Assembly: GCA_017442155.1 (NCBI GenBank)
Contig: JAFSAU010000030.1
Span: forward strand, 1 to 64,000
DNA length: 64,000 nucleotides
DNA from: Clostridia bacterium
GTDB lineage: Bacteria; Bacillota; Clostridia; UMGS1883; UMGS1540
Direction of reading: 5' to 3'
Below are positions 1 to 64,000 of this stretch, one piece after another (the stretch's first letter is position 1; each line of letters opens with the position of its first letter). The position numbers and the translations under genes were made by a program. The notes beneath the pieces were generated by a model, which did not search any database, was not told the origin of the DNA, and worked only from the letters and a program-made list of their open reading frames with translations.

Positions 1-108
1 TTAAAGGTACGTAACTATACATACAACAAGTTTCCTATCCGTCCATTAAATTGGAGATCTCCTGACGAATGTATTCACGCCTTTCTTGAAACAGGAGAAA
101 TTTTTTGA
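1..108 (+). CDS. C-terminal end of a possible IS30-like transposase (partial)
   Basis: An open frame of 35 codons enters from the window edge and stops at TGA 106-108. The visible end reads ..PIRPLNWRSPDECIHAFL.., which resembles the C-terminal tail of IS30-family transposases (pattern RP..LNWxSPxE). The catalytic DDE core lies outside the window, so this cannot be confirmed here. The AT-rich stretch behind it (110-185) could hold the element's right end, but I cannot define an inverted repeat without the other end. It could equally be the tail of an unrelated protein. Confidence 0.45.
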   Translation, partial: LKVRNYTYNKFPIRPLNWRSPDECIHAFLETGEIF

Positions 109-190
109 GGAATTTTGTAACACATCATTGACAAACCTACATTTCTCGGATTCGACGAAAACTGTAAGGCAATTCAATGCATAAAGACTA

Positions 191-223
191 AAAAAGGAGC
201 GAAAACGGCTTCGTTCCTTTTTT
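191..223. terminator. Bidirectional intrinsic terminator
   Basis: An 11-bp stem (191-201 with 212-222, one G-T pair) closes a 10-nt loop. It is flanked by an A run on the left and a T run on the right, so it can stop both the plus-strand fragment and the minus-strand hydrolase gene that ends at 231. Confidence 0.75.
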
Positions 224-230
224 CGACTCC

Positions 231-2405
231 CTATTCAATCACCCATTCACTCTGCGGAATGACGATAGGCTTGCATAACGGCGAAAGATTTCCCGTTCCG
301 CCCCACACCAGTATTTTGATTTCATCAAGGTCTCCTTCAAGAGTAGCAATTATAACCTCATTACTACACGTTACATTTTTCATATCAACAAATTGTCCGT
401 TTTTATATCCCGCAACAATCACTTCACATTGTTTATCATTATTAAATAACTTTGTTTCTACTCTGTGTATGGTATCACTTACTTTAACCGTTGGTTTTAT
501 ATATATATCTTCTATTTCGCAAATAAAACCTATTTCTGTATGCTTATAAAAGGTATCGTCCCACTTTCCTGTGCTTCTGTATATGCATGCATAGTTTGAT
601 TCCCCATCATTTTTACCACCATTAGGTTCTCCGTCCCCCCAATTCACATATGTATCATTAACTGAATAACCGTATACATCACCTTTCCAGAATTGTGTTC
701 CATTTATCCATTTCCAATTTTCATCTTCTTCCGCATCGGTACCGCCTATCCAATAATACTTTGATGTTCCATCTTGAATCAAATCATATATAATTTTATT
801 TTCCTCTGCGCTTTCTATAGTTACTAAATGTCCACCAAGTGTTTCACAATATTTCTTTGCGACATGCCATGGCAGTTTTTCGTCAAATATCATATATCTA
901 TCATTCTCTATAACAGGAGTTATTTCTTCAAACTCACAAACTACACCAATCTGCGTATGATTAAAAGATGTATCATCCCACATTCCTGTACTTTTATATA
1001 TACACGCATAGTTTGATTCGCCATCATTTTTACCGCCGTTGGGTTCTCCGTTACCCCAATTTACATATTCACTATTAACAGAAAATCCATTTGCTCCACC
1101 TTCCCAGAATTGTGTTCCGTTTATCCACTTCCAAATTTCATCATCCTCCGCATCGGTAGCGCCTATCCAATAATATTTCATAGTGCCATCCTGAAGTAAT
1201 TTATGGATTTTTGCATTTTCTTCTTCGCTTTCTATTGTTGCTAAATGACCACCTAATAATTCGCAATATTTCTCAGCAGCATACCACGACATTGGCTCGT
1301 CCAGAACTACATATTTTTTCCCTTCATCCAATTTTATACTTTCTATATCAATTACATTAAAGTAGTAATAATCACTGAATGTAGATAGCCAGTCTGTACC
1401 CGTTGCATTCCAGTAATTTGAATTTTTTGATTCCAGTATTACATAATAATAACCCGGAGCCAACTTTCTTGACACACCACTTTCAGCATAAAAAATATTC
1501 TCAATCCCTTTAAATATTCCCTCTTGGTCTAACCGTTTAATATAAAGATTGTAGTGTGTTGTATTATTTGTACTATCCCACTTAAAAGTAATATTATCCA
1601 TATTGCTATATAAATCTTGTATTCTCAATACCGGTTTCCCCGGGGCATTTACGCAAAATTTACAGGTCGATGAATAGGCAAATTCCTGCTTTGCAATAAT
1701 TTCTCCACATCTGCATTCGTAATAACAATAATGGGGGTGATTACCGCCGTAATACAAATACTTATCATGCGTATGCGTATGATTATTCATGCATTCAGAG
1801 CAGGATGTCAAAAACCCAAATTCTTGTTTTGCTTTGATATCGTCACAGTATGAACATTGATAGTATGCGTAATGCGGATGCCAGCCTCCATAATAACGAA
1901 AAACATCATAGGAATGCGTGTGTGTGACAGTTGATGTCTGATTAGTCAGTCTTCTTCCATACTCCAATTTACAACCGCTACCGCTATATGTCCAAGTAGA
2001 AATATAACTGCCGTATTCGATTTGGCGACCTGCACCGGGAGCATGTATCATCTGATTATTTCCCACATATATTCCAACATGTCCAATGCTGCCATCGGAA
2101 TACGAAAAGCAACAAATATCGCCCGCCTTTAAATCGGAAATGGCAATTTTTGTTCCAACCTTCGCTTGATCATATGTTAGTCTGGGAATAGAATATCCAC
2201 AAGCAGCATATACTCTCTGCACCAACCCGCTGCAGTCTAACTTTACGCCGCCATCGCCTGCCCATCCATAGGAATAACCTAACCATTTTTTTGCTTCCGC
2301 AACAATATCGGCACCTGTTGCCGCATTAACTGTCATTGGTTCTACCAGAACTACAGATACCACCACACACACCGCAACAACCACACTTAAAATCCTTTTT
2401 CTCAC
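231..2405 (-). CDS. Secreted NlpC/P60 peptidase with two C-type lectin domains
   Basis: A 724-residue exported protein. The GTG start at 2405 is chosen because GGAGG lies at 2414-2418; the frame stays open further upstream only through a terminator hairpin. Domains in order: signal peptide (1-28); NlpC/P60 endopeptidase (about 30-150) with Cys58 in DCSGLV, His109 in GHVGIYVG and His121; two Cys/His-rich repeats (about 162-252) with HTH, HPHY and paired CxxC that may bind metal; a fibronectin-like stretch (about 255-360); two C-type lectin-like domains (about 370-515 and 516-650), each with an EPN motif and a WDD-like segment typical of Ca2+/mannose-type binding; and a C-terminal ~75-residue module also found at the end of the M23 protein at 6492-9173. 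NlpC/P60 enzymes cut peptide stems of peptidoglycan; the lectin domains suggest binding to glycans. Substrate is inferred. Expression probably passes through the structured leader at 2419-2635. Confidence 0.88.
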   Translation of the reverse strand: MRKRILSVVVAVCVVVSVVLVEPMTVNAATGADIVAEAKKWLGYSYGWAGDGGVKLDCSGLVQRVYAACGYSIPRLTYDQAKVGTKIAISDLKAGDICCFSYSDGSIGHVGIYVGNNQMIHAPGAGRQIEYGSYISTWTYSGSGCKLEYGRRLTNQTSTVTHTHSYDVFRYYGGWHPHYAYYQCSYCDDIKAKQEFGFLTSCSECMNNHTHTHDKYLYYGGNHPHYCYYECRCGEIIAKQEFAYSSTCKFCVNAPGKPVLRIQDLYSNMDNITFKWDSTNNTTHYNLYIKRLDQEGIFKGIENIFYAESGVSRKLAPGYYYVILESKNSNYWNATGTDWLSTFSDYYYFNVIDIESIKLDEGKKYVVLDEPMSWYAAEKYCELLGGHLATIESEEENAKIHKLLQDGTMKYYWIGATDAEDDEIWKWINGTQFWEGGANGFSVNSEYVNWGNGEPNGGKNDGESNYACIYKSTGMWDDTSFNHTQIGVVCEFEEITPVIENDRYMIFDEKLPWHVAKKYCETLGGHLVTIESAEENKIIYDLIQDGTSKYYWIGGTDAEEDENWKWINGTQFWKGDVYGYSVNDTYVNWGDGEPNGGKNDGESNYACIYRSTGKWDDTFYKHTEIGFICEIEDIYIKPTVKVSDTIHRVETKLFNNDKQCEVIVAGYKNGQFVDMKNVTCSNEVIIATLEGDLDEIKILVWGGTGNLSPLCKPIVIPQSEWVIE

Positions 2406-2418
2406 GTAAAAAACCTCC

Positions 2419-2635
2419 AAAAAATAAAAAATGCGCCGACCGAAGCCGACGCAAAAAACGCAAACTCCGGTAGTCGCCAAACTAACTTAAACAGAGAAGT
2501 AGGAATATCCTGCCACACCATCCAATTGGAGCTTGCATTTTTAACAAAATCCAAAGATGGTATGCGCAAAAAAACGCAAAAGTATTCTTAGAAATAAAAA
2601 TACTCCTACCTTCTCTTTTATTCAGTTAGTTTGGC
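2419..2635 (-). ncRNA. Structured leader RNA, copy A, ending in a terminator
   Basis: The minus-strand leader of the NlpC/P60-lectin gene. The outer stem pairs 2624-2635 with 2476-2487 (12 bp, starting GCCAAAC). A second stem (GAGAAG.GTAGGA with TCCTACTTCTC) and internal hairpins, including CATACCATC with GATGGTGTG, lie inside. The outer stem is followed by GAC-N4-GGAG, then a hairpin 2432-2453 with a TTCG loop and a T-rich tract, i.e. an intrinsic terminator placed directly before the SD site. The same layout and nearly the same 3' sequence occur at 9273-9479. I do not recognise it as a known riboswitch family; class and ligand are unknown. Confidence 0.7.
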
Positions 2636-2642
2636 AAAAACA

Positions 2643-2671
2643 ATTATATCACAAAGGGCCCATAATTGCAA
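2643..2671 (-). promoter_or_regulatory. SigA-type promoter of leader A
   Basis: On the minus strand: TTGCAA (2671-2666), 17-bp spacer, TATAAT (2648-2643). The expected start falls at about 2636, right at the first base of the leader's outer stem. Confidence 0.75.
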
Positions 2672-2708
2672 CATTTTTTTACATTTAACCATTATTATAT
2701 GAAAACAC

Positions 2709-2737
2709 TTGAAAAATCACGTTGTTTGCATTATAAT
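2709..2737 (+). promoter_or_regulatory. SigA-type promoter of proC
   Basis: TTGAAA (2709-2714), 17-bp spacer, TATAAT (2732-2737), about 32 bp before the proC start codon. It diverges from the promoter at 2643-2671. Confidence 0.75.
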
Positions 2738-2768
2738 AGAAAAAAAACGAGAAAAGGCGTGAAAAAAT

Positions 2769-3554
2769 ATGAAAATCGGAATCATCGGCGCAGGCAACAT
2801 GTCTGCCGCCATTACAAAAGGACTGATTGGTGCAGGGGCTGTGCCGGCTGACATTTTTGTCAGCGACATTTCGGAGGAAAAGCTCCGCGAAGCCGCGGCA
2901 CTCGGCGTGCAAACCGGCACAAACGAAGAAGCCGCCAGGTTTGGCGATGCAGTGATTCTTGCTGTAAAACCAAACATTTTCGAGAAAGCTCTCCCCTCTC
3001 TTGCAGATTTACTGAAAGGAAAGCTTGTCATTTCCATTGCAGCAGGCATTACCATTGGATTTATTTCCTCACTGCTTCCCGGCGCACGCATTGTACGGCT
3101 GATGCCCAACACCCCCGCCCTCGTGGGTGCTGGGATGACCGCCATTTCCTTTGCCGCCCCGGCAACGCAGGCAGATGCGGACACCGTAGAAAAGCTGTTT
3201 TCTTCTTTAGGAAAAACGGTACAGGTGCCGGAAAGTCTTATGGATGCTGTTGTTGCGGTAAGCGGCAGCGGTCCTGCCTATGTATATATGCTCATTGACG
3301 CCATGGCGCAAGGCGGTGTGGTGCAGGGCCTTTCCAAGAAGGATGCACTTCTTCTGGCTGCGCAGACTGTACTGGGCGCGGCGAAAATGGTTCTCGAAAC
3401 CGGAGAACACCCGGCCGTTCTCTGCGACAATGTCTGTTCACCCGGCGGCACTACGATTGCCGCAGTGGAGGTCCTGGAAAACAAGGGCTTCCGCGCCTCG
3501 GTAATGGAAGCCGAAAAAAGATGTGCCGAAAAAAGTTCACAGCTGAAAAAATAA
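2769..3554 (+). CDS. proC: Pyrroline-5-carboxylate reductase
   Basis: The last step of proline synthesis: reduces 1-pyrroline-5-carboxylate to L-proline with NAD(P)H in the cytoplasm. The 261 residues match the usual family length. The N-terminus KIGIIGAGNMSAAI is the Rossmann nucleotide-binding motif. The C-terminal half carries VAVSGSGPAYVYM and SPGGTTIAAV, the dimerisation/substrate signature of ProC. It is the first gene of a plus-strand run with spoIIM, the xerD-like gene and dacF, and has its own consensus promoter at 2709-2737. Grouping with sporulation genes is probably positional rather than functional. Confidence 0.95.
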   Translation: MKIGIIGAGNMSAAITKGLIGAGAVPADIFVSDISEEKLREAAALGVQTGTNEEAARFGDAVILAVKPNIFEKALPSLADLLKGKLVISIAAGITIGFISSLLPGARIVRLMPNTPALVGAGMTAISFAAPATQADADTVEKLFSSLGKTVQVPESLMDAVVAVSGSGPAYVYMLIDAMAQGGVVQGLSKKDALLLAAQTVLGAAKMVLETGEHPAVLCDNVCSPGGTTIAAVEVLENKGFRASVMEAEKRCAEKSSQLKK

Positions 3555-3565
3555 ACATACTTGTC

Positions 3566-3597
3566 CCTTTTGCCGCATACACTACGGCAAAAGGAGG
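3566..3597 (+). promoter_or_regulatory. Hairpin covering the spoIIM ribosome-binding site
   Basis: A perfect 10-bp inverted repeat (3566-3575 with 3585-3594, CCTTTTGCCG / CGGCAAAAGG) whose right arm contains most of the AAAAGGAGG Shine-Dalgarno sequence of spoIIM. No T run follows, so translational masking is more likely than termination. This is inferred from sequence only. Confidence 0.55.
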
Positions 3598-3603
3598 CTT
3601 TAG

Positions 3604-4167
3604 ATGGATACGAAAACAAAATTCTGGTTATTTTGTATGCCGGTAGCGGTGATTGCCGGTATTTGTCTCGGAACGGTGGCGGCGGCGCGGACGGACACTT
3701 CATCCCTTTTTGCGGCGGCGGCGGAGAGCATGGCCTCGGAAGCGATGATGCCGGACAGTTTTTTTAAAGCACTCCGGCAAAACGTCCTGGCGGCAGGTCT
3801 TCTCTGCGTATTCGGTACCACGGTGCTGGGGGTGATTCCCTCTGCAATTTTGCTGACGCTCCGGGGCTACGCTGTAGGAAAAACTGTCGGTGCACTGGTA
3901 GCGACGTTTGGATTTCGGGGCTTTGGAGCGGCGGTATGCGGCGTTTTCCCCCACAATCTTCTGTACATACCGTTTTTGTCTCTTCTGGCTGTATGCGGCA
4001 CCCGGTTTTCGCGGCGGCTCATGCACGGTGAAGGAAAAAAACGGGGTCAGCTGGCAGGCTATCTGTTTTCGGCGGCACTTCTGACCTTGCCTGTACTTCT
4101 GGGATGTGTGGTAGAAGGGTACATTTCCGCGCCGCTACTGAAATCGATTCTTGGCCCGCATTTATAA
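3604..4167 (+). CDS. spoIIM: Stage II sporulation protein M-like membrane protein
   Basis: A 187-residue polytopic membrane protein of the SpoIIM family. In Bacillus, SpoIIM forms the DMP peptidoglycan-hydrolase complex with SpoIID and SpoIIP that drives engulfment of the forespore. Visible here: N-terminal membrane segment (about 6-28), further hydrophobic spans around 58-85, 100-130 and 148-175, and the family motif FPHNLLYIP in the middle. The start is set by AAAAGGAGG 7 nt upstream. The following xerD-like gene starts 12 nt after the stop, an arrangement often seen in Clostridia. Partners spoIID and spoIIP are not in the window. Confidence 0.88.
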   Translation: MDTKTKFWLFCMPVAVIAGICLGTVAAARTDTSSLFAAAAESMASEAMMPDSFFKALRQNVLAAGLLCVFGTTVLGVIPSAILLTLRGYAVGKTVGALVATFGFRGFGAAVCGVFPHNLLYIPFLSLLAVCGTRFSRRLMHGEGKKRGQLAGYLFSAALLTLPVLLGCVVEGYISAPLLKSILGPHL

Positions 4168-4179
4168 AAGGAGTTACTT

Positions 4180-5043
4180 ATGGAGGCTTTTGTCACATAT
4201 CTGAAAAATGAAAAATGTTTGTCGGATGCCACAGCGGCCTCCTACTTACAAGACGTGCGCCGGTTTTCCGCCTTTCTCGGCAGAGACGCCGCCAAAGCCA
4301 GCCGTGAGGATGCAGAGGCCTATATTCTGCATATGCAAAGCCACGGCCGCTCTCCGGCTACTGTGCGCCGTTCCCTCTGTTCCCTGCACATCTATTACCG
4401 GTTTCTGGAAGCGACCGGAAAAACTACCATAGACCCAACCGCCCACATTCCGCGACCGGAAAACGACCGGAAACTGCCTCTGATTCTCACCGCCGGCGAG
4501 GCGATACGCCTTATGTCCGCCCCGGTGGGAGACAGTCCCCTTGCCCTGCGGGACAGGGCCATGCTGGAGCTATTGTATGCCACAGGCATCACGGTTTCAG
4601 AGCTGGTAGGTCTGCGGATTGAGAACATAAATCTGCGCCGCCGCACGTTAGTGCTTCGCGGCGCACACCGGACACGCACTGTCCCCTTTGGCAGGCCTGC
4701 AGCGGCGGCTCTGAACGAATATATCCGCAAAGCCCGGCCTCTGCTTCTCCGCGGGGGCGGTGAAGTAGCACTGTTTGTAAACTATACCGGCACCCCCATG
4801 TCCCGGCAGGGCTTCTGGAAGCTGATAAAAAAATACAAGGAACAGGCCGGCATTGATAAGGAAATCACGCCACACATGCTCCGGCATTCCTTTGCGGCCC
4901 ATCTTCTGGAGGGCGGTGCGGACCTCGGCTCCATTCAGGAGATGATGGGCTTCATTGACCCATCCTCCACGTCCGTTTATACTAAAATTGTGGAAAACCA
5001 GCTTGCGGACGTTTACAAGAAAGCCCATCCCCGGGCAAACTAA
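4180..5043 (+). CDS. XerD-like tyrosine recombinase with degraded active site
   Basis: 287 residues with full XerC/D architecture: an N-terminal SAM-like core-binding domain (1-85) and a catalytic domain (about 100-280). The family normally resolves chromosome dimers at dif. Aligning with E. coli XerD by eye, the residues R148, K172 and H270 are replaced here: Thr138 in YATGITVSELVGL where Arg is expected, Ala162 in LRGAHRTR where GKGxK is expected (one residue also missing), and Phe258 in MMGFID where GH is expected. His232 and Arg235 (HMLRH) and the nucleophile Tyr267 (SVYTK) remain. The reading frame is intact. It may be a structural or DNA-binding paralogue rather than an active recombinase; a genuine XerC/D pair would then be elsewhere. 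Start: SD AAAGGAG at about 4168. Confidence 0.85.
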   Translation: MEAFVTYLKNEKCLSDATAASYLQDVRRFSAFLGRDAAKASREDAEAYILHMQSHGRSPATVRRSLCSLHIYYRFLEATGKTTIDPTAHIPRPENDRKLPLILTAGEAIRLMSAPVGDSPLALRDRAMLELLYATGITVSELVGLRIENINLRRRTLVLRGAHRTRTVPFGRPAAAALNEYIRKARPLLLRGGGEVALFVNYTGTPMSRQGFWKLIKKYKEQAGIDKEITPHMLRHSFAAHLLEGGADLGSIQEMMGFIDPSSTSVYTKIVENQLADVYKKAHPRAN

Positions 5044-5184
5044 CGGGTTTACCGGTCGTAGCCAGTGTGAAACGCTGTGCATAAGAACAGGAAAAATTTC
5101 CTGAAACGGACATAATCAATGCCACACCGGAATAGGATACTACCACGATGGGATGTGCGCGTCCCGGAAATGGAGGCCTTTTCT

Positions 5185-6321
5185 TTGAAAAAATGTATTT
5201 CTTTTCTACTCTCTCTTTTTCTTATCCTGTCGGCACTGCCTGCCGGAGCCGACACCCCTGCCGTCGCGGTAAACGCTAGGTCTGCCCTTTTAATGGAAGC
5301 GTCCACCGGACGGATTCTCTATGAAAGCAACATTCATGAAGCGATGCCCCCGGCCTCAGTCACCAAAATCATGACCATGCTCCTGACGATGGAAGCGATT
5401 GCTGACGGACGCCTTACCTATGACACCATAGTTACGGCCAGCGAAAATGCAAAACGCATGGGCGGCTCCACCATTTTTCTGGATACGGGCGAACAAATGT
5501 CCGTATATGACCTTCTGAAGGGAATTGCCGTTGCTTCCGGCAACGATGCATGCGTAGCCATGGCGGAACATCTGGCCGGAAGCGAAGCCGAGTTTGTACG
5601 GCAAATGAACGAGCGGGCGGCGGCCCTCGGCATGGAAAACACCCACTTTGTCAACTGTAACGGTCTGGATACGGAAGGCCATGTGACCAGTGCCTACGAC
5701 ATTGCGCTGATGAGCCGCGAGCTATTAAAGCATGAGGATATTTTTCAGTTCACCACCATCTGGGTGGACAGTCTCAGAAACGGTGCATTTGGTCTTGCCA
5801 ACACCAATAAACTGATTCGTTTTTATGATGGTGCCAACGGCCTTAAAACCGGCTCCACCGATGATGCACTTTACTGTCTTTCTGCCACGGCAAAACGGGA
5901 CGACATGCAGCTCATTGCCGTTATCATGGGTGCCCCCACCACGAAAGACCGCTTTGACAGTGCCCGTGCCCTTCTTGATTACGGCTTTGCCAATTTCTCC
6001 ATTGCCCACGCAGCTGATACGGAAACACCCGTGCACAGTATCCGGGTGGAAAAAGGTACAAGAAATGCGGTAACGCTCCGTTGCGGCGAGTCCCTATCGG
6101 TGCTCCTGCCTAAAGGGAAGACCGATGAGGTCCTGACGCGAATAGAAGCACCCGAAAGCGTAACCGCACCCGTTGCCGCCGGTCAGGAAGCGGGCAGAAT
6201 AGTCTTTTATATCGGCGAGGAGGAGCTGGGAAAAGTGCCGCTGGTGTTTACCGAAGATGTGCCCAAAAAATCCTTCGGAAGCGTTCTTTGTGAACTGCTT
6301 TCCCGTTGGTGCGCGGCCTAA
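5185..6321 (+). CDS. dacF: D-alanyl-D-alanine carboxypeptidase (DacF/PBP5 family)
   Basis: A low-molecular-weight penicillin-binding protein that trims the terminal D-Ala of peptidoglycan stem peptides outside the membrane. With the TTG start at 5185, eight bases after GGAGG (5172-5176), the protein has 378 residues and a clean signal peptide (about 1-22, KKCISFLLSLFLILSALPAG). All three serine-peptidase motifs are present: S58-V-T-K61, S118-G-N and K221-T-G. The C-terminal part (about 275-345) fits the PBP5-C beta domain, with a hydrophobic/amphipathic tail. Proximity to spoIIM agrees with the sporulation-linked DacF subgroup. An ATG further upstream (5119) would remove the signal peptide from the N-terminus and has no SD. 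Confidence 0.92.
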   Translation: MKKCISFLLSLFLILSALPAGADTPAVAVNARSALLMEASTGRILYESNIHEAMPPASVTKIMTMLLTMEAIADGRLTYDTIVTASENAKRMGGSTIFLDTGEQMSVYDLLKGIAVASGNDACVAMAEHLAGSEAEFVRQMNERAAALGMENTHFVNCNGLDTEGHVTSAYDIALMSRELLKHEDIFQFTTIWVDSLRNGAFGLANTNKLIRFYDGANGLKTGSTDDALYCLSATAKRDDMQLIAVIMGAPTTKDRFDSARALLDYGFANFSIAHAADTETPVHSIRVEKGTRNAVTLRCGESLSVLLPKGKTDEVLTRIEAPESVTAPVAAGQEAGRIVFYIGEEELGKVPLVFTEDVPKKSFGSVLCELLSRWCAA

Positions 6322-6434
6322 AGGCCAAAATTCACAGATTATTCAAAAACTCCTTATAGTCGGGACATAAATTTATGCTATTCTAAAACATAAGGGAGTC
6401 AGTGCTCCCGCAACCAATTCTTTTTCATTTTTCT

Positions 6435-6475
6435 CACAACAGACCCGCCTTTGGCGGGTCTGTTGTGTTGTTTTT
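6435..6475 (+). terminator. Intrinsic terminator after dacF
   Basis: A 15-bp perfect GC-rich stem (6435-6449 with 6453-6467), three-base loop, then TTGTTTTT. It sits between the convergent dacF and M23 genes. A smaller hairpin GGGAG/CTCCC lies upstream near 6394-6409. Confidence 0.85.
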
Positions 6476-6491
6476 ACAAGGTAATTTTTTG

Positions 6492-9173
6492 TTATTCCCC
6501 AGCTTCAAGCCACGCGATTTTTGGCATGACTTCTGCATCACCAATCGGACTCAAATTTTCAGGATTCCACAAATACACCATAACCGTATCAGAATCTGTT
6601 TCCGGCAAAAGACAGAAACCTTTTTCACGCTCTGTTTCCTTAATCCGGTAGCTCTCAGCGGCTGTCAGCCTATCCTCTTTATAAGCTGTAACAAAAATTA
6701 CAGCATTTTCATATTGCCCGACAATCTCTGTGGAAACTTGAATCACTCCATTCTCCTTCGTCACAGCAGAATGGGTTGATAGTACTTCATTCGGATCAAC
6801 AACATAAAAAGTAATTATAGAACTATTAATAATCCCATATTCATTCCATGTAGCTATGTCTGCTGTATATTTACCGGCTTCTGTAAAACTTATTCCAAAC
6901 TCTGTTCCAATATCCGAACCAAAGATATGTTTTCCATTTTTATATATGCCGATTCCATATCCTCGACCTACGTCTGAATTACATTTAAACGTGATTTCTT
7001 CTCCAATATTAACTACTGCTTTGTCTGTTTTCAATTCGCAATAGATAGGAGACGTGTTATAAACTCTGAAAGTAACAACCGAACTGTCAAGTGAGCCATA
7101 ATCATTCAAAGCTGTGACGTATGCAGTGTATGTTCCGGGTTCAAAAAAGCTTTTATTAAATGGTGGAGTTATATTTGATGAAAAAATACGGCTTCCATCT
7201 TTGTTGATACCGATATCAAATCTTTCTGCATAATCAGAACTACAGAAGAATGTAATTTCTTCCCCAACATTTAATAGTGTTTTATTGGTCTCCACATTGC
7301 AATATGTTGGCTTGGAATTATATACTTCAAAAGATATGCGTGGGCTATCTACTAATCCATATTCATTCCATACTGAAATGTATGCGGTATATATCCCCGG
7401 TTCAGAAAAGCTTTTGCTGAATACGGTGCTTATATCCGAACTAAACACACGGATTCCGTCTTTATCAATTCCAATCGCATAACCTCGTGCATAGTCAGAG
7501 TTGCAATTAAAAACCACCTCTTCACCGGACTTTACAATAGTTTTATTGCAATTCAAAATTCCATATGTGGGTGCAGAATCATAAACCACAAAAGAAATTC
7601 GTGAACTATCAACCGAACCGTATTCATTTTCAGCAGTAACATACGCTGTATATTCTCCTGCTTCCGAAAAGCTTTTGTTAAAGCCAGAAGTTATAAAAGA
7701 TGAAAAATACCGTTCGCCATTTTTATCTATTCCTATTGCAAATCTACGAGCCGAATCTGAATTACAGTTGAACGTAATTTCCTCATTCAAAGCAGCAAGA
7801 GTCTTATCTATAATTAACTCACTATAGGCTGGTCTTGTATTATATACAACAAATGTTATCGGTGCGCTGTCGCAGCCGCCAAAGGAATTGTAACATGTAA
7901 CATAAGCGGAATAGGTTCCGGTTTCAGTAAAAGAAGTTGTATAATAGTTTGATTCTCCTACGTTGGGACTACTTACTCTTCCCTCGCCCACCTTATCAAT
8001 CCCAAGTCCGAAATATGCCGCGTTTCCGGCATTAAATGTAAATGTTATCTCTTCCCCCACATTTATAATAGTTTTGTCAGCGACAATCCATGGATTATAG
8101 GGTGCACCGGCATAAACCGAAAATGTTATCCATTGACTGTCTATTGTTCCGATAGAATTCCAGGCCGTAACATATGCGGCATAGCTTCCCGGTTCAGAGA
8201 AACTTGTTTCATATACAGCATTAACATCCCCGGTAAAAATCCTGTTTCCGTCTTTAGTTATACCAATTGTATATCCGATTGCATTTGTTCCCGTGCATGT
8301 AAAGGTTATTGTTTCTCCGGCGGAAAAATTACTTTTATTTGTTGACACAGAAACATTTGTGGGTACTGTGTTATACACAGTAAAAGTTACTCTGGCACTA
8401 TCCACCGTTCCCACGGCATTCCACGCCGACACATATGCCGAATATGTTCCTGCATCCGTAAAGGAAGTTTCGTATACAGCATTGATATCCCCGGTAAAAA
8501 TTCTGGTTCCGTCCCTGTCAATGCCGATTGTGTATCCGCTTACATTTGTTCCGGCACATGTAAATGTAACCGTTTCGCCCGCCGCATACAATGACTTATT
8601 CACAGAAAGTGAAACATTTCGGGGTGCCTCCGTGTAATCCCCCGGATTATTGGTATTTATGTAATTTAAAGGATTAACATACGTTCCGCTTGCGTTTTTT
8701 ATTGCAAAATGAAGGTGATTTCCCGTAGAACTTCCCGTTGTTCCCACTCCTCCCAAGTACTGTCCCTGCGATACATATGTCCCGGTCGAAACAGCAACAG
8801 AAGAGAGATGCATATAGATAGATGATGTACCATCGGAGTGTTTGAGCGTTACATAGTTTCCCATGCTTTTTGAGCCACAGGATGTACCAACTGTGCATTT
8901 AATAGACTCTTTTGCCCCGGAATAATGGGAACCTGTACAGCTATTATAGCTGGCGATAACCGTTCCGGATTTTGTAGCTCTGACCGCGCTCCCTTTTGCC
9001 GCCGGAAAATCCTGTCCATTATGTGTCCCATTGTGAACGGAACATGTACAATTAAACTTGTCTCCTATACTGATATAATCAACAATTGGCATCCACCATG
9101 ACTCACCTGCACTTACTATTATGCTTAAACTAAGCATCCCTACGATCAGCAGTAACCCAAGCATTTTTTTCAT
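6492..9173 (-). CDS. Secreted M23 metallopeptidase with seven Ig-like repeats
   Basis: 893 residues from ATG 9173, preceded by GAAAGGG; an ATG 21 nt upstream lacks an SD. Signal peptide about 1-22. The M23/lysostaphin-type domain (about 35-175) shows the zinc ligands: His51 and Asp55 in HNGQD, and HLHF (His153, His155), plus His122. This family cleaves peptidoglycan cross-bridges. Then follow seven tandem repeats of about 87 residues (about 185-795), each opening with a pattern like NKT...GEEITF.C and containing an IGIDKDG..IF core and a GxYxAYV end, which resemble Ig/PKD-like spacer domains. The last ~95 residues form a module similar to the end of the protein at 231-2405 (...YLWNPENLSP...). 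Likely a cell-surface or secreted wall hydrolase with a long stalk. A structured leader precedes it. Confidence 0.9.
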   Translation of the reverse strand: MKKMLGLLLIVGMLSLSIIVSAGESWWMPIVDYISIGDKFNCTCSVHNGTHNGQDFPAAKGSAVRATKSGTVIASYNSCTGSHYSGAKESIKCTVGTSCGSKSMGNYVTLKHSDGTSSIYMHLSSVAVSTGTYVSQGQYLGGVGTTGSSTGNHLHFAIKNASGTYVNPLNYINTNNPGDYTEAPRNVSLSVNKSLYAAGETVTFTCAGTNVSGYTIGIDRDGTRIFTGDINAVYETSFTDAGTYSAYVSAWNAVGTVDSARVTFTVYNTVPTNVSVSTNKSNFSAGETITFTCTGTNAIGYTIGITKDGNRIFTGDVNAVYETSFSEPGSYAAYVTAWNSIGTIDSQWITFSVYAGAPYNPWIVADKTIINVGEEITFTFNAGNAAYFGLGIDKVGEGRVSSPNVGESNYYTTSFTETGTYSAYVTCYNSFGGCDSAPITFVVYNTRPAYSELIIDKTLAALNEEITFNCNSDSARRFAIGIDKNGERYFSSFITSGFNKSFSEAGEYTAYVTAENEYGSVDSSRISFVVYDSAPTYGILNCNKTIVKSGEEVVFNCNSDYARGYAIGIDKDGIRVFSSDISTVFSKSFSEPGIYTAYISVWNEYGLVDSPRISFEVYNSKPTYCNVETNKTLLNVGEEITFFCSSDYAERFDIGINKDGSRIFSSNITPPFNKSFFEPGTYTAYVTALNDYGSLDSSVVTFRVYNTSPIYCELKTDKAVVNIGEEITFKCNSDVGRGYGIGIYKNGKHIFGSDIGTEFGISFTEAGKYTADIATWNEYGIINSSIITFYVVDPNEVLSTHSAVTKENGVIQVSTEIVGQYENAVIFVTAYKEDRLTAAESYRIKETEREKGFCLLPETDSDTVMVYLWNPENLSPIGDAEVMPKIAWLEAGE

Positions 9174-9272
9174 AATACTAACCCTTTCTTTCATTGAATC
9201 TTTTATGCATTTTCAATTCACCGAATATCATGAAAGTGCCATCTATCCCCCTTTTATAATTACTTGTAAATT

Positions 9273-9479
9273 AAAAAATGCGCCAACCGAAGCTGACGCA
9301 TGAAAAACGTTAGCTCCAATTGTCGCCAAACAAAATCCGAACATACCGCGAAAATGTGTTTTTCACCTCAGACAGTATGCGTTGGAAAGAGCAAAACGTT
9401 TTTGCCGAAACGCAAAAACGCCACTGTAGAGGTTTCATAATAACACAGTGAAAAAAAGTATATTCAGATTTTGTTTGGC
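9273..9479 (-). ncRNA. Structured leader RNA, copy B, ending in a terminator
   Basis: The minus-strand leader of the M23 gene. The outer stem pairs 9463-9479 with 9325-9341 (17 bp, one G-T pair, again beginning GCCAAAC). Inside are CACTGT/ACAGTG, a CGTTTTTGC/GCAAAAACG hairpin and GAATATAC/GTATGTTC. After the outer stem comes GAC-N4-GGAG-N4-CGTTTTT, then a terminator hairpin 9279-9300 with TTCG loop and T6, almost identical to that at 2432-2453. Stem sequences differ between the copies while pairing is kept, which supports a conserved RNA fold. Between it and the start codon lie about 100 nt with no further clear structure. Confidence 0.7.
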
Positions 9480-9485
9480 ATTGCC

Positions 9486-9514
9486 ATTATAACATAAATA
9501 TTTCCGTTTGTCCA
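9486..9514 (-). promoter_or_regulatory. SigA-type promoter of leader B
   Basis: Minus strand TGGACA (9514-9509), 17-bp spacer, TATAAT (9491-9486). The predicted start coincides with the first base of the leader's outer stem (9479), as in copy A. Confidence 0.7.
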
Positions 9515-9579
9515 TTATTTTTTAGTAAAAATAAAAATCCAAAGGAATATTTCCCCCGGATTTTCTCTATCATTCTTTT

Positions 9580-10062
9580 TTACACGTAAACACCCGCAAT
9601 GTGCAGATACCGCACCCGGTCGAATACATAACTGTCGAGCGGGCGCATAAAGGCATTAAAGGAATGAGCGGCCACAAAAATCCGGCCTCTTTGCACATCC
9701 GTTACAAGAAGAGTATGGTAAAACCTTTCGTCATTTCCAAGCTGAATCACATCTCCGGGTTCCATTTCTTCCGGTCCGGTTTCTATAGCGAATGGCCCTC
9801 GGCTTCGGTTACGCACAAAGAAAGTATAAAAATACGGTACACCCGTCCAGGCCGGTGCCCGGTCATTCAGGCTTCTGTAATACCAGCCCGTCTCCGGCGT
9901 ATAATTCATTACGCCACTCCCTGCATACACGCACTGAGAAATAAAATTGGTGCAGTCTCCGCCCAAATCCGAAAAATCATAATAAGCAGGATTCCGGCTA
10001 TATGCCCACTTTTCTGCATACTGTACTGCTTTCCGCCGGTTATACGTTTTTACTTCAGGCAA
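9580..10062 (-). CDS. Amidase_6-type putative cysteine amidase
   Basis: 160 residues from TTG 10062, which lies 8 nt after AAGGGG; a GTG three codons upstream would overlap its SD. The motif GGDCTNFISQCVYAG contains the likely catalytic Cys, and YHTLLV the likely His, as in the putative amidase domain family (PF12671) of Firmicutes. Unlike many relatives it has no visible signal peptide or wall-binding repeats, so it may act inside the cell, or be exported in a way not visible. The region upstream carries no leader of the A/B type. Substrate is unknown; peptidoglycan amide bonds are the family's usual guess. Confidence 0.82.
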   Translation of the reverse strand: MPEVKTYNRRKAVQYAEKWAYSRNPAYYDFSDLGGDCTNFISQCVYAGSGVMNYTPETGWYYRSLNDRAPAWTGVPYFYTFFVRNRSRGPFAIETGPEEMEPGDVIQLGNDERFYHTLLVTDVQRGRIFVAAHSFNAFMRPLDSYVFDRVRYLHIAGVYV

Positions 10063-10112
10063 AAAAATCACCCCTTGTCAGTATATGACAAAGAGTGACT
10101 TTCTTCTACAAT

Positions 10113-10373
10113 TTATTGTGCCGCTCTGTACGGCGTGACCTCAATGGCCCGCGTAAGTACATCTGCGTAGCTAAAAGAAATACGCCGTCCCTCTATGGTA
10201 CTGTTTCTCGTATTCTCAAGCCGCACAATAAAAATACTGGGGTATGTTTTCTCGATAACCCCTTTCCGGGTGATCGCCCGTTTCCGTCCTCGCCGTGCTG
10301 TCAGTTGAATTTCCTGCCCCACAATGCTGTCCAAATTCTTTTTCATCTTTTCCAAATCACTGCGTACAATCAT
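10113..10373 (-). CDS. veg: Veg family protein
   Basis: 86 residues with the Veg signature: IVRSDLEKMKKNLDS, VGQEIQLTARRGRKR, TYPSIFIVRLE and SFSYADVLT. In Bacillus subtilis Veg is a small abundant protein reported to stimulate biofilm matrix genes; its molecular action is not settled. The ATG at 10373 is chosen because it aligns with the family N-terminus; an upstream in-frame ATG (10418) lacks a ribosome site. It has a consensus promoter and is probably transcribed alone, with the amidase gene downstream on the same strand. Confidence 0.9.
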   Translation of the reverse strand: MIVRSDLEKMKKNLDSIVGQEIQLTARRGRKRAITRKGVIEKTYPSIFIVRLENTRNSTIEGRRISFSYADVLTRAIEVTPYRAAQ

Positions 10374-10453
10374 TCCAAGCACATCCTTTTTTCTTTCCGG
10401 CTTTCGCCACCCCGACATGGCTATACGCTACATATTGGGGTCTCCGCAAGTAT

Positions 10454-10482
10454 AGTATACCACAACGCGCCTAAGCTGTCAA
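10454..10482 (-). promoter_or_regulatory. Strong SigA-type promoter of veg
   Basis: Minus strand TTGACA (10482-10477), 17-bp spacer, TATACT (10459-10454). This is near-perfect and fits the known strong expression of veg in Bacillus. Confidence 0.8.
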
Positions 10483-10512
10483 CTCTTTTTTAAAAATAAA
10501 ACAACTTTTTCA

Positions 10513-11151
10513 TTACGCTTGTGTTACAATTTTGTATAAAACAGCTTTTACCTCTGTATTTTCTACCGTAATCGAAATCCGAACCGGAACATCTAAAGGA
10601 TTCCGGAATCGAAAATCCTGTTCACCAAAGGATACAGCTGCATCTCTGCCAATTTCCACATAATGAACCTCGCCCGTATGGTTATGTCTTTCTGTAATTT
10701 CCATTCCGGCATCCTCCGCGGCATTATATAACGTACTGCTAATCTGGCATATTCCACCCCCTACCGCATATTCCCGCTCGCCGCAAACCAGAATTTTAGC
10801 TTCTTCATATCCTTTTTCGCCGGTTCTCATTCCAACGGTAGTATTAAAGGAAAATTCTTCGCCCGGTCCAACCGTTACACCTTCCAACACACTCGCACAT
10901 ATCTGCAGATTGTTCACCCTATTAGGGTCGGTATCCAATATTCGTGTAATATAAGTACCGAGGGCGACGGGGCTTTCCGTCGCCGCGGCAGTGGGCTTGA
11001 TTGTCGGTTCGGCAGTGGGAAGGGCCGAAGGGAGAATCGAGGGCATCTCTGACGGGAGAATCGAAGGAAGCTCCGACGTAATCGGTGCCTTTCCTTCCAT
11101 GTTGCAACCGCCCAGCATAAAAACTGCCAGAAGTACCATTAAAAATTTCAT
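10513..11151 (-). CDS. VanW-like lipoprotein
   Basis: 212 residues from ATG 11151, with AAAGGAG upstream. Lipoprotein signal with lipobox LGGC (Cys about 16) followed by a low-complexity Pro/Ser/Thr linker (about 25-62; repeats such as SILPSxMP). The remainder is a VanW domain: VLEGVTVGPGEEFSFN, GGGICQISSTLYNAA and RNPLDVPVRI. VanW proteins occur in some vancomycin-resistance clusters and widely in Clostridia; their biochemical function is not established. Here no van genes adjoin, so no resistance role should be read from the name. It is likely anchored on the outer face of the membrane. Confidence 0.88.
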   Translation of the reverse strand: MKFLMVLLAVFMLGGCNMEGKAPITSELPSILPSEMPSILPSALPTAEPTIKPTAAATESPVALGTYITRILDTDPNRVNNLQICASVLEGVTVGPGEEFSFNTTVGMRTGEKGYEEAKILVCGEREYAVGGGICQISSTLYNAAEDAGMEITERHNHTGEVHYVEIGRDAAVSFGEQDFRFRNPLDVPVRISITVENTEVKAVLYKIVTQA

Positions 11152-11229
11152 ACAGTTCACTCCTTTCCATATAGTAGTATACCGAAAAAACTAAGTTTAA
11201 TTCATCCTGTAAAAAAACGCAAAAAGGGG

Positions 11230-11259
11230 TTGACTTTCCGTCCCGGTTTGTGGTACAAT
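11230..11259 (+). promoter_or_regulatory. SigA-type promoter of the cysS operon
   Basis: TTGACT (11230-11235), 18-bp spacer, TACAAT (11254-11259). It leaves a leader of about 80 nt before cysS. Confidence 0.7.
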
Positions 11260-11263
11260 ATTT

Positions 11264-11312
11264 AAGGTAAAAAATACCTTTGCCCGTAAACCATTTGCCG
11301 GGCATGGTTTTT
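11264..11312 (+). promoter_or_regulatory. cysS leader with alternative hairpins
   Basis: A small hairpin AAGGTA/TACCTT (11264-11280) is followed by two overlapping pairings: TGCCCG/CGGGCA (11281-11304), and AAACCAT/ATGGTTT (11288-11310) followed by a short T run. They cannot form together. No T-box core is visible. A simple attenuator is possible but weak. Confidence 0.4.
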
Positions 11313-11344
11313 GTGTGTTTAAATTGAAAGGAGTACCGTCCGTC

Positions 11345-12718
11345 ATGCAGCTTTATAATACGATGACAAGACAGAAAGAAGAATTTATTCCCCTCGTTCC
11401 CGGAGAAGTGAAAATGTACTCCTGCGGACCGACGGTATATAACTATTTCCATATCGGCAACGCACGTCCTTTTATCGTGTTTGATACGTTGCGCCGTTAT
11501 TTCTGCTACCTTGGCTATAAAGTCACTTTTGTACAGAATTTCACGGATGTGGATGACAAGCTGATAAACCGTGCGCTGGAGGAAGAAACTACTGTGCCGC
11601 TTCTGGCTGAAAAATACATTGAAGCGTATTTTGAGGACGCCGCTGCTCTCGGCATTGAGCGGGCCACTTATCATCCCCGCGCCACAGAAAATATCGATGC
11701 AATTATTGAACTCGTTTCCACCCTTATCGAAAAGGGCTACGCCTACGAAGTGGACGGAGATGTATATTTCTCCACAAAAAAATACAAGGAATACGGAAAA
11801 CTCAGTCATCAGCCGCTGGAGGAGCTGGTTTCCGGTGCGCGTATCGGTGTAGACGAACGTAAGGAAGACCCCTTGGATTTCGCGCTCTGGAAAAAACGTA
11901 AGGTGGACAGCGAAATTGCATGGGAAAGTCCCTGGGGTATGGGTCGTCCCGGCTGGCATATTGAATGTTCTGCCATGGCCGGCAGACTTCTGGGCGAAAC
12001 AATTGATATTCACAGCGGTGGTAAGGACCTTATTTTCCCCCACCATGAAAACGAAATTGCGCAGAGCGAATGTGCACACGGCGGTGCACCTTTTGCCCGC
12101 TACTGGCTGCACAACGGCTATATCAATATTGATAATGTAAAAATGTCCAAATCCAAGGGTAACTTTTTCACTGTGCGGGATATAACCGCCAAGTATGACC
12201 CGGAAGTGGTCCGCTTTTTCATGCTGTCGGCCCACTACCGCAGCCCTATCAATTTCAGTGACGAGCTGATGGCCGCGGCCAAAACGGGTCTGGAGCGTTT
12301 ATACACCGTGCAGGAGCGTCTGGCGTCCCTTCCCGAAGGCGATGGAACCCTGCCGGAGGAAATTGCTGAAAAGCGGCAGAAATTCCTTGCGGCCATGGAT
12401 GATGATCTGAATACGGCAGATGCTATCGCCGCTCTCTTTGAGATGGCACGGGCAATCAATATTCTTCTTGACGGCGGCAATACAAGCTGCGCCGGTGTCT
12501 GTCTTGCCACTCTTTCCGAGCTTGCAGGCATCCTGGGTCTTCTTTCCGGCAGAAAAGCCGAAAAAGCCGATGCAGAGGTGGAAGCCCTAATTGCCGAGCG
12601 GCAGGCTGCCCGTAAAGAAAAGAACTTTGCAAGAGCAGACGAAATCCGCGCCCAGCTTCTTGAAATGGGCATTGTTCTGGAAGATACACGTGAGGGCGTA
12701 AAATGGCACAAAGCGTAA
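11345..12718 (+). CDS. cysS: Cysteinyl-tRNA synthetase
   Basis: A class I aminoacyl-tRNA synthetase that charges tRNA-Cys. 457 residues from ATG 11345 (SD AAAGGAG 11 nt upstream). Visible: the HIGH-type motif FHIGNARP, zinc ligands in the [16 protein letters not shown] and [10 protein letters not shown] segments, and the KMSKSKGN loop. The C-terminal DALR-like and short helical tail ([23 protein letters not shown]) are standard. It overlaps mrnC by 16 nt, the conserved cysS-mrnC pair of Firmicutes. No T-box is visible in the short leader. Confidence 0.96.
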
Positions 12719-13092
12719 ACGCACCGCTCGTTCTCGCCTTTGTGGGCGATGCGGTATATGGTCTGTATATGCGGACCCGATTGATAGAAACGGAGACGGG
12801 TACCATGAATGTACTGCACCGGGATGCTTCCCGGCTCGTATGTGCCAAGGCGCAGTTTCATGCTTACCAGCACATCTCCCCGCTTCTGACGGAAGAGGAA
12901 CAGCAGGTGTTCCGGCACGGCAGAAATGCCAAATCCGGCACGATACCCCGGCACGCCGATGTGATTCACTACCGTCACGCCACGGGTCTTGAAGCCCTGG
13001 TGGGCTTCCTGCATCTCGAAAAACGGCAGGAACGGCTGGATTTTCTTTTAGGAAAGGTTTTTGATTTTTTGTATGACAGTGAAATATGTTAA
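12703..13092 (+). CDS. mrnC: Mini-ribonuclease III
   Basis: 129 residues consisting only of an RNase III catalytic domain without the double-stranded RNA-binding domain, as in Mini-III, which matures 23S rRNA ends in Bacillus. The signature [14 protein letters not shown] includes the metal-binding Asp, and a second acidic helix [11 protein letters not shown] carries the Glu. The start lies inside the 3' end of cysS (overlap 16 nt), and the next gene starts within its own end, which suggests translational coupling in one operon. Confidence 0.92.
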
Positions 13093-13930
13093 AAGTGTTT
13101 TGCTTATTTTTTTAGGTGCATTTTCCGCGGCCTTTGCCTTAAACTTCTTTCTGTTGCCGCACCACATTGCACCGGGCGGTGTGACAAGCCTTGCAGATAT
13201 GCTTTCCTCTGCTGTGCCGCTTTCCGTAGGTACCTGGTTTGCACTGATCAATATCCCGCTTTTTGCTGCAGGACTAAAGGTTATCGGCCGGGAGTTTTTT
13301 ATAAAAAGTCTTATCGGTATGGCAGCAAACGCTCTGCTTATTGACCTTCTCGGGCGAATTGACCCCGCCATTTTAGGACTTGGCGATGATTTGATTATTT
13401 CTGCCATCTTCGGTGGCTTCTTCATCGGTCTCGGATACGGCCTTGTACTGCGGGCCGGCGGTTCCTCCGGCGGCACCGATATTCTGGGCTGGCTGATAAA
13501 ACACAAAAAACCAACCATGCAGCTGGGCCGTGCCATTTTAATTTGCGACCTGATGATTATTATTTTGCAAAGCATTGTATACGGCAACATCAAGCTGAGT
13601 CTTTATGCCGTAATTGCCATGTTCATTTCCAGCCGCATGGTGGATATCCTGAATGAAGGCGGTGCGGCAACGAAGTTCACTTACATTATCACCGAAGAAG
13701 GAGCCGCGATTTCTGAACGCATTATGCGGGAAACCGGCCGCGGTGTAACGAAGCTGGAGGGCGTGGGCATGTTTACAAACGAACAGCGCACCGTGCTCCT
13801 CTGTACCATGTACCGCCACGATATGCCACAGATTAAACGGATTATCCGGGATATCGACCCTCAGGCTTTTGTGGTGATAAGCGACGCCCGCGAGGTCAGC
13901 GGTGAAGGCTTTAACCCTTTAAGTAAATAA
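13073..13930 (+). CDS. YitT family membrane protein
   Basis: About 285 residues with five to six hydrophobic spans in the first 180 residues (FFLLPHHIAPGGVTSLADML opening) and a soluble C-terminal DUF2179 domain (about 215-275). YitT proteins are widespread in Firmicutes and of unknown function; transport has been suggested but not shown. The ATG at 13073 overlaps mrnC by 20 nt; GTG 13079 is an alternative since the SD is weak. A second YitT paralogue sits at 44373-45254. Confidence 0.85.
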   Translation: MTVKYVKSVLLIFLGAFSAAFALNFFLLPHHIAPGGVTSLADMLSSAVPLSVGTWFALINIPLFAAGLKVIGREFFIKSLIGMAANALLIDLLGRIDPAILGLGDDLIISAIFGGFFIGLGYGLVLRAGGSSGGTDILGWLIKHKKPTMQLGRAILICDLMIIILQSIVYGNIKLSLYAVIAMFISSRMVDILNEGGAATKFTYIITEEGAAISERIMRETGRGVTKLEGVGMFTNEQRTVLLCTMYRHDMPQIKRIIRDIDPQAFVVISDAREVSGEGFNPLSK

Positions 13931-13988
13931 TATGTTCAATCCCGCCTTTGGCGGTAAAAATAAAAAGTATTGAAAGGATGCGTTAGTT

Positions 13989-14822
13989 TTGGAAAAATCT
14001 AAGGAAAAAATGCTGGCAGAAAAGGCCAATAACATTCGCCGGCATATTGTGACGGAGGTACACAGTGCCGGTGCCGGTCATCCGGGCGGCTCGCTGGGTA
14101 TTGCCGACATTATGGCCTATTTGTACTTCGATGTCATGAACATCGACCCGAAGGATCCTAAAAATCCTGACCGCGACCGTTTCGTTCTCTCAAAAGGTCA
14201 CTGTGCCCCTGCTCTTTATGGCACGCTGGCCGAGCGCGGCTTTTTCCCCACAGAGGACCTCACCGGCTTCCGTAGCATTGACAGCTACCTGGAAGGTCAT
14301 CCGGATATGAAGGGTGTTCCCGGCGTAGATATGTCCAGCGGTTCTCTGGGGCAGGGCATCTGTGCCGCAAACGGCATGGCACTCGCTGCAAAAATTGACA
14401 ATAAGGACTACCGCGTGTACTCCATTCTGGGCGATGGTGAAATCGAAGAAGGTCAGGTATGGGAAGCCGCTATGTTTGCTGCCCACTACAAGCTGGACAA
14501 CCTTACTGCTTTCGTTGACTTCAACGGTCTGCAGATTGACGGCGATATCACCAAGGTTATGAACCCCACTCCCATTGACAAGAAATTTGAAGCTTTCGGC
14601 TGGCACGTTGTGTATGCCGATGCACACGATTTCAATGACCTGGAAAAGGCCGTAAATGAAGCCAAAGCCACCAAGGGGCAGCCCACCGTTGTGATTGCCA
14701 AGAGCATTAAGGGTAAGGGCGTTTCCTACATGGAAGGTCAGGCCGGCTGGCATGGCAAGGCACCGAACGATGAAGAATATGCAATCGCTATGAAAGATTT
14801 GGAGGGAATTTGCAATGGCTGA
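13989..14822 (+). CDS. Transketolase, N-terminal subunit
   Basis: 277 residues from a TTG start at 13989 (AAAGGA upstream). It holds the thiamine diphosphate pyrophosphate-binding half: HPGGSLG, GHCAPALYG, and GDGEIEEGQVWEA...DFNGLQIDG, the GDG...N metal/ThDP motif. With the next gene it forms a split transketolase that moves two-carbon units in the pentose phosphate pathway. The two genes overlap by 8 nt, ensuring matched synthesis. Split transketolases are common in Clostridia. A small CCGCC/GGCGG hairpin lies just upstream (13943-13955). Confidence 0.94.
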   Translation: MEKSKEKMLAEKANNIRRHIVTEVHSAGAGHPGGSLGIADIMAYLYFDVMNIDPKDPKNPDRDRFVLSKGHCAPALYGTLAERGFFPTEDLTGFRSIDSYLEGHPDMKGVPGVDMSSGSLGQGICAANGMALAAKIDNKDYRVYSILGDGEIEEGQVWEAAMFAAHYKLDNLTAFVDFNGLQIDGDITKVMNPTPIDKKFEAFGWHVVYADAHDFNDLEKAVNEAKATKGQPTVVIAKSIKGKGVSYMEGQAGWHGKAPNDEEYAIAMKDLEGICNG

Positions 14823-15759
14823 TAAGAAAGCTACAAGAGAAGCATACGGAGAGGCTTTGGCCGAATTCGGTGCAAAATATAACTTTGTTGTTTTGGACGC
14901 GGACCTTTCCAAGTCCACCAAAACCGATACATTCAAGAAGGTATTTCCGGAACGCTTCTTCAACATGGGTATTGCAGAAGCAAACATGATGACCACAGCT
15001 GCCGGCCTTGCCGCCGCTGGTAAAACGGTTTTCGCAAGCTCCTTTGCCGTGTTTGCATCCGGCAGAGCCTTTGAACAGATTCGTAACGCAGTTTGTTATC
15101 CGAAGCTGAACGTTAAAATCGGTGCTACCCACGCCGGTATTTCCGTTGGCGAAGATGGCCCGACCCATCAGGCCATTGAAGATATTGCGCTGATGCGCGC
15201 CCTGCCCGGCATGACCGTTATCAGTCCTGCTGATGCCACGGAATCCCGCGCAGCCGTAAAAGCAGCCATTGAAACCGACGGCCCGTTCTATCTGCGCTTC
15301 GGCCGTCTGTCCGTACCCACACTCTTTGACCCTGCTACCTACAAGTTCGAGTTGGGTAAAGGCATCGTGCTTTCCGAAGGTACGGATGTGACGATTATCG
15401 CTACCGGTCTTATGGTACAGGAGGCTATTGAAGCCGGCAAAATCCTGGCAGAGAAGGGCGTTTCTGCAGAGGTTATCAACATTCACACCATTAAGCCCAT
15501 CGACGCAGAGCTGATTACCAAGAGTGCAAAGAAAACCGGCGCAGTTGTTACCGCGGAGGAACACACCATCATCGGCGGTCTCGGCAGTGCTGTTGCAGAA
15601 GTTCTCGCCGAAAACGCGCCCACCCCGTTGACCCGCGTAGGTATCATGGATAAGTTCGGCAAGAGCGGCAAGCCCGCACCCCTTCTCCAGATGTACGGCC
15701 TGACAGCGGAAAACATCGCCGCAAAGGCACTGGAAACCATCGCAAAGAAAAACGCATAA
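14815..15759 (+). CDS. Transketolase, C-terminal subunit
   Basis: 314 residues with the pyrimidine-binding domain (about 5-175; FFNMGIAEANMMTTAAGLAA with the catalytic Glu) and the C-terminal transketolase domain (about 190-305; EGTDVTIIATGLMVQEA). It pairs with the product of 13989-14822 to make the complete enzyme. Start ATG 14815 follows GGAGGGAATTTGCA. A stem-loop at 15773-15826 follows the stop and may end or weaken transcription before pcrA. Confidence 0.94.
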   Translation: MADKKATREAYGEALAEFGAKYNFVVLDADLSKSTKTDTFKKVFPERFFNMGIAEANMMTTAAGLAAAGKTVFASSFAVFASGRAFEQIRNAVCYPKLNVKIGATHAGISVGEDGPTHQAIEDIALMRALPGMTVISPADATESRAAVKAAIETDGPFYLRFGRLSVPTLFDPATYKFELGKGIVLSEGTDVTIIATGLMVQEAIEAGKILAEKGVSAEVINIHTIKPIDAELITKSAKKTGAVVTAEEHTIIGGLGSAVAEVLAENAPTPLTRVGIMDKFGKSGKPAPLLQMYGLTAENIAAKALETIAKKNA

Positions 15760-15772
15760 GACAAATACAAAG

Positions 15773-15826
15773 AGGGGCTGTATCGCGGGCGCACTTTATG
15801 TGGTCGGTTACCCGGTACAGCCCTTT
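15773..15826 (+). terminator. Stem-loop between transketolase and pcrA
   Basis: GGGCTGTA (15775-15782) pairs with TACAGCCC (15816-15823), extended by CGGG/CCCG inside. Only a short T run follows, so it may be a leaky terminator or a processing element. Confidence 0.45.
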
Positions 15827-15850
15827 GACTTTATAAAAAGGGGAATCTGA

Positions 15851-18058
15851 ATGCAAACGTTATTGTCAAAACTGAATCCTGCACAGCGTGAGGCCGTCAC
15901 CACCACTGCCGGACCTCTCCTCGTTCTGGCAGGTGCGGGCAGTGGTAAAACCCGTGTGCTGACCTATCGCATCGCCTATCTCATCAGCGAAAAGCATATT
16001 CCACCGGAAAATATTCTGGCTATTACGTTTACGAACAAGGCTGCCGCAGAGATGAAAACCCGTCTTGAAGCCCTGGTGGGTGAAGGCTCTGCCTACATCT
16101 GGGCCAGAACCTTTCACTCTGCCTGCGTCCGCTTTCTGCGCCGGGATATTGAAAGAATCGGCTATAAACAGGACTTTACAATTTACGATGCGGCTGAACA
16201 AAAAGCGATTGTGCGGGAATGCATCAAAGCACTGAACCTGGATGACAAAACGTATCCCGTATCCGCCTGCCTTTCCAATATTTCCGCGGCAAAAAACGAT
16301 ATGCTTTCTCCTGCGGCTTTTGAAGAGCTGCATCGCGGCAACTTCCGCATGGAAGGGTACTGCAAGGTATATGCCCGGTATCAGGCACAGCTGGAAAAGT
16401 ATAACGCGGTTGATTTCGATGACCTTTTATGCCTCACTGTCCGGCTTTTCGAAGAATGCCCTGATGTGCTGGAATATTATCGGAATAAATTCAAATATAT
16501 TCATGTGGACGAGTATCAGGACACGAACACCGTCCAGTACCGTCTGGTAAGCCTTCTGGCAGAAAAGCACCGGAATCTGTGTGTGGTAGGTGACGAAGAT
16601 CAGAGCATTTATAAATTCCGTGGCGCGGATATTCAAAACATTCTGCAGTTCGAGAAGTCCTTTCCGGATGCGCGGACCATTCGTCTGGAGCAGAACTATC
16701 GCTCCACCCAGAATATTCTGGACGCGGCCAATGCCGTTATTGCTCATAATACAGAGCGTCTCGGCAAGCGTCTCTGGACAGATAACGGGGACGGAAATAA
16801 GCTGATAAAATACAAGGCTAACACCGAATATGATGAAGCCAGTTATATTTCTGCCGAGCTTGCAAGGCTACACCGTCAGGAAGGAATTCCGTATGCAGAC
16901 ATGGTGGTTCTCTACCGTATGAACGCCCAGTCCCGCCCTATTGAAGAGCAACTGCTTTTAAATGCCGTGCCCTACAAAATTATCAAGGGGCACCGCTTCT
17001 ACGATGCGAAGGAAATTAAAGATAGTATTGCCTATCTGCGCACCATACATAATCCGGATGATGATGTAAGTCTGTCCCGTATTATAAACGAACCGAAGCG
17101 TGGCATCGGTGCCACTTCCCTTGGAAAAGCTTCCGCGCTTGCGGCAGAGAAAAACATCAGCCTATACACGGTAATACGGGATGAGTCCTACGCATCTGCC
17201 GTCGGGTCATCCTGGACCAAAATGCACGCCTTTTCGGAAATTATCGAAGGTATCCGCGCAGAAGCCAACAATTTACCTGTCACGGCACTGATCCGGGAAA
17301 TTTTTGATAAAACAGGCTACATGGCTCAGTTTAACCCGGAAAATCCGGAAGATGCAGTACGAATCGAAAATCTGCAGGAATTTCTCTCGGTAGGTCTGAA
17401 ATATGAAAAGGAAGCCGAACAGTCGTCTCTTACAGACTTTCTGGACAATCTCGCCCTGGTAGCCGATGTGGACGATTACGATGAGGAAATTGACTCCGTA
17501 ACGCTGATGACAATCCATACCGCCAAGGGTCTGGAATTTCCCGTAGTGTTTGTAGCCGGTTTCGAGGAAGGTGTTTTCCCCTCCTTCCGGGCTGTGTTTG
17601 AAAGTGCGGAAATCGAAGAAGAGCGGCGACTCTGCTATGTGGCACTGACCCGTGCCAAGGCACGGCTGTACCTGACCCACGCGCAGACCCGTACACTGAT
17701 GGGTGCTACCACCCGCAACCGTGTTTCCCGCTTTATGCTGGATATTCCGGAGCATCTGTATACGGCGGAGGGGGCTGACGTAACAAGTCACAGCGTAGAT
17801 ATTTCGCCCCTTCCCACCCGTCCCCGCGGTCCGGCCCATTTCGGCACCACGATTACAAGTAAACCCATAGTGCCAGGTCCTGCGGCTACTGCAAACTGTG
17901 ACCTTGCGCCGGGTGACACTGTGCGGCACAAAAAGTTTGGCGAAGGCACCATTCTTTCCGCGGTACCGGTCGGAAACGATACGAAGCTGGAAATCAATTT
18001 CCTGTCTGCCGGCAAAAAAACACTTTTGGCCACATACGCCAAGCTTGAAAAAATATAG
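15851..18058 (+). CDS. pcrA: ATP-dependent DNA helicase PcrA/UvrD
   Basis: A superfamily 1A 3'-5' helicase for excision repair and removal of recombination intermediates. 735 residues. Walker A GAGSGKTR at 28-35, Walker B DEYQDTN, QNYRS and the late motifs VTLMTIHTAKGLEFPVVFVAG and CYVALTRAK. The C-terminus (about 685-735; GDTVRHKKFGEGTI) is the Tudor-like tail of PcrA that in Bacillus contacts RNA polymerase. SD AAAAGGGG at 15836. Downstream lies a 330-bp spacer. Confidence 0.95.
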   Translation: MQTLLSKLNPAQREAVTTTAGPLLVLAGAGSGKTRVLTYRIAYLISEKHIPPENILAITFTNKAAAEMKTRLEALVGEGSAYIWARTFHSACVRFLRRDIERIGYKQDFTIYDAAEQKAIVRECIKALNLDDKTYPVSACLSNISAAKNDMLSPAAFEELHRGNFRMEGYCKVYARYQAQLEKYNAVDFDDLLCLTVRLFEECPDVLEYYRNKFKYIHVDEYQDTNTVQYRLVSLLAEKHRNLCVVGDEDQSIYKFRGADIQNILQFEKSFPDARTIRLEQNYRSTQNILDAANAVIAHNTERLGKRLWTDNGDGNKLIKYKANTEYDEASYISAELARLHRQEGIPYADMVVLYRMNAQSRPIEEQLLLNAVPYKIIKGHRFYDAKEIKDSIAYLRTIHNPDDDVSLSRIINEPKRGIGATSLGKASALAAEKNISLYTVIRDESYASAVGSSWTKMHAFSEIIEGIRAEANNLPVTALIREIFDKTGYMAQFNPENPEDAVRIENLQEFLSVGLKYEKEAEQSSLTDFLDNLALVADVDDYDEEIDSVTLMTIHTAKGLEFPVVFVAGFEEGVFPSFRAVFESAEIEEERRLCYVALTRAKARLYLTHAQTRTLMGATTRNRVSRFMLDIPEHLYTAEGADVTSHSVDISPLPTRPRGPAHFGTTITSKPIVPGPAATANCDLAPGDTVRHKKFGEGTILSAVPVGNDTKLEINFLSAGKKTLLATYAKLEKI

Positions 18059-18390
18059 ACATAATACAAAAGGGATGTAAAAAAGTCCAGACCGCAAAAA
18101 GGCAAAGAAAATGCAATATGCAAATAAGATTTGTTGCTTAAAAATGATTAAATTATGTTAAAAATCTCATTTCATTCGATTTTTCGCGATTCAAACGCCT
18201 TTTTGCTACAAACAAATCTCGCCTCTCAGCGACTGTTGCGACGCCGCCGGGAGGCGAAGTTTGTTCAAAACACAAGGAAATAAGCAGTGAGATGTAAAAA
18301 AGGAAAGAAAACCAATAAATTTTCATAGTTTACCAAGCTTTTGCTTTATAAAACCGTAGAAAAATTTACAGTTCCTTTTGTTGTGTCCCT
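18059..18390. other. Gene-free spacer with weak inverted repeat
   Basis: No convincing gene. The ends are an imperfect inverted repeat (ACAAAAGGGATGTAAA at 18066-18081 against TTTACAGTTCCTTTTGT at 18365-18381). In the middle a stem pairs AACAAATCTCGCCTC with GAGGCGAAGTTTGTT (about 18209-18271). It could be a decayed miniature element or a structured RNA; the convergent genes pcrA and araC would then both end in it. Confidence 0.35.
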
Positions 18391-19236
18391 TTATTTCAAT
18401 TCTATCGGAATCCAGATTTCATAGTATCTCTTTTTCCTGCGTTCCGCCCTGTTTGTCCACAGGTGATACACCTCTACCTCGAAATCCTGCTTTTGTTTAT
18501 ACGGAGAATCCGGCAGCCACGAATTAAAAATCAAGTCACGAAGCTTTGGAATCTCATCGCCTGCATATCCTCCCCGTTCCGTGGTAAACATGGCATACAA
18601 TCCTGCCGGAATACCCGTTTTCGTGAGATTCCTGCCACTGACATCTTCTGTTTTTCGCGCAATTGTGTAGTTTCCGTTATCCCATATTCCATACCAAAGG
18701 CCATCATATCCTTCACATATTTCTCCAGGTACAAAATCCTGTTCATCCGACCACATGCTGTGCTCTTGTGCAAAGCGTTCTGCGGCTGTCCCATTAAAAC
18801 CCCTTGTCACACCCAATACCTCAAAACCAGCAATTTCTTCAATTTTACAATTCATTTTTTTTGCTCCTTTAATTGCGATATGAAATGAAACCGGCGAATA
18901 CATGCAAAGAGGTCCACCCGATTTCCGAAGTTCAGACGGCGTTATTCCGTGTTGCTTTGAAAAAGCCCTCGAAAATGCATCCGCACTTTCATACCCGCAT
19001 CTGAAGGCTACGTCGATTACCTTGTCATTACATGTCTGCAGTGCATACGCAGCAAGCGTCAATCGCCTGCAGCGAATATATTCTTTCAGTGTCATTCCCG
19101 TCATGTAACTGAAAAAGCGGATAAAACTATCCTGCGTGACACATGCAATTCTGGATACCTCTGCAAGGTCAATTTCTTCATACAAATTCTGTTCGATATA
19201 GTCCATCGCATCCATGAGTTGTTTTAGTACATCCAT
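18391..19236 (-). CDS. AraC-family regulator with GyrI-like effector domain
   Basis: 281 residues from ATG 19236, placed 5 nt after GGAGGAGG. The N-terminal ~105 residues are two helix-turn-helix units of the AraC/XylS type (CVTQDSFIRFFSYMTGMTLKEY and the second motif VAFRCGYESADAFSRAFSKQHGITPSELR). Residues about 125-280 form an effector-binding domain of the GyrI-like/Rob C-terminal type (GFEVLGVTRGFNG, IPAGLYAMFTTERG). Such proteins sense small drug-like molecules and activate nearby genes. No transporter gene adjoins, so the target is unclear. It is transcribed alone on the minus strand. Confidence 0.88.
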   Translation of the reverse strand: MDVLKQLMDAMDYIEQNLYEEIDLAEVSRIACVTQDSFIRFFSYMTGMTLKEYIRCRRLTLAAYALQTCNDKVIDVAFRCGYESADAFSRAFSKQHGITPSELRKSGGPLCMYSPVSFHIAIKGAKKMNCKIEEIAGFEVLGVTRGFNGTAAERFAQEHSMWSDEQDFVPGEICEGYDGLWYGIWDNGNYTIARKTEDVSGRNLTKTGIPAGLYAMFTTERGGYAGDEIPKLRDLIFNSWLPDSPYKQKQDFEVEVYHLWTNRAERRKKRYYEIWIPIELK

Positions 19237-19334
19237 AAAATCCTCCTCCATAAGTATTGCGCGCAAAACGATTGTATCAGAATTTCTTTGCACTGTCCCG
19301 ACTTTTTATGAGCAAACTATATCTGACGGAACAA

Positions 19335-19361
19335 AAAAGGTAGCCATCGTGACTACCTTTT
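19335..19361 (-). terminator. Terminator after the hemolysin III gene
   Basis: AAAAGGTAG/CTACCTTTT stem (19335-19343 with 19353-19361) followed on the minus strand by a T run. It lies 13 bp beyond the stop codon of the membrane-protein gene. Confidence 0.8.
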
Positions 19362-19374
19362 GCTCCGTATTCAT

Positions 19375-20052
19375 CTATCGCAACACATATAACAAAATAT
19401 ACAGCATGTGGTTTATACTTCCCGCCAGCACGAAAATATGAAACACGGAGTGCATATAGCGGGTTTTCTTAAAGAAATAGTAGATAAATGCCCCAACGGT
19501 ATAACAAAGGCCTCCGGCAAGAAGCAGGCCCGTACCGCCGCGGGCAATCAGGAAGTCCAGCGCACGATACGCAAATACAATGCACCAGCCCATCGTAAGA
19601 TAACACACGGCTGAAAACTTTTTGTACCGCCGGATATCAATACTGTTGAGCACAATGCCGACCGCCGCCGCAGCCCACACCACGCCGAACAGCGTCCAGC
19701 CTAAAAGAGGGTCGAAAGCACGGATGCTGCAAAGAACAATAGGTGTATAGGTGCCGGCAATCAGGATGAAAATAGAGCAGTGGTCAATCACCTGCATCAC
19801 CTTTTTAGCCAGAAGATTGGCACCCAGGCCGTGATAAACACTGGAAAACGTGTAAAGCAGTATCATGGAAATGCCGTACACCAATGCCCCCGCAATGCTG
19901 TACCCGTCCCCAAACCATACCGCAATCACAGCCCCCAGGGTCAGGGACACGATCCCTGCTGCAGACCCCAGAATGTGGGTCACCATATTCATAATTTCTT
20001 CACCTTTTGTGTAATCAGGCAGTTTTCTGTCCGCCAGTTTTTCTCTTGTCAT
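19375..20052 (-). CDS. Hemolysin III / PAQR-family membrane protein
   Basis: 225 residues, seven hydrophobic spans. The start at ATG 20052 follows AAGGAGG. Family marks: EEIMNMVTHILGSAAG near the N-terminus, SSVYHGL after the second span, and the late HSVFHIFVLAGSINH with the conserved histidines that bind zinc in the related adiponectin receptors. The name comes from a Bacillus cereus protein; most bacterial members are not shown to be toxins and are thought to act in membrane lipid homeostasis. It lies 40 bp downstream of dnaE on the same strand and has its own SD. Confidence 0.9.
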   Translation of the reverse strand: MTREKLADRKLPDYTKGEEIMNMVTHILGSAAGIVSLTLGAVIAVWFGDGYSIAGALVYGISMILLYTFSSVYHGLGANLLAKKVMQVIDHCSIFILIAGTYTPIVLCSIRAFDPLLGWTLFGVVWAAAAVGIVLNSIDIRRYKKFSAVCYLTMGWCIVFAYRALDFLIARGGTGLLLAGGLCYTVGAFIYYFFKKTRYMHSVFHIFVLAGSINHMLYILLYVLR

Positions 20053-20092
20053 ATCTCTGCCTCCTTCTCTCCGCTTTTTGCGGAGCACAAAA

Positions 20093-23000
20093 TCATTCTG
20101 CTTTCACAGTCCCTGTTCCGAAAAGTGTTTCTGCTTTCTGTATAAAACTTTCTGAAGCATCCACTGTCTTTTTCGTTTTATAAATTTTATCCCCAATCTC
20201 AAAAACCAATACATCCGCACCGGGATTTTCTGCCACCACGGGATAAAATACGTCAAGCTTTGCAAGGTCTGTACTTTGCATCTGCACCGTTATGCGGCGT
20301 GCTTTCGGCAGATTTGCCGGCAATACCCGAATTTCTTCGGCGAGAATTTTGGGATCCTCATCCTCCCGGAGACTCAACGTTCCCCGCACCAGCACAGCCG
20401 TTCCCTCTGTTGCCGCTTCATCGCAGGCGGTCAGAACCTTCGGGAATACAATCACTTCCATAGAAGAAGTTAAATCCTCCACAGAAAGAAACGCCATCAT
20501 CGTATTGTTTTTTGTCATTTTATTCTTGCGGCCGGAAACAAGTCCTGCTACCTCCACCGTCTGCCGGTCGTGGTAAATGCCGCTTTCTGTATCCTTCAGC
20601 TGCAATATGGAGGCCGGGGAAAGCACCGCAATTGTTTCTTTATATGCATCCAGCGGATGGCCGGACATATAGATGCCCAGTGCCTCCTTTTCCCGGGCCA
20701 GACGCACCTTTGGCGCAAGTTCCGGAAGATTCGGATAGGAATCGCTGGCCGGGAGTGCGTCCCCAAAAAGAGACAACTGTCCGGCGATATTGTTTTTCAT
20801 ACGGCTACCACGGGTTTCCAGCATGGTTTCAAAGTGTCCCAGCATCTGGGCGCGGTTTGCACCCGTAAAGTCAAATGCTCCGCCGGCAATCAGCTCTTCC
20901 AGTGCCCGCTTATTCATATCTTTACCCAACATCCGCTCAATGTAGTCCCCAAGGCCGGCGAACGCACCGTTTTTCTTCCGTTCTGTCACTGTATTCTCTG
21001 CAACACCCTGCCCCACACTACGCACGGCACCCAAGCCAAAGCGGATATTCCCGTTTTCTTCTGCGAATTTGTAGTAGCTTTTGTTTACATCCGGCGGCAA
21101 AAGCGTAATGCCCATTTTGTCACATTCCACCGCATACGCCGCTATTTTTTCTGCATTGCCAATCACGCTATTAAAAAGTGCCGCCATAAAATACACCTTA
21201 TAAAAGCATTTTAAATACGCCGTCTCGTACGCCAGAACTGCGTAGGCCGCGGCATGGGATTTATTAAAGGCATACTTGGCAAAGTCAATCATATCGTCAT
21301 AGATCTGATTCGCAATTTTCGCATCCACTCCGTTCCGCACCGCGCCGGGAATCAAAATCTCACCGTTTTCCTCCAGGCCGTTTATGAAAACCTCCCGTTC
21401 TTTTTCCATGACATCGGTTTTCTTTTTACTCATGGCTTTTCGTACCGAGTCGGCCCGCGCCATGCTGTAGCCGCCGAGATTCTGCACAATCTGCATTACC
21501 TGCTCCTGATACACAATACAGCCGTAGGTGACACGCAGTATCGGTTCCAGCATCGGATGCAGATACTGAATCTTATCCGGATTTTTCTTGTTGCGGATAT
21601 AGGTGGGAATGGAATCCATCGGCCCGGGACGGTACAGAGAAATACCGGCAATGATGTCTTCCAGACAATCTGGTGAAAGTTCCCGCATAAACGACTTCAT
21701 CCCTGCGCTTTCCAGCTGGAATACGCCGGCCGTGTCCCCCCGGCTGATGAGCTCATACACTTCCGGGGCATCGAATACCATATTTTTTGTATCCAGCGTA
21801 ATGCCCGCCATCTCAGCCGCGTCCTGAATGACCGTCAGGTTTCGCAGACCCAGAAAGTCCATTTTGAGAAGCCCCAGCCGCTCCAGCGTTCCCATGGGAA
21901 ACTGGGTGGTAATGACATCATCATTTTTCTGGAGCGGGACATGCTCATAAACAGGAGCATTGGAAATTACCACACCCGCCGCATGGGTGGAGGCATGGCG
22001 GGGCAATCCCTCCAGTGCCAGCGAAATCTCCAGAAGCTCATGAATCCGGCTGTCCTGCTCATAGGCTTCCTTCAGCTTCGGCGTCATGGCGATTGCATCT
22101 GCAAGCTTGATATTTAAAATATTCGGCACCATCTTGGCAATTACATCCACCTCGGCATAGGACATGCCCAAAACACGTCCCACATCCCGGATAACACCCT
22201 TGGCGGCCATGGTACCAAATGTAATAATCTGCGCCACACGGTCACTGCCGTACTTTCGGTTCACATATTCTATTACTTCCGGTCGGCGGACATAGCAGAA
22301 GTCAATATCAATATCAGGCATACTGACACGCTCGGGATTTAAAAACCGCTCAAAAATAAGTTGGTACCGAAGCGGGTCCACATCTGTAATATACAAGCTG
22401 TAGGCCACAATACTGCCCGCGCCGGAGCCACGGCCCGGACCGACGGCAATACCGTTGGTTTTAGCGTAATTTACAAAGTCCCACACAATCAGAAAATAGT
22501 CCACAAAGCCCATGCTTTGTATCACATTCAATTCATAGCTAAGCCGGTCCCACGCTTCCTGCGTAGGTGTACCATACCGTTCCTCCAGACCCTTTTCGCA
22601 CATAAAACGGAGGTACTCAAAAGCATCTTTTCCATCCGGCACATCATATTTCGGAAGCAGACGCTGATGGAAAACGAAATCAAAGTTACATGCATCAGCA
22701 ATTTTTTTTGTATTCGTCAAAGCCGCCGGTGCATAGGGAAATAAGGCCGCCATTTCTTCCGCGGTCTTTAAATAAAACTCCTCGCCGGTAAAGCGCATAC
22801 GGTCCGTATCGCTCACGTTCTTTCCTGTCTGGATGCAAAGAAGTACATCCTGGTACCGGGCATCCTTCTTCTCAATATAATGGACGTCATTGGTACACAC
22901 AAGCGGAATGCCCGTTTCCTCGGAAAGCTGCACCAGAAGCGGATTCAGCTTCCGCTGCTCCTCAATTCCGTGGTCCTGCAGTTCCAGATAAAAATTGCCT

Positions 23001-23500
23001 TCGCCGAATAGCTCCAGATAACGGAGTGCCCTTCTTTTCGCATCCTCGTACTCTCCTTTCAGCAGTGCACGGGGGATATCCCCGGCCAGACATGCCGAAA
23101 GTGCAATCAAGCCTTCACAACCGGCTGACAGCGTTTCCATGTCCACCCGAGGTTTATAATAAAATCCTTCCGTAAAGCCTACAGATACAATGCGAATCAG
23201 ATTTTTGTACCCGGTCTCATTTTTCACCAGCAGTACCAGATGTCCGATTTCCTCTTCCCGGCCTGCCGTTTTATGGGTGCGGTCCCCGTCTGTGGTATAA
23301 ACCTCACAGCCGATAATGGGCTTTATGCCCGCCTCCTTAGCCGCCTCATAAAAATCAATGGCCCCATACATAACGCCATGGTCTGTAAGGGCCAGGGCTG
23401 TCTGTCCCTCGTCCTTCGCTTTCTGTACCAGATCTCGTATACGGCACGCACCGTCTAAAAGACTGTACTCACTATGCACATGCAAATGTACAAAATCCAT
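20093..23500 (-). CDS. dnaE: DNA polymerase III subunit alpha, DnaE type
   Basis: 1135 residues. N-terminal PHP domain (FVHLHVHSEYSLLDG, TDHGVMYG), polymerase C-family palm with PDIDIDFCYVRR holding catalytic aspartates and GRGSGAGSIVAY, tandem HhH, and a C-terminal OB fold (DRQTVEVAGLVSGRKNKMTKN). No proofreading exonuclease is present, as in Firmicutes, where DnaE extends primers on the lagging strand and PolC (57968-62173 here) does the bulk synthesis. Start ATG 23500 after GAGGA. nagZ ends 12 nt upstream, so the two are probably co-transcribed. Confidence 0.96.
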   Translation of the reverse strand: MDFVHLHVHSEYSLLDGACRIRDLVQKAKDEGQTALALTDHGVMYGAIDFYEAAKEAGIKPIIGCEVYTTDGDRTHKTAGREEEIGHLVLLVKNETGYKNLIRIVSVGFTEGFYYKPRVDMETLSAGCEGLIALSACLAGDIPRALLKGEYEDAKRRALRYLELFGEGNFYLELQDHGIEEQRKLNPLLVQLSEETGIPLVCTNDVHYIEKKDARYQDVLLCIQTGKNVSDTDRMRFTGEEFYLKTAEEMAALFPYAPAALTNTKKIADACNFDFVFHQRLLPKYDVPDGKDAFEYLRFMCEKGLEERYGTPTQEAWDRLSYELNVIQSMGFVDYFLIVWDFVNYAKTNGIAVGPGRGSGAGSIVAYSLYITDVDPLRYQLIFERFLNPERVSMPDIDIDFCYVRRPEVIEYVNRKYGSDRVAQIITFGTMAAKGVIRDVGRVLGMSYAEVDVIAKMVPNILNIKLADAIAMTPKLKEAYEQDSRIHELLEISLALEGLPRHASTHAAGVVISNAPVYEHVPLQKNDDVITTQFPMGTLERLGLLKMDFLGLRNLTVIQDAAEMAGITLDTKNMVFDAPEVYELISRGDTAGVFQLESAGMKSFMRELSPDCLEDIIAGISLYRPGPMDSIPTYIRNKKNPDKIQYLHPMLEPILRVTYGCIVYQEQVMQIVQNLGGYSMARADSVRKAMSKKKTDVMEKEREVFINGLEENGEILIPGAVRNGVDAKIANQIYDDMIDFAKYAFNKSHAAAYAVLAYETAYLKCFYKVYFMAALFNSVIGNAEKIAAYAVECDKMGITLLPPDVNKSYYKFAEENGNIRFGLGAVRSVGQGVAENTVTERKKNGAFAGLGDYIERMLGKDMNKRALEELIAGGAFDFTGANRAQMLGHFETMLETRGSRMKNNIAGQLSLFGDALPASDSYPNLPELAPKVRLAREKEALGIYMSGHPLDAYKETIAVLSPASILQLKDTESGIYHDRQTVEVAGLVSGRKNKMTKNNTMMAFLSVEDLTSSMEVIVFPKVLTACDEAATEGTAVLVRGTLSLREDEDPKILAEEIRVLPANLPKARRITVQMQSTDLAKLDVFYPVVAENPGADVLVFEIGDKIYKTKKTVDASESFIQKAETLFGTGTVKAE

Positions 23501-23512
23501 TATCTGTCCTCA

Positions 23513-24691
23513 CTAAATAATGCCGCGTTCCAGCTTCACCTTTAAAACCCGTGAAACACTTTCATTGATTCGCATTTCGCTGATGCGACCGCTCTGTATG
23601 GCCGCTTTGATGGCCGCATGTGCCTCTTCTATGTTCTCCGGCATCAGCAGCATATCCGCACCGGCCTCAAATGCCGTCACAGCCGCCGCACCGGGAGAAT
23701 AATATCCTGTAATCGCCTTCATAGAGAGGGAATCTGTAATAATGATATTGGGGAAACCCATGGTGTTTCGGAGAATATTGGTCATTACGTTGGTAGACAT
23801 CGTACATTCCATATCAGTTTTCGTAATGGACTGATTCACCATATGCGATACCATCACAAAATCTGCTCCGGCCCCGATACCAGCCTTGAAGGGCAAAAGG
23901 TCGCTTTCCTGCATTTCCTCATACGTCCGCTCACTTTCTGCCCGGCCGCTGTGCGTATCTGCCTCGGCACTGCCCTGACCGGGAAAATGCTTCACCGCAC
24001 AGGCCACACCGCTGTCGCGAAGACCGTTCACTGCGTTTTCCACCATAGTGCTGACCACACCCGCATCTGTTCCAAAGGAACGGGTACCTATTTCTGCATT
24101 TTCTTCGTTTACCAGCGTATCGGCTACAGGTGCAAAGTTTACATTAAAACCGAGTGTTTGAATTTCATTTCCTATTGTTTTACTTACATCATAAGCTTTC
24201 TGTGCATCGCCGCCATCGCCAATCTCCCGCATGGAGGGCTGGGCCGTGACGCCCATCCCCTCAATCCCGGAAAGACGGGATACTGTGCCGCCCTCTTCAT
24301 CCACGGCTGTAAAAAGCGGAATTTTCGATGCACCCTGTAAATCCTGCAAAAGTTTAGTAACCTGTTCTTTATTCTGAATATTATCCCCAAACAGAATCAC
24401 GCCGCCCACCGGGTGCTTCGTCATGCTCTCCCGCACCGGGTCCGAAACCTCTGTGACCACACTTCCGTCCCCTAAGGCTTCAGGAGCAACAAGCATCAGC
24501 TGATAAATTTTTTCATCCAATGTCATGGACTCAATCATAGTCCAGGCTGCCCCGTTCGGGTCCGTTTCATAAATTTTTTCGATTTCTTCAAGAGAAATCG
24601 CAGGCGTTTGTTCAGCGGGCTTCTTTCCTTTGCAGGCAGAAACCGAAAAAACAAGCAAAACGGCCAGTAAAATGGCTGTGATTTTTTTCAT
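23513..24691 (-). CDS. nagZ: Lipoprotein beta-N-acetylhexosaminidase (GH3, NagZ-like)
   Basis: 392 residues from ATG 24691 (GGGAGGA upstream). Lipobox FSVSAC (Cys about 20) places it on the outer membrane face. The GH3 catalytic domain shows KHFPGQGSAEADTHSG (the Asp/His dyad loop typical of NagZ) and IITDSLSMKAI with the nucleophile Asp. NagZ enzymes release N-acetylglucosamine from muropeptides in wall turnover; in Gram-positives the enzyme is exported, as here. No C-terminal GH3 domain is present, which is the normal NagZ size. It shares a transcript with dnaE by position. Confidence 0.92.
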   Translation of the reverse strand: MKKITAILLAVLLVFSVSACKGKKPAEQTPAISLEEIEKIYETDPNGAAWTMIESMTLDEKIYQLMLVAPEALGDGSVVTEVSDPVRESMTKHPVGGVILFGDNIQNKEQVTKLLQDLQGASKIPLFTAVDEEGGTVSRLSGIEGMGVTAQPSMREIGDGGDAQKAYDVSKTIGNEIQTLGFNVNFAPVADTLVNEENAEIGTRSFGTDAGVVSTMVENAVNGLRDSGVACAVKHFPGQGSAEADTHSGRAESERTYEEMQESDLLPFKAGIGAGADFVMVSHMVNQSITKTDMECTMSTNVMTNILRNTMGFPNIIITDSLSMKAITGYYSPGAAAVTAFEAGADMLLMPENIEEAHAAIKAAIQSGRISEMRINESVSRVLKVKLERGII

Positions 24692-24723
24692 TAAGATGTC
24701 CTCCCATCCGGATTTTTGAGAAA

Positions 24724-24749
24724 AGGGCACGCAAAAACTTGCGTACCCT
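24724..24749 (-). terminator. Terminator after the zinc-ribbon gene
   Basis: Stem AGGGCACGCAA (24724-24734) with TTGCGTACCCT (24739-24749), one G-T pair on the RNA, followed by TTTT on the minus strand. Confidence 0.75.
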
Positions 24750-24783
24750 CTTTTTCACACTGTATAACCCTCAAAGTGAGAGA

Positions 24784-25053
24784 TTACTGGTGATTTGCGA
24801 AACATTCGCTGCAATAGATCGGCCTGTCATTCTTAGGAATGAAGGGAACCTTTGCTTCCTTGCCGCAAGCTGCGCATACAGTTGTGTGCATTTCGCGGTT
24901 TTCACGAATTGCCTGTTTCTTTGCAACACGGCATTCCTTGCAACGCATGGGCTCGTTCTGGAATCCCTTTTCTGCATAGAACTCCTGTTCCCCTGCAGTG
25001 AAAACGAACTCCTTGCCGCAATCCTTGCAAACTAATGTTTTGTCCTCGAACAT
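24784..25053 (-). CDS. Small zinc-ribbon protein
   Basis: 89 residues from ATG 25053 (GAGGAG 6 nt upstream). Two four-cysteine clusters: CKDCGKEF...MRCKEC in the first half and CAACGKEAKVP...IYCSEC in the second, spaced like probable zinc-ribbon domains (zf-trcl and CxxC-CxxC-SSSS type). No catalytic motif. Proteins like this are frequent in Clostridia and their role is unknown; nucleic-acid binding is a guess. It lies between nagZ and a tRNA cluster on the minus strand and has its own terminator. Confidence 0.8.
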   Translation of the reverse strand: MFEDKTLVCKDCGKEFVFTAGEQEFYAEKGFQNEPMRCKECRVAKKQAIRENREMHTTVCAACGKEAKVPFIPKNDRPIYCSECFANHQ

Positions 25054-25081
25054 AATGATCTCCTCACTTTGAATATTGTTC

Positions 25082-25150
25082 TCACCCGTGCCGGACTCGA
25101 ACCGACCCGTCTGCACCTTTGCACAGCCGCTCTCCCAGAGCCTGTGGGCG
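25082..25150 (-). pseudogene. tRNA-like sequence, probably a degraded tRNA
   Basis: On the minus strand a perfect T-arm (GTCGG-TTCGAGT-CCGGC) is followed by a 7-nt acceptor strand ACGGGTG. The 5' strand CGCCCAC pairs with it at five positions, with two mismatches. A D-like stem GCTC/GAGC has a loop of only five bases, and the anticodon-like stem CTGTG/TGCAG has a six-base loop. Total is 69 nt and no CCA follows. It looks like a decayed or aberrant tRNA; no anticodon can be assigned. Confidence 0.5.
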
Positions 25151-25187
25151 TATACTATATAAAGCCGCGCGGGCTTTTAATAAATTC

Positions 25188-25261
25188 TGGAGCGGGTAAC
25201 GGGAATCGAACCCGCACAGCCAGCTTGGGAAGCTGGAACTCTACCATTGAGCTATACCCGC
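25188..25261 (-). tRNA. tRNA-Gly (CCC)
   Basis: 74 nt including encoded CCA. Acceptor GCGGGTA/TACCCGC, D-arm AGCTCAATGGTAGAGT, anticodon arm CCAGC-TTCCCAA-GCTGG with anticodon CCC, and T-arm GCGGG-TTCGATT-CCCGT. Confidence 0.95.
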
Positions 25262-25268
25262 ACATTTT

Positions 25269-25907
25269 CTATTTCGGATACTTTTCCACGTATTTCTCAA
25301 TTTTATGCTTTATCCGCTGTAAGGCATTATCAATGGATTTTGGTGCTTTATTCAGCATTTCGCCGATTTCCTGATACGACTTGCCCTGAATATAAAGCAC
25401 AAGCACCTTACGTTCAAATGCACTGAGCAAGCTGGAAAGCCTGGCACCAATATCGGAAAACCGCTCCCGGTGAATCATAATCAGTTCCGGGTCACCCCCC
25501 TGTTCCTCCCGGCCTACCACATCTAAAAGTGTAAGCTCGTATTCCTCGAATCCCAGCGGGCGATTGAGAGAAACATAGGTATTAAGCGGCTCATGCTTCT
25601 GGCGCGTGGCCATTTTCACCGCGGTAATAATCTGGCGCGTAATGCAAAGCTCCGCAAAAGCGCGAAAGCCCGACTGCCTGTCCTCTTTATAGTCCCGCAC
25701 CGCCTTAAAAAGCCCTATCATCCCTTCCTGCACCAAATCCTCCCGGTCGGCACCAATAAGAAAATACGTTCTTGCTTTACGCCGGACCACGGCACGGTAC
25801 TTGGAAAGGAGGTACTCCATAGCTTCGTTATCCCCCGCCTGGGAGAGCAGAGCCAGCTTCTCATCCGTTAAAGCTTCCGGTGCTTCCGGACGCAGTTCAT
25901 TTTGCAT
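25269..25907 (-). CDS. sigH: RNA polymerase sigma-H factor
   Basis: 212 residues. Sigma-70 region 2 (YRAVVRRKARTYFLIGADREDLVQEGMIGLFKAVRDY), and region 4 with helix-turn-helix GKSYQEIGEMLNKAPKSIDNALQRIK. This spacing and the conserved RAFAELCITRQIITAVKMATRQKHEPLN segment are typical of SigH, the sigma factor that launches sporulation and stationary-phase genes. ATG 25907 is set by GGAGG 6 nt upstream. A consensus housekeeping promoter lies just before it. The tRNA-Gly begins 7 bp after the stop. Confidence 0.93.
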   Translation of the reverse strand: MQNELRPEAPEALTDEKLALLSQAGDNEAMEYLLSKYRAVVRRKARTYFLIGADREDLVQEGMIGLFKAVRDYKEDRQSGFRAFAELCITRQIITAVKMATRQKHEPLNTYVSLNRPLGFEEYELTLLDVVGREEQGGDPELIMIHRERFSDIGARLSSLLSAFERKVLVLYIQGKSYQEIGEMLNKAPKSIDNALQRIKHKIEKYVEKYPK

Positions 25908-25941
25908 CCTTTTCCTCCTGAAAAATCCATGCGATAGATAT

Positions 25942-25970
25942 AGTATACTAAATTTTGGTGGAAATGTCAA
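25942..25970 (-). promoter_or_regulatory. SigA-type promoter of sigH
   Basis: Minus strand TTGACA (25970-25965), 17-bp spacer, TATACT (25947-25942). Confidence 0.8.
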
Positions 25971-25997
25971 GTAAATTTTATAAATTGTTAAAATTTT

Positions 25998-27215
25998 TTA
26001 TATTTTTCGCCGGACCATAGAATACGGCGGAAACTGCCCCTCCATGGGAATTCGGATTGTCTGTGTCGGGTGCGGTGCACTCTCCACTGCGTTTCCCTCC
26101 TCATCGTACATTTCCGTCACTGTCTTTATATATTCCCGCCCGTCCGGTGTCATAACCTCCAGCGTGTCTCCCACCGAAAACTTATTCCGCTGCGAAAGCC
26201 GCAGATACCCCGGTTCTTCTTCTTTGACAATCCCTGCTACCTGATACTCCCGGATATACGTGCTGGACTCATGAATCTGGCCGTTTTTCTTTGCTTCCCC
26301 GTCCCAGAATCCATGGCTGTATCTACGGTGACTTACCTTGCAGACCATTTCCAGTGCATCACGCGAAAGTGTGTATGTTTCCGGATTTTCATAATAGCGG
26401 TCCATCTCCTGCCGGTAGGCCCGGACCACTGTGGCCACATAGTATTCGCTTTTGACCCGGCCCTCGATTTTCAGGCTGGAAATACCGCCGGACAGAATTT
26501 CCGGCAGAAATTCCAGGAGGCACAGGTCCTTGGCATTAAACACATACGTGCCCCGCTCATTTTCCACCACCGGCATATACTCTCCGGGCCGCTGTTCCTC
26601 CATAAGCGTATACTTCCAACGGCAGGCCTGGGCACAGTCGCCCCGGTTTGCATCCCGTCCTACCATATAATTACTCAAAAGGCAGCGTCCCGAATACGAC
26701 ACACACATGGCACCGTGGACAAACATTTCCAGCTCCAGGCTTTCTGGCGTGTTTTTCCGGATGGCGTACACCTCTTCTCTTGTCAGCTCCCTTGCCAGCA
26801 CCACCCGTTCTGCACCCATCCGATGCCATGCCCGGGCCGTTTCTGCATTTGTGATGTTGGCCTGTGTGCTCACATGAATGGGAAGCCCCGGTGCCGCCTC
26901 GCGAATGAGACCAAATGCGCCTAAATCCGAAACAATAACACCATCCGCACCTATCTTCTCAAGATTCTGCACATACTCGCCCAGCACACGCATGTCCCGC
27001 TCCCGCATAATGACGTTGAGTGCCACATATACTTTTTTGTCTCGCTCCTTGGCAAAGTCAATGCCTGCCTTCATATTCTCCGGCGAAAAATTATCACAGG
27101 CAGTCCGCATGGAAAATTCTTCACCGCCGATATATACTGCATCCGCACCATATAAAATAGCTGTTTTTAAACATTCCAGATCTCCGGCCGGTGCTAAAAG
27201 TTCTGCTTTTTTCAT
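25998..27215 (-). CDS. Peptidase U32 family protein (RNA-hydroxylation type)
   Basis: 405 residues. The family opening ELLAPAGDLECLKTAILYGADAVYIGG and the cysteine-bearing signature EMFVHGAMCVSYSGRCLLSNYMVGRDANRGDCAQACRW are complete, with a C-terminal beta-barrel (about 320-400; GDTLEVMTPDG). Members once called collagenases are now known in E. coli (RlhA, TrhP) to be needed for hydroxylation of rRNA or tRNA bases; this one may act on RNA too, with prephenate-derived or Fe-S chemistry inferred only. It has its own promoter (27248-27276) and an SD GGAGAAAAACA before ATG 27215. Confidence 0.9.
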   Translation of the reverse strand: MKKAELLAPAGDLECLKTAILYGADAVYIGGEEFSMRTACDNFSPENMKAGIDFAKERDKKVYVALNVIMRERDMRVLGEYVQNLEKIGADGVIVSDLGAFGLIREAAPGLPIHVSTQANITNAETARAWHRMGAERVVLARELTREEVYAIRKNTPESLELEMFVHGAMCVSYSGRCLLSNYMVGRDANRGDCAQACRWKYTLMEEQRPGEYMPVVENERGTYVFNAKDLCLLEFLPEILSGGISSLKIEGRVKSEYYVATVVRAYRQEMDRYYENPETYTLSRDALEMVCKVSHRRYSHGFWDGEAKKNGQIHESSTYIREYQVAGIVKEEEPGYLRLSQRNKFSVGDTLEVMTPDGREYIKTVTEMYDEEGNAVESAPHPTQTIRIPMEGQFPPYSMVRRKI

Positions 27216-27247
27216 TGTTTTTCTCCGTTTCGTATTATTATTTACTC

Positions 27248-27276
27248 AGTATACAGGATTTTGAAGAAAAAGTCAA
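27248..27276 (-). promoter_or_regulatory. SigA-type promoter of the U32 gene
   Basis: Minus strand TTGACT (27276-27271), 17-bp spacer, TATACT (27253-27248). Confidence 0.75.
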
Positions 27277-27337
27277 TCCTTTTTGCGCTCCGGACATTTT
27301 TTCACATCCCCATTTCCGATTTTTAGAAAGAGAGAGT

Positions 27338-28597
27338 TTAATAAATCGGTGTATCCTTATCCTCTACAATTACATCCAGGCTATATTTTGTTTCGATTGG
27401 TGCTTCTCTGCGAATCCATTTTCCGCGCGTAAAGTCCGGAATCTGGACCGGGGCCCCGCCCGTCGCAATCGACTGTTCAGAAAGGGGTGTGATGGCCATC
27501 CAGGCTGCTGTATCATAGGTATCAATCGGCGTCGGAATCCCACGTTTTACACTTTCAACAAACGCACGCCCCACAAGCCAGTCCATGCCGCCATGCCCGG
27601 CTTTTTCCCCCTTCTTTACATATTCTGCATGAATAGGATGGTCGTATTTTTCAAAAAATTCGTCCTGATTATCCTTGATTTCCTCTTCCATACCGTCCAG
27701 AAACACAACCTTCCGCGCCTCATCGTATGCACCCCGGGTACCGCGGACAGAGAAGTCACGACTGTAATAGGCGCGCGGAAGTGTAGTATCCAGCCGCAGC
27801 ATAATCGTTTCACCGTTTACGCACATGATGTTGGTAACCACAATATCTCCCTGCTTAATTTCTGTGCCGTACATCGGATTCCCGTCGTCTTTGTGCCGCT
27901 CCCAGTAATCCTTTACGCCGGCTGCCTTGGATGCCATAGATGTCAGATACAGCATCCGGTTTCCCCGGTTGATATTCAGCACCTTGCAAATCGGCCCCAG
28001 CGCATGGGTGGGATAATTATCACAGTTTCGTGCCGCATATTCCTCAATCCGATATGTATTGAGCCTGCCCCACTCCTTTGACGTGCCGGATAAATCTGTG
28101 GAACGAAGGTCGTGCATATACGCACCCGTACAGTGCACAACCTCGCCAAAAAGCCCCTCTTTTACCATACGAAGTGCCATCATTTCCGGTCTTCCGTAAC
28201 AGCAGTTTTCCAGCATCATACAGTGCATACCGGTTTTTTCATGTGCATCTACCAGCCGGAAGCAGTCACTGATGTCATATGCGCCGCCCACTTCAATCGT
28301 CACATATTTCCCTGCACGCATCGCCGCAACTGCAATTTCCACATGTACTGCCCATGCTGCTAAAACAACAACCGCATCAATTTCTTCGCAATTGATTACT
28401 TCATGCCAGTCTGTTGTTCCCTTAACTGAAATTCCCTTTTCTTCTTCAAAATATTTCTGTGTGTCCTTCACTTTCTCCGACACCATATCACAGACCATCG
28501 TAATTTCCACATCACGCATATCTCCGAAAATATTCCTTGACATGTTTTTACCGCGGTTGCCAAGACCTATAATACCGAGTTTAATTTTTTCCTTCAT
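27338..28597 (-). CDS. Gfo/Idh/MocA oxidoreductase, GH109-like
   Basis: 419 residues from ATG 28597 (AAAGGAG upstream). The N-terminal Rossmann fold (KLGIIGLGNRGKNMSRN) binds NAD(H); the AMRAGKYVTIEVGGAYD region and NYPTHALGPICKVLNINRGNRM match the GH109 subgroup, in which NAD-dependent oxidation at C3 allows hydrolysis of alpha-N-acetylgalactosamine. No signal peptide is visible, so an intracellular role on an imported glycan fragment is more likely than the periplasmic type. No sugar transporter adjoins. The gene is single, and a palindromic insertion-like element lies directly upstream, so its promoter may be altered. Confidence 0.85.
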   Translation of the reverse strand: MKEKIKLGIIGLGNRGKNMSRNIFGDMRDVEITMVCDMVSEKVKDTQKYFEEEKGISVKGTTDWHEVINCEEIDAVVVLAAWAVHVEIAVAAMRAGKYVTIEVGGAYDISDCFRLVDAHEKTGMHCMMLENCCYGRPEMMALRMVKEGLFGEVVHCTGAYMHDLRSTDLSGTSKEWGRLNTYRIEEYAARNCDNYPTHALGPICKVLNINRGNRMLYLTSMASKAAGVKDYWERHKDDGNPMYGTEIKQGDIVVTNIMCVNGETIMLRLDTTLPRAYYSRDFSVRGTRGAYDEARKVVFLDGMEEEIKDNQDEFFEKYDHPIHAEYVKKGEKAGHGGMDWLVGRAFVESVKRGIPTPIDTYDTAAWMAITPLSEQSIATGGAPVQIPDFTRGKWIRREAPIETKYSLDVIVEDKDTPIY

Positions 28598-28635
28598 TTT
28601 ATTTTTCTCCTTTATAAGCAAATTTTATGTTGCCA

Positions 28636-28911
28636 TAGTGCAGTAAGACTTGAACCCGATATGGTTTAAAAACATAAATTCATCATAATACTGCAGAAAA
28701 TCCTGCAAATATACGTCAGTATTATTCTTGAATTTTCTTTGTCTTATAGAAGAATTTACCGTTTCTAAATTGTTCGACCAAAAACGCAGAAAAATTTATA
28801 ATACTTTTGATGCGGAGGTTTTGAAGGGCTGACGCCCTGCAAAACCGACAAATCAAAAGGATTGAAATTTGGCAAGTTTATGGCATATTGTGTTCGAGTC
28901 TTACTGCACTA
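28636..28911. mobile_element. Miniature inverted-repeat element (MITE-like)
   Basis: A 276-bp non-coding block bounded by 20-bp inverted repeats with one mismatch (TAGTGCAGTAAGACTTGAAC at 28636-28655 against its complement at 28892-28911); weaker similarity continues inward to about 30 bp. The outermost bases are TA on both sides, like the target duplication of Tc1/IS630 elements. Inside are two strong hairpins: ATAATACTG/CAGTATTAT (28686-28726) and a long stem at 28804-28859 with CTTTTGAT, GGTTTTG and AGGGC arms around a TGAC loop. No gene is present. The transposase that would move it is not in the window. Confidence 0.65.
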
Positions 28912-29060
28912 AGAATAACACATGCAAAAAAATAAATCTATATATATTCAGACAATTAATTTATAATTTTGGCCAAAAACGGTACTGCACGTCGAAATCC
29001 CTTGTATAAAACCCGGCCGCGGGTAGTCCGTTTTGACAAAGGCGCAAAATCCTATACAGA

Positions 29061-29088
29061 AAAAAAGAGCCGCCCGAAAGCGACTCTT
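29061..29088 (-). terminator. Terminator of the ppi-gap operon
   Basis: Minus strand AAGAGTCGC/GCGGCTCTT with TTTCGG loop (29065-29088) followed by T6. It lies about 80 bp beyond the gap stop codon. The rest of 28912-29170 shows no gene. Confidence 0.8.
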
Positions 29089-29170
29089 AATTTGTATAGT
29101 GTATAGTTTGTATAACCGGTCCGCAAATTTCTTATCTGCGAATTGCGCAGGTACTTGCACAAAGGGAAAA

Positions 29171-30876
<1,706 letters not shown>

Positions 30877-30926
30877 TTTTTCCTCCTTTTCCCTATCAGG
30901 GCCGCAATTTCAGCAGATTATTATAT

Positions 30927-30955
30927 ATTATACCTTAAACCGGTATGTTTTGCAA
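30927..30955 (-). promoter_or_regulatory. SigA-type promoter of ppi-gap
   Basis: Minus strand TTGCAA (30955-30950), 17-bp spacer, TATAAT (30932-30927). Confidence 0.75.
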
Positions 30956-30964
30956 GTCTTTTTT

Positions 30965-31849
30965 TCAGTTTTCGTCAGTATACCCAAATTTTTCTTCTAT
31001 GAGCATCCGGGTTTTAGCACCATCCTGAATCCAGTACCCGGATCCGCTCCCCGTAGTACCCGGCAGCGTGTAGGTTTCCGCACCGTATCCCATTACGGCC
31101 TTTGCATACGTAAGCAAGTCGTTTACGGTCAGGTTGCTGACCACATAATCCGTCACCTTATCGTACACGGCAGGAATTTTTGTAATATACTGTACCTTCA
31201 ATTTCTGTTCCAGGAACGCACTGATAAATTTCTGCTGCACGGCCACCCGGTCGATGTCCCCCATGGCATAATCGTGCCGGTAGCGAATCAGGCCTTCGGA
31301 CTGCTCGCCGTCTAAGGTCTGCACGCCCGGCTGCAGATGGATATGCAAATCCTGATAGGGGTCATCATAATTATAGGGACGTTCTACATCGAACTCTACA
31401 CCGCCAAGCTCGTCCACTACCTCACGGAAAGCACGAAGATTGATAATCGCATAATAATGAATAGGCAACCCCGTCACGTTGGAGACTGTCTCAATCAATG
31501 TTTCTTCCTTTTTCCAGCCGCGGGCATCCGCATAGCTGTATACAGAATTGATTTTCCGGCCGCCACTGAGTTCAACCCGTGTATCCCGCGGTACTGAAAG
31601 AATGGAAATCTTCTTCGCATTCGGGTTCAGTGAAATGACCATGATCACATCTGTATTTTCGCCCACATGGTCCTTACCCACCAGCAGGAAGTTCACGATA
31701 CCATCCGGTCCCACAGGGGCCAGCGCGTCACCATGCTCACCCAAAGCAAAGGGCTTACTGCTTACAAACCCTACAACGACACCGGCAAAAGCAGCCAGAG
31801 CCGCAAGAAGTATCAGCGTAAAAATCAAAAAAAACTTTTTAACATTCAT
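30965..31849 (-). CDS. LytR-CpsA-Psr (LCP) family protein
   Basis: 294 residues from ATG 31849, preceded by GGAG. One N-terminal membrane anchor (about 5-30), the rest outside. The LCP domain (about 60-235) shows ILSVPRDTRVEL, INSVYSYADARG, HYYAIINLRAFREVVDELGGVEFDV, and GLIRYRHDYAMGDIDRVAVQQKFI with the conserved Arg/Asp residues that bind pyrophosphate-lipid substrates. LCP proteins attach teichoic acids or capsule polysaccharides to peptidoglycan. The open frame runs far upstream through tRNA genes and is not coding there. A terminator-like hairpin 20 bp before the start may attenuate expression. Confidence 0.92.
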   Translation of the reverse strand: MNVKKFFLIFTLILLAALAAFAGVVVGFVSSKPFALGEHGDALAPVGPDGIVNFLLVGKDHVGENTDVIMVISLNPNAKKISILSVPRDTRVELSGGRKINSVYSYADARGWKKEETLIETVSNVTGLPIHYYAIINLRAFREVVDELGGVEFDVERPYNYDDPYQDLHIHLQPGVQTLDGEQSEGLIRYRHDYAMGDIDRVAVQQKFISAFLEQKLKVQYITKIPAVYDKVTDYVVSNLTVNDLLTYAKAVMGYGAETYTLPGTTGSGSGYWIQDGAKTRMLIEEKFGYTDEN

Positions 31850-31867
31850 ACGTATTCTCCAGGTCAT

Positions 31868-31911
31868 AAAAAACGAACAATGCTTCCAGCGCACGCCAGA
31901 ACACATTGTTC
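31868..31911 (-). terminator. Terminator-like hairpin just before the LCP start
   Basis: Minus strand GAACAATG (31911-31904) pairs with CATTGTTC (31882-31875), with further pairing inside, followed by G and T6 (31873-31868). Only 18 bp separate it from the start codon, too few for a promoter, so LCP transcripts must read through it. Attenuator is the simplest reading; back-up terminator for the tRNA unit is the alternative. Confidence 0.6.
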
Positions 31912-31977
31912 CGATTTTCAGTATGAGTACGCTGGTGTCCGTCCACCGTGCGGGCTTCTCTGCCGCCGAATCCGTTG

Positions 31978-32010
31978 AAAAAACCCTTGCCGCACGACAA
32001 GGGTTTTTTT
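31978..32010. terminator. Terminator of the tRNA-Thr/tRNA-Tyr unit
   Basis: AAAAAACCCTTG (31978-31989) and CAAGGGTTTTTT (31998-32009) form a 12-bp stem with T runs on either strand, directly after tRNA-Tyr. Confidence 0.85.
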
Positions 32011-32011
32011 C

Positions 32012-32096
32012 TGGTGGAGGGGGGTGGATTCGAACCACCGAAGTCACTGACAACAGATTTACAGTCTGCCCCCTTTGGCCACTCGGGAACCCCTCC
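32012..32096 (-). tRNA. tRNA-Tyr (GTA)
   Basis: 85 nt with CCA. Class II tRNA with a long variable arm. Acceptor GGAGGGG/CCCCTCC, anticodon loop CTGTAAA (anticodon GTA), T-arm GGTGG-TTCGAAT-CCACC. Confidence 0.93.
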
Positions 32097-32103
32097 AAAT
32101 GTC

Positions 32104-32179
32104 TGGAGCTGGTGATGGGACTCGAACCCGCAACCTGCTGATTACAAATCAGCTGCTCTGCCAATTGAGCTACACCAGC
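32104..32179 (-). tRNA. tRNA-Thr (TGT)
   Basis: 76 nt with CCA. Acceptor GCTGGTG/CACCAGC, anticodon arm CTGAT-TTGTAA-T-CAG with anticodon TGT, T-arm GCGGG-TTCGAGT-CCCAT. It is followed 7 bp later by tRNA-Tyr on the same strand. Confidence 0.95.
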
Positions 32180-32198
32180 GCTTCACGACGCAAGAAAT

Positions 32199-32228
32199 AT
32201 AATAGCATAAAGCACATCGTCTTGTCAA
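32199..32228 (-). promoter_or_regulatory. SigA-type promoter of the tRNA pair
   Basis: Minus strand TTGACA (32228-32223), 18-bp spacer, TATTAT (32204-32199), about 20 bp before tRNA-Thr. Confidence 0.75.
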
Positions 32229-32360
32229 GTCTTTTTTTGAATTTTTTTTATTTTTTTAGTCCCATTTTCTGTTTTTCCCGTTTTTTCGGCATTTATACTT
32301 TAAAAAAACGGAATAAAAAACCTGTTTTTGCAACAGAATACATCTACGGAGGGAATTAAA

Positions 32361-33914
32361 ATGAAAAAACTCACCGAACTTCTAAACGCATTCGCCGCCC
32401 GCCCTGATGCGCCCGGCATTGACGATACGCCCTGGAAAACAGCGCGCATCGAAAAAAAACTGGATGTCAATATGAAAATACTTGAAGATATTTTCGGCCC
32501 CTCAGGGGATGTGATACGTCGCCGTTTTCGTTTCGGTCAAAGCCGTAAGCAGGCCGCTCTCATCTGCGTGGACGGCCTTATAAGGGCTGACCGTGTGGCT
32601 GCAGAAATCGTCAAGCCTCTGATGTATGACAGCACCGCAGAGGATATGCCATGCGTCCTGCCCCGTACAATGGAAGAAGTGCAGGACGCCTACATGACCG
32701 TGGGTGAAAGCAAAACTGCCTACAGCTTTGGTGACCTTGTCAGCAGTGTGCTGTCCGGTGACGCTGCCGTTTTAATCGACGGAATTCCCGGTGTCCTCAT
32801 CACCAATGCCAAAGGCTTTCCCCAGCGCAGCATTGAAGACCCGCAGACCGAATCCATACTTCGCGGCCCCCGGGAGGGCTTTGTGGAAAACATGCGCACG
32901 AATACGGCACTTTTACGCCGCAGACTGAAAACCCCTGACTTCACACTGGAAACCACTACCATTGGCAAACAGACAGATACTTCTGTTACCATTGCTTATC
33001 TCCGCACCATAGCCGACCCGAATTTAGTAAAGGAAGTGAAAGCGCGGCTTTCCGCCATTGACACAGACGGCATTCTGGACTCCGGCTATATTGAGCAGTT
33101 TATTTCTGACGGTGGCTCCCCCTTTTTCACCACCATTGCCAGCTCTGAAAAACCGGACGCTGTGGCCGGGAAGCTCCTGGAGGGCCGGGTGGCACTGCTT
33201 GTAGACGGTTCGCCTTACGTTCTCACCGTTCCTACTTTTTTTATTGAAAATTTTCAGACAACGGAGGATTATTACATCGCACCGCTTTTTGCGACTGCAC
33301 TTCGCTTTGTCCGCTTTTTTGCCTTTATCATCAGTGTCCTCACCTTGCCGCTGTATGTGGCACTGACTACCTTCCATCTGGAGCTTATCCCCACGGAACT
33401 ACTGCTGTCCATGTCCGCCGCCAAGGGCAACACGCCCTTTCCCACCGTCATCGAAGCCCTTCTGATGATTATAGTGTTTGAAATTCTGAAGGAAGCCGGC
33501 ATCCGCCTCCCCCGTCCTGCCGGCCAGGCCGTCAGCATGGTGGGTGCCATTATTATCGGAGAAACCGCTGTTTCTGCCGGTCTTATTGGTGCACCCATGG
33601 TCATCGCAGTAGCCATCACAGCCGTTTCTGCCTTCGCCTCCCCCGCCCAGGCCAATGCTTCCATGATTCTGCGGCTTCTGTTTCTTCTTCTGTCAGGCAT
33701 ATTCGGCGGTCTGGGACTGGCCCTTGGTCTCTGGCTTCTGCTTTTGCATCTCGCTTCGCTCAAATCCTTCGGCGCACCCTACCTTTCCCCTGCCGTGCCG
33801 TTCCACATGGCGGACGCCAAGGATTCCCTGATTCGGGCACCTCTCCGCTGGTTACTGACCCGTCCCACCGACCTTGCAAAGCGGAATCCGCGGCGACAAA
33901 AACCTCGTTCCTGA
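32361..33914 (+). CDS. Spore germination protein, GerA family subunit A
   Basis: 517 residues from ATG 32361 (GGAGGG upstream). A large soluble N-terminal half (about 30-260; DVIRRRFRFGQSRKQAALICVDGL) is followed by several membrane segments (about 315-480), with the family block LTTFHLELIPTELLLSMSAAKGNTPFP-like sequence and RLPRPAGQAVSMVGAIIIG. This is the A subunit of a nutrient germinant receptor in the inner spore membrane, forming an oligomeric ligand-gated ion channel in Bacillus. It heads a tricistronic operon with C and B subunits. Forespore (SigG) control is likely, but I could not assign its promoter. Confidence 0.92.
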   Translation: MKKLTELLNAFAARPDAPGIDDTPWKTARIEKKLDVNMKILEDIFGPSGDVIRRRFRFGQSRKQAALICVDGLIRADRVAAEIVKPLMYDSTAEDMPCVLPRTMEEVQDAYMTVGESKTAYSFGDLVSSVLSGDAAVLIDGIPGVLITNAKGFPQRSIEDPQTESILRGPREGFVENMRTNTALLRRRLKTPDFTLETTTIGKQTDTSVTIAYLRTIADPNLVKEVKARLSAIDTDGILDSGYIEQFISDGGSPFFTTIASSEKPDAVAGKLLEGRVALLVDGSPYVLTVPTFFIENFQTTEDYYIAPLFATALRFVRFFAFIISVLTLPLYVALTTFHLELIPTELLLSMSAAKGNTPFPTVIEALLMIIVFEILKEAGIRLPRPAGQAVSMVGAIIIGETAVSAGLIGAPMVIAVAITAVSAFASPAQANASMILRLLFLLLSGIFGGLGLALGLWLLLLHLASLKSFGAPYLSPAVPFHMADAKDSLIRAPLRWLLTRPTDLAKRNPRRQKPRS

Positions 33915-33925
33915 AAGGAGTAGAC

Positions 33926-35071
33926 ATGAAAAAATTTCTTTTATCTCTTCTGTCCCTTGTTCTGTCTCTCAGCCTCTGCGGCTGCTGGGACAGACGGGAA
34001 ATCGGAGAAATCGCCATTGTAATGGGTTTTGCCGTGGACAGCACGGAAAACGAGGATGAAATTGAAATCACGGCCCAGATCGCCAACACCCGCACAATTG
34101 CCGCTGCCAGTGAGAGTGGAGGCAGCGGCGGCGGTGAACAGAAACCGTACCTCAATCTTTCCGCTTCAGCGGAATATGTGTTCCCCGCCATTCGCTCTTC
34201 CATCACAAAATCCGGTTCTAAGCTGTATATGTCGCATAATTATGTCATTCTTTTCGGGCAGGAGCTTGCGGAACGCGGTCTTGAAAAATATATGGACTTT
34301 TTTCTCCGGGACCATGAGCTTCGACTGGACATGCCGCTTCTTGTCGCCCGGGGACAGGGCGCAGATGTTCTGGATGCCGACACAGGCTTTCAGAGCATTC
34401 CCGCCCTGCACATCAATGACCTTATAAGCACCCAGAAACAGCTTTCCACCGGCATGACCGTTACCATATTGGATTTTATGGACCGCCTTTCTGCCGACCG
34501 GGGCGCACCGATGATTCCTATTATGGAAATAAAAGAAGAAAAAGAAAAGCAGACCCTGCATCTGAGCGGCACAGCCGTTTTTGATAACGATACGATGATC
34601 GGTGAGCTGGACGAACAGCAGACCCGCGGCTGTCTCTGGGCCTCCGGCAAAGTAAATGAGGCCGTAATTATGACGGAGGTAGGCGATGATAAAATCGGCA
34701 TAGAAGTGTCTCAATCCTCCGGTGGCATTAAAGCCGAAACCGACGACAGCGGTAACACCACAATGGTACTTTCCGTCCATGCCCGCGGCGACATTGGAAG
34801 CGTGCGTGGCAGCGAAGATTACACCACAAAGGAAGGCGTTGACATACTTCTCAAGGCTTTCGCCGGTGAAATTGAGGAGGAAATCCGGTCCTGCCTGGAA
34901 AAAAGCCGGGAGCTGAAAGCAGATGTGTTCGGTTTTTCCGATATTCTTTACCGATATCACCCAAAGCTCTGGGATCAAATGCAGGACGCAGAATTCCACA
35001 ATCTTCCTGTTCGTATTGAAGTTGAAACAAAGTTAGACTCCTCCGGCCGTCTTGGACAACCAATTCACTGA
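33926..35071 (+). CDS. Ger(x)C family germination lipoprotein, subunit C
   Basis: 381 residues. Lipoprotein signal with lipobox LSLCGC (Cys about 18), followed directly by the family motif WDRREIGEIAIVMGFAVD. The rest matches the three-domain Ger(x)C fold with central FLRDHELRLDMPLLVARG and a C-terminal domain ending around SDILYRYHPKLWDQM. GerC subunits sit on the outer face of the inner spore membrane and support the A/B receptor. SD AAAGGAG; 11 nt after gene A. A glycine/serine-rich stretch (ASESGGSGGGEQ) at about 67-78 is unusual but short. Confidence 0.92.
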   Translation: MKKFLLSLLSLVLSLSLCGCWDRREIGEIAIVMGFAVDSTENEDEIEITAQIANTRTIAAASESGGSGGGEQKPYLNLSASAEYVFPAIRSSITKSGSKLYMSHNYVILFGQELAERGLEKYMDFFLRDHELRLDMPLLVARGQGADVLDADTGFQSIPALHINDLISTQKQLSTGMTVTILDFMDRLSADRGAPMIPIMEIKEEKEKQTLHLSGTAVFDNDTMIGELDEQQTRGCLWASGKVNEAVIMTEVGDDKIGIEVSQSSGGIKAETDDSGNTTMVLSVHARGDIGSVRGSEDYTTKEGVDILLKAFAGEIEEEIRSCLEKSRELKADVFGFSDILYRYHPKLWDQMQDAEFHNLPVRIEVETKLDSSGRLGQPIH

Positions 35072-35087
35072 TTAAAGGAGAAATGCC

Positions 35088-36170
35088 ATGTTTACCACAC
35101 GCCAATTAACCTTCGGTATTGCCGCCTTTATTGGCGGTTCCTCGCTGTTTACCGTTTTTGTCAGTCAGATTACCCTGCAGGACTCCTGGATAACCGCCCT
35201 TCTGGCACTTGCCGCAAGCCTGCTTACCATATGGATGTATACAGGACTGATTTCGAGATTCCCGGGTCGGGGACTTTTAGAAATGCATACAGAGGTTTAC
35301 GGCAAACAGATTGGGCTGCTTCTGAACTTTTTATATGTTTTGTTCTGCATCGGCTTTGCCGCCGTCAGCCTTCGCAATCTCGGTGACTTTTTCAGCAGTT
35401 ACATCATGCCGGAAACGCCCATGCTGGTTGTGCTGATTTTGTTTGCCCTCACTTGTGCACTGGCGGCAGGGCAGGGCATCGGCACTGTCCTCCGGCTTTC
35501 CTTCCTTTTATTTACTTTTATGTTTCTGGCTCTCCTGCTCAACTGTTTCCTGCTGATTAAAAACATGGAGCTTTCAAATTTTCTCCCTATTCTCCGTCTG
35601 GGGCTTGACACCTATGCAAAGGGCAGTTTTGTGTTAACCGCCGCCCCCCTTTGTGAAATCGTGATTTTCCTGATTCTGCTCCCCTATGCCGACCGGAAAA
35701 CGAACGTGAAAAAGAGCTTTTTCCAAGGTCTTCTGCTCGGCGCACTGCACCTGATGATAACATTCCTGCGGGATATTGCCGTTCTTGGCTCCTCGCTCGC
35801 CTTTCTGACCGAGCCCACCTATGAAGCTGTCCGACGAATCCATATTCTCGATGTATTTTCCCGTCTGGAAATTATTTTTGCTTTTGTTCTCATCGTCATG
35901 CGCGTTTTTAAGCTCAGTATACTGTTTTGTGCCATTCTCCGTGCTGTGGAAGATACCGTTGGCCGTACCTTCCAAAGGCGCAGAACTGTTCTTATCTTCG
36001 TTGCTACGCTCGCTGTTATTGCCGCTCTTTTCGGCTTCCGCACCGGCATGACGTTGCCGGAATGGTTCCGGAATACCGGTGCGTATTTTTTCGGTTTTTT
36101 TGAAATCGTACTTCCGCTTATCACCCTGATCGTGGCCGCTATTCGCCGTCTCGGGTGCAGAAAAATGTAA
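35088..36170 (+). CDS. Spore germination permease, GerB family
   Basis: 360 residues with about ten membrane spans, of the amino-acid/polyamine permease-like endospore germination protein family (opening FTTRQLTFGIAAFIGGSSLF; later GRGLLEMHTEVYGKQIG and RRIHILDVFSRLEIIFAF). In germinant receptors the B subunit carries the nutrient-binding site. SD AAAGGAG, 16 nt after the C gene. The order A-C-B differs from the common A-B-C order. Ligand specificity cannot be read from sequence. Confidence 0.92.
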   Translation: MFTTRQLTFGIAAFIGGSSLFTVFVSQITLQDSWITALLALAASLLTIWMYTGLISRFPGRGLLEMHTEVYGKQIGLLLNFLYVLFCIGFAAVSLRNLGDFFSSYIMPETPMLVVLILFALTCALAAGQGIGTVLRLSFLLFTFMFLALLLNCFLLIKNMELSNFLPILRLGLDTYAKGSFVLTAAPLCEIVIFLILLPYADRKTNVKKSFFQGLLLGALHLMITFLRDIAVLGSSLAFLTEPTYEAVRRIHILDVFSRLEIIFAFVLIVMRVFKLSILFCAILRAVEDTVGRTFQRRRTVLIFVATLAVIAALFGFRTGMTLPEWFRNTGAYFFGFFEIVLPLITLIVAAIRRLGCRKM

Positions 36171-36177
36171 AATGCAC

Positions 36178-36206
36178 TTGTTTTTTCCCTCTTTATATGA
36201 TAAACT
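36178..36206 (+). promoter_or_regulatory. Possible promoter of the nitroreductase gene
   Basis: TTGTTT (36178-36183), 17-bp spacer, TAAACT (36201-36206). A weak match. Confidence 0.4.
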
Positions 36207-36231
36207 GGAAGACGATAAGGAGGAACAGAGT

Positions 36232-36765
36232 ATGGTAAATTTTTTTGAACTGATTGAAAAGAGAGAAAGCTGCCGGGACTATGACACTCGCCCTGTGGAA
36301 AAGGAACTACTTATCCGCATGGTGGAGGCGGCACGTCTTGCTCCCTCGGCCTGCAATTCCCAGCCGTGGCGTTTTACGGTTGTCACAGGGGAAAAGGCCG
36401 GCGAGGTGGCTGCCTGTACACAGGAAATGGGCATGAACAAATTCACAAGCGATGCCCCGGCCTTTATTGTGATTTCCGAAGAACGGGCCAGACTTTCCGC
36501 ATCCATTGCCGGAAAAGTAAAGGACCAGCAGTACGCACCCATTGACATCGGTCTTGCCACCGCTCATCTTTGTCTGGCCGCAACAGAGCTCGGCCTTTCC
36601 ACCTGTATCCTGGGCTGGTTTTCCGAAGAAAAATTAAAAAAACTGCTTGGCAAAACCGCAGGCAACCGCATTCGTCTTGTTATCAGCGTGGGGTACGCCG
36701 GAACCGACAGTATACGTCCCAAAAAACGGAAGGCATCGGAAGAAATTCTATGCTTTTTTGAATAA
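36232..36765 (+). CDS. Nitroreductase family FMN-dependent oxidoreductase
   Basis: 177 residues from ATG 36232 (AAGGAGG upstream). Short nitroreductase fold: IEKRESCRDYDTRPVEKE at the N-terminus with the FMN-phosphate-binding Arg and Ser, APSACNSQPWRFTVV, and GLATAHLCLAATELGLSTCILGWF. Enzymes of this kind reduce quinones or nitro compounds with NAD(P)H; the natural substrate is not predictable. At 177 residues it is in the shorter class common in anaerobes. A single gene between the ger operon and the DUF1385 gene. Confidence 0.9.
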   Translation: MVNFFELIEKRESCRDYDTRPVEKELLIRMVEAARLAPSACNSQPWRFTVVTGEKAGEVAACTQEMGMNKFTSDAPAFIVISEERARLSASIAGKVKDQQYAPIDIGLATAHLCLAATELGLSTCILGWFSEEKLKKLLGKTAGNRIRLVISVGYAGTDSIRPKKRKASEEILCFFE

Positions 36766-36788
36766 ATTATGAATTTCAGAAAAACCTC

Positions 36789-36817
36789 TTGTGTGTACCA
36801 TAAATTTCTGCTATACT
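36789..36817 (+). promoter_or_regulatory. SigA-type promoter of DUF1385-prmC
   Basis: TTGTGT (36789-36794), 17-bp spacer, TATACT (36812-36817). Confidence 0.65.
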
Positions 36818-36863
36818 AATAAGAAGAATATTTGTAAGACACGAAGGAAGGAGACTGTTTCCT

Positions 36864-37787
36864 ATGAAGCAATCTGCACATAAAACCAGCATCGGCGGGC
36901 AGGCACTTATCGAGGGTGTTATGATGCGTGGACCGAAAACCACGGCTATGGCCGTCCGGGATCCGGAGGGTGAAATCGTTCTGGAAAAATGGCCCACGCC
37001 CGAAAATAGCCGCGCCAAATTTTTCAAGCTCCCTTTTGTCCGCGGTATTTTTAATATGATTGATTCACTGCGCTTTGGCTACAAGTGTCTGATGCGTTCG
37101 GCTGAGATTGCGGGGCTGGAGGAAGCAGAGGATGAGGCTGATGAAAAGAAAAACAAGGTGATTATGAACATTCTCATGGTTGTCAGCGTTGTGCTGGCCA
37201 TGTTTTTAGCTGTTGGTCTTTTTCTCTACATGCCCTCCTTTTTGTACCGGTTGCTTTCCCGCGCCGTGCCGGTGCTGCGCGGCCAGGTCTGGCGCGCTGT
37301 TTTTGAAGGGCTGCTGCGCATTATCCTTTTTGTGGGATATATGTGCGCCATGCTTCTGATGAAGGACATCCGGCGTACCTTTATGTACCACGGTGCCGAG
37401 CATAAAACCATTTTCTGCTACGAGGCCGGGCTGGACCTGACGGTGGAAAACGTCAGAAAAATGAGCCGGTTTCATCCCAGATGCGGCACTTCCTTTATGA
37501 TATTAGTACTGATTGTGGGTATTATTGTTTCCATGTTTATCACGGTGGACGCGCCGCTTCTGCGCACAGTCATAAAGCTTCTGACATTGCCCATCGTCAC
37601 CGGCGTGGGGTACGAGCTTATTAAGTTTGCAGGCCGGCACGACAATCTTCTCACACGCATTGTCTCTGCTCCCGGTGTGTGGCTGCAGCATATCACCACT
37701 ATAGAGCCGGATGACGGACAGATTGAATGCGCGATCCTGGCCCTTTCTGAAACCCTGACCGGCAATCCGGAGGATGACAAATGGTAA
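36864..37787 (+). CDS. DUF1385 family membrane protein (YqhQ-like)
   Basis: 307 residues. The signature IGGQALIEGVMMRGP at the N-terminus, several membrane segments (about 94-125, 140-170, 210-260) and the His/Glu block FMYHGAEHKTIFCYEAG, which looks metal-binding, followed by RFHPRCGTSFM. The family is conserved in Firmicutes near prmC and the prfA release-factor gene; its biochemical role is unknown. It overlaps prmC by 7 nt, so translation of the two is probably coupled. SD GGAAGGAG 9 nt before ATG 36864. Confidence 0.92.
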   Translation: MKQSAHKTSIGGQALIEGVMMRGPKTTAMAVRDPEGEIVLEKWPTPENSRAKFFKLPFVRGIFNMIDSLRFGYKCLMRSAEIAGLEEAEDEADEKKNKVIMNILMVVSVVLAMFLAVGLFLYMPSFLYRLLSRAVPVLRGQVWRAVFEGLLRIILFVGYMCAMLLMKDIRRTFMYHGAEHKTIFCYEAGLDLTVENVRKMSRFHPRCGTSFMILVLIVGIIVSMFITVDAPLLRTVIKLLTLPIVTGVGYELIKFAGRHDNLLTRIVSAPGVWLQHITTIEPDDGQIECAILALSETLTGNPEDDKW

Positions 37788-38581
37788 TCCGTTCTCTTTT
37801 GCAGGACGCCGGCATTCCGCGCCTGGATGCGGAAATTCTCCTGGCCTTTACCCTTGGCGTGCCGCGGGAAAAGCTTTTATTCTTGTATAACGAAACCGCC
37901 GCAGAGGAAACTGCGGCGGCTTTTTCTGCCCTTTGCCAAAAGAGGAAAACCGGCTGTCCCGTTGCATATCTTCTTGGGGAACGGGAGTTTTTCTCCCTGC
38001 CCTTTTATGTGAACGAAAACACGCTTATTCCGCGGCCTGATACAGAAATTTTAGTGGAGTGGGCAATCGGAAAAGCAGAAGGAAAACGCGTTTTGGACCT
38101 TTGCTGCGGTACCGGCTGTATTGGCATTGCAACAGCCAGAAATGCCGCCGTCTCCTCTCTGACGCTTGCGGACATCTCCCCCGGTGCACTTTCCGTGGCA
38201 CAGAAAAACGCGGACAGACATTGCACGCCTGCCGCATTTTTACAGCTTGATATTTTAAAGGATTCTATTTTAGGACAGTTTGATTTGATTTTATCCAATC
38301 CGCCATATATCGAAACGGATGTTATCCCTACGCTTGAAAAGGATGTCTGCCATTTTGAACCGCACCTTGCCCTTGACGGCGGTGCAGACGGCCTCGATTT
38401 TTATCCTGTCATTATCGAAAAAGCCTTTTCTGCCCTTTCGCCCGACGGATGGCTGGGACTCGAAATCGGTTATACCCAGGGCAAGGCCGTATCGGAAATG
38501 ATGGAGCCATTCTTTGATAATGTGCAGGTGCTCCCGGACCTTGCGGGAAACCCCCGTGCTGTAGTGGGCAGAAAAAAATAA
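37781..38581 (+). CDS. prmC: Release factor glutamine methyltransferase
   Basis: 266 residues. Methylates the glutamine of the GGQ motif in peptide-chain release factors using S-adenosylmethionine. An N-terminal helical domain (1-75; PVAYLLGEREFFSLPFYVN with the family RE-F pattern), SAM-binding VLDLCCGTGCIGIATA, and catalytic NPPY (LILSNPPYIE). It starts inside the end of the DUF1385 gene. The usual neighbour prfA is absent in the downstream direction, where the large RNA gene begins instead. Confidence 0.94.
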   Translation: MVIRSLLQDAGIPRLDAEILLAFTLGVPREKLLFLYNETAAEETAAAFSALCQKRKTGCPVAYLLGEREFFSLPFYVNENTLIPRPDTEILVEWAIGKAEGKRVLDLCCGTGCIGIATARNAAVSSLTLADISPGALSVAQKNADRHCTPAAFLQLDILKDSILGQFDLILSNPPYIETDVIPTLEKDVCHFEPHLALDGGADGLDFYPVIIEKAFSALSPDGWLGLEIGYTQGKAVSEMMEPFFDNVQVLPDLAGNPRAVVGRKK

Positions 38582-38592
38582 ACGGTTAAAAT

Positions 38593-38621
38593 TTGACAAA
38601 ATGCAAAAGATATGATATACT
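38593..38621 (+). promoter_or_regulatory. Strong SigA-type promoter of the OLE RNA
   Basis: TTGACA (38593-38598), 17-bp spacer, TATACT (38616-38621). The predicted start is about 38628. Confidence 0.85.
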
Positions 38622-38627
38622 GCATAG

Positions 38628-39228
38628 AAGGTGGTGCAGTATCCTAGTCAGGATGCCGATTCCCAAGACGGGCCTAAAAATCCGTAGAAGGGCATATCGA
38701 TGAAGTTCCTGGTGTTGGCTTTCGACGCCCAGTCGGGGGTCGATGCTGGGGGTTAAGGTTTAGGGGCGATTCGCAATGGCATGCGAGCGTTGACCCCTTT
38801 TCCGTGGAGACCTGCGTGCGTGCTTCTGCCTCTGCTCGTCCCCTGAGGGCGACGGAACGGAGTACGGCGCAGGAGTAAACCTGTCATGCGGTGCCGCATG
38901 GTGCTGTGGGCAGAGTAGCCTGCCTTGCGTGGGTATGAAGGATAACGGTTCAGGCTCCATTTTGTCGGCCAACAAAACGGAGATATTGCTGTTTGAAATC
39001 CTATCTGCAAAAAAGGCTAAGAATCGGTTTGACTGTTGAGGAAATCTCCTAGGCTGTTCAGGCTTGAGGGATACGGGGGATTGCAGTGCGGACTTAGTGG
39101 CAATCCGAATCAGACCCCTGCGGTCTGGCTTCTGTTTAATCGGAAACGGCCCGGAGCGGCGACGCGCGGGCACGGAAGCGGGAAATCCGTCTCGGACCTA
39201 TGCCGCAAAATTTACTCCGTATTCTGCC
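38628..39228 (+). ncRNA. ole: OLE RNA (ornate large extremophilic RNA), inferred
   Basis: A 600-nt GC-rich stretch without a plausible gene, starting at a consensus promoter and ending shortly before a small membrane-protein gene. Several local hairpins are visible: ATCCT-AGTC-AGGAT near the 5' end, TCGCA/TGCGA around 38770, and CCATTTTGT/ACAAAACGG around 38960. Length near 610 nt, the position upstream of an OapA-like gene, and neighbours dxs and tlyA/yqxC match published OLE loci of Firmicutes. tmRNA and RNase P RNA were excluded because their conserved ends and cores are missing. I recognised it from context and size, not from a covariance search. The 3' end is approximate. OLE forms a membrane-associated RNP with OapA linked to stress tolerance and magnesium/energy homeostasis in Halalkalibacterium. 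Confidence 0.8.
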
Positions 39229-39259
39229 ACCATATTTTTTATAAAAGGAAGTGCTATCC

Positions 39260-39865
39260 GTGAAAGACGATATACCCGGGCAAAAACGAAAAAAAATGAG
39301 AGTAAAAAGCAATCATACGCCGAATCGGAAAGTCAGTGTATCCTGGATTATTACCACGATTCTTCTGACCTTTTTTCTTTCCGTGTCCATTACAGTGATT
39401 ACATCCTCCCTTCTTGGGAATGTGGCTGTAAGCGTGGCACTTCTCATTTTGCTTTGCATAGTTCTTCTCGGTATTATATTCGACCTTCTGGGTATCGCCG
39501 TAACCACGGCGGCAGAAGCACCCTTCCATGCCATGGCCTCGAACCGCGTTCCGGGTGCCGCGCAGGCAATCCGGCTGATTCGCAATGCCGAAAAGGTTTC
39601 AAACTTCTGTAACGATGTTGTCGGCGACATCTGCGGTATCGTCAGCGGTGCCACCGGCAGTTTTATTGCCACGGAGCTGGTAACGAATTTTTCGCTTCCG
39701 TCGCTTCTTACCAGTCTGTTTGTAACCGGTACTGTTTCTGCCATTACGGTCGGCGGCAAAGCTCTTGGTAAAACTCTGGCCATAAACCAGTGTAATCAGT
39801 TTGTATTTTATATCGGCAAATTCCTTGCACTGTTTTCATTCCGAACAAAGAAAAGCAGGAAATAA
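39260..39865 (+). CDS. oapA: OLE-associated membrane protein A
   Basis: 201 residues from GTG 39260, placed 10 nt after AAAGGA; an in-frame GTG at 39251 is too close to the SD. A basic N-terminus (1-25, rich in Lys/Arg) is followed by about four hydrophobic segments (around 29-50, 55-81, 125-150 and 150-175). The motif CNDVVGDICG gives Asp119-x3-Asp123, the DxxxD pattern described for OapA. A basic C-terminus (FRTKKSRK) closes the protein. OapA binds OLE RNA and localises it to the membrane. Position directly behind the RNA and 2 nt before dxs fits published loci. I assign it on architecture and context, with moderate sequence memory. Confidence 0.8.
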   Translation: MKDDIPGQKRKKMRVKSNHTPNRKVSVSWIITTILLTFFLSVSITVITSSLLGNVAVSVALLILLCIVLLGIIFDLLGIAVTTAAEAPFHAMASNRVPGAAQAIRLIRNAEKVSNFCNDVVGDICGIVSGATGSFIATELVTNFSLPSLLTSLFVTGTVSAITVGGKALGKTLAINQCNQFVFYIGKFLALFSFRTKKSRK

Positions 39866-39867
39866 TC

Positions 39868-41697
39868 ATGTATAAACTTCTCACCCGGGTGCAGTCCCCT
39901 GCGGATCTCCGGTCCATGTCTATGACAGAGCTGGACGCACTCAGCCGTGAAATCCGGACATTTCTAATTGAAAACATTCCGAAAACAGGCGGTCATTTCG
40001 CCTCGAATCTGGGCGTTGTGGAGCTGACAATCGCTCTGCACCGCGTCTTTTCCGTTCCGGAGGATAAGCTTATCTGGGACGTGGGCCACCAAAGCTATGT
40101 ACATAAACTTTTAACGGGTCGCCGGGAGCAGTTTTCCTCCCTGCGGCAGTTTGGCGGGCTTTCCGGTTTTCCGAAAAGCGCGGAAAGCAAGTACGACTGT
40201 GCCGACACCGGCCATTCCTCCACCGCCATTTCCACCGCGCTCGGCTTTGCCGCCGCCCGCGATTTATGTAAACAGACAGGGGAATCTGTGGCCGTTGTGG
40301 GTGACGCCGCCTTTGCCGGCGGTCTTTCTATGGAAGCCCTAAACCATATTGCCCACTGCAAGCACAAGGTCATCATCGTTCTCAACGATAACCAGATGTC
40401 CATAGGACAAGTTGTAGGCGGTTTTTCCCAATATCTGAACAAAATCCGCACCCGTTCTTCTTACTATACGGTCAAGCGGGAAACCAGTGACCTTCTGCAT
40501 AAAATCCCCCTTCTCGGGAAACCCACCGTGCACGTTATCAAAAAAATCAAACGGATTCTCCGTTACTGCGTCACCCCCGGTGTTGTGTTTGAAAAGCTGG
40601 GTTGCCGGTATCTCGGTCCCGTGGACGGGCATAACATCCGCCAGCTCTGTGATACCCTTGCAGAGGCCCGGCGTCTGCCCCAGTCCGTGCTGATTCATGT
40701 GTTGACCAAAAAGGGAAAGGGGTTTTCTCCTGCTGAGGAAACGCCTGCAGAATACCATGCTGTCGCTCCTGCAGGGAAAAAGACAGAAAGCTGCTCTGCC
40801 CGGTTTGGGAAAACGATTCTCAGCCTTGCGGAAACACACAGAAATCTGGTTGCGATTTCCCCCTCTATGCCTGATGCCTCGGGGCTTGGGCCTTTTATGG
40901 AGAAATATCCCTCCCGCTTCTATGATACCGGCATAGCAGAAGCGCACGCCGCCACCTTTTCGGCCGGTCTTGCGCGGGGCGGTCTTTTGCCCGTTCTGAC
41001 TGTGTATTCCTCGTTTTTACAGCGGGCTTATGATTCTCTGGTACACGACATTGCCTTGCCGAAGCTCCATGTGGTGCTGGCCGTGGACCGTGCCGGCCTT
41101 GTGGGAAGCGACGGCGAAACCCACCAGGGCATTTTCGATTTATCCTATCTGACGCATATTCCGAACATGGCCGTTTTGGCACCTTCGGATTTACTTACTT
41201 TAGAAGAAATGCTTCGCTATGCAGTGGAAATCCATTCCGGCCCCATTGCTGTCCGCTATCCGAGAGGAAGCATGCCGCCGCTTGACGCCCCTCCCTTTGT
41301 TTTTGGAAAAGCGGCTGTTTTACGGGAAGGCACAAATATAACTCTGGCCGCTGTCGGGCGAATGGTCCATACAGCACTGGCGGCTGCCGACATCCTCATG
41401 GAAAAGGGAATATCGGCCGAGGTGATTGACCTCAGGACCGTAAAGCCGCTGGATATGGAAACAGTACGGACTTCCGTGCAGAAAACAGGACGGCTTCTGA
41501 CACTGGAGGACAACACAAAAATCGGCGGTATCGGCGAACAGATAGCTGCTGCGCTTTCCGGCACCGGCTATCCGGTTCTGGTGCGCGCCTTCCCTGATAC
41601 ATTTGTACAGCAGGGCACAGTGGACGAGCTGATGACCCTATACCAAATGGATGCCGCAGGGCTTACGGCAGATGCAGAAAGGATGGTAAAAGCATGA
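39868..41697 (+). CDS. dxs: 1-deoxy-D-xylulose-5-phosphate synthase
   Basis: First enzyme of the MEP isoprenoid pathway: joins pyruvate and glyceraldehyde 3-phosphate using thiamine diphosphate. 609 residues. Family features: GHFASNLGVVELTIALH, WDVGHQSYVHKLLTGR, DTGHSSTAISTALGFA, then GDAAFAGGLSMEALN...LNDNQMSIG (the GDG motif reads GDA here, while the metal-binding Asp and Asn are kept), YDTGIAEAHAATFSAG with the catalytic Glu, and DRAGLVGSDGETHQGIFD. Two nt after oapA and overlapping tlyA by 4 nt (ATGA), so it belongs to an ole-oapA-dxs-tlyA unit. ispG at 62164-63204 is another pathway gene. Confidence 0.93.
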   Translation: MYKLLTRVQSPADLRSMSMTELDALSREIRTFLIENIPKTGGHFASNLGVVELTIALHRVFSVPEDKLIWDVGHQSYVHKLLTGRREQFSSLRQFGGLSGFPKSAESKYDCADTGHSSTAISTALGFAAARDLCKQTGESVAVVGDAAFAGGLSMEALNHIAHCKHKVIIVLNDNQMSIGQVVGGFSQYLNKIRTRSSYYTVKRETSDLLHKIPLLGKPTVHVIKKIKRILRYCVTPGVVFEKLGCRYLGPVDGHNIRQLCDTLAEARRLPQSVLIHVLTKKGKGFSPAEETPAEYHAVAPAGKKTESCSARFGKTILSLAETHRNLVAISPSMPDASGLGPFMEKYPSRFYDTGIAEAHAATFSAGLARGGLLPVLTVYSSFLQRAYDSLVHDIALPKLHVVLAVDRAGLVGSDGETHQGIFDLSYLTHIPNMAVLAPSDLLTLEEMLRYAVEIHSGPIAVRYPRGSMPPLDAPPFVFGKAAVLREGTNITLAAVGRMVHTALAAADILMEKGISAEVIDLRTVKPLDMETVRTSVQKTGRLLTLEDNTKIGGIGEQIAAALSGTGYPVLVRAFPDTFVQQGTVDELMTLYQMDAAGLTADAERMVKA

Positions 41698-42488
41698 AAA
41701 CACGGCTGGACGTATATCTGACAGAAAACGGTCTTGTCGCCTCCCGGGAAAAAGCACGGGCGGTGATTATGGCCGGAGAAGTATATATAAATGAACAAAA
41801 AGCTGATAAGGCCGGGCAGATGGTTTCAGAAACAGACGCTGTAGAAGTGCGGGCCGATTCCCTCCGTTATGTCAGCCGCGGCGGCCTGAAGCTGGAAAAG
41901 GCCATAACGGCCTTCCCCATTTCTTTGCAAGACGCCGTCTGCATGGACATCGGGGCCTCCACCGGCGGCTTTACCGACTGTATGCTGCAAAACGGTGCGG
42001 CAAAGGTGTACTCCATTGACGTAGGCTACGGCCAACTTGCATGGAGCCTACGCACGGACGAAAGAGTCGTAAACTTAGAACGCACCAACATTCGTTATGT
42101 TACGGAAAACGAAGTACCCGAACCCATTGATTTTGCCAGTGTGGACGTTTCCTTTATCTCCTTAAAGCTTGTTCTCCCTGTTGCATACGAACGGCTTCGG
42201 GACGGCGGTGAAATGGCCTGCCTGATTAAGCCGCAGTTTGAAGCCGGACGGGAAAAAGTCGGTAAGGGCGGCGTGGTTCGGGATAAGGAAACCCACCGCG
42301 AAGTCATTGAAAACGTAATTTCTTTCACAAAGGAAATGGGTTTTTCCGTTTTGGGACTTGATTTTTCCCCCGTGAAAGGGCCTAAGGGCAATATCGAGTA
42401 TCTTCTCTATATTGCAAAATCTGATACAGAAAGCATTGATGCGCCTATACACGAAACTGTTGACCGAGCGCATACAGAAGCCCGCTGA
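41694..42488 (+). CDS. tlyA: TlyA family rRNA 2'-O-methyltransferase
   Basis: 264 residues. An S4 RNA-binding domain (1-60; RLDVYLTENGLVASREKARAVIMAG) is followed by an FtsJ-like SAM methyltransferase (YVSRGGLKLEKAI, CMDIGASTGGFTDCMLQNGA, VDVSFISLKLVLP, LIKPQFEAGR with the catalytic Lys). TlyA in mycobacteria methylates ribose in 16S and 23S rRNA; the Firmicutes YqxC relatives are less studied. The name hemolysin used in some databases is misleading. Start overlaps the dxs stop by 4 nt. A terminator stem overlaps its stop codon. Confidence 0.92.
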   Translation: MKTRLDVYLTENGLVASREKARAVIMAGEVYINEQKADKAGQMVSETDAVEVRADSLRYVSRGGLKLEKAITAFPISLQDAVCMDIGASTGGFTDCMLQNGAAKVYSIDVGYGQLAWSLRTDERVVNLERTNIRYVTENEVPEPIDFASVDVSFISLKLVLPVAYERLRDGGEMACLIKPQFEAGREKVGKGGVVRDKETHREVIENVISFTKEMGFSVLGLDFSPVKGPKGNIEYLLYIAKSDTESIDAPIHETVDRAHTEAR

Positions 42489-42509
42489 CAAAATACCGTC
42501 AGCGGTTTT
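42482..42509 (+). terminator. Terminator after tlyA
   Basis: CCGCTGAC (42482-42489) pairs with GTCAGCGG (42498-42505), followed by TTTTC. The stem includes the tlyA stop codon. Confidence 0.65.
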
Positions 42510-42560
42510 CATCTATATTACAGATACTTTTCTTTTCTGCAAAAAAAACATTCTCTCTTA

Positions 42561-42589
42561 TTTACATTTTTTCGTGCATATGGTAAAAT
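42561..42589 (+). promoter_or_regulatory. SigA-type promoter of the stalk-domain gene
   Basis: TTTACA (42561-42566), 17-bp spacer, TAAAAT (42584-42589). Confidence 0.7.
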
Positions 42590-42635
42590 CGATACAAACA
42601 GACCTTATACTTTTATTAAAAACGGAGGAATTGAC

Positions 42636-44291
42636 ATGAAAAAATTTTTTTGCACCCTACTGGCCGCTGTTTTTTTGACATCTGTTTTTTCGGTTTTAAC
42701 CTTTGCCGCAGAAACGGTGCCGCTGACCAAAATGTATGATTTTGGAGAAATTGATTGTCTGGAAGCCGAAATTGATTGGTTTACCGCAGGACGGCACACG
42801 ATTCTGCATCGCCACCCGGGCGAAGAAACAATGCGTTTCTTCCTGTCCTTTTTTACAGATGAAAAATTAGTTCCCATGCAATCCGAATTCATCGAAAATG
42901 ATTTTCCTGCACAGACGGACTCTTATTTCACCATAAGTCTCTTAGGCGAAAATGGCGTAACAAACGGCTATATTTATTTCGACAATGAAAAAATCAAGCT
43001 TGACGTTTTCGGCCCCGAAAGTTTTGATGACATTCATAGCCCCCGAAAACATTGGGAGGGCTGGTTTACCTTTAAAGACGCCAACGCCTATGCGGAAATC
43101 GAAGCACGCTGGACGGCGCTTCTGGCGACTGATGATACAAACCGGGAGGAAGCGGTAGAGGATTCTCAAAAAAATAAAAGTACTGTTTCCGACCTGAAAA
43201 TTCTTTACGCTGCCACATACGATTGCCCTATTTCCGAAACGTTTTCCTGGGGTGTCTGCTCTTTTGTAAGAGAAGGCGAAAAAGCGCCGGTTACTGCTTT
43301 TTTCATGAAGATATTAGGGCAATCTGCATGGACGGAAGGAACAAAGAAAGTAGTTTTTCTTGCCGAATCCGTTTCCGAGAACAACACACTCACCTTTAAG
43401 ACAGACCGGGTTTTAAATTTTGTTGTCGGAGATTCTGTCGGAAAAGAATATGACCGAAACTTTACTACAACAGCCTTTTTTAAAGCCCAAATGACCGTAA
43501 ATGCATCCGGACAGCTTACCGCTATATATCTGACACTTCATGCAGATGACACGCCCCACCTTGTTGCAGATGAAGGGGTAGTGGATTTGTCTACTCTTTC
43601 CCATGAATACGGCACCTTCCCCTCCCATCTTTTCTCCGTGAATGCCGTAAATACAGAAAGCACGGACTCCAAGGAAGTTGCCAATGATCCGGGAACGGCA
43701 GAAAAAGCAGAGACCGCACCGGAAAAGCCGACAGAAAATACGTCCGAAGAAACGGAAGAAAAAACAGATACAAAAAATGAGCCGGAGGATGCAGAAACAA
43801 AAGCCGATACCACGCCGGCAGAAGACAGTGAAATCGACACTGCGGACGAAAACATCGATACGACGCAAAAATCCGAACCAGAGGAAGTCCCGGCGGACGG
43901 GGATGCGGTAGATAAAGAAAACATTATATTTCTGGAAATCGGCAAGAAGGAAGCCGTTGTTTTTGGCCGGAACGTGACAAATGATGTTGCTCCGAAACTG
44001 GTAAACGACAGAACAATGTTGCCCATCCGTTTTGTAGCAGAAGCCCTTGGCGGTACCGTTTTATGGGATGAAGAAAACCGCAGGGTTTCCATCACAAAGG
44101 AAAATATTCACATAGAAATCACCATTGGTAGCTCCATGGCTCTCGTTAGCGGCACGCAGGAGTTTTTGGATAGTCCCGCTTTCATTGAAAATGACAGAAC
44201 CTATCTGCCCCTTCGATTCGTTACCGAAAACCTCGGCGTGCAAGACATTATCTGGGATGAAGTGACATATAGCATTACCATCATCGCGTAG
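42636..44291 (+). CDS. Secreted protein with copper-amine-oxidase-like stalk domain
   Basis: 551 residues with a signal peptide (about 1-24). Residues about 25-350 are an unrecognised extracellular region with two similar-looking halves of beta character. Residues about 350-425 are a highly acidic Glu/Thr/Asp/Ala-rich linker (low complexity). The last ~120 residues match the copper amine oxidase N-terminal/stalk domain common in Clostridia: NDRTMLPIRFVAEALGGTVLWDEENRRVSI and the second copy NDRTYLPLRFVTENLG. This domain is a surface/adhesion module, not an oxidase. Function otherwise unknown. Transcribed alone: own promoter and strong terminator. Confidence 0.85.
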   Translation: MKKFFCTLLAAVFLTSVFSVLTFAAETVPLTKMYDFGEIDCLEAEIDWFTAGRHTILHRHPGEETMRFFLSFFTDEKLVPMQSEFIENDFPAQTDSYFTISLLGENGVTNGYIYFDNEKIKLDVFGPESFDDIHSPRKHWEGWFTFKDANAYAEIEARWTALLATDDTNREEAVEDSQKNKSTVSDLKILYAATYDCPISETFSWGVCSFVREGEKAPVTAFFMKILGQSAWTEGTKKVVFLAESVSENNTLTFKTDRVLNFVVGDSVGKEYDRNFTTTAFFKAQMTVNASGQLTAIYLTLHADDTPHLVADEGVVDLSTLSHEYGTFPSHLFSVNAVNTESTDSKEVANDPGTAEKAETAPEKPTENTSEETEEKTDTKNEPEDAETKADTTPAEDSEIDTADENIDTTQKSEPEEVPADGDAVDKENIIFLEIGKKEAVVFGRNVTNDVAPKLVNDRTMLPIRFVAEALGGTVLWDEENRRVSITKENIHIEITIGSSMALVSGTQEFLDSPAFIENDRTYLPLRFVTENLGVQDIIWDEVTYSITIIA

Positions 44292-44329
44292 TAAAACACT
44301 ATGACAGCCGAGCGAAAAACGTAAACAAA

Positions 44330-44366
44330 TGGGGACAGTCTTGACTTGACTGTCCCCGTTTTCTTT
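44330..44366. terminator. Bidirectional terminator between convergent genes
   Basis: A 10-bp perfect stem GGGGACAGTC/GACTGTCCCC (44330-44339 with 44347-44356), then GTTTTCTTTTTT on the plus strand. On the minus strand it falls just beyond or at the yitT end. Confidence 0.85.
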
Positions 44367-44372
44367 TTTGTG

Positions 44373-45254
44373 TTATCCGTGCAGACTTTTGAACACGTCT
44401 GCAACCTCGCTAATCGTCATGTATGCATGGCCGTCAACCGTGTGCACGATATTTTTCATATTCGGAATCTGAAAACGGTTAATCACAAAATATACTATGC
44501 TTTTTTCCGCGTTGGAATACCCGCCTATAGCAGGCAGAATCGTTGTTCCGCATTCAAACTCCCGTGTCAGTGCCTCGCTTATTTCCGCCGGCTTCTCCGT
44601 TACAATCATAACCGCCTTGGACCGGTCGAGACCCTCGGCAATAAAGTCAATCGTTTTCAGTGCCGCCCCGTACGTAACTATGGAATACAGCGGTAAAATC
44701 CAGCTGTCCCGCATGATGCCGCACAAAATATACAAAAGCACGTTATATATCATCACGAAAGTACCGACTGTCATCCCGAGCCGCTTGGAGAAAATTACAG
44801 CCATAACCTCTATGCCGTCAATCGCACCGCCGTAGCGAATAGTAAGACCGCTTCCCACACCGGAAATCAGTCCACCGAACAGGGAGCACAGCAACAGGTC
44901 ATTCCCTGCAAGCGGCGATGCCATCCGCACATCGATTGGCAAAACATCCGTAATGAGCCACGCACCGATGGAATACACCATCACTGCAAAAATCGAGTAA
45001 ACCGTGAAAACCCGCCCCTGCTTTTTCAGTCCGTAAAGAAAAAGCGGAATGTTAAGTAGCACCAGAAACAGCGACAGGGACAGCACCGGCGGCGTAAGCT
45101 GTGACAGGAGCATGGACGTACCTGATATTCCACTGTCATACAGCTGCACCGGTGCCAGAAAAACCGTTACACCGAAAGCATTGATGAAGCCGGCAAACGT
45201 CAAAATAATAAAGTTTCTAAGTTTTGGCTTACTGTACGGATTCTTTTTCGCCAT
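44373..45254 (-). CDS. YitT family membrane protein (second copy)
   Basis: 293 residues with about five to six membrane spans and a C-terminal DUF2179 domain (about 220-285; EFECGTTILPAIGGYSNAEKSIVYFVINR). Opening FAGFINAFGVTVFLAPVQLYDSGISG is the family pattern. It is a paralogue of the protein at 13073-13930 with only moderate similarity, so probably an old duplication. ATG 45254 follows AAAGGAGG. It lies 11 nt after the Lrp-type regulator gene in an apparent operon DUF4432-lrp-yitT. Function unknown. Confidence 0.86.
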   Translation of the reverse strand: MAKKNPYSKPKLRNFIILTFAGFINAFGVTVFLAPVQLYDSGISGTSMLLSQLTPPVLSLSLFLVLLNIPLFLYGLKKQGRVFTVYSIFAVMVYSIGAWLITDVLPIDVRMASPLAGNDLLLCSLFGGLISGVGSGLTIRYGGAIDGIEVMAVIFSKRLGMTVGTFVMIYNVLLYILCGIMRDSWILPLYSIVTYGAALKTIDFIAEGLDRSKAVMIVTEKPAEISEALTREFECGTTILPAIGGYSNAEKSIVYFVINRFQIPNMKNIVHTVDGHAYMTISEVADVFKSLHG

Positions 45255-45265
45255 TCCATCCTCCT

Positions 45266-45712
45266 TTATTCCGGAATCACCGTCCGTTCGTCCTTTACGT
45301 TTTTCAGCACAAAATGTGTTCTGGTGGCAGAAACGCCATCCAGGCTCTTAATCTGCCGGTGAATCGCCTCCAGGCTCTCGGAGGTGTCAGTCAGAATTTT
45401 CAGGATAAAGTCGAAATCTCCGGTCAGATAATCGCAGGAAACAATGCTTTCATTCTTTCGCACCATTTCCGTAAACGGCTCATAAAACCGGGGATGCTCC
45501 AGGCTGACCTCCATCAAAGCCGTCATATCGTTTCCCAACTGTTTCTGGTCCAGAATGACGGTATATCCTTCAATCAGTCCGCAATTTTCCATTTTACGAA
45601 TTCGTTCGAGCACTGCCGAAACTGAAAGATTTATTGTTTCACCGATGGCAGATGCCTTTTGCCGGGCATTTTCCTTCAGACAATGCAATATTTTATAATC
45701 TATCGTATCCAT
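45266..45712 (-). CDS. Lrp/AsnC family transcriptional regulator
   Basis: 148 residues. N-terminal helix-turn-helix (DYKILHCLKENARQKASAIGETINLSVSAVLERIRKM) and a C-terminal RAM effector domain (about 65-145), the standard arrangement of feast/famine regulators that sense amino acids or similar metabolites as octamers. Its ATG shares bases with the stop codon of the upstream DUF4432 gene (TAATG), so translation is coupled. It may control its own operon from the divergent intergenic region 46801-46950. Confidence 0.9.
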   Translation of the reverse strand: MDTIDYKILHCLKENARQKASAIGETINLSVSAVLERIRKMENCGLIEGYTVILDQKQLGNDMTALMEVSLEHPRFYEPFTEMVRKNESIVSCDYLTGDFDFILKILTDTSESLEAIHRQIKSLDGVSATRTHFVLKNVKDERTVIPE

Positions 45713-46800
45713 TACCGTAGCACCTTTTCAATTTTCTTCCGTACTTCCTCTGCTTCCACCGGCACAAGGAGACCGAAGGTGATATCCATATCCAGTGTAC
45801 CGCCGGCCGCAATCGTGCGGATTTGTCCCTCGCGCTTTGCGTGAGAATATCCTTTGTGTTCACTGGAGGCAGGCAGCACCATGCCCATGGCATCCTCGTC
45901 GGACGTCCGGGAAATCCAGCGGAGACTGTAACCAAGCGGCTCTACCGGGTGCTTTACATAGCAGGCATAGCCATCCGGGCGGCACTGCATGGTGTGCGCA
46001 TATCCTTCCTCGTCTCCCTTATAAAAAAGTGTGGACACGATTTCCGGGTCATAGATCTGACGTTCGCGGTCTACCGTCAGATGCACCTCCGGCGTTTTCT
46101 GCATGGCGTCCATGTAGGCTTTCAAATCCTTTGCCTCTTTTTCAGGCATTGTGGCCGGAATATTTTTGTGGACCCGGATATGCTTTTCATCGCAGGGTGC
46201 CGTGCTGTACAGCGTTGCACCATCCATGGGACGGAAGTTTATGTGACACAGATATGCGTACTCCATGGGCGCATTTCTGAGGTTATCCACATGGACGGAA
46301 AGGTGGAGCACCGTCCCGTTTTCGTACAGTTTATACCCGGATGTAAACTTATAGTTTACGGAAAAGCTTTTATAATGGTGATACGTGCCGAGCACAACCA
46401 TATACTTACCGCCGGCATCCTCCCCACATTCAATCCGCGGGTCTCCGAAGGGTGCTACGGGTAAATCTCCATGTACCTTATGGTCATCCTCCGGGCCCGG
46501 GCCTCCTACGCCGCAAAGACCCGAATGCATCATAAAGCAACCGTAGGATTCAAGGAACTGTGCTGCTTCCCGCGGTTCCTCAATCCCGGTTTTCATATGC
46601 AAATCCATGCCGTCAAAGCTTGCCCGCCAGACCTGATGTCCCCAGAACGGCAGTACGATAAAATATCCTCTTGCATTCTCTACGCGAATCGCCCTCGCAC
46701 CCGTACTGTAGCAAAAAGACGCCGCACGCATTTCCCCGTGGGAAGCTACTACGCGCTCTCTTTCTCCGAAATCCTTTTCACTGAGATAAAATGTTGCCAT
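45712..46800 (-). CDS. DUF4432 family protein, aldose-1-epimerase-like
   Basis: 362 residues. A galactose mutarotase-like beta-sandwich of the DUF4432 type: RVENARGYFIVLPFWGHQVWRASFDG near the start, central HVDNLRNAPMEYAYLCHINFRP and late EPLGYSLRWISRTSDEDAMGMVLPASSEHKGY. Family members are thought to bind or epimerise sugars, but activities are not established. No sugar transporter is adjacent; coupling with an Lrp-type regulator and a YitT protein is unusual. ATG 46800 with AGAAGGAGG and a consensus promoter at 46861-46889. Confidence 0.85.
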   Translation of the reverse strand: MATFYLSEKDFGERERVVASHGEMRAASFCYSTGARAIRVENARGYFIVLPFWGHQVWRASFDGMDLHMKTGIEEPREAAQFLESYGCFMMHSGLCGVGGPGPEDDHKVHGDLPVAPFGDPRIECGEDAGGKYMVVLGTYHHYKSFSVNYKFTSGYKLYENGTVLHLSVHVDNLRNAPMEYAYLCHINFRPMDGATLYSTAPCDEKHIRVHKNIPATMPEKEAKDLKAYMDAMQKTPEVHLTVDRERQIYDPEIVSTLFYKGDEEGYAHTMQCRPDGYACYVKHPVEPLGYSLRWISRTSDEDAMGMVLPASSEHKGYSHAKREGQIRTIAAGGTLDMDITFGLLVPVEAEEVRKKIEKVLR

Positions 46801-46860
46801 TAAAATATACCTCCTTCTGTAAAATCCGCCATTTGCGGTAATTTTTATTTTTCATTTCCT

Positions 46861-46889
46861 ATTTTACGAAAAAAACATTCGTTTGTCAA
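46861..46889 (-). promoter_or_regulatory. SigA-type promoter of the DUF4432 operon
   Basis: Minus strand TTGACA (46889-46884), 17-bp spacer, TAAAAT (46866-46861). It is divergent from the promoter at 46946-46974, 57 bp away. Confidence 0.75.
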
Positions 46890-46945
46890 GAAATTTTTGC
46901 ATTTTTATCCCGTTATGAGCATAAAGTATTTTCTTTTTGAAAAAG

Positions 46946-46974
46946 TTGCAATCCGGGGAAGAATATGGTATAAT
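46946..46974 (+). promoter_or_regulatory. SigA-type promoter of the FHA-ftsW-pbp operon
   Basis: TTGCAA (46946-46951), 17-bp spacer, TATAAT (46969-46974). Confidence 0.75.
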
Positions 46975-47067
46975 GAGTTTGCAGAGCAAACTCATTGAAT
47001 TGCCTTCGGCATGAATTGAAATCAAAGATTTCATGAATTGCACCTTACGGTGCATTAAGGCAATTCA
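46975..47067 (+). repeat. Palindromic repeat cluster in the FHA-ftsW leader
   Basis: A perfect hairpin GAGTTTGC-AGA-GCAAACTC (46975-46993) begins at the transcription start. It is followed by a branched structure: TGAATTGCC (46996-47004) pairs with GGCAATTCA (47059-47067) around GCC-TTC-GGC, GAAATC-AAA-GATTTC (47018-47032) and TGCACC/GGTGCA (47039-47054). ATGAATTG occurs twice as spacer. It has the look of a dispersed palindromic repeat lodged in the leader, or a structured leader. Confidence 0.6.
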
Positions 47068-47101
47068 TTGTATCTATACATCCGGCAAAGGAGGATATCC
47101 T

Positions 47102-47311
47102 ATGACGTACACTTTCATTGCAAAACTGCTTTCGTATGTTTTTGTGCTGATTATTTATCTGTTTATTATCAAAATCATTCAGCTGGTCACCCAGGATATC
47201 GAGGTCATGCGCCGCCGTAAGAACGGAGACGCCTCCGTGCACACCTACATTAAACTGCTGAATCTTCGCCATAGCCTGGACTTTCCGTGGCAGAAAACTA
47301 TCCGATTATGA
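47102..47311 (+). CDS. Membrane-anchor segment of an FHA protein, frame-shifted
   Basis: 69 residues from ATG 47102 (GGAGGATATCCT upstream). One strong membrane helix (about 8-32), then a basic loop and the sequence HTYIKLLNLRHSLDFP. In related Clostridia this segment continues directly into an FHA domain as one protein upstream of ftsW. Here the frame runs to a stop at 47309-47311, while the FHA domain lies in the -1 frame beginning at 47287. It could be a real separate peptide, a translational frameshift or a one-base sequence error. Confidence 0.6.
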   Translation: MTYTFIAKLLSYVFVLIIYLFIIKIIQLVTQDIEVMRRRKNGDASVHTYIKLLNLRHSLDFPWQKTIRL

Positions 47312-47559
47312 AAGATTCCGTGCTGGGACGCAGCCAGAAGTGTGATATTCCGATTAATGACCCCTTTCTTTCCCAGCGTCATGCCGCCTTTCTCTGGCGG
47401 GACGGGGCCTGTTATCTGCAGGATGCCGGCAGTACCAACGGTACTTTTTTAAATGGCAAGCGTGTTTCCGGCGATCCTATTGAGCTTTTAAGCGGCGACA
47501 AGATTGATATCGGGCAGCTTTCCTTTATTTTTGTAACGGAGGGTGTGGCCGATGCGTAA
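47287..47559 (+). CDS. FHA domain protein (phosphothreonine-binding)
   Basis: 90 residues beginning at a GTG that lacks a ribosome site. A complete FHA fold: DSVLGRSQKCDIPINDPFLS with GR, the QRHAAF serine/histidine-type pair, and DAGSTNGTFLNGKRV. FHA domains bind phosphothreonine, linking to PrkC-type kinases that control cell-wall synthesis, which fits its position before ftsW and a class B penicillin-binding protein. It overlaps the upstream membrane segment by 25 nt, and probably was or is one protein with it (see findings). ftsW starts 8 nt before its stop. Confidence 0.8.
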   Translation: MAENYPIMKDSVLGRSQKCDIPINDPFLSQRHAAFLWRDGACYLQDAGSTNGTFLNGKRVSGDPIELLSGDKIDIGQLSFIFVTEGVADA

Positions 47560-48847
47560 GCTCCAGATGTTTTCCCCTCTTCTTTTTGTGCTGCTTGCCA
47601 ACATTTTAGGCTTTGGTATTCTTTTCTTTTCCCAGAAGCATATGGACATGACAGGGCTTTACTATTCACTGGCTCTTCTTGCCATCGTTCTGATTTCCTA
47701 TTTTCTGATTGTGGTATTCTCTCTGGGAGACGAATATTTATTTCTGATTGTCTCCATGCTGCTCACCGTGGGTATTATTATTCTTTTCCGTTTGGACGAC
47801 GATAAGGCCATCCGGCAGATTATCTGGTTTTATGTGGGAATGGCCGGATTTTATCTTGCCTATTTTGTATACCGAAAGCTGAACGTGTGGGATTCTCTCT
47901 TTCCGCTGTATGTAAGCCTTGCTTTCTGCCTTTTTGCGGCCACTCTTCTTTTCGGCACTTACAGCGGCGGTGCAAAAAACTGGCTTTTCGGCTTCCAGCC
48001 CTCTGAGCCTATTAAGATTCTGTACATTTTGGGTCTTTCCTGCCTGTTCACCGCTCCCTACGACAAATCTCACAAAAAGCTTTCTTCCTTTATTAAAAAA
48101 AGAGTACCCTTTCTCCGGCGGCCCGTACATCTGCTCCTCCGGCTCTATGATTCCCGCACCGGCCGTCAACTGCTGATTATGGCCTATGCATATATGCATC
48201 TCGGATTTCTGGTCCTGCAACGGGAATGGGGCTCTGCCGTATTATACTTCCTGATTTATTTTGTTATGCAATTTGTCTTTGAAGGCAAGTATCTGTTTCT
48301 GCTCCTGAATGTGGTGCTGGCCTCCTGCGGCGGTCTCCTGGGCTATAAATTTTTAACCCATATCCAGGAGCGTGTGTCCATCTGGCTGGATCCCTTTGCA
48401 GATCCCAGTGACCTGGGGTATCAGATTATTCAGTCCCTGTACGCCATGAGCTCCGGCGGTTTTGTGGGAACGGGTATCGGCCAGGGGCGGCCGGACTTTA
48501 TTCCTGTTGCCACCAGTGACTTCATTTTCGCCGCTATCTATGAGGAACTCGGTATGCTCGGTGCTGCTGCCGTTGTGCTTCTTTTCTTTCTGCTTGTATA
48601 CCGCGGTATCAAAATTTCGCTTATGGTCAAAAGCCCCTTTTCCAAGGCTGTGGCCCTTGGCATCAGTCTGATGTTCGGATTTCAGGCTCTGATTATTATC
48701 GGCGGCGTAACAAAAATGATTCCGCTGACCGGCATTACACTTCCATTTATGAGCTCCGGCGGCAGCTCCCTTGCCACGTCCTTTATCGCCCTGGCAATTC
48801 TGCAGGCTATCTCATCCAAAACGGAGGATATTACCGATGACATTTAA
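47552..48847 (+). CDS. FtsW/RodA/SpoVE-type lipid II polymerase
   Basis: 431 residues with about ten membrane spans. SEDS family glycosyltransferase that polymerises lipid II. Signature segments: GGAKNWLFGFQPSEPIKI, GTGIGQGRPDFIPVATSDFIFAAIYEELG (with the catalytic-type Asp loop) and TGITLPFMSSGGSSL. It starts at ATG 47552, overlapping the FHA gene, and overlaps the PBP gene by 11 nt, so the SEDS/bPBP partner pair is translationally coupled. Whether it serves division, elongation or spore cortex cannot be decided; no other division genes adjoin. Confidence 0.93.
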   Translation: MRKLQMFSPLLFVLLANILGFGILFFSQKHMDMTGLYYSLALLAIVLISYFLIVVFSLGDEYLFLIVSMLLTVGIIILFRLDDDKAIRQIIWFYVGMAGFYLAYFVYRKLNVWDSLFPLYVSLAFCLFAATLLFGTYSGGAKNWLFGFQPSEPIKILYILGLSCLFTAPYDKSHKKLSSFIKKRVPFLRRPVHLLLRLYDSRTGRQLLIMAYAYMHLGFLVLQREWGSAVLYFLIYFVMQFVFEGKYLFLLLNVVLASCGGLLGYKFLTHIQERVSIWLDPFADPSDLGYQIIQSLYAMSSGGFVGTGIGQGRPDFIPVATSDFIFAAIYEELGMLGAAAVVLLFFLLVYRGIKISLMVKSPFSKAVALGISLMFGFQALIIIGGVTKMIPLTGITLPFMSSGGSSLATSFIALAILQAISSKTEDITDDI

Positions 48848-50204
48848 CAAAAAAGTTGTGTATGTACTTCTTATAATGCTTGCCCTCTTTTGCGCGGTGG
48901 TGTTGTATTTTTCCTATTTCCAGATTTTCCAGAGTGAAGAAATCAGTCAGAAAAGCGGTAACCGCAGGCTGGAATCCATTCAAAGGGGCAGCATTTATGA
49001 CCGTCACGGCGAACTGCTTGCAGAAAGCGAAGTTTCGGAAAACGGCCAGGCCCGCTCCTATCCCCACGGCACGCTGTATTCCCAGCTGATTGGCTACTGC
49101 AGCCCGGTCTACGACCGTTCCCTTCTGGAAGCTTCCTTCAGTCAATATCTGCAGGGTGACGGCATTGGTGACAGCTTTCTGGAAACACTGTTTGGTATCG
49201 ACCCGAGCCGGGGGGCGGATCTGCATCTCACCGTAGACCACGACTTACAAAAAAGGGCATACAGTCTCCTTAACGGACGAAAGGGGGCTGTTGTGGCGTT
49301 GGATCCTGCCACGGGTGAAGTGCTGTGCATGGCGTCCAACCCCACCTATAATCCAAATACGCTGGAGGAAAATTTCGACTCGTTAGAGGAAAGTGACGGC
49401 GAAATCTGGCTCCCACGCGCCACCAGCATTGACTACGTGCCCGGCTCTGTTTTTAAAATTATTACTGCGGCAGCCGCCGTCGAGAACGGTCTTGATACCC
49501 TTGAATACATGGACGAAGGAACTTTTGTGGTGAACGGCCAGGAAATCCACAATTACGGAAACAAAGTGTACGGGGAGTTGGATTTAAAAACGGCTTTCGC
49601 CAAATCCTCGAATACATATTTTGCCTATCTGGCTACCGAACTTGGCGCGGATGCTCTGCTGGAAACAGCAAACCGGTTTGGCTTTAACGCCGACTTTCCC
49701 TTCTGTCTCCCCCACTTTAGAAGCACCACCCTTTCCGGAGAAATTTCCGACACCCAGCTGGCTGCAGTGGGTTACGGCCAGGGTGATACACTGACAACCC
49801 CGCTCCACATGGCTATGATAACTGCCGCCATCGCCAATGACGGACAGATGATGGCCCCCTATGTCGTCAGCCGTGCAGCGCGGGACGGAAAACTCCTGTA
49901 TGAGAAAAAATCCTCTGTACTGCGCCGTGCCGTTTCTGCTACGACAGCCCAGACGGTGGGAGATTTTATGGTGGAATGTGTAGAAAGCGGTACGGGGACC
50001 GGTGCCGCCATCAGCGGCATGGAGGTGGCCGCCAAAACCGGAACCGCTGAAGTGGAAAACAAGGCCGACCACGCCTGGTTTGTTGCCTACGCCCCTGCCA
50101 ATAACCCGGAAATTGCCCTGGCAATCGTTTTGGAGAACGCAGGAACCACCGGCTCTGCCTGTGCCCCAATGGCGCGGAATCTGATTCTGGAATATCTGCA
50201 GTAG
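48837..50204 (+). CDS. Class B penicillin-binding protein (PbpA-like transpeptidase)
   Basis: 455 residues from ATG 48837 (GGAGG upstream). One N-terminal membrane anchor (about 7-30), a short dimerisation region and a transpeptidase domain with S204-V-F-K207 (PGSVFKII), S257-S-N and K400-T-G. It cross-links the glycan strands made by its SEDS partner encoded just upstream. The compact length resembles the PbpA type found beside FHA and FtsW genes in Actinobacteria and Clostridia. A hairpin with AAACGC/GCGTTT follows the stop (50205-50237). Confidence 0.93.
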   Translation: MTFNKKVVYVLLIMLALFCAVVLYFSYFQIFQSEEISQKSGNRRLESIQRGSIYDRHGELLAESEVSENGQARSYPHGTLYSQLIGYCSPVYDRSLLEASFSQYLQGDGIGDSFLETLFGIDPSRGADLHLTVDHDLQKRAYSLLNGRKGAVVALDPATGEVLCMASNPTYNPNTLEENFDSLEESDGEIWLPRATSIDYVPGSVFKIITAAAAVENGLDTLEYMDEGTFVVNGQEIHNYGNKVYGELDLKTAFAKSSNTYFAYLATELGADALLETANRFGFNADFPFCLPHFRSTTLSGEISDTQLAAVGYGQGDTLTTPLHMAMITAAIANDGQMMAPYVVSRAARDGKLLYEKKSSVLRRAVSATTAQTVGDFMVECVESGTGTGAAISGMEVAAKTGTAEVENKADHAWFVAYAPANNPEIALAIVLENAGTTGSACAPMARNLILEYLQ

Positions 50205-50266
50205 TGCGTTTTTTCGGACATTGTAACAATAAACGCAGAAAAATGTAAAGAAAATTTAAAAAACGC

Positions 50267-50295
50267 TTGCTTTTTTTTGTAAATTCATGTAGAAT
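50267..50295 (+). promoter_or_regulatory. SigA-type promoter of xpt
   Basis: TTGCTT (50267-50272), 17-bp spacer, TAGAAT (50290-50295). The leader is about 35 nt and carries no purine riboswitch. Confidence 0.65.
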
Positions 50296-50334
50296 AATGA
50301 TATATTTAAAAGATACATTGGAGGCACTTGGTTT

Positions 50335-50907
50335 ATGCAGCTTTTGAAGGACCGTATTCTGCGGGACGGCAAGGTTTTTCCCGGAAATGTTTTAAAGGTT
50401 GACAGCTTTCTGAACCACCAGATGGATGTTTCTCTTTTCTGTGCGCTGGGGAAGGAATTCAAACGCCGTTTTGCTGATACGGAAATCACAAAAATTCTCA
50501 CCATCGAAGCCTCCGGCATCGGCATTGCATGTGTTGCGGCTATGTATTTTGACGTGCCGGTTGTTTTCGCAAAGAAAACACAGACGAAAAACATCGCCGG
50601 TGATGTGTACAAAAGCCGGGTGGAATCCTTTACCCACGGCAGAGTATACGATATTATTGTTTCCAAAGAATTTTTACATAAAGAGGACAAGGTTCTGCTG
50701 ATTGACGATTTTCTCGCTAACGGCAGTGCACTTTTAGGTCTGGCCGCACTGGTGCAGGATGCAGGGGCCACGCTCTCCGGTGCCGGTATTGTTATTGAAA
50801 AGGGCTTCCAGACCGGCGGACAGCTTGTGCGCGATACCGGACTGCGGGTGGAATCGCTGGCCATTGTCTCTTCTATGGATGCGGACGGCACAGTTCATTT
50901 CGCTTAA
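50335..50907 (+). CDS. xpt: Xanthine phosphoribosyltransferase
   Basis: 190 residues. Converts xanthine and PRPP to XMP for purine salvage. Opening MQLLKDRILRDGKVFPGNVLKVDSFLNHQ-type sequence, then ILTIEASGIGIACVAA and the PRPP loop VLLIDDFLANGSA, all typical of Xpt. SD GGAGG 9 nt before ATG 50335. It is 70 bp upstream of a BMP-type nucleoside transporter operon, so purine nucleosides or bases brought in by that system could be fed into this enzyme. Confidence 0.94.
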   Translation: MQLLKDRILRDGKVFPGNVLKVDSFLNHQMDVSLFCALGKEFKRRFADTEITKILTIEASGIGIACVAAMYFDVPVVFAKKTQTKNIAGDVYKSRVESFTHGRVYDIIVSKEFLHKEDKVLLIDDFLANGSALLGLAALVQDAGATLSGAGIVIEKGFQTGGQLVRDTGLRVESLAIVSSMDADGTVHFA

Positions 50908-50977
50908 TACGTAAAATACGGCCAAAGGGGCCGTGTTTATAAAAAAACGCGAAAGCGTAAATTCAAGGAGGAAAACC

Positions 50978-52150
50978 ATGAAGAAACACACCAAACTGCT
51001 GGCAGCACTGCTGGCACTGACGCTGGTATTTGCTTTTACCGCGTGCAGCAAGACCGAAACAGGCACGGAAACCGGTACCGGTTCCGAAACCGCTGTGGAC
51101 CCGAACTTTAAGGTCGGCGTAATCCACATCAGCGACCCGGCTGAAGGCGCGGGTTACACCTATGCCCACGATCAGGGCATTGTTGCAATGCAGGAAGCTC
51201 TCGGCCTCTCCGACGAGCAGGTTGTCCGCAAAATTAACATCGACGACACTGACGTTCAGGCAACCAAAATTGCCATTGAAGAGTGCATCGACGAGGGCTG
51301 CTCCCTCATTTTCGGCACCAGCTTCAACTACATGAACACCATGGAAGAAATGGCTGCCCAGTATCCGGACGTTATCTTCTCTCACGGCACCGGTTACAAA
51401 TCCAATGACAGCAACATGAACAACTACTTTGGCCGTATTTATCAGGCCCGTTACCTCACCGGTATTGCCGCAGGTCTCAAGACCCAGTCCGGCAAGATTG
51501 GTTACGTTGCCGCTATGGGCATTGACAACGCCGAAGTTACCGGCGGTATCAATGCATTCGCCATGGGTGTTGCTTCCGTAAACCCGGATGCCAAGATTTA
51601 CGTTGAAGTTACCAACAGCTGGTTCAGCCCGGACCTCGAAAAGAAGGCCGCTGAAGCTCTGCTGGATAAGGGCTGCGACGTTCTGGCACAGCACTGTGAT
51701 ACCACCGCTCCCCAGGTTGCTGCAGAAGAACGCGGCGTATGGGGCGTTGGCTATAACTCCGACATGACCAAGGATGCTCCTAAAGCACATCTGGTTGCTC
51801 CCGTATGGAACTGGGGCGTATACTACACCAAGGCTACCAAGGCTGCTATGGAAGGCAACTGGACCAACGAAAATTACTTTGGTGACATGAACGACGGTCT
51901 GATTGACCTGTCTCCCCTGTCCGAAAACTGTGCAGAAGGTACCCAGGAAGCCATCGAAGCCGCAAAAGCTATGATTCTTTCCGGCGAATACAAAGTATTC
52001 GAGGGCAAGGCCATTGTTGACGGCGAACTGGTTGACAAGGACCTGAAGGACAATAAGGGTAACGTTATTGTTCCTGCCGGCGGCGAGGTACTGGACGATG
52101 CAACCATCACCGGTGCGATCAACTGGTACTACGAATCTGTTGTGGCATAA
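50978..52150 (+). CDS. BMP family nucleoside-binding lipoprotein
   Basis: 390 residues from ATG 50978 (AAGGAGG upstream). Lipobox AFTACS (Cys about 23), a Gly/Thr/Glu-rich linker, then a periplasmic-binding-protein fold of the Bmp/Med/PnrA type (KVGVIHISDPAEGAGYTYAHDQG, FGTSFNYMNTMEEMAAQYPDV, GRIYQARYLTGIAAG). Homologues bind purine nucleosides. It is the receptor of the ABC importer encoded next. Codon use is strongly biased (ACC, GTT, AAG), suggesting high expression, in keeping with a hairpin separating it from the ATPase gene. Confidence 0.93.
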   Translation: MKKHTKLLAALLALTLVFAFTACSKTETGTETGTGSETAVDPNFKVGVIHISDPAEGAGYTYAHDQGIVAMQEALGLSDEQVVRKINIDDTDVQATKIAIEECIDEGCSLIFGTSFNYMNTMEEMAAQYPDVIFSHGTGYKSNDSNMNNYFGRIYQARYLTGIAAGLKTQSGKIGYVAAMGIDNAEVTGGINAFAMGVASVNPDAKIYVEVTNSWFSPDLEKKAAEALLDKGCDVLAQHCDTTAPQVAAEERGVWGVGYNSDMTKDAPKAHLVAPVWNWGVYYTKATKAAMEGNWTNENYFGDMNDGLIDLSPLSENCAEGTQEAIEAAKAMILSGEYKVFEGKAIVDGELVDKDLKDNKGNVIVPAGGEVLDDATITGAINWYYESVVA

Positions 52151-52164
52151 TTTTTTAAAATGCG

Positions 52165-52234
52165 GGAAGCGGTCGCATGACCGCTTTCCTTTTACATAAA
52201 TCTCAAAAGCTTTGTTTGGCATTTATGTAAAAGG
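52165..52234 (+). terminator. Two overlapping hairpins between bmp and the ATPase gene
   Basis: A GC-rich stem (52165-52174 with 52179-52189, one bulged T) is followed by TTTT, like a partial terminator. It shares bases 52188-52189 with a second perfect 14-bp stem (CCTTTTACATAAAT at 52188-52201 with ATTTATGTAAAAGG at 52221-52234). Such intercistronic structures often keep the binding protein in excess over the membrane complex. Confidence 0.65.
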
Positions 52235-52265
52235 AAAAAAACAAAAGAAAGGACTGGTTATTCCC

Positions 52266-53795
52266 GTGAACAAACAGCCCGCCATAAAGCTTTGCGGCAT
52301 TACGAAGTCGTTTGACAAGGTAGTTGCCAACGACCACATTGATTTATCTGTACAGCGCGGCGAAATTCTGGCACTTTTAGGCGAAAACGGCTCCGGTAAA
52401 ACAACGCTGATGAACATTCTGGCCGGTATCTACCAGCCGGACAGCGGCGAAATCTTTATTGACGGAGAACGTGTCTCCATCCATGCTCCGGAGGACGCAA
52501 ACCGCCTCGGTATCGGCATGATTCACCAGCACTTCAAGCTGGTAGACGTCCACACCGCCGCCGACAATATTATTCTCGGCGCAGAGCCGAAAGGATTGTT
52601 CCTTCGTAAATCCCGGTACGAAAAGGTCCGGGAAATCAGTGAACGCTTTGGCCTCTCTGTTGAGCCGACAAAGAAAATATACAATATGTCCGTAGGCGAA
52701 AAACAGACTGTAGAAATTCTGAAGGTTCTGTACCGCGGCGCAAACATCCTGATTCTTGACGAGCCTACTGCTGTTCTCACCGTGCAGGAAATCCGCCGCC
52801 TTTTTGACATTCTTCGGCGGATGCGGGATGAAGGCTGTGCGATTATTATTATCACGCATAAACTCGGTGAAGTAATGGAAATCAGCGACCGGGTCACCGT
52901 CCTGCGCAAGGGCAAAAGCGTGGCCACCGTGGAAACTGCTTCATCTGATATTCACACACTGACGGAGCTTATGGTCGGCAGTTCTGTGAATCTTTCCATT
53001 GAGCGCACTGAGCGGACACACAGCGGAACACTTCTGGAAACACACCACCTTTCCGTGGAATCGGATGACGGTGTGCGTATGCTGGACGATGTGTCGATGA
53101 CACTGGAAAAGGGTGAAATCCTTGGTGTTGCCGGTGTTGCCGGAAGCGGCCAGCGTGAGCTTTGCGAAACCATTGCAGGCCTGATGCCCATTCGCGAAGG
53201 TGCAATTCTTTTTAAGAAAAAAAATATTGAAAATATGACGCCCCGGCAGATTTTCCAGGCCGGCATTTCCATGAGCTTCATTCCGGAGGATCGGCTTGGC
53301 ATGGGTCTGGCGGCCTCCATGGGTATTATTGATAACATGCTCCTGAAAACGTATCAGGACGCCAAAGGCCCCTTTGTCCGCAAAAAGGACGCCCGTCTCA
53401 AGGCAGAAACGATTACGGAAAAGCTTCGCATTTCCACATCGGGTATGGATGCTCCCGTCCGGCTGATGTCCGGCGGAAATGTTCAGAAAGTACTGCTCGG
53501 CCGGGAAATCGAGTCCGACCCCCAGGTTCTGATTACCGCATACCCTGTCCGGGGGTTGGATATCAACACATCCTATACCATTTATGACGCTTTGAACGAG
53601 CAGAAAAAGAAAGGGACCGGCGTTCTCTTTATCTGTGAGGACCTGGACGTAATGCTGGAGCTTTGCGACCGGATAATGGTGCTCTGTCACGGTAAGGTCA
53701 CCGGTATTGTGGACGCCGCAAAAACTACGAAAGAGGAGCTCGGTTTACTGATGACCGATGCTGCCGGGAAAGGAGATACGGAAAATGTTGACTGA
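52266..53795 (+). CDS. Nucleoside ABC transporter ATP-binding protein (tandem ATPase)
   Basis: 509 residues from GTG 52266 (AGAAAGGA upstream). Two fused nucleotide-binding domains. The first is complete: GENGSGKTT, signature MSVGEKQTVE, Walker B ILILDEPTA. The second has a degenerate Walker A (GVAGSGQRE), signature MSGGNVQKV and VLITAYPVRGLD, as normal for the RbsA/YufO class of sugar and nucleoside importers. It overlaps the first permease gene by 11 nt. Start chosen from alignment with the family; other starts lack a good SD. Confidence 0.94.
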   Translation: MNKQPAIKLCGITKSFDKVVANDHIDLSVQRGEILALLGENGSGKTTLMNILAGIYQPDSGEIFIDGERVSIHAPEDANRLGIGMIHQHFKLVDVHTAADNIILGAEPKGLFLRKSRYEKVREISERFGLSVEPTKKIYNMSVGEKQTVEILKVLYRGANILILDEPTAVLTVQEIRRLFDILRRMRDEGCAIIIITHKLGEVMEISDRVTVLRKGKSVATVETASSDIHTLTELMVGSSVNLSIERTERTHSGTLLETHHLSVESDDGVRMLDDVSMTLEKGEILGVAGVAGSGQRELCETIAGLMPIREGAILFKKKNIENMTPRQIFQAGISMSFIPEDRLGMGLAASMGIIDNMLLKTYQDAKGPFVRKKDARLKAETITEKLRISTSGMDAPVRLMSGGNVQKVLLGREIESDPQVLITAYPVRGLDINTSYTIYDALNEQKKKGTGVLFICEDLDVMLELCDRIMVLCHGKVTGIVDAAKTTKEELGLLMTDAAGKGDTENVD

Positions 53796-54870
53796 TTTTT
53801 TCTCCCGTTTTCATATTGTTAAAAAGACAAACAGTGCCGGAACAAATCCCCTTCTCCTGTCATTTCTGTCACTGGTGGCAGCCCTCATTATCGGCGGTTT
53901 ATTCATTCTTTGTCTTGGCAAAAACCCATTTGCCGTATACGGCGTAATTATTGAAGGGGCTTTCAAAATCGCCCGCACCGGTGCCTATGTATTCAAAACC
54001 ATCGGGTACGCAATCCCGCTGGTAATTACCTCTATCGCCGTTTCCATCGCTTTTAAAATGAAGTTCTGGAATATCGGTGCAGAAGGTCAGATGATTGCCG
54101 GTGCTATCTTAGCTTCTTACTTTGCCCTTTTCCAGAGCCAGATGCCCCATTGGCTTCTGCTTTTGGTCATGGTCCTCGCCGGTGCTGTCGGCGGCGGACT
54201 TTTAGGGACAATCCCGGCTTTCTTTAAGTGTAAATTTGACACGAACGAAACACTTTTTACACTGATGCTGAATTACATCGCCCTGAGTGTCATAACCTAT
54301 TTAAAGGACGGCCCATGGTCGGAGACGCCGGGCTTCCCCGGTATTGCCAAATTCGCAGACAATGCCCGGCTGGACATTGTGGGCGGCGTACATATCGGCT
54401 GGATTTTTACCGTTCTTCTTGTGGTTGCCGCCTTCATTTACATGCGATACACGAAGCACGGATATGAAATCAGCGTCATCGGTGACAGTATAAATACGGC
54501 CCGGTACGCAGGCATGAACGTAAACCGGGTTATTCTGCGCACCATGTTTATCAGCGGTGCCCTCTGCGGCATTGCCGGCATGATTCAGGTCAGCGGCATT
54601 GAGCATACCTTAGGCGAAAGCGTTGCCGGCGGGCGGGGCTTTACAGCCATTATTATCGCCTGGCTCTCACGCCTGAATCCCTTTGTCTGTGTTCTGTTCT
54701 CCATGCTGTTTGCCACACTGCAACAGGGGTGCTCCGGCAGTGCTCTCTTAAAGCTTGGTCTCTCACCCTATGTGGCCGATATCCTGCAGGGTATTATCCT
54801 GTTTGTTATTTTGGCCTTTGACTTCTTTACACAATACAAAATTGTTTGCAGAGGGAGGAAAAATGCATGA
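53785..54870 (+). CDS. Nucleoside ABC transporter permease 1
   Basis: 361 residues, about nine membrane spans, BPD_transp_2 family (YufP-like). Characteristic block FKMKFWNIGAEGQMIAGAI and the later GTNARYAGMNV-type segment (NTARYAGMNVNRVI...SGALCGIAGM). Start ATG 53785 with GGAAAGGAG, overlapping the ATPase gene. Forms the transmembrane channel with permease 2. Confidence 0.93.
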   Translation: MLTDFFSRFHIVKKTNSAGTNPLLLSFLSLVAALIIGGLFILCLGKNPFAVYGVIIEGAFKIARTGAYVFKTIGYAIPLVITSIAVSIAFKMKFWNIGAEGQMIAGAILASYFALFQSQMPHWLLLLVMVLAGAVGGGLLGTIPAFFKCKFDTNETLFTLMLNYIALSVITYLKDGPWSETPGFPGIAKFADNARLDIVGGVHIGWIFTVLLVVAAFIYMRYTKHGYEISVIGDSINTARYAGMNVNRVILRTMFISGALCGIAGMIQVSGIEHTLGESVAGGRGFTAIIIAWLSRLNPFVCVLFSMLFATLQQGCSGSALLKLGLSPYVADILQGIILFVILAFDFFTQYKIVCRGRKNA

Positions 54871-55817
54871 ACGGAATCATAAATCTTCTCACGGCAGCTA
54901 TTCGTGCCGGTATCCCCCTCTTGTTCGGCACGACAGGCGAAATTATTACCGAAAAGTCCGGTAATATGAACCTGGGTGTAGAGGGTATGATGTGGCTCGG
55001 CGCATTCTTTGGGTTTTACGCAGGTTTGCACACCGATAGCCTGATTCTCGCGCTTCTCTGTGCCTTTGCGGCCGGTCTTGGCGGTGCATTGATTTACGCG
55101 GTGCTCACTGTTTCACTCCGGGCAAACCAGACCGTGGCCGGTCTTGCGCTCACTATTTTCGGTACGGCGTTCGCGAACTTTTTCGGGCTCCGGATGATTG
55201 CGGATAACGGCGGTTTTCTGCCAAAGCTTTCTCCGCGGCTTACCGGTATTCTCGCAGACAAGCCCATTCCGCTCCTCGGCAAAATTCCATACATAGGAAA
55301 ACTGCTTTTTTCACATAATATACTTGTCTATCTTGGAATCGGAATTGCGGTGCTCGCTTTTCTGTACATGAACAAAACCCGTGCCGGGCTCCGGATGCGG
55401 GCGGTGGGCGAAGCCCCTGCTACCGCGGATGCGGCCGGCATTAATGTAACGCTCACAAAGTACATTCATATTTTGCTCGGCGGCGGTGTCTGCGGCCTTG
55501 GCGGTGCCTATCTTTCCCTGGCATTTTTCGGAGGCCAATGGCAGAACGCCTGCGTGGACGGGCAGGGCTGGATTGCAGTTGCACTGGTTATTTTTGCGAA
55601 CTGGAACCCGGTGAAAGCTATTTTGGGCACACTTCTTTTCGGTATGTTCGAGGTCATCCGTTTCCGGGTAGACTGGCTCAACATCCCCCCTGCTTTCTGC
55701 GATATGTTGCCCTACGTGATTACTACTCTCATTCTGGTAATCGCCTCTATCCGCCGTTCCCGCGAACGCCGGCAGCCGCAGGGGTGTGGCAACAATTACT
55801 TCCGCGAGGACAGATAA
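54867..55817 (+). CDS. Nucleoside ABC transporter permease 2
   Basis: 316 residues, about eight to nine membrane spans, YufQ-like. Starts at ATG 54867 (GGAGG at 54855), overlapping the permease 1 stop by 4 nt. Conserved ITEKSGNMNLGVEGMMWLGAF and AVGEAPATADAAGINV. With 50978-54870 it completes a four-gene BMP importer. No hydrolase or nucleosidase follows in the operon; xpt lies upstream. Confidence 0.93.
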   Translation: MNGIINLLTAAIRAGIPLLFGTTGEIITEKSGNMNLGVEGMMWLGAFFGFYAGLHTDSLILALLCAFAAGLGGALIYAVLTVSLRANQTVAGLALTIFGTAFANFFGLRMIADNGGFLPKLSPRLTGILADKPIPLLGKIPYIGKLLFSHNILVYLGIGIAVLAFLYMNKTRAGLRMRAVGEAPATADAAGINVTLTKYIHILLGGGVCGLGGAYLSLAFFGGQWQNACVDGQGWIAVALVIFANWNPVKAILGTLLFGMFEVIRFRVDWLNIPPAFCDMLPYVITTLILVIASIRRSRERRQPQGCGNNYFREDR

Positions 55818-55827
55818 GGAGAAGAAA

Positions 55828-56343
55828 ATGGTAGAAGGTTTTTATGAATCTATGGTAAGACACATTAAAACACCGAAGGAGCATCTTGTAGACGTCGGTC
55901 TGGCCCTGGCCGGTATTTTGGGCGGCATTGTTGTTTTTGTCATGGCAGATCTTATGTCTCTACACGCCATTGGAATTGCCGGAGCACTGGCCGCTGTCTT
56001 TTTCGGATTCCGGGCTGTTCTTTTCAATAACTGGGAATACGAATACATCGTCACGGATGGTGCAGTGGATATTGACCAGATTATTGCCCGCCGCAAACGA
56101 AAAAGGATGCTTACCTTTGATTGTCGCGACTGCGAAATCATCGCTCCCTTGAACCGGGGTAATTATTATGCCGACTACAAAAGTCTGCCTGTGCAGAACT
56201 TTACAGCTTATACGGAGCATGAAGACAATTTTTTTGCTGTCATCGTGCGGGGCGGTGTTCGCACCTGCATCTTGTTCCAGCCTACCGAGGATATGGTACA
56301 CCAGTTTAAGGCCTATAATTCCCGGAACGTTTTTATTTCTTAG
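55828..56343 (+). CDS. Small membrane protein, DUF6106-like
   Basis: 171 residues from ATG 55828 (AAGGAG upstream). Two adjacent membrane helices (about 22-62), then a soluble domain with NWEYEYIVTDGAVDIDQIIARRKRKRM, which resembles small clostridial proteins classed as DUF6106. The Cys pair FDCRDCE is notable. Function unknown. It lies 10 nt after the last transporter gene and may be co-transcribed, but a link to transport is not evident. The family name is from memory. Confidence 0.65.
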   Translation: MVEGFYESMVRHIKTPKEHLVDVGLALAGILGGIVVFVMADLMSLHAIGIAGALAAVFFGFRAVLFNNWEYEYIVTDGAVDIDQIIARRKRKRMLTFDCRDCEIIAPLNRGNYYADYKSLPVQNFTAYTEHEDNFFAVIVRGGVRTCILFQPTEDMVHQFKAYNSRNVFIS

Positions 56344-56388
56344 GCTTCACTTTTATAGTATAAATTTTTATTTTAGGAGGTTTTTATC

Positions 56389-56928
56389 ATGGCAAATCTG
56401 AAAGGAAGCAGAACAGAAGCAAATCTCATGGCCGCCTTTGCAGGCGAATCCCAGGCACGTAATAAGTACACCTATTACGCCTCCAAGGCTAAAAAGGACG
56501 GTTATGAACAGATTGCAGAAATCTTCACGGAAACTGCAAACAACGAAAAAGAACACGCAAAAATCTGGTTTAAGCTCCTGCACGACGGTATGCCCGACAC
56601 ACTGACAAACCTGAAGGATGCGGCCGCCGGCGAAAAGTACGAATGGACCGAAATGTATGCCGAATTTGCTAAGGTTGCAAAGGAAGAGGGCTTTGATCAC
56701 ATCGCCTATCTTTTTGATGCCGTCGGCAAAATTGAAAAGGAGCACGAGGAACGCTACAATGCTCTCACTAAGAATGTTGAAGACGGTACTGTCTTCAATA
56801 AAAACAGCGAGCAGGTCTGGATTTGTGGAAACTGTGGTCACATTCATGTAGGCACCGGAGCTCCCGAAGTTTGCCCTGTCTGCGCACACCCGAAGGCATA
56901 CTTTAAGATTCTGGCAAAAAACTACTAA
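56389..56928 (+). CDS. rbr: Rubrerythrin
   Basis: 179 residues. A peroxide-detoxifying diiron protein of anaerobes. N-terminal four-helix bundle with diiron ligands in [26 protein letters not shown] and IEKEHEERY, and a C-terminal rubredoxin domain with four cysteines (ICGNCGH and EVCPVCAH). SD AGGAGG before ATG 56389. Electrons from a rubredoxin-type site reduce H2O2 to water at the diiron centre. A strong GGGGGATTGC hairpin follows the stop (56936-56959) and may end the transcript. Confidence 0.96.
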
Positions 56929-56935
56929 AATGCAT

Positions 56936-57222
56936 GGGGGATTGCTTTGGCAATCCCCCCAGATTTTCGAAAAACTTGCTCTACCGCAAGAATACTTTTA
57001 TAAACGCTTTTTATTCCATTTTCAATCATTAAACATTTTAATCTTTTCAAGACGGAGATTCATCGAGAATCCCCGTCTTTTCTTGCTTTTTACGAAATCG
57101 TTCTCTGACGTACCATTGTACGCCGACGAAAACGATTTCGTAAAATATACCTACGTTTTTCGATATCTGCCAGTGTGTCGACTTTATCGACGCACTGGGG
57201 GGATTGCTTTGGCAATCCCCCC
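56936..57222. repeat. Hairpin-dense spacer with duplicated palindrome
   Basis: Five strong palindromes in 290 bp without a gene. GGGGGATTGC/GCAATCCCCC occurs at 56936-56959 and again, one base longer, at 57197-57222. Between them: GACGGAGATTC/GAATCCCCGTC (57051-57077, followed by T4), a perfect 15-bp stem at 57088-57102 with 57131-57145 containing an inner CGTAC/GTACG, and CCAGTGTGTCGA/TCGACGCACTGG (57170-57198). The repeat of the first palindrome at the other edge suggests a duplicated terminator or a small mobile element. Confidence 0.7.
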
Positions 57223-57261
57223 AATTTTTAAAAAAATTTTTATTAAATTTGAAAAAAAAGC

Positions 57262-57290
57262 TTGACAAATATTTATGGACATGCTATACT
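57262..57290 (+). promoter_or_regulatory. Strong SigA-type promoter of tRNA-Thr
   Basis: TTGACA (57262-57267), 17-bp spacer, TATACT (57285-57290). Confidence 0.85.
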
Positions 57291-57309
57291 ATATAGGTAC
57301 CTTAAATTT

Positions 57310-57385
<76 letters not shown>

Positions 57386-57394
57386 TAAAAAACC

Positions 57395-57436
57395 GGCGAT
57401 GTAAGAAAACTCAGTTTTTTTACATCGCCCTTTTTT
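57395..57436. terminator. Bidirectional terminator after tRNA-Thr
   Basis: GGCGATGTAA (57395-57404) pairs with TTACATCGCC (57420-57429), followed by CTTTTTT on the plus strand and TTTTTT on the minus strand. It serves the tRNA and the convergent lipoprotein gene. Confidence 0.85.
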
Positions 57437-57941
57437 AAATCAAATCTATCAATTCATAGCACCGCTCGCGGGTATACGTAGCACCCTCTCCATAGCGTGC
57501 CATCGGCTCGCCCGTGCCGCCCTGCCACTCTACCGAAGCCGCCTCCATTGCCGCCTCTTTTGCGTCAATCCAGTCCAACTGCTCCGCAAGAAGTGCGTTG
57601 TATTCCGCCGTGGGCAAAGTATCCTTCAGATACCCCCACACATCATTGAGAAGCACATCCCATTTTTCATATGCAGCGTATGCCTCTTGATTGATTTCCA
57701 TCTGGGTCATGGCCGTTTGCAGATGCTCTGCCTCATAGGCTTCAATTGCAGCCGCACGTTCTAAAAAGGAATCCTTCACAAAACTAACTTGCTGCGGCGT
57801 TTCTTCCGGCAGTGCTGTTTGTATCGGCGATGCCGTTGGCACCTCCTCAGGTTTTTCGCGCTTTACCTTTGTTTTCTTGAGCATACAGCCCGTCATACAA
57901 AAGCAAACCGCAAGCATTGCTGCTAAAACTCTCTGTTTCAT
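57435..57941 (-). CDS. LprI/DUF1311-like lipoprotein
   Basis: 168 residues. Lipobox CMTGC (Cys about 19), a charged and Pro-rich linker (22-50), then a helical domain (about 75-168) with TQMEINQEAYAAYEKWDVLLNDVW, LLAEQLDWIDAKEAAMEAA and a C-terminal TRERCYELIDL, matching the lysozyme-inhibitor LprI-type / DUF1311 fold. In Mycobacterium LprI inhibits lysozyme; elsewhere the function is not known. The usual cysteine pattern is reduced here. It is the last gene of a minus-strand set behind polC. Confidence 0.82.
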   Translation of the reverse strand: MKQRVLAAMLAVCFCMTGCMLKKTKVKREKPEEVPTASPIQTALPEETPQQVSFVKDSFLERAAAIEAYEAEHLQTAMTQMEINQEAYAAYEKWDVLLNDVWGYLKDTLPTAEYNALLAEQLDWIDAKEAAMEAASVEWQGGTGEPMARYGEGATYTRERCYELIDLI

Positions 57942-57967
57942 TTTTCCTTCTCCTTTTTCATGAAAAT

Positions 57968-60900
57968 TTATATGCCAAACAAGGTTGTTTGGCTAATCTC
58001 CGGCAAATCTGCCAGCACGCCGCTTTTCATCATAATTTCAATAACGGACTTATTCGCGCCGCTGCGCTGCACAAGGTCATCAATGGAGAGAAACGGTCCG
58101 TCACGCCTCGCCTCTGCAATGCTCTGGGCGGCAGCGGCCCCCAGCCCCTGCATACTGGACAGCGGCGGCAGTATCTTGCCGTCTACCTCCCGGAATTTAT
58201 CAGCAGAAGACGCATAAAGGTCAATCGGACAGAAGGAATAGCCGCGGGCATACATCTCGTCACAAACCTCCAGAATGGACAATACATTCTTATCTTTTTG
58301 TGTTTTGGTCTCCATTTCGGAAATTTCCTTTATTTTTTCTTTCACCACGCCGTGGCCGTTGGCCATCAGGGCATAATCAAAGTCATCTGCACGAACGCTG
58401 TAATAGGCCATATAAAAGGCCAGCGGATAGTGCACCTTGCAGTAGGCAATGCGAAACGCCATCGTCACATAGGCGGCGGCATGGGCCTTAGGGAACATGT
58501 ACTGGATTTTATTACAGGAATCAATATACCACTGCGGCACATCATGCGCCCGCATTTCCTCTTCCCACTCTGGTTTTAGTCCCTTACCCTTTCGCACTGC
58601 TTCCATAATCGTAAATGCCAGCTTCGGTGCTACGTCCTTGGTAATCAAGTACAGCATAATATCGTCACGGGTACAGATACACCCTGAGAGGGTCGCCGTC
58701 CCGCTTTTTACAATATCTTGGGCATTGCCCAGCCATACGTCCGTTCCGTGGGACAGACCGCTGATACGGATAAGGTCAGAAAATGTTTTAGGCTTTGTGT
58801 CCACCAACATCTGGCGTACAAATCCTGTACCAAACTCCGGAATTGCCAACGTACCTACGGTACTCTTAATGTCCTCCTTCAAATTCAGCGCACTCTTGCC
58901 GGTAAACAGGCTCATGGTTTCCTTGTCGTCCAGCGGGATTTTTTTCGCGTCCAGCCCCGTCAAATCCTCCAGCATACGAATTACCGTCGGATCGTCGTGT
59001 CCGAGAATGTCCAGCTTCAGAAGGTTTTCATCAATGGAATGATAATCGAAGTGGGTGGTTTTTACATCACTGTCACTCTTATCTGCCGGGTGCTGTACCG
59101 GACAAAACTCGTTGATATCCCGTCCTTTTGGCAGAACAACAATCCCGCCCGGATGCTGGCCTGTGGTACGCTTTACACCCGTGCAGCCTAATGTCAGCCG
59201 GTCCAGCTCTGCCTTCCGGAGCGTTTTGCCCCGTTCTTCGAAATATTTCCGTACATAACCGTAAGCCGTTTTTTCAGCCAGCGTGCCAATAGTGCCGGCT
59301 TTATATACGTTTTCCGCACCGAACAGTACCTCTGTGTATTTGTGAGCAGTACCCTGGTAATCACCGGAAAAGTTAAGGTCAATATCCGGTGCCTTATCCC
59401 CGTCAAAACCAAGAAAGGTTTCAAACGGGATGTCATGTCCATCCTTATACAGGGGCACACCGCATTTCGGGCACACTTTATCCGGAAGGTCACAGCCGGA
59501 AATCGCTGCCCCTTCCACAAATTCACTATACTTACATTCCGGGCAGACGTAGTGCGGCGGCAATGCGTTTATTTCCGTAATATCAGACAAAAAAGCCACA
59601 AAGGAGGAGCCAACCGAGCCACGGGAGCCCACCAGATATCCGTCCTCATTGGATTTCTTTACCAGCTTATGGGCAATCAGATACATAACAGCAAAACCAT
59701 TTGTAATAATGCTGTCCAGCTCCTTATCCATACGTTTCTGCACAATTTCGGGAAGCGGCGTGCCGTAAATACGTTCTGCTTTTTCGCGGCTCATATTCAT
59801 GATATCCGTATCCGACCCTTCAATTTCCGGCGGACACTTCTCTTTGGGGACCGGCGGCACATTTTCGATCATATCGGCAATTCGATTCGGGTTTTCAATC
59901 ACCACGCGCCGGGCCATTTCATCACCCAGATATCCAAATTCCTCCAGCATTTCGTTCGTGGTGCGGAAGTAAAGCGGTGCCTGATTGTCGGCATCATCAA
60001 ATCCCTTACCTGCCATAAGAATACGACGGTACACCTCATCCTCCCGGTTTAAAAAGTGAACGTCACCCGTAGCTACCACCGGCTTGCCCAGTTTATCTCC
60101 CATAGCGATAATCCGGCGGTTATACTCCTGAAGCTGTTCTTCATCTGCAGCCGTGCCGTTTTCTATCATGAACCGGTTGTTGCCAATAGGCTGGATTTCC
60201 AGATAATCGTAAAACTCTGCAATCTTTAAAAGAGAGTTCTCCGGTTCATCCGCCACCATAGCGCGAAACAGCTCCCCGGCTTCGCAGGCAGAGCCAATCA
60301 AAATCCCTTCCCGGTACCGCACAAGCTCACTTTTCGGAATCCGGGGGGTTTTGTGAAAATACTCCATATGGGACTTTGTAATCAATGTATAGAGATTAAA
60401 AAGTCCCTGGCGATTCTGTGCCAGCAAAATTATATGGTAAGAGGGCAGAGTTTTAATATCCACATTGCCGGCCATTTTTTTATCAATATCTGCAAGGTCA
60501 GAAACGCCCATGGCTTCCAGCTGGCGGGACAGAGCCACCCATATCTGGGCACAGACCTGGGCATCGTTCACCGCGCGGTGGTGAGACGGATTTTCCACGC
60601 CGAAATATTTCGCCATCTTATCAAGGGAATGCTGGCGTTTACTGATAACCATTGCGCGGCAGAATGTCAGCGTATCAATCACGGAAGGTGTATACGGCTT
60701 TTCCATTCTCGTGCAGGCCGCACGGATAAAGCTTGTATCGAAGCCGGCGTTATGGGCGATAATGGGAGCATCACCGCAAAATTCCAGAAACGCCTGTACG
60801 GCCTCTGCCTCACCGGGCGCATCCGCCACCATTGCATCTGTAATTCCTGTCAGTTCCACGATTTTAGCCGGAATTGCTTTGCCGGGATTGACGAAGGTGG

Positions 60901-62173
60901 AAAACGTATCTACGATCACTCCACCCCGCAGTTTTACGGCACCAATTTCCGTAATCCGTTCTGTTTTCGGGCTTAGTCCTGTGGTTTCAATGTCAAAAGC
61001 CACCATTTCGCCGTCTATGGGCCAGGATTTTCCTCTGTAAAGGGATGCGCCTATGTCGTTGACCAAATACGCCTCTACGCCAAGAATAACCTTAATATCC
61101 GATCCCTTTGCCGCTTTGAACGCTTCGGGGAAGGCCTGCACCACCCCGTGATCCGTAATCGCAATTGCCGGATGGCCGTACTGTATTGCCTGTTTCACCA
61201 GAGCCGTGGCACTGGACACGCCATCCATACTGGACATCTGTGTATGTACATGAAGCTCCACCCGTTTTTTCTCTGCCGTGTCTGTTTTTGTACGTTTTGA
61301 AGCCGTACCAATGTCATGCACCCGAATCACCACTTCGCCTGCAAAAGAGTCAAAAGTAGCGGTTCCCCGTACCAGCACATACGCACCCTTTTTCACCGCA
61401 CTGCTTACCGTTTCATACTTATCCGGCGTAAGAAACAGCTTGCAGGTGATAGAGTCCGTTTTATCCGTTATATTAAAAGTAAATAATTTCTTTTCCTTAA
61501 TGTCCCGTCCTTCTGCGGAGAACACCTCACCGCACACAGTACAGCGGCCACTGCCCTCGTCGATTTCCGCTATCCTCATCGTTTCCGTGTCGATAACCTT
61601 GCCGAGAATTACGCCGCTGGGTAGAACCTCCGCTTCTTTTATCTCTGTGCGGGGCGGACGGGGGGCTACAGGCAGGGGTTTTGCGACAATTTCCATTTCT
61701 TCCAGCTCTTCCGAAAAATCAACCTGCCGTACACGTCCCGTAAAGCTTTTCCAGGCCCGTGCAATTTCCTGCCCGGCCGAAACGGACTGCAATACCTCTT
61801 TTCCGCCGTGGTGCAGACAGATGGAAAGGGTATCCGCTGTTTCCTGCCACACGCTGTCCTTCAAAACGTATTCCACTACTGGTAACGCCTCTGCGATATG
61901 GCCGACAACAAAATTCTGCATCGCTTCTGTTTCCGCTCCGGCCTCGGGCGAAAATGTGATTACTGTCTCTATTTCATTTAGAGCATAGTGGGCTTTTAAA
62001 GTCTTTTTCAGCTCCGTAATGACCCTATACTCCGGAACGCGGGACAAAAACAGCCGGGTCCGCATTCTGCGCCCCTGCACATCTATTTTCAATGCCGTTA
62101 CACGAAAATCAGCGGCGCCCTTCGGGATGGGTGCGCCGCTGAAAGCTTCTGCAATTGCCTTGCTTACTTCCAC
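57968..62173 (-). CDS. polC: DNA polymerase III PolC-type
   Basis: The main replicative polymerase of Firmicutes. 1401 residues from GTG 62173 (AAAGGA 10 nt upstream). Domains in order: N-terminal region, OB-fold (about 190-295), PHP domain split by the exonuclease (VELHVHTQMSSMDGVS), DnaQ-like 3'-5' proofreading exonuclease (VAFDIETTGLSPKTERITEIGAV, HNAGFDTSF), zinc-binding cysteines (VCPECKYSEF...DKVCPKCGVP) and catalytic palm PDIDLNFSGDYQG. Start overlaps the end of ispG by 10 nt, so ctpA-ispG-polC is one coupled operon. A small palindrome GCCAAACA/TGTTTGGC covers the final codons. Confidence 0.96.
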   Translation of the reverse strand: MEVSKAIAEAFSGAPIPKGAADFRVTALKIDVQGRRMRTRLFLSRVPEYRVITELKKTLKAHYALNEIETVITFSPEAGAETEAMQNFVVGHIAEALPVVEYVLKDSVWQETADTLSICLHHGGKEVLQSVSAGQEIARAWKSFTGRVRQVDFSEELEEMEIVAKPLPVAPRPPRTEIKEAEVLPSGVILGKVIDTETMRIAEIDEGSGRCTVCGEVFSAEGRDIKEKKLFTFNITDKTDSITCKLFLTPDKYETVSSAVKKGAYVLVRGTATFDSFAGEVVIRVHDIGTASKRTKTDTAEKKRVELHVHTQMSSMDGVSSATALVKQAIQYGHPAIAITDHGVVQAFPEAFKAAKGSDIKVILGVEAYLVNDIGASLYRGKSWPIDGEMVAFDIETTGLSPKTERITEIGAVKLRGGVIVDTFSTFVNPGKAIPAKIVELTGITDAMVADAPGEAEAVQAFLEFCGDAPIIAHNAGFDTSFIRAACTRMEKPYTPSVIDTLTFCRAMVISKRQHSLDKMAKYFGVENPSHHRAVNDAQVCAQIWVALSRQLEAMGVSDLADIDKKMAGNVDIKTLPSYHIILLAQNRQGLFNLYTLITKSHMEYFHKTPRIPKSELVRYREGILIGSACEAGELFRAMVADEPENSLLKIAEFYDYLEIQPIGNNRFMIENGTAADEEQLQEYNRRIIAMGDKLGKPVVATGDVHFLNREDEVYRRILMAGKGFDDADNQAPLYFRTTNEMLEEFGYLGDEMARRVVIENPNRIADMIENVPPVPKEKCPPEIEGSDTDIMNMSREKAERIYGTPLPEIVQKRMDKELDSIITNGFAVMYLIAHKLVKKSNEDGYLVGSRGSVGSSFVAFLSDITEINALPPHYVCPECKYSEFVEGAAISGCDLPDKVCPKCGVPLYKDGHDIPFETFLGFDGDKAPDIDLNFSGDYQGTAHKYTEVLFGAENVYKAGTIGTLAEKTAYGYVRKYFEERGKTLRKAELDRLTLGCTGVKRTTGQHPGGIVVLPKGRDINEFCPVQHPADKSDSDVKTTHFDYHSIDENLLKLDILGHDDPTVIRMLEDLTGLDAKKIPLDDKETMSLFTGKSALNLKEDIKSTVGTLAIPEFGTGFVRQMLVDTKPKTFSDLIRISGLSHGTDVWLGNAQDIVKSGTATLSGCICTRDDIMLYLITKDVAPKLAFTIMEAVRKGKGLKPEWEEEMRAHDVPQWYIDSCNKIQYMFPKAHAAAYVTMAFRIAYCKVHYPLAFYMAYYSVRADDFDYALMANGHGVVKEKIKEISEMETKTQKDKNVLSILEVCDEMYARGYSFCPIDLYASSADKFREVDGKILPPLSSMQGLGAAAAQSIAEARRDGPFLSIDDLVQRSGANKSVIEIMMKSGVLADLPEISQTTLFGI

Positions 62174-63204
62174 GCTTTTATAATCCTTTCCACTTCACTT
62201 TTGAGAACCGGCAGGATGCTTTCCTCCGGGATGCTTTCCACGATTTCACCATGCCGGAACAATACAGCCTTTCCATCACCGCCCGCGACCCCCACATGGG
62301 CCTCTCTGGCCTCTCCGGGTCCGTTAACGGCGCAGCCCATCACTGCCACGCGGATGGGAGCATCTATTTTAGCCAGATATGACTCCATTTCCTTTGCCAC
62401 AGGCATCAGATCAATTTTACATCTGCCACAAGTGGGACAAGAAATCAATTCTGCCCCCTGTCGCTTTCCAAGTGCCCGCAGTAGTGCAATACCGGCACGC
62501 ACTTCCTCCTCCGGCGGCGCGGAAAGTGAAACCCGGATGGTATCCCCGATGCCATCCAGAAGTAAGCTACCGATACCCGCCGCAGACTTAATAAGTCCCG
62601 CATACGCAGTCCCCGCCTCTGTTACGCCCACATGGAGCGGATAGGGGCAATCCTGCGCTATCAGCCGGTACGCCTCCACCGTTTTCTGCACATCCGACGC
62701 CTTCAGGCTGATAACAATATCTGAAAACCCTTCCTGTTCCAGAAGCGAAGCATGATATTTCGCGCTTTCAACCATGGCACGGGGCGTATTTCCGTATTTC
62801 TCGTACATTTCCCTTTCCAAAGAACCGCCATTGACGCCAATACGAATCGGAATTCCAGCCGACTTTGCCGCGGCGGCCACCATACGCACCCGCCCGGCAT
62901 CCCCGATGTTTCCGGGATTCAGCCGTATTTTATCTGCCCCGCCCGCAATGCAGCGAAGCGCAATCCGATAGTCAAAATGGATATCTGCTACTATAGGAAT
63001 ACTGACCGCTTTTTTTATCCTCTCAAAGCTTTCTGCGGCCTCCATGTCCGGCACGGCAAGACGGACAATATCTGCCCCGGCTTCTTCTAAAAGGCGAATC
63101 TGTGCCACCGTTTCTTCCGTATTTCTCGTATCCGTTGTAGTCATGGTCTGCACGGAGATTGGGCTTCCCTCACCAATGCTGACCTTCCCTGCTTTAACCT
63201 TCAT
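62164..63204 (-). CDS. ispG: 4-hydroxy-3-methylbut-2-en-1-yl diphosphate synthase
   Basis: 346 residues. A penultimate-step enzyme of the MEP isoprenoid pathway converting MEcPP to HMBPP with a [4Fe-4S] cluster. N-terminal TIM barrel with SVQTMTTTDTRNTEETVAQI and KIRLNPGNIGD; C-terminal cluster ligands CPTCGRC and MGCAVNGPGEA. The start ATG 63204 overlaps the ctpA end by 11 nt and it overlaps polC. The pathway partner dxs is at 39868-41697. Confidence 0.95.
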   Translation of the reverse strand: MKVKAGKVSIGEGSPISVQTMTTTDTRNTEETVAQIRLLEEAGADIVRLAVPDMEAAESFERIKKAVSIPIVADIHFDYRIALRCIAGGADKIRLNPGNIGDAGRVRMVAAAAKSAGIPIRIGVNGGSLEREMYEKYGNTPRAMVESAKYHASLLEQEGFSDIVISLKASDVQKTVEAYRLIAQDCPYPLHVGVTEAGTAYAGLIKSAAGIGSLLLDGIGDTIRVSLSAPPEEEVRAGIALLRALGKRQGAELISCPTCGRCKIDLMPVAKEMESYLAKIDAPIRVAVMGCAVNGPGEAREAHVGVAGGDGKAVLFRHGEIVESIPEESILPVLKSEVERIIKAWK

Positions 63205-64000
63205 TTTTCAAAAACTCCATCGCTGCAGCCAGCTGGTCATCACTTTCAATTTCAATCGCATAATTCACATCATTCAGACGAATCTGGGTATACACGTCAG
63301 CCGTTCCCGTCACCGTCAGGCCATTCTGCACCTGGAAAAGCCGTAAAGCGGTTGCCGTTTCCTCGTCTGCCACTTCATCTGCTTCCTCCATGTATCCCCA
63401 GAAAGCCAGCCGCTGTTCCAGTGCCAGAACGCCCTCGCCCGTATCACCGGCCTTCCACTCTGTTCCAAGCACCATCGGCACCATATAGGAGGTGTCAGCA
63501 ATTTTTGTAGTGTTTTCCACTACAATATCCGGTGTGATGCCCTTATGATGCACTGCCCGGCCTCCTGCCGTTTTATATTCTGCCACTGTCAGCCGGATGC
63601 CGCCGCCGGACACGATGGGCATGATTGTCTGCACTGTTCCCTTTCCGAAGGTCCTGGTGCCGATAATCGTACCGGAGGATGTGTCCTGAATTGCCCCGGT
63701 AAAAAGCTCCGATGCCGAGGCACTGCCGCCGTTTACCAGCACTGCAAGATTAAATTTTCCGTTGCTGTCCTCTTCGTTATAAAAAAGCACATTGTTTTTA
63801 CTGTTTGCATATTCCACCCGCATAATCACGCCGCTGGGTGTAAACAAGCGACAAATATCCAGTGCCGCATTCATTTCGCCGCCGGGATTATTCCGAAGAT
63901 CCATAATCAGGTCTTTCACGCCGTTTGTTTCAAAGTAGTTAATGGCCTCTTTTACGCCCTCCACGCTGGTCTGGGTAAATCCCGTCAGTTGCAGATAGCC
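63194..64000 (-). CDS. S41 C-terminal processing peptidase (partial)
   Basis: The C-terminal part (about 268 residues) of a CtpA-type serine protease; the N-terminus lies beyond the window. Visible: DLIMDLRNNPGGEMN, catalytic Ser in LVNGGSASASELFTGAI and catalytic Lys in GTRTFGKGTVQT. A peptidoglycan-binding domain 1 follows (about 60 residues; AGDTGEGVLALEQRLAFWGYM...TATALRLFQVQNGLTVTGTAD), as in secreted Clostridial CtpA proteins. It likely cleaves wall or secreted proteins outside the cell. PDZ and signal regions cannot be seen. It leads the ctpA-ispG-polC operon, an arrangement mixing wall proteolysis, isoprenoids and replication. Confidence 0.93.
   Translation of the reverse strand, partial: GYLQLTGFTQTSVEGVKEAINYFETNGVKDLIMDLRNNPGGEMNAALDICRLFTPSGVIMRVEYANSKNNVLFYNEEDSNGKFNLAVLVNGGSASASELFTGAIQDTSSGTIIGTRTFGKGTVQTIMPIVSGGGIRLTVAEYKTAGGRAVHHKGITPDIVVENTTKIADTSYMVPMVLGTEWKAGDTGEGVLALEQRLAFWGYMEEADEVADEETATALRLFQVQNGLTVTGTADVYTQIRLNDVNYAIEIESDDQLAAAMEFLKNEG

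Follow-up and report, generated by a model that had tools for sequence, protein, structure and literature searches.

Two leader RNAs lie on the minus strand of the window (the whole analysed stretch of 64,000 nucleotides), each upstream of a gene encoding a secreted peptidoglycan hydrolase. The product of the first gene combines an NlpC/P60 domain with two C-type lectin domains (Pfam NLPC_P60, 7e-23; Lectin_C, 3e-36), while that of the second carries an M23 peptidase domain together with PKD and Ig_2 domains (Pfam Peptidase_M23, 2e-23). The original prediction placed the two elements at 2419-2635 and 9273-9479, where both are indeed present. As it also proposed, each starts at a consensus promoter (TTGCAA-17-TATAAT for copy 1 and TGGACA-17-TATAAT for copy 2), shares the outer stem GCCAAAC...GTTTGGC followed by GAC-N4-GGAG, and ends in a TTCG-capped terminator hairpin. 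The features are listed below; P1 denotes the outer stem and PK the pairing between the apical loop and the tail.

231..2405, minus strand: gene behind copy 1, with a GTG start, GGAGG at 2414-2418 and a signal peptide
2423..2635, minus strand: copy 1, whole leader RNA (model R1, 167.2 bits, E 1.1e-30)
2426..2452, minus strand: copy 1, intrinsic terminator GCGTCGGCTTCGGTCGGCGCATTTTTT, from sequence and family covariation
2437..2445, minus strand: copy 1, antiterminator 3' strand CTTCGGTCG, within the terminator hairpin
2454..2468, minus strand: copy 1, PK 3' strand (tail) GGAGTTTGCGTTTTT; 2465-2468 are common to the antiterminator
2465..2473, minus strand: copy 1, antiterminator 5' strand CTACCGGAG, partner 2437-2445 (CTTCGGTCG), from family statistics
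2476..2492, minus strand: copy 1, P1 3' strand GTTTAAGTTAGTTTGGC, from the fold and family covariation
2528..2542, minus strand: copy 1, PK 5' strand (apical) AAAAATGCAAGCTCC, 15 bp with 2454-2468
2620..2635, minus strand: copy 1, P1 5' strand GCCAAACTAACTGAAT, partner 2476-2492, P1 covarying across the family
2643..2671, minus strand: copy 1, promoter (-35 TTGCAA at 2666-2671, 17-nt spacer, extended -10 TGATATAAT, TATAAT at 2643-2648)
6492..9173, minus strand: gene behind copy 2, with a signal peptide, M23 peptidase and Ig/PKD-like repeats
9270..9479, minus strand: copy 2, whole leader RNA (model R1, 105.2 bits, E 1.3e-18)
9273..9301, minus strand: copy 2, intrinsic terminator ATGCGTCAGCTTCGGTTGGCGCATTTTTT, from sequence and family covariation
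9306..9317, minus strand: copy 2, PK 3' strand (tail) GGAGCTAACGTT, from a comparison of pairing energies
9314..9322, minus strand: copy 2, antiterminator 5' strand CAATTGGAG, partner CTTCGGTTG at 9284-9292
9325..9349, minus strand: copy 2, P1 3' strand, from the fold
9389..9400, minus strand: copy 2, apical strand AACGTTTTGCTC of PK, complementing its own divergent tail GGAGCTAACGTT
9395..9421, minus strand: copy 2, apical hairpin GCGTTTTTGCGTTTCGGCAAAAACGTT, from the fold, its 3' arm competing with the tail
9458..9479, minus strand: copy 2, P1 5' strand, partner 9325-9349, from the fold
9486..9514, minus strand: copy 2, promoter (TGGACA at 9509-9514, 17-nt spacer, TATAAT at 9486-9491)

Some details of the earlier description require correction. 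The outer stems differ in sequence and still pair, but the stated lengths of 12 and 17 bp become about 14 and 23 bp in the predicted folds. Stretches resembling GCGTTTTTGCG occur in both interiors, although they are not homologous between the copies, that of copy 2 being an arm of the apical hairpin. The terminator immediately precedes the peptidase gene in copy 1, whereas in copy 2 the gene starts about 100 nt past it. Both RNAs are predicted to fold far more stably than expected, with energies of -88.2 kcal/mol (z -10.3) for copy 1 and -80.3 kcal/mol (z -9.2) for copy 2, neither of which was equalled by any of 200 dinucleotide shuffles. The minimum-energy fold of copy 2 prefers the antiterminator over the terminator.

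Neither copy matched any Rfam 15 family, including ydaO, c-di-GMP, SAM, TPP and T-box, even at E values up to 10, save for chance matches far below threshold, and no Rfam 15 covariance model matched 18 + 6 relatives. The recovery of tRNA, tmRNA, OLE and T-box RNAs elsewhere indicates that the search works. Homologues with covariation were found outside the genome: relatives gathered first by a tail signature and then by a covariance model number more than 100. At E<1e-4, the genome itself holds 11 copies, and among 196 genomes sampled from the class Clostridia at least 47 carry the RNA, while a phylum-wide genome sample yielded no member outside the genome of origin. Pumilibacter intestinalis is one carrier that is in culture. 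Copy numbers derive from searches across the genome collection, and where a sample exceeded 40 genomes only about 12 candidates were scored per genome, so that these counts are lower bounds. Model R1 was trained on 60 sequences, among them copies 1 and 2, which score 167 and 105 bits. The short motif GGCGAC-N4-GGAG, allowing one mismatch, is not more frequent in the window than expected by chance. Its exact longer form TTGGCGACNNNNGGAG occurs three times in the 2.4 Mb genome versus none for the reversed control, and the 22-base extension of this form occurs in relatives, with control counts near zero. The extended -10 of copy 1, TGATATAAT, is likewise found upstream of nearly all relatives. 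A candidate third copy in the window (18077-18206, E 0.37) was rejected on reading as a chance match. The family is thus larger than the original prediction supposed, and it appears to be a so far undescribed family of 5' leader RNAs in uncultured gut Clostridia.

Compensatory changes in the alignments back P1, the terminator (T), an antiterminator (AT) and PK. Across P1, the apical hairpin and T, 92.8% of cells are paired compared to 83.9% after shuffling (0/500 shuffles), 17 pairs show double changes, and slid registers reach at most 44.5%. Double changes also occur in T, which is conserved between promoter and gene and paired in 98.8% of cells. Pairing reaches 93.8% in AT (at most 55% in slid registers), where one pair occurs as AU 28, UA 17, UG 6 and GC 2, and 97.9% in PK (at most 58%). 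AT and T both use alignment columns 263-265 and 271-274, and part of the covariation is therefore common to both helices. The PK tail pairs with its own interior at -18.1 kcal/mol versus -8.1 kcal/mol after block shuffling, in 126/126 members, and where the tail is unusual, pairing is better with the member's own loop in 21 of 23 cases. The divergent tail of copy 2 behaves similarly (-14.4 kcal/mol with its own loop versus -7.7 with consensus loops). In the first set, the search pattern demanded the tail and the GCCAA end, which inflates the conservation of both. The 56 model-found members need not match that pattern exactly, although the first set served to train model R1; among them, own partners pair better than swapped ones in 54/56 for P1, in 51/56 for AT (p 2e-8) and, more modestly, in 37/56 for PK (p 0.003). 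Matching partner strands are exemplified by L191 ACAAAGCG/CGCTTTGT, L141 GTGAGC/GTTCAC and L169 GAGCG/CGCTC. Many members also contain an internal hairpin and, behind it, a U-tract at about +60 to +80, a possible pause site that was weak in the block-shuffle test. The antiterminator, the loop-tail pairing and the standalone copies described below were all missed by the original prediction.

The expectation of an undescribed cis-regulatory RNA with riboswitch- or attenuator-like architecture is supported by the lack of an Rfam match, the many homologues outside the genome and the strong covariation. On comparative sequence grounds, the members possess both an intrinsic terminator and a conserved, mutually exclusive antiterminator, and the family probably represents three-helix transcription attenuators, located in 5' leaders and OFF by default. 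Sequence comparison shows a sigma-A promoter at which transcription begins, P1 closing around a variable interior that bears the apical hairpin, and T as the intrinsic terminator ahead of the gene. In AT, the segment that follows P1 (GAC-N4-GGAG) pairs with T, taking up its loop and its 3' arm, which makes AT and T mutually exclusive. The apical strand AAAAAUGCAAAUUCC in turn pairs with the tail GGAGUUUGCGUUUUU over about 15 bp to form PK, and since the tail overlaps the 5' strand of AT, PK bars AT and permits T. A local hairpin can engage the apical strand as well. Formation of PK would let the terminator prevail, the predicted default OFF state, whereas keeping the apical strand in a local hairpin (GAAUUUG/CAAAUUC), or otherwise blocking PK, would allow AT to form and transcription to read through into the gene (ON). 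Changing the example PK sequence AAAAATGCAAG would break PK. Summed helix energies, which leave out the geometric penalty of loop-tail pairing, are -31.7 kcal/mol for OFF and -21.6 kcal/mol for ON. Against PK in cis stands the long P1-P3 rod that has to be bridged with a tail linker of only about 7 nt; PK would thus need a junction fold-back, opening of P1 or pairing between molecules.

The next gene lies on the same strand for 107/126 strict members, within 40 nt for 56 of these, and for 45/58 model hits. Control of peptidoglycan hydrolases, as originally suggested, does not hold as a rule: NlpC/P60 and M23 domains were each found in 1 of 77 scanned downstream proteins, which included BspA-type LRR (11), Cu_amine_oxidN1 (5), AbrB/MazE (4) and AMP-ligases (3), and the leader is also followed by zinc ribbons and by numerous small unknown proteins. 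Exported proteins are over-represented among the targets, with signal-like N-termini in 50% versus 18%. The wider target rule is exported or envelope proteins, not wall hydrolases alone. Roughly half of the 11 copies that the genome of origin carries, and others in genome G130, have no gene directly behind them and nevertheless retain the promoter, P1, loop-tail pairing and terminator; these copies are not explained by a pure leader role.

The full architecture of such geneless copies, the loop and tail sequences common to many members and the awkward geometry of pairing in cis are what a trans-acting feedback RNA would lead one to expect. Short terminated RNAs and standalone copies would then be the regulators: the apical loop of a free copy would bind the tail of a leader still being transcribed and force its termination, the copies forming an RNA-RNA network. 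This is nevertheless unlikely, since each copy's loop coevolves with its own tail (21/23 unusual members), which fits pairing in cis or self-dimers better, and the loop/tail type of the standalone members L141-L143 (GAGCYGTGCG) was not seen among the leader copies of that genome. It is somewhat less doubtful that the family is a new class of metabolite riboswitch, in which a ligand at the apical hairpin or junction sets PK against AT. Transcription-terminator architecture, a multi-copy regulon and the failure to find a protein partner are consistent with this, and second-messenger riboswitches likewise control many unrelated genes. On the other hand, the 60 aligned members contain no compact invariant unpaired pocket, PK pairing masks the conserved loop residues and itself accounts for their conservation, the interior varies in sequence and length (alignment A2), and the targets share no common pathway. 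No compact conserved aptamer was seen outside the P1, T, AT and PK helices, so that the signal appears as likely to be a protein, RNA, or the speed or pausing of polymerase as a small ligand.

In other bacteria, LoaP, BglG/LicT-type (CAT_RBD), ANTAR and CsrA proteins regulate terminators or recognize GGA motifs; an attenuator dependent on one of them is nonetheless hardly credible here. Among the 196 genomes, LoaP scored above the cut-off in 32 and CsrA was found in 68, none of them RNA-positive (0/47 for each), while CAT_RBD was found in 16, one of them RNA-positive (1/47); the genome of origin lacks both CsrA and CAT_RBD. ANTAR proteins, found in 99 genomes, occur in some other RNA-positive genomes but are lacking in the genome of origin and in other RNA-rich ones such as G043. 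As general partners, all four thus seem close to refuted. A mobile, MITE-like repeat or a bidirectional terminator acting as DNA, with no regulatory role, would account for the palindromic interior, the scattered multi-copy distribution, the tail copies that follow several standalone members in inverted orientation and the tail-only copy L001. The compensatory changes in competing helices, the promoter and the same-strand gene placement make this very improbable, and the strict pattern was unmatched in 2.9 million viral contigs.

The attenuator reading places the family beside T-box, S-box and pyr leaders, which likewise combine a 5' leader, a terminator before the gene, an exclusive antiterminator and an upstream sequestering strand; unlike these, the new family lacks an Rfam match, a recognized aptamer, specifier or protein site, and its targets are diverse. 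Riboswitches for c-di-AMP (ydaO) and c-di-GMP can precede cell-wall and surface genes in Firmicutes, in several copies per genome, and the new RNAs resemble them in both respects but differ in architecture and conserved residues and were not matched by the covariance models even at E values up to 10. In plasmid antisense attenuators of the pT181/pIP501 type, apical-loop pairing also decides between terminator and antiterminator, whereas the present family is chromosomal, occupies many loci and has its partner within the same RNA, no antisense transcript having been identified. Structured RNAs upstream of genes have also been reported from comparative genomics of the human microbiome (Fremin and Bhatt 2021, PMC8040213) and in motif surveys of the Breaker laboratory (e.g. 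PMC11109978). A search of main texts from these studies gave no matching description, while their supplementary lists may contain overlapping, unnamed candidates.

Other identities were rejected. Members read by eye share no conserved start, frame or stop that would indicate a leader peptide, and the RTG located at the base of the terminator lies in no conserved frame. GCCAAAC/GTTTGGC resembles the R''...R' boxes of an integron attC site, but the copies are scattered and promoter-led, and P1 changes in sequence yet pairs in L137, L138, L139, L144 and L172. A retron or type III toxin-antitoxin RNA does not fit the diversity of the genes downstream, among which neither a reverse transcriptase nor ToxN stood out.

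Some lineages carry ten or more copies per genome. It is possible, though tentative, that the family forms a previously undescribed genome-wide RNA switch by which one signal, be it a novel riboswitch ligand or a novel trans-acting factor or RNA, sets part of the exported proteome in uncultured gut Clostridia. The covariance model renders the family annotatable, and the three competing helices, together with compensatory mutants, yield exact predictions that make the mechanism testable in vitro with one template, so that its signal could be sought by routine screening of ligands or factors. A widespread RNA outside current Rfam would offer a handle on the control of secreted and surface proteins, including BspA-type LRR proteins, S-layer and dockerin proteins and hydrolases, in poorly cultured gut Clostridia.

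The two leader RNAs of the window, which the original prediction placed before wall-hydrolase genes, were recovered at essentially the predicted positions, both by direct sequence and by match to R1, a covariance model of 216 positions whose 60 training sequences include both copies:

2423-2635, minus strand: copy 1 leader (direct sequence, model R1)
9270-9479, minus strand: copy 2 leader (direct sequence, model R1)

Each is preceded by a canonical promoter with a 17-nt spacer, and both are predicted to fold far more stably than dinucleotide shuffles (z-scores of -10.3 for copy 1 and -9.2 for copy 2). The gene behind copy 1 encodes a secreted product with an NlpC/P60 domain and two C-type lectin domains, while that behind copy 2 encodes a secreted M23 peptidase with Ig/PKD-like repeats. 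Since the leader interior is palindromic, R1 also matches the plus strand weakly over both copies (window 9325-9526, E 3e-4; 2476-2681, E 2e-3). Elsewhere in the window, a full-length OLE (Ornate Large Extremophilic) RNA lies at 38615-39246 on the plus strand (482 bits).

Three instances of the tail signature TTGGCGACNNNNGGAG lie in the window's own genome (control, zero), and an extended signature yielded 13 copies in 8 of 60 relatives. Scanning 84,980 species genomes with TTGGCGACNNNNGGAGNNNNCGTTTTT returned at least 119 stretches; among the matches listed, nearly all titles are uncultured Clostridia, Oscillospiraceae or Eubacteriales assemblies, many of animal gut origin; the one named strain is Pumilibacter intestinalis. 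Common to the members are an extended -10 promoter, a GCCAA motif some 150 nt 5' of the tail, a TTCG terminator and the sequence GNTAAAAAYGC in the apical loop. R1 detected 11 copies in the own genome (E<1e-4) and was positive in 47 of 196 genomes sampled from the class, with no positive beyond the own genome in a 199-genome phylum sample; counts in such large samples are lower bounds because sensitivity is reduced there. Viral contigs gave no match. The own genome also holds a tail-only copy, GGTTGGCGACAATCGGAGTTTGCG (C25:16758-16779, minus strand), which lacks the outer stem (P1) and TTCG terminator and directly follows an operon terminator. Neither window leader matched Rfam 15, even at E up to 10, and the full-text literature yielded no description of the element, the unnamed candidate tables of PMC8040213 standing outside this comparison; the candidates that Fremin and Bhatt report there, from human microbiomes, are unnamed and number in the thousands. 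The family is real and large, and apparently new to the literature and Rfam 15.

The helices of the family are well supported by comparative sequence evidence. In an alignment of 60 members (A2), P1 comprises 13 pairs; when P1, apical hairpin and terminator (T) are pooled, 92.8% of cells are paired (83.9% when shuffled), with 17 pairs changed on both sides and none of 500 shuffles as good. The antiterminator (AT; columns 233-243 with 263-274) is 93.8% paired, compared with at most 55% when slid, and one of its pairs is seen as AU, UA, UG and GC. The pairing of the apical loop with the tail (PK; 15 pairs) reaches 97.9%, compared with at most 58% in slid registers. Conservation of the tail and P1 is inflated by the initial search pattern, which prescribed parts of both; the test was therefore redone on 56 model-found members that need not carry this pattern, comparing each strand's own partner with partners from other sequences. 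The own partner prevailed in 54 members for P1, 51 for AT (p 2e-8) and 37 for PK (p 0.003). Compensatory swaps occur in individual members (GTGAGC with GTTCAC in L141, ACAAAGCG with CGCTTTGT in L191, ATGAGCC with GGCTCGTT in L142, CGCTC with GAGCG in L169), and P1 varies as GCTAAAC/GTTTAGC or GTCACAC/GTGTGAC. Of 23 strict (pattern-found) members whose tails are unusual, 21 pair best with their own loop; copy 2 is one of the 23, its tail GGAGCTAACGTT matching its own loop AACGTTTTGCTC (-14.4 kcal/mol, versus -7.7 with consensus loops).

In A2, columns 263-265 and 271-274 belong to both T and AT and columns 238-243 to both AT and PK, and PK and T have no column in common, so that PK would permit T and AT would forbid it. 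The apical strand of PK also serves as an arm of a local hairpin. When helix energies are summed without a pseudoknot penalty, PK with T (-31.7 kcal/mol) comes out ahead of the apical hairpin with AT (-21.6 kcal/mol), and the predicted default is therefore OFF, with PK formed and transcription ending at T. Anything keeping the apical strand out of PK would allow read-through into the downstream gene (ON). In a single molecule, the apical loop and the tail are far apart without a fold-back of the rod at a junction; PK might therefore form once P1 has opened, or join two separate molecules.

No compact conserved pocket pointing to a ligand was found in the aligned members. As a general protein partner, LoaP, CsrA, CAT_RBD and ANTAR were ruled out by co-occurrence across the 196 class genomes, since they rarely or never accompany the RNA or are missing from genomes that bear it. 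LoaP (above cut-off; 32 genomes) and CsrA (68 genomes) occur in none of the 47 RNA-positive genomes, CAT_RBD accompanies the RNA in a single genome, and neither the own genome nor genome G043 has an ANTAR protein. The mutual absence of the RNA and CsrA or LoaP probably reflects shared ancestry rather than function.

Some copies stand alone. In the own genome, L137 and L141-L144 retain promoter, P1, the loop-tail pairing and terminator and have no gene immediately downstream, and L181 and L183-L185 in genome G130, judged by model match and gene context alone, lack an adjoining downstream gene. An inverted tail copy (for example, AAACGCAAACCCCGGTGTCGCCAAACA) follows the terminator by about 15-60 nt at L141, L142, L143, L168, L181, L183, L184, L185 and L191, so that the terminator comes to lie within a larger palindrome; standalone and gene-linked copies differ modestly in this respect (p 0.003). 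Standalone copies may be small RNAs, relics or bidirectional terminators.

In 107 of the 126 strict members the leader and the next gene share a strand, the gene lying within 40 nt of the terminator in 56 and within 150 nt in 87; ten others have a convergent next gene and nine meet a contig end or no gene. With gene starts from a simple home-made caller and crude composition tests, leader-linked genes exceed other genes of the same loci in signal-like N-termini (42/84 versus 101/565, p 1e-9), lipoboxes (16/84 versus 23/565) and membrane spans (54/84 versus 166/565). Pfam classes among 77 downstream proteins include BspA-type LRR (11), Cu_amine_oxidN1 (5), AbrB/MazE (4) and AMP-binding (3), as well as zinc ribbons, SHOCT, dockerin, SLH, M23, NlpC/P60 and others. 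Some genomes carry paralog sets with a separate leader per gene. In G043, L187, L188, L192, L193 and L194 each lead one paralog of a small Cys-rich protein (MEIIDVTGIKLTPGNEGKDCLGNG...ECCCDECDYL), relatives of which stand behind L023, L032, L042 and L115 in other genomes; in G130, L177-L180 and L182 each precede one of five small membrane proteins (M..KI...YFAPVRSI...). Judged from sequence, family members are best read as attenuator RNAs, which would switch between the predicted OFF and ON states.
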